From the IMG/VR virus record IMGVR_UViG_3300025151_000272, positions 1-25,350 of that record: a stretch of 25,350 nucleotides of DNA. One strand, written 5' to 3'. A program made the position numbers and the translations under genes. Below are positions 1 through 25,350 of this stretch, in pieces. Under the pieces are notes generated by a model. The model worked only from the letters and a program-made list of their open reading frames with translations. It was not told where the DNA came from and did no database searches. This DNA comes from a virus. Every line of letters begins with the position of its first letter. Position 1 is the stretch's first letter.

Positions 1-562
1 CCTTGGCCGCTCCTTGGATCAGAGGTGCCAGAGCAGCAGACCCACCCGCAACCAAGCCAATAACAGTAGTGGAAACAAGAATCTCAGGAGTACCAATAAG
101 ACTTTCTCTGAATGGTACGTCTTCCCAGATCGGGTCACAAGATCCCTCTATACTTTTTTCATATTTTACCAATCTTTCAATTTTTTTATCATTTCTGTAA
201 TCTCCTTCTCTAAATGGTGCATCCTTTGGTGGACATGGTTTGTATTCTTCTTCTTTTTTATCTTTTGTTGTATTAGTTTTAGGCAGCTCACTTTCTGGCA
301 TCTCACTTTCATTAGCAAGATTTGGCATTTCTTCTGTAATTATTAATTGATCTGGTTGATAATTTAATGGTGTAAAACTAGGGTACGGACAATTTGTTAC
401 CACACCATTTGGATCTTCTATTATTAAATTTCTATTGCCTGTATTTTTTGTATCTCTATGATATAAGGTACAACCAATTACTTGTACATTTGAGTGGTTA
501 TAGTCAGGTACATAGGTATATGGAATATGAACATCAGGTATATTAATTTCTGGTATTTCCAA
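1..562 (-). CDS. Conserved marine-phage hypothetical protein, C-terminus cut by window edge
   Basis: An uninterrupted minus-strand frame of 187 codons runs from 562 off the left edge. It begins MEIPEINIPDVHIPYTYVPD if the TTG at 562-560 is the start. No ATG occurs near the front, and the TTG follows the TAA of the upstream gene with no spacer. The N-terminal 75 residues are rich in Pro, Tyr and Asn and include GCTLYHRDTKNTGNRNL. A charged Lys/Glu-rich linker follows at about residues 85-105 (TKDKKEEEYKPCPP). Near the cut end is a hydrophobic Gly/Ala-rich stretch (VIGLVAGGSAALAPLI) that could be a membrane segment. The N-terminal motifs resemble an uncharacterised protein I associate with marine cyanophages. 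Function is unknown. Its place after the fibre genes and a small membrane protein would allow a role in adhesion or lysis, but nothing in the sequence decides this. Coding status is well supported; the start codon is tentative. Confidence 0.8.
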   Translation of the reverse strand, partial: MEIPEINIPDVHIPYTYVPDYNHSNVQVIGCTLYHRDTKNTGNRNLIIEDPNGVVTNCPYPSFTPLNYQPDQLIITEEMPNLANESEMPESELPKTNTTKDKKEEEYKPCPPKDAPFREGDYRNDKKIERLVKYEKSIEGSCDPIWEDVPFRESLIGTPEILVSTTVIGLVAGGSAALAPLIQGAAK

Positions 563-784
563 TTATTTTTTTAATGGTGTTGGTATAGATATGCCAGTTG
601 TTTTTGGTAAACCTTTATCCAATACATTTGGTAATAATTCTTTTACCTCTGTAAGTACCATGTTCATCATCTTTGCCTTAAATTGCTCAGAAGAAAAATA
701 TTTGTACATAAAAAAACTAGTGCCAGCCATACCAGCACTAATTAAAAAACTAAAAATGCTAATTCCGTCTAGAACTTTACGCAT
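563..784 (-). CDS. Small single-span membrane protein, cyanophage-type, function unknown
   Basis: The gene encodes 73 residues beginning MRKVLDGISIFSFLISAG. Residues about 8-30 form one hydrophobic segment (ISIFSFLISAGMAGTSFFMYKYF) after two basic residues, so a single N-terminal membrane span is likely. The rest is amphipathic, ending in a Pro-rich tail (LPKTTGISIPTPLKK). The pattern of a short N-terminal span followed by a predicted helix and a Pro-rich end resembles small proteins I recall from marine cyanophages. It lies 2 bases after the 111-residue gene and its stop directly abuts the next gene, so the genes are probably cotranscribed. A holin-like role is possible from size and topology, but there is one span only and no adjacent endolysin is visible, so I do not assign it. 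Confidence 0.72.
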   Translation of the reverse strand: MRKVLDGISIFSFLISAGMAGTSFFMYKYFSSEQFKAKMMNMVLTEVKELLPNVLDKGLPKTTGISIPTPLKK

Positions 785-786
785 AA

Positions 787-1122
787 CTAAAATGCAACGC
801 CTGTAGCTTGTAATGGTGTATTAATAAGATCAATTTCTGCTTTTAAACTAGCTTCAATAGCAGTAACTTCATCCGTTCCAAGAGCATCTTTAACCCAGGT
901 AATCATTGTTGCTGAATCTGGTGTCTTTTTGGATTCGTCAAAAGCAATAAATCCAGATGGAAGTGACTCAGGCTTGACGTAGGTTATTTCGCCTGTACGT
1001 CTTGCCTTTTCTTCTGTGCCATCCATACCTTTTACTCGATAGACAACATTTGTAAAATAACCATCGGCAACATCTCTTTTACAAGCGGTTCCGTTGATTT
1101 CCCAGGTGCAGGTAATAGCCAT
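787..1122 (-). CDS. DUF7936-like cyanophage hypothetical protein
   Basis: A 111-residue soluble protein beginning MAITCTWEINGTACKRDVAD and ending LQATGVAF. The opening MAITCTW, the central repeated-strand region with KARRTGEITYVKPES, the C-terminal helix around DSATMITWVKDALGTDEV and the ending INTPLQATGV match a small family I know from marine cyanophages (DUF7936 as I recall; not checked). In those genomes it lies among structural or fibre-associated genes, as here. The ATG at 1122 is 2 bases from the stop of the upstream 55-residue gene, and the next gene starts 2 bases beyond this one, so the four leftmost genes look like one operon. No catalytic motif is visible. Function is unknown; a small virion or fibre-accessory role is only an inference from position. 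Confidence 0.75.
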   Translation of the reverse strand: MAITCTWEINGTACKRDVADGYFTNVVYRVKGMDGTEEKARRTGEITYVKPESLPSGFIAFDESKKTPDSATMITWVKDALGTDEVTAIEASLKAEIDLINTPLQATGVAF

Positions 1123-1124
1123 GA

Positions 1125-1292
1125 TTAGTTAAGTGCTTGACGTTGTTTTTGAAAATGTCTTAATGATGCAAGCTTTTCATCAATAGGTGGTTTTTTTTCA
1201 GCAATAAAAGCATTGTATTCTTCAACTAATGGAGTTACTTCTTCAGTAATAGAAGCAATTTCAGCATCAAGTTGTTCAGCATTAAGAGCCAT
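1125..1292 (-). CDS. 55-residue acidic, helical hypothetical protein
   Basis: The frame starts at ATG 1292-1290 and ends at TAA 1127-1125, giving MALNAEQLDAEIASITEEVT... and ending HFQKQRQALN. It is rich in Glu, Ala and Leu, with hydrophobic residues spaced as in a helix or short coiled coil (EIASITEEVTPLVEEYNAFI), and a basic C-terminus. It is the first gene after the 132-base gap that follows the long fibre, and it sits 2 bases upstream of the next start, which supports translation. It could be a small chaperone or trimerisation factor for the adjacent fibre, since such genes often neighbour fibres, but no family is recognised. It is easily missed because of its length. Confidence 0.68.
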   Translation of the reverse strand: MALNAEQLDAEIASITEEVTPLVEEYNAFIAEKKPPIDEKLASLRHFQKQRQALN

Positions 1293-1424
1293 GATAAGCA
1301 GTGTATAACTATTAACATAGTAGCTTAATATTAATACGGATGAAAGGTAGTGTTATCAATAATAAATTTAAATAATTTTAAAGTGTAACTACTGTAACGT
1401 ATAACGGCAATACGGCTAATCCCC
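1293..1424 (-). promoter_or_regulatory. Intergenic region between long fibre and accessory genes
   Basis: This 132-base AT-rich gap contains no convincing gene. Just after the fibre stop there is a modest hairpin (CGTAT / ATACG around a 7-base loop, about 1396-1412) followed by T/A-rich sequence; this could be a weak terminator. Nearer the next gene, at about 1305-1323, is an inverted repeat ACTAT TAAC ATAGT, which on the minus strand reads TACTATGTTAATAGT. That resembles the elements in the other long gaps of this window. A promoter for the four downstream small genes is plausible, but no clear -35/-10 pair is seen. Confidence 0.4.
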
Positions 1425-4400
1425 CTATGTACCAAAGCTTATTGACGGTGAAGTTAATGAACTTAGAAGATATCCGCCAAGTGAAACTATAAACCTTGCG
1501 TATGGGTGCGAAGTCGCAGAATCAAAAGTTACTGTATAAGTGTAAGTTGAAGAGTTTGAAGAGCCTGATATTGACGAAGTTACTGTACAACCAGTGCCAT
1601 CGTTAGTTAAAACATTTAAACCACCATTGTGATATCTATGAGAAACGTGATGCAAATGATAACTAGAAGAACCTACAAACATTTCTACAAAAACAGTTTT
1701 ACCATTATATGCTGATGAAAACGTAAGTGTAACTGATGTACGAGAACCATTTGCTCCCTTTTGAATATCTAAACTAATACCTCTACTTGTAGATGTTCTA
1801 AAATCACCTGCTACATCTACACCATCTGATGTGGTTTCAAGCTTTTTACTGTTGTCGTAATATAACTCTGCTGCTCCGTCTGCTAAAAATCTTGCGTATG
1901 TTTCAGTATTAGCCCCATTTCTTAAATGAATAGTATTAGAATTTAGATCCAACCCACCTGTAGAATTTCTAACAAAACTATTACTTCCATCGTGATAAAT
2001 TCTTAAATCTGGATTGCTAGTATCACCAAAACCTGCAATTTGATTATCAGGAACATAAATACTGCCTGACATGTGTACACCATTTGCGTGTGTCTCAAAC
2101 TTTTTACTGTTGTTGTGGTAGAGTTCAACGGCTCCGTCTGCGGTAAAACGAGCCATTTCTTCAGTGTTTGCAGCATTATTTATTTTTAAACTATCTGCTC
2201 TTATTAATAGATCACCTGTGATATTGTGAATTTCTGATCTTGACCCTGTATGAGTTAATACAAAATCATTAGCAGCACCCATTTGTATTTTTTTATCGTC
2301 TGAAAAGGTGCAATTATTTACAAAACTAATACCGTTAGCAGTAGTTTGAAGTTGTTTTACGTTGTCGTAATATAGCTCTACTGCTGCATTTGGCTTAAAC
2401 TTAGCCATATTTTCTGTAGAACCGCCAGAATTAGCATTTATATGTACCTCATGGTTATTAGGAGCAACAATATAATTAAATGTACCATCGTGATAAATTT
2501 GTAGGTCTGAACTAGCTCCTGATATAAACTTAAAATTATCATTACCAAAAATATTACCAGTAACTGTTATATTTCCTGTTACGTCAATTCCAGCTAGAGC
2601 ATCAAGATTTTTTACTGCTTGAATTTTATCGTCATCAAGAGTAAGAATATTAGCAGTATTAGTTGTATCTTGAAATTTAAGTTGTCCACCACTTAATAAA
2701 ATTCCAAAGTCAGGATTTGCGTCTGATTCCGTAAATAATAGATTTGGGGCTGCACTACTTAGTGTCAAAGTGCCAGTTGCAGTAATATTTCCTGTTACGT
2801 CAATTCCAGCACTTGTAGTTTCAAACTTTTTACTGTTGTCGTAATATAGCTCTACTTGTGCGTTTGCAATTATCTGTACCGAAATCTCATCATCAACAGC
2901 ATTAAGAAACATATTTCCACCACCAGCTCTTAAATATAAATGTCCAGTTTTACTATCTATATAATTACTTGAACTATGATATATCTCTAAATCTTGACTA
3001 GCACCGATTTGTAGCTTTAAATTATCGGCTGGTAACTGAACAGTTCCATTATCACTTGGCGATCCTGTAATAAATAACCTTTGATTTCCACCTGTAAAAA
3101 ATTGTAATTGATCGTTACCGCTAGTACCAATATTTACATACGTATTGGCATCATTCATACCAGCGATTCTTGAATCAACCCTAACACCTGTTGAAGTTGT
3201 CGCTATTTTGGCTGCGTTGTCATAATAGAGTTCTACAGCATTATCATCTCTACATATAATTGCGTTTTCACCTGATTTTGGCTGTAAACCTATAACACCA
3301 GCATCTCCAGATGTATTTCGTAAAACTAAATTACCCGTACTATTAGTTATGATCGAGTCATTTCCATCGTGATAAAGCTCTAAATCATTACCAGCACCGA
3401 TTTTTAATTTTTTATCATCATATGGAATCCGTAAATCACCAAATATATCTGCTTTATCTGTATAAACTCCAACTGTATTATTAGTGCCAACAGTTAAAAA
3501 CATTGTCATAGACGATGTAATTTTTGAATAAGCATTTTGTCCAACATAATTAGGGTTAATACTTATAGATTGACTATTTCTAGTAAAACTTGCTGTATTA
3601 CCAAAATAACTTTGAGTAACACCGTTATTAATATCAGCAGTACCATCAACATCTAAACTGTCGCATTGAAGTTCTCCAGTAATATCAACACCATCAGATT
3701 TTGTCTCAAGCTTTTTACTGCTATCGTAATATAGCTCTACTGCTCCATTGTCAATACAGTTAATATAATTTTCTGTTGAACCGAAATTTTTTAATTTAAT
3801 ACCATTACTTTGTAAAAATAAGGTTCCAGTATTATTTTTAAGCCTAGAGTTCGAGCCATCATGGATAATTTGTAAATCATTACTTGAACCAAGTGTTATC
3901 AGTGCATTATCAGCAAACTCAAGAGCATTATCTGATTTATCCCAAACTAAGTTATAGTTTGCTCCTGTAAAGGTTACGTCAGCATGAAACTGTGCGTGTC
4001 CACCAGCCCTACTAAAAGTTAATGCGTTTAAATCATCTGCAGAGTTAGTAGTGTTACTTTCATGTGTACCTATATGTAACTCGTTAGCATTACCGTCATA
4101 ATGAATAAACGCACCTTGCATAGTAGATTGTACTTCTGCAAAACGTATTCTTCCTGATTCAGCTTGGTTTACAGCAGAAGCGTGTAATTTTATAATATTA
4201 TTTATATCTACGCCAGCATTACTTGTCTCAAACTTTTTAGAGTTGTCAAAATAAAGTTCTACGGCTGCATTTTGATTTGCAATTATCATGGACTCGCTGC
4301 CAGCAGAATTTACTACTTGTAACTTGTTAGAAAATAGTATTAAATCACCTGTACCCCCATCAGCAATCTTACTATTAGAGCCATCATGAGAAATAATTAA

Positions 4401-6773
4401 ATCATCGCTAGTTCCAAGTCTTATTTCTTCATTATCTTCCATATCAATAATGGAAGGAGCAATAGTCTGGTCAGCTACAAGAGCAACAATCTCACTGGCT
4501 GTCTGATCTGCTGTTGCGTTGCTTTCTATTCCGTCTAACTTTGTACCATCAGTAGCCAAATCTCTGCCATCTACTGTGCCTGTAACTGTTATGTTTCCTA
4601 TAACATCTAGCCCTGCACCTATATTTGTGTTACCTGTGACATGAAATGTACCATCATTACCAAGTCTTATAGAACCAGAAGCAGATTCCGCTTCAAAAGT
4701 ACTATATGCTGAACTACTGCCAGTATTTGCGACTCTAAAAGTTGCTGATGTGCCAAGTGTGGTTGAAGAGCCATTACCGATAAATGTATCACCAGTAGCA
4801 CTTAATTCACCACTAGAATTAATAGTAAAACGATCAGCACCATTAGTTGAATCTCTAACAGTAAAGACTCCGTTAGTATTTTTGATTGTAAAATCATCAT
4901 CATTATTTGTATCCTTCAGAATAATTTGTGGAAGAGTGCTTTCAACAGTTAAATCGCCTGTAACATCAAGAGCAGTTGTAAAAGTTCCTTTTCCATTAGA
5001 ATCAATAGTTAAACGATCAACAGCATTAGTCGAATCTCTAATAGTAAAAACTCCATTAGTATTCCTAATCGTAAAATCATCATTATTATTTGAATCTTTA
5101 AGAAAAATCTGTGGTTCAATGTTTTCTATTGTTAAATTTCCAGTTAACGTACCACCAGCAAGAGGTAGTTTGGTTGCTATTGAGTTAGTGACAGTTGTTG
5201 CAAAGTTTGGATCATCACCTAAAGCTGCTGCCAGTTCATTCAGTGTATTTAAGGTACCAGGTGCGGAATCAACTAGGTTTGCTATTGCTGTATCTGTATA
5301 AGCTGTTGTCGCAACTTTTGTAGAGTTATCACTTGCTGATTGGGTCGTTGCTGTTGTGCCGTCAGCTAAAACACTGCCAGATAAACTTAAGTTTCCAACA
5401 GTTGTATTAAGTGCAGCAATATCAACTCCATCAACTGTACCTGTAACTGTGATATTTCCTGTGACATCAACGCCAGCACCAACATCTAGGTTGCCAGTTA
5501 CATCTACAGTTCCATCAGATGCAATAGTAAGACGATCAGCACCATCTGTCATATCTATAATACCAAAGAGACCATTTACATTTCTAATAACAAAATCATC
5601 ATTATTGTTTGAATCAATTAATTGTATTGCTGGTTGAGTATTTTCTATTAGTAAAGTTCCAGCAATGTACGCATTTCCATTTGAATCAAGTTCAAAATAA
5701 TCATTTGTACCAAAAGTGTCTGAATTAGATATTTTGTACCTATTTTCGCCACCATGTAATCCAGCCGACCAGCCGTAACTGTCAGTTTCATATTTTACTT
5801 TGCATTGATTATTCCCACTTGTATCATGTATTAATATTGTTGGATCTCCATTATGTTCAACAGTTAAATCTGATGTAAAAGTAGGAGAAATTTTTGACCC
5901 CGCTATCGCTGCACTAGCGTCAATCTGAGCATTGACAATACCATCGCTATTTAACAATGTTTTGATCTCTGCTGCTGTTTGATCTGCGGTAGCTGCTGTT
6001 TCTATTCCATCTAATTTAGTCTTAAGTGCATCTGTAAAGTTATTCTGCGTTAGCCCTCCATCTCCTACGGATAATTTATTAGTCAAATTTGTATATGAAA
6101 TATCAATATTGGCAGAACCATCAAAAGACGTACCAGCAATAGTTCTTGCGTTAGCTAATGTTGTCGCTGTAGAAGCTGCAATACCAAGAGCATCTATATC
6201 TGATTTGGTTTGGTCAGCAGTTGCATTTGATTCAATACCATTTAATTTTGACAGTAGAGCATCAGTAAAAGCATTGGTATCACTATTACTTTCGTAAGCA
6301 GTTTTTATTTCACTAGCAGTTTGATCTGCTGTCGCACCTGTCTCAATACCAGCTAATTTTGTAAAATCAGCAGCAGACATTGTTCCAGAATTAGATCCAG
6401 AAGAAGCCTGTAATTTAGATCCCTCTATAGCAGCACTGGCATTTATATCAGCATTGACAATACTAAGGTCAGATATGTTGGCACTGGTAACTGTAATCGC
6501 TGTAGGCAATGCACCTGTAGCAAGTTTTGTTAATGCTATCGCTGCATTATCATTTATGTCTTCATTAACAATAGTTCCATTAACTATTTTGGAAGAAGTT
6601 ACGACATTATCGTTTAAAGTCCAATCTAATAAATTCGCAGGTATCGTAATAACTCCTTTAACTCCTGGGTCAATACCTACACCCTGTTCACCTTGAGTAA
6701 TGACTTGAATAAGTTCACTTCCGTCATCAGAAACTATAAGTTTATCTCTTGTTTCAATTAATTCGATAGTCAT
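1425..6773 (-). CDS. Very long modular tail fibre / receptor-binding protein
   Basis: A 1782-residue fibre with no enzymatic motif, built from repeats. The N-terminal part (about 1-300) has segments such as SSKIVNGTIVNEDINDNAA and three copies of the GIExxATADQT motif; a fourth lies near residue 748. Around 495-545 lies APGTLNTLNELAAALGDDP followed by KLPLAGGTLTGN, a common junction of marine phage fibres. Copies of a (N/D)DDFTIRNTNGVF module occur near 375, 550 and 612. From about 835 to the C-terminal quarter there are seven copies of a module with DLxIxHDGSNS and VELYYDNSKKxETTSxGVDVTG. The last 130 or so residues (from TSRGISLDIQKG, with HLHHVSHRYHNGG) lack these repeats and are the likely receptor-binding tip. 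The start overlaps the upstream 111-residue gene by ATGA. Trimeric assembly is inferred from the family style. Confidence 0.85.
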   Translation of the reverse strand: MTIELIETRDKLIVSDDGSELIQVITQGEQGVGIDPGVKGVITIPANLLDWTLNDNVVTSSKIVNGTIVNEDINDNAAIALTKLATGALPTAITVTSANISDLSIVNADINASAAIEGSKLQASSGSNSGTMSAADFTKLAGIETGATADQTASEIKTAYESNSDTNAFTDALLSKLNGIESNATADQTKSDIDALGIAASTATTLANARTIAGTSFDGSANIDISYTNLTNKLSVGDGGLTQNNFTDALKTKLDGIETAATADQTAAEIKTLLNSDGIVNAQIDASAAIAGSKISPTFTSDLTVEHNGDPTILIHDTSGNNQCKVKYETDSYGWSAGLHGGENRYKISNSDTFGTNDYFELDSNGNAYIAGTLLIENTQPAIQLIDSNNNDDFVIRNVNGLFGIIDMTDGADRLTIASDGTVDVTGNLDVGAGVDVTGNITVTGTVDGVDIAALNTTVGNLSLSGSVLADGTTATTQSASDNSTKVATTAYTDTAIANLVDSAPGTLNTLNELAAALGDDPNFATTVTNSIATKLPLAGGTLTGNLTIENIEPQIFLKDSNNNDDFTIRNTNGVFTIRDSTNAVDRLTIDSNGKGTFTTALDVTGDLTVESTLPQIILKDTNNDDDFTIKNTNGVFTVRDSTNGADRFTINSSGELSATGDTFIGNGSSTTLGTSATFRVANTGSSSAYSTFEAESASGSIRLGNDGTFHVTGNTNIGAGLDVIGNITVTGTVDGRDLATDGTKLDGIESNATADQTASEIVALVADQTIAPSIIDMEDNEEIRLGTSDDLIISHDGSNSKIADGGTGDLILFSNKLQVVNSAGSESMIIANQNAAVELYFDNSKKFETSNAGVDINNIIKLHASAVNQAESGRIRFAEVQSTMQGAFIHYDGNANELHIGTHESNTTNSADDLNALTFSRAGGHAQFHADVTFTGANYNLVWDKSDNALEFADNALITLGSSNDLQIIHDGSNSRLKNNTGTLFLQSNGIKLKNFGSTENYINCIDNGAVELYYDSSKKLETKSDGVDITGELQCDSLDVDGTADINNGVTQSYFGNTASFTRNSQSISINPNYVGQNAYSKITSSMTMFLTVGTNNTVGVYTDKADIFGDLRIPYDDKKLKIGAGNDLELYHDGNDSIITNSTGNLVLRNTSGDAGVIGLQPKSGENAIICRDDNAVELYYDNAAKIATTSTGVRVDSRIAGMNDANTYVNIGTSGNDQLQFFTGGNQRLFITGSPSDNGTVQLPADNLKLQIGASQDLEIYHSSSNYIDSKTGHLYLRAGGGNMFLNAVDDEISVQIIANAQVELYYDNSKKFETTSAGIDVTGNITATGTLTLSSAAPNLLFTESDANPDFGILLSGGQLKFQDTTNTANILTLDDDKIQAVKNLDALAGIDVTGNITVTGNIFGNDNFKFISGASSDLQIYHDGTFNYIVAPNNHEVHINANSGGSTENMAKFKPNAAVELYYDNVKQLQTTANGISFVNNCTFSDDKKIQMGAANDFVLTHTGSRSEIHNITGDLLIRADSLKINNAANTEEMARFTADGAVELYHNNSKKFETHANGVHMSGSIYVPDNQIAGFGDTSNPDLRIYHDGSNSFVRNSTGGLDLNSNTIHLRNGANTETYARFLADGAAELYYDNSKKLETTSDGVDVAGDFRTSTSRGISLDIQKGANGSRTSVTLTFSSAYNGKTVFVEMFVGSSSYHLHHVSHRYHNGGLNVLTNDGTGCTVTSSISGSSNSSTYTYTVTFDSATSHPYARFIVSLGGYLLSSLTSPSISFGT
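1841..4268 (-). repeat. Seven irregularly spaced fibre repeat modules (VELYYDNSKK type)
   Basis: Within the long fibre gene, a segment encoding variants of VELYYDNSKKxET recurs at about 1841-1880, 2098-2140, 2350-2386, 2824-2860, 3209-3240, 3709-3748 and 4233-4268. On the plus strand the shared DNA is close to ctttttactgttgtcgtaat. Spacing is uneven, roughly 250 to 525 bases, so the modules differ in length between anchors. DNA similarity is high enough to allow recombination within the gene. Confidence 0.75.
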
Positions 6774-7105
6774 TGGTTATACCCCTGCTTGACTTTTAAA
6801 TAACCTTTAAAAAGAGTTTTATCTTGACCAGCTAATGTTCTTACTATGCTGTAATAAGGTTTGTCAGGTAATACATTTGTTTGTGCTTTTGTTAAAGAAA
6901 TACTAAATTTTCCATCTGTTGCGTCATCAATAGTACAAGTAAAATCAGCATATTTTTTTGTTTCTTCTTTATTCCAAATCTGACCAGTTATTGTATTATT
7001 AGTTAAATTTATAGGATTTCCAGTAACATTATCTGTACGTCTAAATTGTCTATAAAAAGTTAAATTCCTAAAAACTTCTGGATTAAACTCTGGTGGTGCA
7101 GCCAT
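6770..7105 (-). CDS. Small beta-rich protein upstream of the long fibre
   Basis: A 111-residue protein beginning MAAPPEFNPEVFRNLTFYRQ. After a short N-terminal segment it has alternating hydrophobic strands (PINLTNNTITGQIW, FTCTIDDATDGKFSISLT, YYSIVRTLAG, LFKGYLKVKQG). The plan of NxTG.I..., a T..Q..L element and a final strand ending in G.L.V..G resembles the first 100 residues of the 191-residue protein at 22286-22861, and the BppU-type N-terminal domains of baseplate or fibre proteins. Its stop overlaps the ATG of the 1782-residue fibre (ATGA), suggesting coupled translation. A likely role is an adaptor joining the long fibre to the tail tip; this is inference from fold pattern and position. 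Confidence 0.7.
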   Translation of the reverse strand: MAAPPEFNPEVFRNLTFYRQFRRTDNVTGNPINLTNNTITGQIWNKEETKKYADFTCTIDDATDGKFSISLTKAQTNVLPDKPYYSIVRTLAGQDKTLFKGYLKVKQGYNQ

Positions 7106-7113
7106 TAGACTTT

Positions 7114-7148
7114 TCTTTTTATTATAACTGCTACGAAGTAATAGTAAA
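7114..7148 (-). promoter_or_regulatory. Candidate sigma70-type promoter for the adaptor and long fibre
   Basis: In the 52-base gap between the collar fibre and the adaptor gene, the minus strand has a perfect TATAAT at 7126-7121. A TTTACT hexamer (4 of 6 to TTGACA) lies 16 bases upstream at 7148-7143, preceded by a T-rich run. The start codon lies 15 bases beyond the -10 box, leaving a very short leader. The same gap carries TACTATT at 7146-7140, a motif repeated in the other long gaps. Plausible but unproven. Confidence 0.45.
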
Positions 7149-7157
7149 CGAAAAAAA

Positions 7158-8312
7158 TTAAGTTTTTATTACATACATCATTGCAATGTTGTCAGGTCTT
7201 GCGTCAGAACCGCCGTCACTACTTGTAGTTCCAGAAGCAGAAAAAGTATGTGTGTGTGTAGCATCCATACTGAAACCAGCAACAGGGCTAGTAGAAGAAC
7301 TACCTGTAATGTTATTGTTTCCGTCATTTACTTTTGTAAATACACCACTCGCAGTACCTTGCGCCCTATAACCTTCAGATATTCTTCTGACATCACCAGT
7401 TAAAGTAGGAGTTGGATTACTTGTCGTACTAGAAACACTTACAGTATGTGTATGTGATTTGTTTCTAGATGTTTGTTCGTTTGCAAAACTTCTACCGTCA
7501 TCATTTGTACCAGTTTTTGTATTAACCCAACCTCTAACAAACTGTCCACGCAAATCAGGCAAATTAAAATGGTTTGAATCTACAGAACCCCAAGTAGTAC
7601 TTATAACTGCAAATAAATTAGCATATGTAGTTCTTGATAAACTTTGTCCAGCACATTCTAAATAACCACTTGGTACTGTAGTTGTTGCCATTACATGAAC
7701 AGAACCAGTAGGTACGCCAGAAACAGGTTGCCAACTAAGGTTTCCGCTGCCATCACTTTCTAATTTATCACCAGCATTACCATCATTATCAGGTAATGTA
7801 AAAGTTAAATCAGCAGATAAAGCAGGTGATTTTATTGCAATATAATTATTATCTTGTGGATCTTTTAAACGTAATGCTTTACCTTCGTTAATTGTTAAAC
7901 CATTAGAATTTATATTTGCCCTGACTTCACCACCAGTTGATATACCAATATCATTAGCAGCATACAGATAAAAGCCAGTATCAGCATCATTTAGTTGAAT
8001 TGAAGGACTAGCTTTAGTTCCAGAAGGAATACTAATATTACCTGTAAAACTACCGCCATCTTTAGGCATATGGCCTAAATCAGTTTCTAATTTACCTAAA
8101 ACAATATAACTTGCATTACTAGCATCACGAATTTTTAAAGTATCAGGATTTGTTGATTCATCTACAAAAAATTGATGTGCAAGTGTTATTGGTGGAGTTC
8201 CTGTACCAGAATTATTTGTAGCATTAGCTCTTATATTTTCATTTATATCAGATAAGACATTAGCACCTGTATCATTTGGTATTGGAAAATTTCCTGATTG
8301 TACTTGTGCCAT
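7158..8312 (-). CDS. Tail fibre with phage tail-collar domain
   Basis: A 384-residue fibre. The N-terminus (MAQVQSGNFPIPNDTGANVL) resembles virion-attachment segments of cyanophage fibres. Residues about 85-190 are fibre shaft with INEGKALRLKDPQDNNYI and FTLPDNDGNAGD. A tail-collar domain follows from about residue 200: GSVHVMATTTVPSGYLECAGQ, then FNLPDLRGQFVRGW, the hallmark of the Collar family. After it come two HTHT clusters (KSHTHTVSV and ATHTHTFSA), like the HxH metal sites of T4 short and long fibres, and the end RPDNIAMMYVIK. It begins 4 bases after the J gene stop, with an AAGGG-like ribosome site inside the J end. It probably attaches to the tail tip and contributes to host binding. 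Confidence 0.85.
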   Translation of the reverse strand: MAQVQSGNFPIPNDTGANVLSDINENIRANATNNSGTGTPPITLAHQFFVDESTNPDTLKIRDASNASYIVLGKLETDLGHMPKDGGSFTGNISIPSGTKASPSIQLNDADTGFYLYAANDIGISTGGEVRANINSNGLTINEGKALRLKDPQDNNYIAIKSPALSADLTFTLPDNDGNAGDKLESDGSGNLSWQPVSGVPTGSVHVMATTTVPSGYLECAGQSLSRTTYANLFAVISTTWGSVDSNHFNLPDLRGQFVRGWVNTKTGTNDDGRSFANEQTSRNKSHTHTVSVSSTTSNPTPTLTGDVRRISEGYRAQGTASGVFTKVNDGNNNITGSSSTSPVAGFSMDATHTHTFSASGTTSSDGGSDARPDNIAMMYVIKT

Positions 8313-8316
8313 TTAT

Positions 8317-11300
8317 TTAACCCTTCCCATAACCTGTTGCTGTCCAGGTAAATGCTCTAGCTTGTCTTGCATCACTTGCATTGTAAATAGAAACACTAAA
8401 CTGATCCGTAGCAGTATTACTAATATTATAATAGTCGCCAGAAGTAGTAGCACTAAATGTAATGCCAATTACTGGTGCAGCAGCAAATTTATTTGCAAAA
8501 TTTATTGTTACATCACCACTAGTTGAAGCAGTACCAGTACCGTTTATTGTTCTTAAAGGCATATTACTTTTAACTTCTAATTCCTGTATTGCTATTTGTG
8601 CAGCAGAATCATTTGTTTCAAATTCAGCTTTTAATTCATATCCTCTTGCTTTAAATTCTGCATTATTAAATGGCCTCCAAGAAGTCCAAGTTGGTGAAGA
8701 ATTAGTTGCTGTTTGTGTTGTTCTTATATATAGCTTTATATCTGTATTGCTTGGGGTATCACCAACAAAGGAGGGTAATGCTGCAAAACCTGTTGTATTA
8801 ATTGGTGCATTAGGGTCAAAATCAAGACCCATTTGATTTATTGTTATTGCGTTAGGGAAAAATGATCTTACTTTTAATTTACTGTCTAAGGAAATACTAA
8901 ATACGTCACCTAAATCTATTGGATTATTAGCAAATAAATAAGTACCTGTTGTATGCAAAACAGAACCATTAGCACTTAAAAGAAGTTCTCCAGAATCTAC
9001 TTCAACATTTGTTTTAGTACCAGTAAAACTATTATGTTCAGTTTGTGTATTTATATTATGTAAATTATCAAGATCAGGTTTTTGAAATTCTACATAAGAA
9101 GCATTAACACTTGTTCTACCACCAGAATCAACAAATTTTGCTAAATAAGTGCCTTCTTTTAAATCACAATATGCTTCTTTTGCAGTACCAGTTAAATCAC
9201 TATGAATAGAGGTAGCATTTGCCCAAGTAACACCTGACAAGTCAGGAGAATGCTTTAACCTTACTAACCCTCCAACGATTACGTCTAAGTCTTCACTTTG
9301 TGTCCATTGCAATCTTGCTAAACCATTTGTAGGAATCATTGTAAGATTTTGTACTCCACTAGGTGCAGCAGTTTTACCAGCCAAGTTAACTGTATGGTTT
9401 GCAATAGTACTGCCTTTATTTAAATAGTTAACAGCTTGGATTTGTACCTGTAAAACACCAGCCCTTAATGCACCAAAATTACCACCTTGTCTTAGTGAAA
9501 TAGATGGAGAAGATGTTCTGACAGTTGCCCAGTTATCATTATCAACTCTATAAGTAATTCTAAATTCAGTAACTCTTTTCATATTATGCTGCCAACTTAA
9601 ATCACAACCTACAAAAACACCTTGACCATCTGAATATAAGAATTCTTGATCTTCTATATCTGTTACTGGATCTGGTGCTGTAGTTAAATCGGTAACGTTT
9701 CTAACTGTTATAGGATCACCATTATCTACAGCATTATAAATCGAACTATTATATTGCAATGCGACAACATCATATATACCGTTTTCTTTTTCACCAATTT
9801 CGATAACTCTATATTGTAGTGTCTGGACTTCTGTACTTTGTAATATATAGACTGATTCAGCATTTGGTACTTCTGAAAATGCACTAGATACAGTTATGGT
9901 TTTTGCGTTAACGTCTATATTTTGTATAGTTCTCTTTTCTACAATTCCAGTTGACAATAAAACAGAAATTTCTGGAGTTTTTGTTAAATCAATAGAAATA
10001 TTTACACCACTGTCTATTTTTATAACTGTTGTTGTAGATCCTGTACTTATATAACCTGTATGCCTATAACCACTTTTTAATTCATCAGCGATATCTATTA
10101 CCATTCCAGGTCTTAAAATTACGCCTGATTCGATTGCCACTGAAAACGATACTGTATTAGTTAAAACAGCTTCACTTTTTATTGCCCATAAGCCTATTCG
10201 ATGTGCCTGACCTTGGGAGTAGCACCCAAGTGCTTTTATAGATTTATTGATAACACCATATTTACTTACAGCATCTACGTCTTCTACATATTCAAATTCT
10301 GTTTCACCTAACTTTTCATATGAAGAATAAGCAACTGTACAAGTAGTATGCCTAGCTTTTTGTGATGTACCTGTATATTCAAAATTACCATCTACAACAT
10401 TAGCATTACCAATTAAATATTTACTATCTTGTGGTGAGTCTTGCGTAACTACTAAACTACCAGCACCGTAGTAACTCATTCCTCTGAAAATTGAAGTTAA
10501 TTCTTTTATTGCGTCATAAACTTGTTTACGTTGGTTTATAACCATATTTAAGGCAAACCTAACTTCTTGACCGTTTTTATGGTCAGATACAAGTTCATTG
10601 CAATATTGACTGATAGTATAAAAATCAAACTTATCTAAAGTTGCAGCATTTAAACCTACCCCATATCTATCGTTTATTAATAAGTTATATAAATGCCAAG
10701 AAGGGTCACTGTGCCATGTTGCAGCACCAAAACTACCATCCCAAACACCAGAATATGTAACTCGTCCTAAATGTGTAGTTGTATCTACTGAAGCATTACT
10801 TGGCAACTTTGTTTTAATACCACGAATTAAATATTTGCGGACAGGTATATTTGAAAATTGACGACTATCAAAACGCAAATAAACCAATGCACTATTTGGA
10901 TAACTTAGCTTTTCATCAATAATTTCTGTGAGATTACTCCAAAATGTTTTATTAGAAATTTTTGAACTTGTTTCATCTGCACTAATTCTTGATAATTCAA
11001 TATTTACAGGGAAAGAACCAGTTAAAGGAAATACATAATCACGTTGATAATTATTAGACGATTTACCTTTAATTTCATCTTCTTTTACAAGAGAATAAGT
11101 GCCACCGCTATATTGAACTCTAATTTTTATTTTTACCTCATGACCAACAATATCACCGTCATCTTCTATCTTTCTTAAAGTTGGAATAGAAATAGTAACT
11201 CTTACTTTTGAAGCGGCAGTATTAGTTATTTGTTTTACAGTTACATTTGGATTAGTACCAGTACCTCTAATTAGTTCGACAGGCAAACCAATATTAGTAC

Positions 11301-11586
11301 GTTCTATTTCATTAGCTGCTAATGATGATATATATGATTGCGTCTGCGTACCGTTACGAGTCTCTATTTGATATCCTTCAAAATTATTATTACCATTAGC
11401 ATTTTGCACTGGTGTGCCGTCCAAAAAAATACTTTTATAACCATCATCTAAACCTTGAATCTCACCTTCTGAAACAAGATCCACGACATTAGCCATTTGG
11501 ATGCTTTGTAATGAATCATCAGCCTCTACTGGTGTTCTATTACCGCCACCTTTACCACCGCCACCAGCACCACGAATTATTGTCAT
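8317..11586 (-). CDS. J: Tail tip attachment protein J (host specificity protein)
   Basis: A 1089-residue protein whose Gly-rich start (GGGGKGGGNRTP) followed by DSLQSIQMANVVDLVSEGEI matches the start of lambda gpJ, where the next segment also mentions an inserted target sequence (YKSIFLDGTPVQ here). The middle contains the conserved region of the Phage-tail_3 family (WHLYNLLINDRYGVG, QVYDAIKELTSIFRGMSYY). Around residues 635-830 there are fibronectin-III-like segments (FRITYRVDNDNWATVRTS and ARLQWTQSEDLDVI). The C-terminal 200 residues are a variable beta-rich region ending FTWTATGYGKG, the likely receptor-contacting part, or the place where side fibres dock. Its length is close to lambda J (about 1130). 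It overlaps the I gene stop by one base (TAATG). In lambda, J forms the central tip with L and I/K acting in assembly. Confidence 0.9.
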   Translation of the reverse strand: MTIIRGAGGGGKGGGNRTPVEADDSLQSIQMANVVDLVSEGEIQGLDDGYKSIFLDGTPVQNANGNNNFEGYQIETRNGTQTQSYISSLAANEIERTNIGLPVELIRGTGTNPNVTVKQITNTAASKVRVTISIPTLRKIEDDGDIVGHEVKIKIRVQYSGGTYSLVKEDEIKGKSSNNYQRDYVFPLTGSFPVNIELSRISADETSSKISNKTFWSNLTEIIDEKLSYPNSALVYLRFDSRQFSNIPVRKYLIRGIKTKLPSNASVDTTTHLGRVTYSGVWDGSFGAATWHSDPSWHLYNLLINDRYGVGLNAATLDKFDFYTISQYCNELVSDHKNGQEVRFALNMVINQRKQVYDAIKELTSIFRGMSYYGAGSLVVTQDSPQDSKYLIGNANVVDGNFEYTGTSQKARHTTCTVAYSSYEKLGETEFEYVEDVDAVSKYGVINKSIKALGCYSQGQAHRIGLWAIKSEAVLTNTVSFSVAIESGVILRPGMVIDIADELKSGYRHTGYISTGSTTTVIKIDSGVNISIDLTKTPEISVLLSTGIVEKRTIQNIDVNAKTITVSSAFSEVPNAESVYILQSTEVQTLQYRVIEIGEKENGIYDVVALQYNSSIYNAVDNGDPITVRNVTDLTTAPDPVTDIEDQEFLYSDGQGVFVGCDLSWQHNMKRVTEFRITYRVDNDNWATVRTSSPSISLRQGGNFGALRAGVLQVQIQAVNYLNKGSTIANHTVNLAGKTAAPSGVQNLTMIPTNGLARLQWTQSEDLDVIVGGLVRLKHSPDLSGVTWANATSIHSDLTGTAKEAYCDLKEGTYLAKFVDSGGRTSVNASYVEFQKPDLDNLHNINTQTEHNSFTGTKTNVEVDSGELLLSANGSVLHTTGTYLFANNPIDLGDVFSISLDSKLKVRSFFPNAITINQMGLDFDPNAPINTTGFAALPSFVGDTPSNTDIKLYIRTTQTATNSSPTWTSWRPFNNAEFKARGYELKAEFETNDSAAQIAIQELEVKSNMPLRTINGTGTASTSGDVTINFANKFAAAPVIGITFSATTSGDYYNISNTATDQFSVSIYNASDARQARAFTWTATGYGKG

Positions 11587-12200
11587 TACACCACCTGATC
11601 TACGTCAAGGCCAGAACTAACAATGGCACTTCCGCAAAATGCACGACCCATAACTATAGGTATTGGTGTGCCAACTTGATTTACATTATTAATCCCACTA
11701 AAACTAAAGTTTTGCAGTTGATTTGCTTCATTCATGCTAGGAATATCTGGTTGTGGTGAAAGCATTTCTGCTGCACCAGAAATCATCATTAATGCACCAA
11801 ACTTTTTTAGTGTTGACGCAACACCTATTGGACTAGTAATACCAAAAGTACCTATAGACCAAGATCCTGGTATTAAAAATCCAGCACCTAATAGTAAAGC
11901 TCCTGTTAAAAACCTTCCAAATCCTCTACCAGCACCTGTAATTATAGGTGCTATTGAAAAAACTTCTTTTGTTCCTAAAGGTATAGCTAAATCAGTTATG
12001 TTATCTTCTCCAATTTCTTCCTTGCCAACTTTTACTTTATATACAACTCCATTTTTATCATTATCTATTATCCATTTCTCAAGTCCCTTAAAATTTACAA
12101 ACAAAGCCTTAAGTGCTTCCGTAGGGGTAGCAACATCAAAGTAAAAAGTACCTTGACCTAAAAACTTTTTTAGTTCTCCGTAAACTTTAATTTTTTTCAT
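11586..12200 (-). CDS. I: Tail assembly protein I
   Basis: A 204-residue homologue of lambda gpI. Residues 1-75 look like a ubiquitin/MoaD-like fold: MKKIKVYGELKKFLG, ATPTEALKAL, GKEEIGEDNITDLAIPLG. The middle (about 85-145) is Gly/Ala-rich and hydrophobic (ITGAGRGFGRFLTGALLLGA), also typical of gpI, followed by a Pro-rich end. In lambda the protein is needed for tail tip assembly but is scarce or absent in the finished virion. The start lies 14 bases inside the K gene, and the stop overlaps the J start by one base, giving the same tight K-I-J coupling as lambda. Confidence 0.88.
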   Translation of the reverse strand: MKKIKVYGELKKFLGQGTFYFDVATPTEALKALFVNFKGLEKWIIDNDKNGVVYKVKVGKEEIGEDNITDLAIPLGTKEVFSIAPIITGAGRGFGRFLTGALLLGAGFLIPGSWSIGTFGITSPIGVASTLKKFGALMMISGAAEMLSPQPDIPSMNEANQLQNFSFSGINNVNQVGTPIPIVMGRAFCGSAIVSSGLDVDQVV

Positions 12201-12900
12201 GTTTTAACACCTTTGCTGTACTTTGAATAAAGTAGCCACCATAAACATCTCTACTAGATAGCCTACCTTGTACATGATGTAAAATCACGTTATCTCCTAA
12301 ATAAATTGCAGCATGATTAGGTACATCAGCTTCTAAATGCATCAATACTACGCATCCATATTGTATCTCTTTTAAAGGAATTTCATAGAACCCTTCTTTA
12401 TTAAAATTATCTAAATACATATTTTCACCTTTATCCCACCATTTATCTCTTCTAAAATAATCGTTTAATTGAATATTAAATTCCTTTTTATAAAAATCTC
12501 TAACTAAGGTATAACAATCAACAACCCCATGAAAAAACTGCCTACCAACATAAGGTAATTCATAACCAGTTGGTCGCCAATCTCCCCACTTTTCAGTATG
12601 TGGGTTAACAATAAACCATTGCTTTCCTGTTTTCTCACAAGCAGCTTTATCTGCATAACTAGGGTAGTGGCTTGTATTAGGATGACTATGAATAACTGCT
12701 GTTATTTCACCTTGTTCTTCTGCTTTAATATAATCATCTGGATCTAAAATAAATTGTTCATCAGGAGTTTCTGCAAGATTATTGCATTTATAATATCTTT
12801 CTTTACCTTTAACAATATGTACTAAGCCCACACTTTCTCTAGGACTTTCTTCTTTAGCGTGTTGCAATGCTAATTCTTTTATATTTTCTGTTAACTTCAT
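12187..12900 (-). CDS. K: Tail tip hydrolase K, JAMM plus NlpC/P60 domains
   Basis: A 237-residue two-domain protein. The N-terminal domain has the full JAMM metalloprotease signature: Glu22, then IHSHP with His71 and His73, then Ser81 and Asp84 in the H-x-H-x7-S-x2-D spacing. The C-terminal domain is NlpC/P60: Cys129 in VVDCYTLVRDFY, His196 in NHAAIYLG, and a third polar residue around His208-His209. In lambda-like phages K is thought to cleave peptidoglycan peptide links or process the tip during infection. Length matches lambda gpK closely. The start overlaps the L gene end by 4 bases (ATGA type). All expected catalytic residues seem present in both domains, so both activities may be retained. 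Confidence 0.9.
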   Translation of the reverse strand: MKLTENIKELALQHAKEESPRESVGLVHIVKGKERYYKCNNLAETPDEQFILDPDDYIKAEEQGEITAVIHSHPNTSHYPSYADKAACEKTGKQWFIVNPHTEKWGDWRPTGYELPYVGRQFFHGVVDCYTLVRDFYKKEFNIQLNDYFRRDKWWDKGENMYLDNFNKEGFYEIPLKEIQYGCVVLMHLEADVPNHAAIYLGDNVILHHVQGRLSSRDVYGGYFIQSTAKVLKHEKN

Positions 12901-13790
12901 TGTGTTTTACCAGCGGTAGGAAAAGAACCGAAAGGTAATACACCATTTTCACCAAATCTTTTTTTACAACTGGATAATCTTTTACCACAAACATCAGCAG
13001 CTAAAGTGCTTACAACAACATCATTTTTATTAAAGTAATTACTTCCTGTATAAGAACATTCAGAACTTCTATATTGCCATTGACAGCAGTTACCAATTAG
13101 TTGTCTTTGAGGTAAAAAAGCATTTGGAAGGTCTACTTCCATAGCTAATTCAAATGTAACAACATTAATATTTTCACTAGCCTTACGATCAATTAACCAT
13201 ATTTCAAGAGGATGTTGAGCATAAGGATCTGCTGTAGATTCACCATCTAAAAATTTTTTATGTGTTCTTATACGTCTTACTTCTGCTCCACCAAGATCAT
13301 TTCCAATATTAAATGCATTTATATCTTTTAATAAAAAAGTTATTAAATTATCAGTATTAGCAATTGTTAATGTTGGCCTTGCCGCTGCACCAGTTGTCGA
13401 TTTTTTAAAACCATTTGCTTCAATAGCCATTCTTGAATAAGTCTGCCCATTAAACACAATATCTCCACTTATATTTTCATTGCAGCCATTATGCCATCTA
13501 GTGACAGTAGTAGTATTGTGTAAATTTTGAGAAGGTCTAAGTTCAAATAATTCAATTATTGCGTTAGGACTTAAAACAGATACATCTTGATAAACGCTAC
13601 TAATAGCAGTCCATACAACTGTGCCATCAGTTATTGTATCGCCAACTTCTTTAGGCCAATCTGGTTGTGTAGCTGCTGTTGTACCAGCAGTTGTACATTT
13701 AAAAAATAAACCGTTATTGTTTAAAGCTGTAGATCGTCTAATAACATCTAAGGCTATTGTTGTATTAGCTGTCCATGCTGCTACTGCCAT
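12897..13790 (-). CDS. L: Minor tail protein L with Fe-S cysteines and an extra N-terminal domain
   Basis: A 297-residue protein. Residues about 70-297 correspond to lambda gpL, with IELFELRPS as the early strand and a cysteine-rich C-terminus. Cys236, Cys245, Cys268 and Cys275 are spaced C-x8-C-x22-C-x6-C, the spacing I recall for the iron-sulfur ligands of lambda gpL; Cys235 is an additional neighbour. Residues 1-65 are an added domain, WTANTTIALDVIRRS...FFKCTTAGTTAATQPDWP...ITDGTVVWTA, resembling small carbohydrate-binding-like modules seen in phage tail proteins. Lambda gpL (about 230 residues) lacks it. The protein should sit at the tail tip between M and J. The M gene stop overlaps its ATG by one base, and its end overlaps the K start by 4. 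Confidence 0.87.
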   Translation of the reverse strand: MAVAAWTANTTIALDVIRRSTALNNNGLFFKCTTAGTTAATQPDWPKEVGDTITDGTVVWTAISSVYQDVSVLSPNAIIELFELRPSQNLHNTTTVTRWHNGCNENISGDIVFNGQTYSRMAIEANGFKKSTTGAAARPTLTIANTDNLITFLLKDINAFNIGNDLGGAEVRRIRTHKKFLDGESTADPYAQHPLEIWLIDRKASENINVVTFELAMEVDLPNAFLPQRQLIGNCCQWQYRSSECSYTGSNYFNKNDVVVSTLAADVCGKRLSSCKKRFGENGVLPFGSFPTAGKTQ

Positions 13791-14140
13791 TATGGTATTG
13801 CCACCTCTTCAAAAATTGCAGTTATAGTTTTTCTGTTTGCAACAGGAATAGAATTATTCCAACTTTTGCATTTATATTTAGAAGATGAAGAAGCATAAGG
13901 TGCAGTCCAATCAAAAGCTTCACTTCCTTTTCTAGCTTTTAAAAAAGTATTTATAGTATTTGCTTGAGTTGTTGTTAAATTGCTAAAACTTAAATCCCAT
14001 CTAGCCAAATCTTGATTTAATCCAAAAACAACAGATTTAACATAACCACTACCAAACTGCACTTCTCTTACAGTCGGACTATGTCGTTCTGTCGCATTAA
14101 AGTCAGGTTGTATATTAACCTCAGAATCCCAACTAGCCAT
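13790..14140 (-). CDS. M: Minor tail protein M
   Basis: A 116-residue member of the lambda gpM family (Phage_min_tail). Typical elements are the early PTVREVQFGSGYVKSV strand pair, LARWDLSFSNLTTTQANTIN and FLKARKGSEAFDWTAP, all in the usual order, with length close to lambda gpM (109). In lambda it joins the distal end of the tail tube complex, forming a ring above L. The ATG at 14140 lies 8 bases within the end of the tape measure gene and has the clearest ribosome site in the window, AGGAGG at 14154-14149, which itself lies in tape-measure codons. Confidence 0.88.
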   Translation of the reverse strand: MASWDSEVNIQPDFNATERHSPTVREVQFGSGYVKSVVFGLNQDLARWDLSFSNLTTTQANTINTFLKARKGSEAFDWTAPYASSSSKYKCKSWNNSIPVANRKTITAIFEEVAIP

Positions 14141-16220
14141 ACAGTAAACCTCCTGGTCTTTGTTCTTGTACTAATTGCTGTTGAACCGCAGCAGCAATAG
14201 CTTGTCCTAATTGCCTACTTCTATCATATTCGCCTTCAACAGAAGTACCATCAGCATTTACAGAAACATTCACGACAGTACCACCTCCTCCATGTGCAAT
14301 AACTCCAAGTTTTCCATCTTTACCACGTTTTAGCGGCATGATACTTTCGCTCCCTTTTTCTCCCATTAAGCCAATTCCGTTCTTAAAAGGAAAAATTGTG
14401 GGAGAGTCAATTACGCCCCCTTTGTAGAACTGTTGTATCCCATTAGCACCATAAACATTTCCATTCGCATTTGTTGTCTTTTTTTTACTAGAAAACAAAC
14501 CTTCAAACCAGCCAGTAAATGGTTTCATTATTGTTTGTTGTATTGCAATACGAGCCATGCTTTGAATAATTGATCTTGCTAAATCTTGAAAAGCAAGTTT
14601 TCCTGTCATTACAAAATTAACTAAGGTATCTTCCATTTTTTTAAATGCATTAGATACTGCATCAGCTACTGATACCGAAAACTCTTTAATTGAATCTTTA
14701 TAACTTGTTAAACCAGCCTTTGTTCCTTTTAAAAAGTCATTAACTTTCTTTTTATTTTCTTCTAAAGTTTCATCTACACTTCCAGAAGCGGAACCTACGT
14801 CAGGTTTAAACTCAGGAAATAAATCTTCTATTGTATATTTACCCTTACCTTTAATAATTTTTTCGTATTCAGTACCAGCTACTAAAGCCTTGCCAAATTC
14901 TTTTGTTTTTTTAATAAATTTGTCGTACATTTTGACGGCAAAATCTGCAACACCTGTAAGAAAACCGAAATTATCTGCAAAAAATTCTTTAACTTGTTTT
15001 ATCATTAACTGAGAAATAAGTTTTATTTTTTCAAAAGCATTTGCAAACTCAACAACTAATTGTTTTACGGTAGTTTGATTTTCATTAAACCAAGAAACTA
15101 ATTTGGTAATTTGATCTTGAAATTCAGCACCTAAACCTTGAAAAAAAGTACCATAATTTTCTTTAGCAGTATCAAGTGCAAGTTTTAACCTTTCACCAGC
15201 TTTTTCTGGAGATGAACCAATAGTTTTTGCAACTTCATCATATGTTTGTACTTGTTTCTGTGAAAATTTTACAAAGTCTGCAATTGTAACTTCTCCAAGT
15301 TCAAATGCTTTTGATAACTCAGGTAATGTTCTACCTGTAGCTTCTGCAAATTTTGCTACGGCTCCAGGGAGTCTTTCTCCAATTTGCCCCTGCATTTCTT
15401 CTGCCGATACCTTACCTTTTGACAGCACCTGAGTAGTCGCTCTAATTAAAGCTTGTAAATCTGCTTGACTACCACCAAAGGCAACACCAGCAGAAATTAC
15501 ACCTCTAAATATATCCTCTGTTTCTTGTAAAGTTAAATTATTAGCTTTTGCAGCAGCACTAATTTTAGAATAACCATCTAAAGTATCTAACAAATCAACG
15601 GTATAATCCTTACTAACTTGTCTAGCAATTTTTAACGATTGATTATAGTCTTCTTGTGTATCGCTAACAGCCCCTAACGCAGTCTTAGCTAAATTTAACC
15701 TTGCAGAATAAGAAGCGACTTCAGATGAAGCTTCTCTTATTGGTCTAATTATCATATTTCCAGCTAATGCCCCTACCCCTGCCCCTGCCAAAGGCATACC
15801 AATCATTGTACCTATGCCCATGCCAACTACACTACCAGCTAAAGCATCACCACCTAATAAAGCAGAACCACCAACTGCCGCAGCAGCTTTACCAAATTGA
15901 CCGCCACTTCTTCCAGTTTTATTTAAGCTTTTGAGTCTCTTTTCTGCTCTTTCTATCTCTCTCGTAAATCTTCTATATTCATTTGATGCAATACGAGTAT
16001 TATCTCTTAATTCACGCATTGTAAATACAGATGCTCTAAGTTCTTTTTCTGATATATCGCTAGACCTAGCTAATTTTGCTGTACTGTTTGCTAATTTTTT
16101 AAATTCTAAATCTGCTGGTCGTGTAGCTTGTTGTAGTTTTTTTACACTACTTGATAAACCTTTAACTTGTTCAAGGCCGCTAATAATAGCTTTAATCTTA
16201 AATTCAGTTTGTGATGCCAT
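14133..16220 (-). CDS. H: Tail tape measure protein (lambda H type)
   Basis: A 695-residue tape measure protein. The N-terminal 100 residues are charged and helical (LEQVKGLSSSVKKLQQATRP). A Gly/Ala-rich hydrophobic segment spans about 108-165 (AAAAVGGSALLGGDALAGSV and GIGTMIGMPLAGAGVGALAG). The conserved tape-measure N-terminal domain follows, about 165-365: QADLQALIRATTQVLSKGKV and SAEEMQGQIGERLPGAVAKF, a hallmark of this family. The rest is helical spacer plus a lambda-family C-terminal domain (AFQDLARSIIQSMARIAIQQ then FYKGGVIDSPTIFPFKNGIG). At about 0.15 nm per residue it would set a tail near 100 nm, shorter than lambda's (853 residues). An ACGGAG ribosome site precedes the ATG at 16220, which lies 2 bases beyond the GT stop. 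Confidence 0.92.
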   Translation of the reverse strand: MASQTEFKIKAIISGLEQVKGLSSSVKKLQQATRPADLEFKKLANSTAKLARSSDISEKELRASVFTMRELRDNTRIASNEYRRFTREIERAEKRLKSLNKTGRSGGQFGKAAAAVGGSALLGGDALAGSVVGMGIGTMIGMPLAGAGVGALAGNMIIRPIREASSEVASYSARLNLAKTALGAVSDTQEDYNQSLKIARQVSKDYTVDLLDTLDGYSKISAAAKANNLTLQETEDIFRGVISAGVAFGGSQADLQALIRATTQVLSKGKVSAEEMQGQIGERLPGAVAKFAEATGRTLPELSKAFELGEVTIADFVKFSQKQVQTYDEVAKTIGSSPEKAGERLKLALDTAKENYGTFFQGLGAEFQDQITKLVSWFNENQTTVKQLVVEFANAFEKIKLISQLMIKQVKEFFADNFGFLTGVADFAVKMYDKFIKKTKEFGKALVAGTEYEKIIKGKGKYTIEDLFPEFKPDVGSASGSVDETLEENKKKVNDFLKGTKAGLTSYKDSIKEFSVSVADAVSNAFKKMEDTLVNFVMTGKLAFQDLARSIIQSMARIAIQQTIMKPFTGWFEGLFSSKKKTTNANGNVYGANGIQQFYKGGVIDSPTIFPFKNGIGLMGEKGSESIMPLKRGKDGKLGVIAHGGGGTVVNVSVNADGTSVEGEYDRSRQLGQAIAAAVQQQLVQEQRPGGLLYG
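14149..14154 (-). promoter_or_regulatory. Strong ribosome binding site for M
   Basis: A perfect AGGAGG on the minus strand, 8 bases before the M start codon. It lies inside the last codons of the tape measure gene. Most other starts here have weak or no such site, so M may be translated at a higher rate or independently. Confidence 0.8.
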
Positions 16221-16222
16221 TA

Positions 16223-16555
16223 TTATTTCTCCGTATCCTTATTAAAAACTGCTAAAGCTGCTTTTTCCATAATTTGAATTCCTTCAAGCATACTTTTTAC
16301 ATCTTTCACATAGTATATACGACAAAACCATTCAAGTACATCATATTTTAGACCAATTACACCACCCATAGTTACATTCCATTGAGTTGTCATCCTGGTA
16401 AACATAACTACTATTTCCCAATTATCTTCATAAACTTCAAAATAATCTTCTTGTTTAGGCTTTGGGAAATTTTTGACTCCGAGGGCGATGGCATCATCAT
16501 AAGATTCATCTTTAACAACACCTTTACCAGCCCAGTACTCAGCAGCCTCCCTTAG
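16223..16555 (-). CDS. T: T-like frameshift extension of the tail chaperone (DUF1799-like)
   Basis: A frame of 110 codons is open from the slippery site to the TAA at 16225-16223, in the -1 frame relative to G. It begins LREAAEYWAGKGVVKDESYD, continues DDAIALGVKNF and contains DNWEIVVMFTRMTTQWNVTM followed by GGVIGLKYDVLEWF. The W...F....TQW.V..GG..GL.Y pattern matches DUF1799, the usual T-like partner of the G chaperone. No good start codon or ribosome site exists at its front; the first ATG is at 16405 and would delete half the region, including ENW-like residues. I therefore read it as the second half of a G-T fusion of 218 residues (108 + 110). In lambda gpGT binds tape measure and tube proteins to start tail assembly. 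Confidence 0.85.
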   Translation of the reverse strand, partial: LREAAEYWAGKGVVKDESYDDAIALGVKNFPKPKQEDYFEVYEDNWEIVVMFTRMTTQWNVTMGGVIGLKYDVLEWFCRIYYVKDVKSMLEGIQIMEKAALAVFNKDTEK

Positions 16556-16878
16556 TTTTTTGCCATTGCATCATCAAGCATTGTTAATAATGCTTTAACA
16601 GTACCTCTTACAAAATGGGTATCTTCACACCATTCTTTTAATTCTTTTTTTGAAAAAGGAATAACATTGCCAGATTCATCTTGCATATCATCCCAACCAA
16701 CAACTGTACCTTCTAAAAGGTTTCCATCGCCTATTTGGACAAGTTCTTCTAATGTTTTGCGTCCTACTTTTTTAAAATGGGCTGTATATTCCATTGTTCC
16801 AAAAGAACCACCATCTTCTGGATCAGAAATAGTTACAGGCCATTTAATAACCTTATTGGACTTTTTTATTAGGGGCAT
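16552..16878 (-). CDS. G: Tail assembly chaperone G
   Basis: A 108-residue protein beginning MPLIKKSNKVIKWPVTISDP, followed by EDGGSFGTMEYTAHFKKVGR and VVGWDDMQDESGNVIPFSKK. The layout of a WPV.V..P.DGG strand, F.A.F strand, then VGW..V.DE.G..IPFS and a C-terminal helix (FVRGTVKALLTML) is that of small tail chaperones in siphophages. It ends exactly at the slippery heptamer, so most ribosomes should make free G and a minority the G-T fusion. It lies between the tail tube and tape measure genes, as in lambda, and is separated from the tube gene by 40 bases with a repeated hairpin element. Confidence 0.85.
   Translation of the reverse strand: MPLIKKSNKVIKWPVTISDPEDGGSFGTMEYTAHFKKVGRKTLEELVQIGDGNLLEGTVVGWDDMQDESGNVIPFSKKELKEWCEDTHFVRGTVKALLTMLDDAMAKN
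16555..16561 (-). promoter_or_regulatory. Programmed -1 frameshift slippery heptamer
   Basis: On the minus strand the last sense codons of G read GCA AAA AAC TAA. This places the heptamer A AAA AAC (X XXY YYZ) immediately before the stop. Slipping back one base re-pairs both tRNAs on AAA AAA and continues with CTA AGG GAG in the T frame. Lambda uses a different heptamer for G-GT. No clear pseudoknot is visible downstream; the following sequence is GC-richer than its surroundings and includes GGGAGG. Confidence 0.85.
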
Positions 16879-16888
16879 GGTGAGCAGT

Positions 16889-16912
16889 TAATATTCTTAT
16901 TGAAGAATAGTA
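16889..16912 (-). repeat. Intergenic element A, hairpin-forming 24-mer
   Basis: In the 40-base gap before G, the minus strand begins TACTATTCTTCAATA and ends AATATTA. It matches the element at 17891-17914 at 21 of 24 positions without gaps. Here it can form a 7-base stem (TATTCTT with AAGAATA, loop CAAT). It has no GC-rich stem or T-tract, so it is unlike a standard terminator. It may be a promoter, an RNA processing site, or a protein-binding site. Confidence 0.6.
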
Positions 16913-16918
16913 AAAATA

Positions 16919-17851
16919 TTATGTGAAAGCAAGCGAAAATTCATTATTAGCCGCACTTGGTGTAGCCATAAATGGTATGTCTAACATAATAATTCCATCC
17001 GAATCCCCATACTCTGGAGCAGAAAAATCAGTTTGTGGACAGCTACAAGTAATGATGTTTCCAGCACCACCATTATGTCTCCAGGTATTTGTTCCAGTAC
17101 TGCTACCTTCTGCATCTGTAAAAAAGTTATGTGCAGATAAAGCTGGCATTTCAACTGACAAAGAACCAGAAGGTGATCTTTCAGTTATTATTACACTTTT
17201 GCTACCACCAATAAGTTCTCTATAAATAACATTATTGTTCATATCAAATGACCAATTCTGCAATACGCCAGAATAACCAAATATAGAAAAGTTATCAGTG
17301 TTAAGAGAATTAACGATAACAGGTTTAGCTTGGTGACTAAATGTTGTTGTAGGTAAAGCTGCATCAGTAATTGTTCCCTTTATACCAACCATATTAAAAG
17401 TTATGGTAGGAATTTCAGAAACCGCCAAATTTATAGAAAAAGTTCCTCGACAACCCGAAATCTTATGTAAGACCCCATCATAATTACACCAAATTGTACA
17501 ACTACCAAAATCAGATGACTCAGGTGCATAAGTATTAGAAGTAGAAGATACAGTTGTAAGTGCTAATCCAGAACTTTCTAAAAGAGGAGAATATTTTGGA
17601 GCAGTTCCAGCCGTCCCGCTACCTGCCATTTCCACAGTTATACTTACTTCTACACGTTGGTTAGCTAATAAAACTTCTTGGTTACCAAGGTATGGTCTAA
17701 TTGTTTCTCTACTAACTTCATCGCTAACAATTGGTGTAAGTTCAAGTGAAGTTACTTGTACAGCATTTGCACTACCAGTAGGAGTGGTTGACGCATTATA
17801 ACTAGCCTCGCTTTTTACGAGTATAGTTTTTAGCTTTGAGTTCTTAGCCAT
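16919..17851 (-). CDS. Major tail tube protein (lambda V-like)
   Basis: A 310-residue beta-rich protein in the lambda V position. It begins MAKNSKLKTILVKSEASYNA and contains ELTPIVSDEVSRETIRPYLG, EVSITVEMAGSGTAGTAPKY and SGCRGTFSINLAVSEIPTIT. This is typical of the tail tube family with a paired first strand and a repeated tube domain (Phage_tube_2 as I recall). Length is somewhat above lambda gpV (246). The final 60 residues (ITCSCPQTDFSAPEYGDSDG) contain a second FSAPEYGDSDGIIML-type strand set, so a full second half of the fold is likely. It is flanked on both sides by copies of the same intergenic element, which suggests separate control of this abundant protein. No clear ribosome site precedes the ATG. 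Confidence 0.87.
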   Translation of the reverse strand: MAKNSKLKTILVKSEASYNASTTPTGSANAVQVTSLELTPIVSDEVSRETIRPYLGNQEVLLANQRVEVSITVEMAGSGTAGTAPKYSPLLESSGLALTTVSSTSNTYAPESSDFGSCTIWCNYDGVLHKISGCRGTFSINLAVSEIPTITFNMVGIKGTITDAALPTTTFSHQAKPVIVNSLNTDNFSIFGYSGVLQNWSFDMNNNVIYRELIGGSKSVIITERSPSGSLSVEMPALSAHNFFTDAEGSSTGTNTWRHNGGAGNIITCSCPQTDFSAPEYGDSDGIIMLDIPFMATPSAANNEFSLAFT

Positions 17852-17890
17852 TGTTTCATTAACTAAAAGGTGGTTATTACTATAATAGTC

Positions 17891-17914
17891 TAATATTACT
17901 ATTAAAGAATAGTA
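17891..17914 (-). repeat. Intergenic element B, hairpin-forming 24-mer
   Basis: This lies at the very start of the 63-base gap upstream of the tail tube gene, abutting the stop codon of the tail terminator gene. The minus strand starts TACTATTCTTTAATA and ends AATATTA. It forms a 7-base stem (TACTATT with AATAGTA, loop CTTT), not the same stem as element A. A second small palindrome, ACTATTATAGT, follows at 17889-17879 and contains a TATAGT that could act as a -10 box. Confidence 0.6.
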
Positions 17915-18349
17915 TTATTGAGATAGATCTGTATAAAGTGTTCTATATTTAATAACCCAATTAGTAGATATGACCGCTGTAGGTAAGTCTCCATCTTGTA
18001 AGACATAATCATGACCTAAAGGCTGAACATCTATTGCAAGGCCACCAAGAGTGCTTGTAGCTAACATCTTTGAATGCAATGATTCTAAAGTAGGATCAGC
18101 AGCTTTATCAGGACTGACAGTTGTAGAACCACGCACAATAATTAAAACTCTTAGCTGTAAATTCCAATCTAAATGACTTAAGCCTGTATTCTGTTCACAA
18201 GTATTACTAATTGGCTCTATAACTAATGCTGGTGTTTCGTTTCTTGTTAAAGGAACTACTCTACTGCGATAAATTTTTGTGCCAACACCTGTAGTGCCAG
18301 ATAATGCAGTTTTTACAGCCGCTAATATATTTTCAGTCTTTGTTGTCAT
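17915..18349 (-). CDS. Probable tail terminator protein (lambda U-like)
   Basis: A 144-residue protein beginning MTTKTENILAAVKTALSGTT. A helix is followed by strands RSRVVPLTRNETPALVIEPI and LDWNLQLRVLIIVRGSTTVS, a helix (ADPTLESLHSKML), then LPTAVISTNWVIKYRTLYTD. This helix-strand-helix-strand plan with a terminal V..Y.T strand is typical of the tail terminator/minor tail U family, and the gene lies immediately before the tube gene as U does in lambda. It would cap the assembled tube and bind the head connector. Its ATG overlaps the upstream stop by 4 bases. Lambda has both Z and U here; only one gene of this type is present. Confidence 0.75.
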   Translation of the reverse strand: MTTKTENILAAVKTALSGTTGVGTKIYRSRVVPLTRNETPALVIEPISNTCEQNTGLSHLDWNLQLRVLIIVRGSTTVSPDKAADPTLESLHSKMLATSTLGGLAIDVQPLGHDYVLQDGDLPTAVISTNWVIKYRTLYTDLSQ

Positions 18350-18627
18350 GTTTTTTGAAGCGTAATGGTTACTAATTCTCCATCAGTATCAAACATTGTT
18401 TCTCTTACGGTATATTCAATATCATTTACAGTAATTTCATCATTTGCTTTTAAAGTTCCAAAATCTTTTGCTTTTGCTCTTATTGAATAATCACTAAATA
18501 ACACATTTCCATCTGCCATTATCTGAGATGGTTCACTCAAAATTGCATTTGCAATCACTCCACCCGCAACACAAGATACACCAAATTCGCCTCCTACAAA
18601 GACATCATTATCGTCACTTAGTGCCAT
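18346..18627 (-). CDS. Probable head-tail joining protein (FII-like)
   Basis: A 93-residue protein beginning MALSDDNDVFVGGEFGVSCV. The sequence alternates beta strands: AILSEPSQIMADGNVLFSDY, SIRAKAKDFGTLKANDEITV and VNDIEYTVRETMFDTDGELV. The element G.LK..D.I.VN...YTVR....D.DG is what FII-type and similar head-tail connectors show. Its position between capsid and tail terminator fits a ring that attaches the tail to the head. The start overlaps the upstream small gene by 14 bases and the stop overlaps the U-like gene by 4. Assignment relies on position and pattern; a stopper role is an alternative. Confidence 0.65.
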   Translation of the reverse strand: MALSDDNDVFVGGEFGVSCVAGGVIANAILSEPSQIMADGNVLFSDYSIRAKAKDFGTLKANDEITVNDIEYTVRETMFDTDGELVTITLQKT

Positions 18628-18793
18628 TAGATTTGCGTTTTACAGTTTTTTTAGGTTTTGTCTCTATTGGAGCATCAATTGCTTTGCCCATACCTTTTAA
18701 TAAGGTCGCATCTTTATCGCTAATGTCATAAATTTGACCAGCCTCTAAAGCTATACCACTAGCAACCACATTTCTGAGAACTAATACTTTCAT
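18614..18793 (-). CDS. Small head-region protein, 59 residues, FI position
   Basis: I choose the ATG at 18793-18791, giving MKVLVLRNVVASGIALEAGQ and ending in a Lys-rich tail (KPKKTVKRKSNGTK). A longer TTG start at 18811 would add MTPFFF, but those codons are the T-tract and stem of a hairpin, so it is unlikely. The first 45 residues (strand, AGQIYDISDKDATLLKGMGK) resemble short proteins encoded after capsid genes in many siphophages; the DxDA.LL..G.GKAI turn is typical. The basic tail is unusual. Role unknown; it may line the head-tail interface. The ATG follows the terminator T-tract at once, with no ribosome site in front. Confidence 0.68.
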   Translation of the reverse strand: MKVLVLRNVVASGIALEAGQIYDISDKDATLLKGMGKAIDAPIETKPKKTVKRKSNGTK

Positions 18794-18823
18794 AAAAAAA
18801 AAGGGGGTCAATTAAGACCCCTT
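18794..18823 (-). terminator. Intrinsic terminator after the capsid gene
   Basis: On the minus strand the transcript would read AAGGGGTC, loop TTAATT, GACCCC and one extra C, then nine T. This is an 8-pair stem with a small bulge directly followed by a T-tract, the textbook form of a rho-independent terminator. It lies 6 bases past the capsid stop and ends at the start codon of the next small gene. Because the operon clearly continues, it should be partial, lowering transcription of connector and tail genes relative to the capsid. Confidence 0.8.
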
Positions 18824-18829
18824 ATAAAT

Positions 18830-20773
18830 TTAAGTAGTAGCATCAAGCATTGCAGCGAAACCACTTGGCTGACGAATTGCTACGTCAATAGTTGTTATCG
18901 CTCTCATTGCTGTTAATGCTTTAGTGAAGTCTGTTGAATCAGAATCTGACATTGCAAGTTCTAATCCATTACCCCAGAAGCCAACCATAGCTTGTGAGAA
19001 ATCACCAAATAAAACAGCAGAACAAGAACCACTTGTAGAACCTTTTGTAAGGTTAGAAGGAACTTGGTTTGTAACACCAATTTGATAGCCGTTAATGATA
19101 CCTGGAGTTGATCCACGACCAATAGCCTCTAAATTAGTATTCCAAAGGAAACCACCTGTTGAACCACTATCACGAAGTTTCTTAAGTGCTGTAGAAACTT
19201 TAGGGTTAGTTAGGTAAGCCATGCTTCCACCACCAGCATTGTCAATAAGAACTTCTTTTTCTAAGTCCATTAAATGCTCAATAGTAATTGCAGCACCGTT
19301 TGTTCCACCAGCTACAGATCCAATACCAGAAGTCTGAAGAATACCTGTAGGCTGACCAGAAGAACCAGTTCCATTAAGAATTGCAAGGTCAACACCGAGA
19401 GCAACGGTTTCTTGAAGATCTCTTCTAATTAATTCTTCAATTCCAGGAGTTGCCTGTAAAAGAGTCTGTCTAGAGAACTTAGAAAGTACTCCGAAATTCT
19501 TTGGTGCGAGAGACACTTGATCGAAAGTTGACTCTGACTGAGTGATTGCAGTTGTTTCATTTGCAAGCCAGTAGCCAGTAGAAACTCCGCTTCTTCTTGG
19601 AACATCAATATTTCCAACAAGACCTGTCATTGTTCTTGCACCTAGAGTAAGCAATAAGCTCTCATTACGAAGTGCTTCAATGAAGTCTTCAGCCAGTAGA
19701 TCTGTCTCAACCAAATTACCCCCTGTGGTTGCTCCAGAAGTTACATATGTAGCTCTTTTTTCTAATGCAGAATAAGGAACTAAAATACTTTGTTCTTTAG
19801 TTCTAGAAACACCAGAACGCTCAATTTCTTGAGAAATTTCTCTTGCTAAACCAGCTTCACGAGATGAAAAGTCTCTAGTATAAGCAGCTTTAATAGCAGC
19901 TTGAATACTATATCTTTCTTTTCTAAGCTCTTGCTTATCTACTTGCTTTGCAGCAACAGTAGGTGTTGGCTTAGAACTAATCTGATCAAGAACAGCTTCT
20001 CTTGCCTGGTCTATAGAAGAACCATTTTCAACAAGCTGTCTGCCTAAATCAGAAAAACCATGTTTTGCTGTTAAAGCATTAATAGTAGCTATGCGTGAAC
20101 GCTCCTCGTTTCTAGCCTTTTTTTCAGCTTCAGAACGCACCACACTTAAATCGGGGGTGTCAGTCATTTCAATTTGATTGTTTAATTGGTCAGGTGATGC
20201 GTCTGACTTAGACGCAGAAGAAGGTGATTGCTCACGCTCTTCTTTTATTATAGGTTGTTCTTGCGTATTAGTAGCAAGCTTTCTCCCTAAACCAACAGAA
20301 AAGTCGGCTGGTGTAGAAACCAAGCTAACCTCCGCTGGAGTGAATTTGGTAACACGATAAGAATTACCTTCTCCTTCCTCAGTTTCATCAACTGAGTAGC
20401 CAAAACTTACATTTCTGTAAATCTTGTCTTTTACCATTTGTAATGCCTCTTCACCAGCAGCATTACGAGCAAATCGTACTTTTGCTCTTCCCTGTTTTTT
20501 CTTTTTATCCAGATAAGCCCGTTCCACAACTCCGATTACGGAGGATGGATCGTGCATCCAGAGTAAAGGTGCTGAAGCATTAAGCCTGGAAAAATCAATA
20601 CTATCCTCTCGGTGTACTAAAATTTCTTCACCTAATAAACCTCTATTAACAGGGGTTTCAGAACTAAAGGGAAATTCAATAGTTCGTTCTTCTTCATTGA
20701 GTTCTCTTGAATCAAGTAACTCAGAAAAATGACGAAGTTGTGTTCTTTCCTCTAGATCACGTTGTTCCTCCAT
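18830..20773 (-). CDS. Fused prohead protease and HK97-type major capsid protein
   Basis: A 647-residue fusion. Residues about 25-165 are an HK97-family prohead protease: EEILVHREDSIDFSRL, LLWMHDPSSVIGVVE with His74, YRNVSFGYS with Ser123, and TPAEVSLVSTPAD. Residues about 200-330 are a charged, helical delta-type scaffold segment (RIATINALTAKHGFSDLGRQ). From about 335 is the HK97 capsid fold: YVTSGATTGGNLVETDL, RNESLLLTLGARTMTGLVGN, FGVLSKFSRQTLLQATPGIE, LAILNGTGSSGQPTGILQTS, and the end MRAITTIDVAIRQPSGFAAM. It must cut itself free of the protease and delta parts during maturation. An internal ATG (Met203) has no ribosome site, so separate capsid synthesis is not indicated. The gene overlaps the portal end by 17 bases and is followed by a terminator. 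Confidence 0.92.
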   Translation of the reverse strand: MEEQRDLEERTQLRHFSELLDSRELNEEERTIEFPFSSETPVNRGLLGEEILVHREDSIDFSRLNASAPLLWMHDPSSVIGVVERAYLDKKKKQGRAKVRFARNAAGEEALQMVKDKIYRNVSFGYSVDETEEGEGNSYRVTKFTPAEVSLVSTPADFSVGLGRKLATNTQEQPIIKEEREQSPSSASKSDASPDQLNNQIEMTDTPDLSVVRSEAEKKARNEERSRIATINALTAKHGFSDLGRQLVENGSSIDQAREAVLDQISSKPTPTVAAKQVDKQELRKERYSIQAAIKAAYTRDFSSREAGLAREISQEIERSGVSRTKEQSILVPYSALEKRATYVTSGATTGGNLVETDLLAEDFIEALRNESLLLTLGARTMTGLVGNIDVPRRSGVSTGYWLANETTAITQSESTFDQVSLAPKNFGVLSKFSRQTLLQATPGIEELIRRDLQETVALGVDLAILNGTGSSGQPTGILQTSGIGSVAGGTNGAAITIEHLMDLEKEVLIDNAGGGSMAYLTNPKVSTALKKLRDSGSTGGFLWNTNLEAIGRGSTPGIINGYQIGVTNQVPSNLTKGSTSGSCSAVLFGDFSQAMVGFWGNGLELAMSDSDSTDFTKALTAMRAITTIDVAIRQPSGFAAMLDATT

Positions 20774-22283
20774 TTGATTCAGAAGTTGTATTTGTATCTA
20801 TATTAGCTTGCTTTTGCTCCGTAGCGACATCAGTATCAAATAAAAGTCCTAAACTATCAGCCATATCGACTTCAGCCTTTCTAGCAGTCATTAATTCGTC
20901 TATATCACCACCTTGTTCAGCAATTACTTGTGCTTGTGTTTTTAATCCAGCCTTAATTGCCTCTTTTGCACTTGCCACCTCTTTTTGTGGGTCAACAAAT
21001 TCAAAACCACGAGGTTGCCATTTTACTTTTTTATATTTATCAGGCTTAGTTTCATATCCTGGCAAAGATAATGCACCTGACAAAACAGCCATATCTAGCC
21101 ATTGTTCAAATACTCTTTGATGTAATCCTTTTATGAAGAATTGTTGCAAACTCTTATATTGAGTGCGATCTTCGAGCATAGAAAGACGGCTAGAACTGTA
21201 ATTAGATTGAGAAAAGTCTTTTGAAATACTTTCATAGCTGATTCCTATTCCAGCAGCCATACCACGCAAGCAAGCTCTCATAAATGGTTCAAATTCACCA
21301 TTAGGGGCATCAAAATTGGGTACTGTCACATTTTGTCCAGGTTCTAAATAATGAAAAGCACCAGGTGACCATTCTGAAACTCTATCCCCTTCATATATTT
21401 CACCACCATCATTAAGTTCTCCTTCTGGTGAACTAATAAATGCCATTAATGCACTTGCACCTCTAGCTTTTATTACTGAACTTTCAGCATAGCCATCAAG
21501 ATGATGTAATTGTTTTAAAACAGGTGCTAACCAAGGTACACCTCTAGTTTGTTCTGGTCTGTCAGTTAAATATAAATGAATAACTTCATTTGCTGGCAAA
21601 ATCATGTGCCTTGCAACTTTTTTCTTTGACGGAAATGCACTATCGCCTGGATGTTCAGTAAAAAATGCATATGAAATTGGTCGATGCCATTCATCATGCC
21701 TAATACCCATACGCCAACTTTCTTTAATATTATTAGTGCCTCCGTTGTAGTCGTTATCTAACCTATCGCTTTCTAAAATTTCTAAAGCAAAAGGTACTTT
21801 ACTTCTACCAAATTTTTTATTTACTATTCTTACAAAAACTTCTCCTGACTCTATAAGACTAGAACAACATAATTTTTCAATATCTGTCCAACATAATCGA
21901 CCAGCAGTATGACAAGAATCGTATCTACCCCAATCGTGCCATAACTCTTCTACTACATCATTTTTTTCAACATCTAAGCCCTTACCATATCTTTCTTTCT
22001 TTATTTGTGATTGCATTTTAATGCCATTAAAACCAATAACATTACCAACAATAGTTCTTACCGCTTGTTTGCCATAAGGAGTGTCTCTTACAATTTGACG
22101 ACTACGTTGTTGTAGTTTTGGCAAACTACCTTTTATCTCAGCATCAGCCGAAGTGTTATTTGCCATCCATCCAGCAAGTAATCTGCCACTAGATGCAGAA
22201 GCATAAGATCTTCTTTTTATGTTGACGGTTTCTAAACCAAATAAAGCTTGAAATGCTTTACCAACTCTTGTTCTTAATCCCAT
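20757..22283 (-). CDS. Portal protein, lambda B family
   Basis: A 508-residue portal of the lambda gpB family (Phage_portal_2). It begins MGLRTRVGKAFQALFGLETV. Typical segments are LLAGWMANNTSADAEIKGSL followed by RQIVRDTPYGKQAVRTIVGN, then EVFVRIVNKKFG, WHRPISYAFF, NEVIHLYLTDRPEQTRGVPW and GISYESISKDFSQSNYSSSR. The last is the portal wing/crown signature of this family. Length is near gpB (533). It forms the 12-fold packaging ring. The C-terminal 60 residues are Asp/Thr/Gln-rich and end with NTTSESNGGTT. The stop lies inside the start of the protease-capsid gene, so the two may be coupled in translation. Confidence 0.93.
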   Translation of the reverse strand: MGLRTRVGKAFQALFGLETVNIKRRSYASASSGRLLAGWMANNTSADAEIKGSLPKLQQRSRQIVRDTPYGKQAVRTIVGNVIGFNGIKMQSQIKKERYGKGLDVEKNDVVEELWHDWGRYDSCHTAGRLCWTDIEKLCCSSLIESGEVFVRIVNKKFGRSKVPFALEILESDRLDNDYNGGTNNIKESWRMGIRHDEWHRPISYAFFTEHPGDSAFPSKKKVARHMILPANEVIHLYLTDRPEQTRGVPWLAPVLKQLHHLDGYAESSVIKARGASALMAFISSPEGELNDGGEIYEGDRVSEWSPGAFHYLEPGQNVTVPNFDAPNGEFEPFMRACLRGMAAGIGISYESISKDFSQSNYSSSRLSMLEDRTQYKSLQQFFIKGLHQRVFEQWLDMAVLSGALSLPGYETKPDKYKKVKWQPRGFEFVDPQKEVASAKEAIKAGLKTQAQVIAEQGGDIDELMTARKAEVDMADSLGLLFDTDVATEQKQANIDTNTTSESNGGTT

Positions 22284-22285
22284 GA

Positions 22286-22861
22286 TTATCTAAAAATAAG
22301 ATTGTTAATAAATGGATCACCTTTACCTTGTTTTATTTTGTCTGCTCTTTGCTCTCTATTTACTTGTGCCTTATAAATTGTTCTAAGTCTTCTTAATTCA
22401 GACATATCCATATATTTAAATGTACGATCACCAATTGTATATTCAGCAGCCTTGTTAGTAACTATTCCTTTTATTGCAGCTTCAATTAGTTCAACCATCT
22501 TTTCTGCTTCAGTTCTTAAATCAATCTTTCCTGGATTACTACCTGTATAAACTAAACTTTGATCAATAGTTAAAACACCACGTTCTAATGTAACTTCATC
22601 ACTAGCACCTGTTTTTGATGCAACTGCTTGATATTGCCATTTTCCATCTTCTAAATCGTTTGTTTGCGTAGATGTTAAGACAAATGTCCAGCCAGTTCCT
22701 TTATCTGTGCCAGTAATTGTTAATGCACCACCATTTATACTTCGCAAATAGTATTTACAGGTGTAATTAGTATTAGTTACTGATTCATTTGCATAATTAA
22801 CAGAACCAGCCAAATCCCAAGTAATGGTATCTCCTTGTGCAAATTGAAATGGTATGCCCAT
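22286..22861 (-). CDS. gpW-like head completion protein fused to an N-terminal beta domain
   Basis: A 191-residue protein between terminase and portal, where lambda has W (68 residues). Residues about 115-170 resemble gpW: EAEKMVELIEAAIKGIVTNK, a beta hairpin around YTIGDRTFKY, then MDMSELRRLRTIYKAQVNRE. This helix, hairpin, helix order is the gpW fold. Residues 1-101 are a separate beta-rich domain (FQFAQGDTITWDLAGSVNYA, YYLRSINGGALTITGTDKGT, VLTSTQTNDLEDGKWQYQAV, and TLERGVLTID) with the plan of the small adaptor at 6770-7105. A short linker joins them. gpW would close the portal after packaging; the added domain could decorate the neck or bind another head part. The fusion is clear; the family of the N-terminal domain is inferred. 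Confidence 0.75.
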   Translation of the reverse strand: MGIPFQFAQGDTITWDLAGSVNYANESVTNTNYTCKYYLRSINGGALTITGTDKGTGWTFVLTSTQTNDLEDGKWQYQAVASKTGASDEVTLERGVLTIDQSLVYTGSNPGKIDLRTEAEKMVELIEAAIKGIVTNKAAEYTIGDRTFKYMDMSELRRLRTIYKAQVNREQRADKIKQGKGDPFINNLIFR

Positions 22862-22870
22862 AAAATTTTT

Positions 22871-24754
22871 CTACCAATTAGTAATAAAGTTTGGTTTACT
22901 ACCCCTACGATTCAATATTACACGTTTTTTATCGGTTTGTAAGACTTTCTTAGCATAGATTTCCCATATCTTAAGCCTTGGAAAGCGTTGATAAAGTAGG
23001 TTTAAGGCAGCGTAACTATATACAAGCTCGTCTAAGCGTTCTGATCTAGCTCCAGATCTCTTTTGCCATACAGGAACAGAAAAACCTGACCTATTTGTCT
23101 GTAAAACTTGTTGTTCAGATGTTATTTCTTTGAAATATGAATGATCTGTATCGCAATGAAAGTGTAAATAGCCTGGACTACTTTCTTTCTCCTTCTTTTC
23201 ATTATGCTTCAATCTGCCCATAATGCAATCTTTTATTGTGTCAGTACCAACCATATATAAAGCAACACCTTTTCTTATCGCCCTACCCTTGTAGTTAATA
23301 TCAACAAATTTACCTTTACTAATTGGAGGTTGGTTTCTTGTTGAAGCACCTTTAATTGCTATAACACCAAGATGTTGATGTTCACGACAATATGTATAAA
23401 CAGGAACTGTTGCTAATCCTCCGCTATCTACCGCAGTTACTTCTATTTTAAGTTTCTTACCATCTGCCCTTTCCCATTCATTTGTTATCAACGTAGTTAA
23501 AGTTGACCATACATCTTGTTGATGAGGGTCACCATCTATAGAACCATGTGATATTAGCCATCCTTCTTCACCATTAGCCCATCCCCAAACAGAATAAGAT
23601 AATCTTTGTTCTGAAGTACCGCCTCCACCTTGTACATCAACTCCCATTGTTAAAACAACAACTTCGTTAGGAACAGTATTAGGTTCATAAGAATCAACGT
23701 GTTCCATCAAACCTTCAGCAGATAATTTACTTACATAATCCGCTGACCAAGTTTCTGATAATCGAGTATTAACAAAGGTTTTTAATGCTGGAGCGTCATC
23801 TTGACATCTAAGAAATTCTGTAACCGCTTCTTCCCATGAATACCAGCCAAGAGGACTGTAAAGACCATTTAAGTGAAACCCTGCTGTCTTGCCATCAAAT
23901 GGTCTAGTAGCTCGCCATTCTCCTTCTCTAAGCATTTTGGGTTTATGTATCTCCTTAAACCTTTCACCACAATGTTCGCATTCATATTCAACAGTACTAG
24001 GATCATTCTTTTCCCATTTAATTTGCGGCCACTTTAAATCGCTATATTCTCCGCAACAAGGCATTGGTACATAATATTTTCTAAAATCAGACCTTAATAA
24101 TTCTTTTTCAATACGGCTGTAATCTCTAATTGTTGGCGTAGAAGTTATTAAAATCTTTTTTCTGGCATAAGTTGTAGCACGTTTTGCTGCTAGTTCTACA
24201 GGATCACCCTCACCTTCTACATCAAGAGGAAATGCATCTATCTCATCTGCAAAGATATAACGACAAGGAGTAGATCTTAAACCAGTAGCACTATTAGCAC
24301 CAGTTAACAACAACATCCCTCCTGGAAACTCTTTACTAAACAATGTATTACCACTATCTCTACTTCTAGGTGCTTCAACACGTTCTGCTAATACAGGGGT
24401 TTCTTGAAACATAGGTGATAGCCTTTGTTTTGACAGTCTCTTAGCCATTTCTACAGTTGGCTGGATCGCAAGAAGGCTGGAGGGTGCGTGATGCACAACA
24501 TATCCAATAAAATTGTTGCCCGATTCTGTTTTCCCTGTCTGAGAGCCAAATTGCATTACTACTCTTTGTATTGGACTGCTTGTACTTAAACAATCCATTG
24601 GTTCTTTTAAATATGGTGTTCTTTCTGTTCTAAAACGCCCTGGCTCACTAGAGGCTTTACTGGAAAGCATTCTATATTTATCAGCCCATTCGCTGACAGT
24701 TAACTCTTGTTCTGGCTCAATACCTTCAAAAAATCCTTCAAGCCAAGCGTTCAT
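22871..24754 (-). CDS. terL: Terminase large subunit, GpA family
   Basis: A 627-residue terminase of the lambda gpA type. The ATPase domain has Walker A GSQTGKTES (70-78) and Walker B RYIFADEID with Asp170 and Glu171, and ITSTPTIRDYSRIEKELLRS as the following conserved block. A Cys pair, MPCCGE (233-234), with CEHCGE (259-262) may bind zinc, as in many GpA proteins. The segment GLYSPLGWYSWEEA is characteristic of the family. The nuclease domain starts near LTMGVDVQGGGG with Asp373, followed by LKIEVTAVDSGG (a second acidic motif). It ends with a short basic tail. Length matches lambda gpA (641). It starts 17 bases inside the small subunit gene, with an AGAGGAA ribosome site upstream of the ATG. 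It cuts and pumps DNA into the prohead. Confidence 0.94.
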   Translation of the reverse strand: MNAWLEGFFEGIEPEQELTVSEWADKYRMLSSKASSEPGRFRTERTPYLKEPMDCLSTSSPIQRVVMQFGSQTGKTESGNNFIGYVVHHAPSSLLAIQPTVEMAKRLSKQRLSPMFQETPVLAERVEAPRSRDSGNTLFSKEFPGGMLLLTGANSATGLRSTPCRYIFADEIDAFPLDVEGEGDPVELAAKRATTYARKKILITSTPTIRDYSRIEKELLRSDFRKYYVPMPCCGEYSDLKWPQIKWEKNDPSTVEYECEHCGERFKEIHKPKMLREGEWRATRPFDGKTAGFHLNGLYSPLGWYSWEEAVTEFLRCQDDAPALKTFVNTRLSETWSADYVSKLSAEGLMEHVDSYEPNTVPNEVVVLTMGVDVQGGGGTSEQRLSYSVWGWANGEEGWLISHGSIDGDPHQQDVWSTLTTLITNEWERADGKKLKIEVTAVDSGGLATVPVYTYCREHQHLGVIAIKGASTRNQPPISKGKFVDINYKGRAIRKGVALYMVGTDTIKDCIMGRLKHNEKKEKESSPGYLHFHCDTDHSYFKEITSEQQVLQTNRSGFSVPVWQKRSGARSERLDELVYSYAALNLLYQRFPRLKIWEIYAKKVLQTDKKRVILNRRGSKPNFITNW

Positions 24755-25256
24755 TAGACAATTCCTCTAATGCTGACCTATGTTCATTTGTTATCAATCT
24801 ATGGATCACAGTTGCATCTGTTTCACCAGCTAATTGATGTGATAAACGGTCAGCAGTATTCATTAATGCTTCTCTAATACTTCTGCCAATTGCAAATGCA
24901 CTTTTCTTGGCATCTTTTGCTGGTATAAGATCTTTTTTTTCTTTCTGTACCTTTATTTTTGAAAATTCTGCTTCAAAATGTTCCCTTCTTGCTTTTGATA
25001 CATTAAATTCGGGAATTTCGTCATCAGGTAGTTTATCTATATCATTCTTTAGTTTCTGTGCTACATTAGGGGATTGCTTCGTAGTAATAACATCTGGTTT
25101 ATATGTGCCGTCCCAGCATTGATTAGCTTTCTCTAGTTGTAAAACTTGTTTACCTTTGCTGTAAACAATTGCTGGCTGTAAAATTAACTTTTTCTTTGAG
25201 ACTGCCTGGCGTGACACGTTTTTTGTTCGGGCAAAATCTGCAAAAGTAATAAGCAT
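24738..25256 (-). CDS. Terminase small subunit (Nu1-like)
   Basis: A 172-residue DNA-binding subunit. Residues 1-60 are a winged-helix type domain: MLITFADFARTKNVSRQAVS followed by KKKLILQPAIVYSKGKQVLQ, as in Nu1, where the helix-turn-helix recognises the packaging site. Residues about 85-125 are a charged helix (PEFNVSKARREHFEAEFSKI, with QKEKKDLIPAKDAKK), and the C-terminal part (IGRSIREALMNTADRLSHQL) binds the large subunit in this family. Order small then large terminase, with overlapping genes, is as in lambda. Its upstream leader contains GTTGACA-type repeats that it may bind. The start ATG at 25256 lacks a clear ribosome site. Length equals lambda Nu1 (181) within a few residues. Confidence 0.82.
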   Translation of the reverse strand: MLITFADFARTKNVSRQAVSKKKLILQPAIVYSKGKQVLQLEKANQCWDGTYKPDVITTKQSPNVAQKLKNDIDKLPDDEIPEFNVSKARREHFEAEFSKIKVQKEKKDLIPAKDAKKSAFAIGRSIREALMNTADRLSHQLAGETDATVIHRLITNEHRSALEELSNERLA

Positions 25257-25350
25257 TTTCGAGTTGTCAACTGCTACTCTTCCATAGTGTAACCCATGTC
25301 AACTACTTGTGCTTTCTGACGCTAGGCAAAATTTGGGGTTCGAATACCCC
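25257..25350 (-). promoter_or_regulatory. Leader upstream of terminase genes, possible packaging site or promoter
   Basis: No gene is seen in these 94 bases. The minus strand contains GTTGACA at 25303-25297 and again at 25271-25265, with the variant GTTACAC at 25293-25287 between them; spacing from the first is 10 and 32 bases, close to 1 and 3 helical turns. The nearer copy lies in an 11-base palindrome AGTTGTCAACT (25262-25272). At the window edge is a short inverted repeat (GGGGT, 6-base loop, ACCCC; 25335-25350). The repeats may bind the small terminase as lambda cosB R sites do, or TTGACA may serve as a -35 box, though no good -10 is spaced 17 bases away. Confidence 0.45.

Follow-up and report, generated by a model that had tools for sequence, protein, structure and literature searches.

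In phage lambda, the tail assembly chaperones G and GT are made in a ratio of ~30:1. Each of them binds the tape measure protein, while the tube protein is bound by T (PMC5009743). For T1-like Klebsiella phage Solomon, the authors report a programmed frameshift associated with the chaperone (PMC8407766). The g-t genes of two haloarchaeal viruses carry the heptamers A AAA AAC (HCTV-2) and G GGA AAC (HCTV-1) (PMC5009743). Thus, the kind of system considered here, a lambda-type G/GT frameshift, is already known.

Here, a comparable locus is analyzed in the window, by which is meant the entire stretch of 25,350 nucleotides of viral DNA. The locus very probably encodes tail assembly chaperones as a pair of the lambda type, with one message delivering both G and GT through a -1 frameshift. 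This reading is built on the observed gene order, the geometry of the -1 frame, the slippery heptamer, the absence of a start for T, conservation throughout the family, and constraint at the level of nucleotides. What is inferred is that slippage happens, how often it does, and what G and T each do. What sequence comparison adds to the known system is a family-wide demonstration for T domains of the DUF1799 type, together with a strict rule that places an Asn-type heptamer adjacent to a stop codon. In the literature searched, one paper mentions DUF1799 in connection with phage, and it does not mention frameshifting there.

Layout of the locus

All features of the G/T locus lie on the minus strand (Table 1). 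Profile matches give the gene order as tail tube, G, T, and tape measure, with a GGAG at 16232-16229 preceding the ATG of the tape measure gene. Elsewhere in the window, positions 12187-12900 encode a single protein with JAB-like and NlpC/P60 domains, comparable to tail tip proteins of the lambda gpK type.

Table 1. Features of the G/T locus and its neighbors, in coordinates of the window.
Feature	Positions	Strand	Evidence
G, tail assembly chaperone, 108 aa	16552..16878, stop included	-	ORF; homologues match PF08748 Phage_TAC_4 (11/18); phrog_313; tube and tape measure neighbors
T, DUF1799 domain, -1 frame, 112 codons plus stop, without own start	16223..16561	-	PF08809, E=2.7e-12; phrog_680, E=5.1e-21; 61 relatives (first scan)
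Slippery heptamer A AAA AAC	16555..16561	-	Sequence; AAAAAAC, GGGAAAC or AAAAAAT in 109/109 non-redundant relatives
Zero-frame stop TAA, flush with heptamer	16552..16554	-	Sequence; flush in 107/109 relatives
Sole interval for a -1 shift joining G to T	16552..16570	-	Six-frame reading
GAGGCTGCTGAG: early T codons with constrained synonymous sites; 5' arm of stem-loop in relatives	16538..16549	-	Codon-identity excess 0.49 and 0.37 at two GAG codons
Weak stem-loop (-2.8 kcal/mol) corresponding to the one downstream of the heptamer in the family	16526..16546	-	Not significant in window (percentile 0.16)
Possible larger stem-loop common to the window's clade	16475..16547	-	-22.7 kcal/mol (80 nt from stop), z -1.5; 5 close sequences
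Tail tube protein, gene upstream of G	16919..17851	-	PF18906 Phage_tube_2, E=5.7e-23
Tape measure protein, gene downstream of T	14133..16220	-	PF20155 TMP_3, E=3.3e-23; PF09718, E=8e-23

The locus was first noticed in a reading made from the sequence alone, without database searches. Its coordinates were right, as was its account of the end of the G frame, which reads ...ATG GCA AAA AAC TAA, with the heptamer flush against the stop. Two details need correction. That reading had the -1 frame opening exactly at the heptamer and running for 110 codons. The frame actually opens nine nucleotides upstream, at 16570, directly after TGA TGA (16576-16571), and a count from the slip site gives 112 sense codons (AAA AAA CTA AGG GAG GCT...) before TAA at 16225-16223. 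Because the TGA TGA closes the T frame upstream, any shift from G to T is confined to 16570-16552. This interval contains the A AAA AAC heptamer. A recount of the products, 108 amino acids for G and 106+112 = 218 for the predicted GT, agrees with the sizes originally given.

Identity of G and T

The sequence-only reading had seen a DUF1799-like signature in the -1 frame. The match of T to the DUF1799 profile indeed scores 47.2 bits, above the cut-off (a gathering score of 26). Its predicted fold (pLDDT 81) matches viral models named tape measure chaperone; against the fused chaperone of Klebsiella phage Solomon, the TM score is 0.68.

For G, the assignment comes from relatives. The G of the window by itself matches no profile, and its predicted model is poor (pLDDT 68). 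Among 18 aligned homologues, however, the 11 that match Phage_TAC_4 do so with E-values as low as 9e-28, and G homologues also match phrog_313, a tail assembly chaperone; calling G a tail chaperone was therefore sound. A natural fusion of G and T is represented by phrog_17368 (213 aa), where the G of one relative (L080) maps to residues 13-107 and its T to 107-213. Foldseek against the PDB returned nothing for the G or T models, and sequence searches of solved structures found nothing convincing.

In the inspected records, G and T are annotated separately, or T is omitted. In the phage records (L065-L074, L390-L397), T either goes unannotated, is shortened by an internal start, or bears the name "tail length tape measure protein." The G of S-LBS1 is annotated as an ABC-transporter ATPase, and the PHROG names of phrog_569, phrog_680, and phrog_17368 carry this same tape measure label.

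Conservation of the junction in relatives

Relatives were collected by seven protein-based scans, six covering viral contigs and one covering bacterial genomes; ten phage records were added. Together, these gave 377 loci with a readable junction, of which 109 were non-redundant after those more than 90% identical were removed. The heptamer lay outside all of the search patterns used to find them. A search of phage records at the DNA level found no near relative of the window.

A heptamer of the -1 form XXXYYYZ was present in all 109 loci: A AAA AAC in 101, G GGA AAC in 7, and A AAA AAT in 1. Two chemically different heptamers, AAAAAAC and GGGAAAC, thus occupy the same place. In 107 loci the heptamer is flush with the stop of G, which is TGA in 62, TAA in 42, and TAG in 3. 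The two exceptions are L258 (349-361), where the stop comes 3 nt later, and L071, which is Serratia phage ZDD2 (1411-1429), where it comes 9 nt later. A first pass read the junction of L063 as AAAAAAC TGA, and a second pass left it unread; the junctions of L077 and L216, checked by hand, fit the rule.

The first residues of T are always KKL or GKL, with the Leu codon being CTG or CTA save for exceptions that use CTC or TTA. In L071 and L258, T still starts Lys-Lys-Leu, the Leu codon being CTC. As these two keep the Leu without a flush stop, constraint on the Leu may be unrelated to the stop.

How much weight can a single junction bear? The 10-mer AAAAAACTRA is not rare in the window (2 found versus 0.88 expected), and one sequence alone is therefore weak evidence. 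In the other large ORFs of the window, in-frame XXXYYYZ heptamers account for 0.6% of codons, and in-frame AAAAAAC or GGGAAAC for none of 6556. At the level of sequence comparison, it is the conservation across 109 non-redundant loci that settles the reality of the junction. The sequence-only reading had predicted that the A-run and the T frame would be conserved in relatives, and had named a heptamer that was not conserved as evidence that would count against it. The heptamer was conserved in every one of the 109, with G GGA AAC replacing the A-run in seven.

This conservation also speaks to the possibility that the frame break is an artifact, either because G and T are really one ORF divided by a homopolymer error in sequencing or assembly, or because T is a decaying remnant. 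The break does, of course, fall within a run of six A's, and a fused G+T profile exists. However, the same break recurs in 377 loci of independent metagenomic origin, as well as in isolate genomes and phages such as S-CBS1, phiES15, HK639, and RC1; sites with GGGAAAC are among them. As for decay, T is conserved at the protein level, with an invariant TQW motif. Either form of artifact is scarcely credible.

The run of six A's might alternatively cause RNA polymerase to slip, so that mRNAs with an extra or missing A would be made and the fusion would come from edited transcripts. Six A's is short for polymerase slippage, however, and the seven non-redundant relatives with G GGA AAC have no run longer than three. 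Further, C is the last base of the site in 108 of the 109 loci, which fits re-pairing by tRNAs and is unneeded for a polymerase. Slippage by the polymerase is, on these grounds, highly improbable.

Farther out among relatives, the pattern loosens. The sequence AAAAAAC TAA is kept in the more distant Drexlerviridae swan01 and Dhillonvirus CS16. In distant Klebsiella phages, the heptamer is imperfect: Webervirus PWKp14 has A AAA GTT TAA, and ER4 has CAA AAG CGC TAA. At these two loci, L391 (1279-1291) and L393 (1369-1381) respectively, the G/T layout is kept with the perfect heptamer absent. They suggest that other slip sites or mechanisms may be used there.

Nucleotide-level constraint and the start of T

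An overlapping function in the RNA predicts that synonymous sites at the junction should be constrained. To measure this, identical codons were counted between pairs of loci that share the same amino acid. For T Lys1 and Lys2, encoded as AAA, the excess of identity was 0.52, compared with 0.09, 0, and -0.03 at other Lys codons. The last two codons of G (-2 and -1) gave 0.48 and 0.49. Glu codons 5 and 8 of T (GAG; 16549-16547 and 16540-16538) gave 0.49 and 0.37, with other Glu codons near 0. In this part of the window (16526-16549), the constraint on these two fixed GAG codons exceeds what the weak local stem-loop would explain.

These data bear on whether T is simply a separate gene, translated by re-initiation or coupling just past the G stop from a non-standard start codon, possibly aided by the GGGAGG at 16551-16546. 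That GGGAGG does directly follow the stop in the window, and GenBank records give T as a separate ORF that starts later. The annotated starts, however, are scattered at non-homologous places inside the domain. As the sequence-only reading had noted, T has no start of its own in the window: ATG, GTG, and TTG are absent from 16570-16552 and from everything before an ATG at 16405, which is codon 53 and lies within the DUF1799 domain. A conserved start for T in homologues had been named as another finding that would speak against frameshifting. Near the junction, start codons in the T frame are absent in 92 of the 109 relatives and not conserved in the others; an ATG with a good Shine-Dalgarno (SD) sequence occurs in one locus only. 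Nor would a separate gene explain why Lys1-Lys2 must be AAA AAA. A separate T gene is therefore very unlikely. Independent initiation of T, polymerase slippage, and homopolymer error were each tested, and each was rejected on the evidence given above.

Candidate stimulatory elements

Across the region in relatives, folding is best in the 60 nt that follow the heptamer (mean z -1.10 versus about -0.6 elsewhere; p = 0.002, which is indicative only, as the sequences are related). When all hairpins of a locus are ranked, a stem-loop starting 5-9 nt after the heptamer falls in the top 5% for 73% of 79 loci; among distant loci, this holds for 14 of 23. Its arms vary by lineage with pairing kept. They are GCCGCCG/CGGCGGC in most, GCCGCTGTAGA/TCTATAGCGGC in cyanophage S-LBS1, GCCGCCCTT/AAGGGCGGC in L077, GGCGGTT/AACCGCC in Yersinia phage YP10S2, and GGCCACTG/CAGTGGTC in the sister clade L247-L258. 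In an alignment of 46 sequences, 90.5% of cells in the 7-bp stem-loop are paired and both partners have changed in two pairs; since its arms consist of GC repeats, however, sliding it by +3 scores nearly as well. Better evidence for the stem-loop than this alignment comes from distant phages, where it recurs with different sequences. Upstream of the heptamer, 71% of relatives have an SD-like energy of -5 or below, compared with 17% of control positions.

The window itself has little of this. An SD-like motif upstream of its heptamer is absent (+0.6 kcal/mol), the 60 nt downstream show no folding advantage over shuffled sequences (z +1.3), and its counterpart of the stem-loop is weak. Frameshifting here may therefore be low, or may lean on the stop codon. 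A stimulatory RNA element is not, in the strict sense, required for a pair to count as lambda-type G/GT chaperones. The larger, 80-nt fold in the clade of the window has 93% of cells paired in its five close sequences. It is consistent among them, but is without two-sided changes, and is therefore not claimed as a stem-loop.

Proposed mechanism

In the mechanism proposed, most ribosomes would finish G at the TAA. A minority would move one base backward on A AAA AAC, the Lys and Asn tRNAs re-pairing on AAA AAA, and would then read through the DUF1799 domain to give a GT of 218 residues. GT would thus be produced in the window, most likely by about one ribosome in tens, as in lambda; it is from this analogy that the G:GT ratio is estimated. 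If lambda is the model, the tape measure protein would be coated by G, both free and as part of GT, and T would recruit the tail tube subunit. In a system of this type, GT would be a low-level product, held in a set proportion to G and required for assembling the tail. Three things are counted against a -1 frameshift here: the stimulators are weak or missing, A AAA AAC reportedly performs poorly in E. coli, being much less slippery there than A AAA AAG (PMC5009743), and the heptamers of some distant relatives are imperfect. Overall, the interpretation that the sequence-only reading gave of the locus is supported.

With the stop flush against the heptamer, slippage could precede or follow translocation. 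This raises a tentative idea, which we consider rather unlikely, that the stop is a working part of the signal. Here, the tRNAs, already translocated to the E and P sites, would slip with the stop in the A site, and competition between release factor and slippage would set the G:GT ratio. Such a role for the stop would account for both the flush rule (107 of 109) and the choice of a heptamer of the Asn type, which works poorly in E. coli. The alternatives are a conserved Leu at codon 3 of T, or simply that G has to terminate immediately. Adding eRF1 reduces frameshifting at the HIV-1 heptamer when a stop comes after it, which shows that reading of the following codon can come ahead of the slip, whereas the Rous sarcoma virus site, which naturally has a stop as its next codon, gave no sign of such a late event (PMC4373837).

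The family offers material to address this. Its more than 100 naturally occurring versions of a bacterial frameshift site, in which a stop directly follows the heptamer, are a ready test set, and could be used to ask whether release factor competes with slippage. DUF1799 (PF08809) is also identified as a T domain of tail chaperones predicted to be made by -1 frameshifting in a large group of phages, a domain that in the inspected records is truncated, unannotated, or labelled as tape measure protein.

Comparison with known systems

The frameshift site of E. coli dnaX resembles this family in having an A-rich heptamer and, as in most relatives of the window, a downstream stem-loop and an upstream SD-like motif. 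It differs in that dnaX uses A AAA AAG, whereas the window has A AAA AAC, no SD-like motif, and a weak stem-loop. Rous sarcoma virus gag-pol shares the stop codon directly after the heptamer, its natural intercodon being a stop (PMC4373837); the virus and its genes are unrelated, the ribosomes are eukaryotic, and the stimulator is a pseudoknot. HCTV-2 and HCTV-1, likened here by heptamer, have the same two heptamers as this family in their g-t genes, but have archaeal hosts.

For phage Solomon, the fused tape measure chaperone of 210 residues (A0A873WVD6) is matched by the model of T; unlike this family, the related Webervirus PWKp14 lacks the perfect heptamer. Lambda G/GT shares the order tube-G-T-tape measure, an overlapping T in the -1 frame that lacks its own start codon, a slippery heptamer near the end of G, and a G of about 100-140 amino acids. 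The slippery sequence, as the sequence-only reading had recognized, is different. Lambda has G GGA AAG with a stop 15 nt downstream, whereas here A AAA AAC stands flush with the stop, T is a DUF1799 domain, and homologues of G match Phage_TAC_4.
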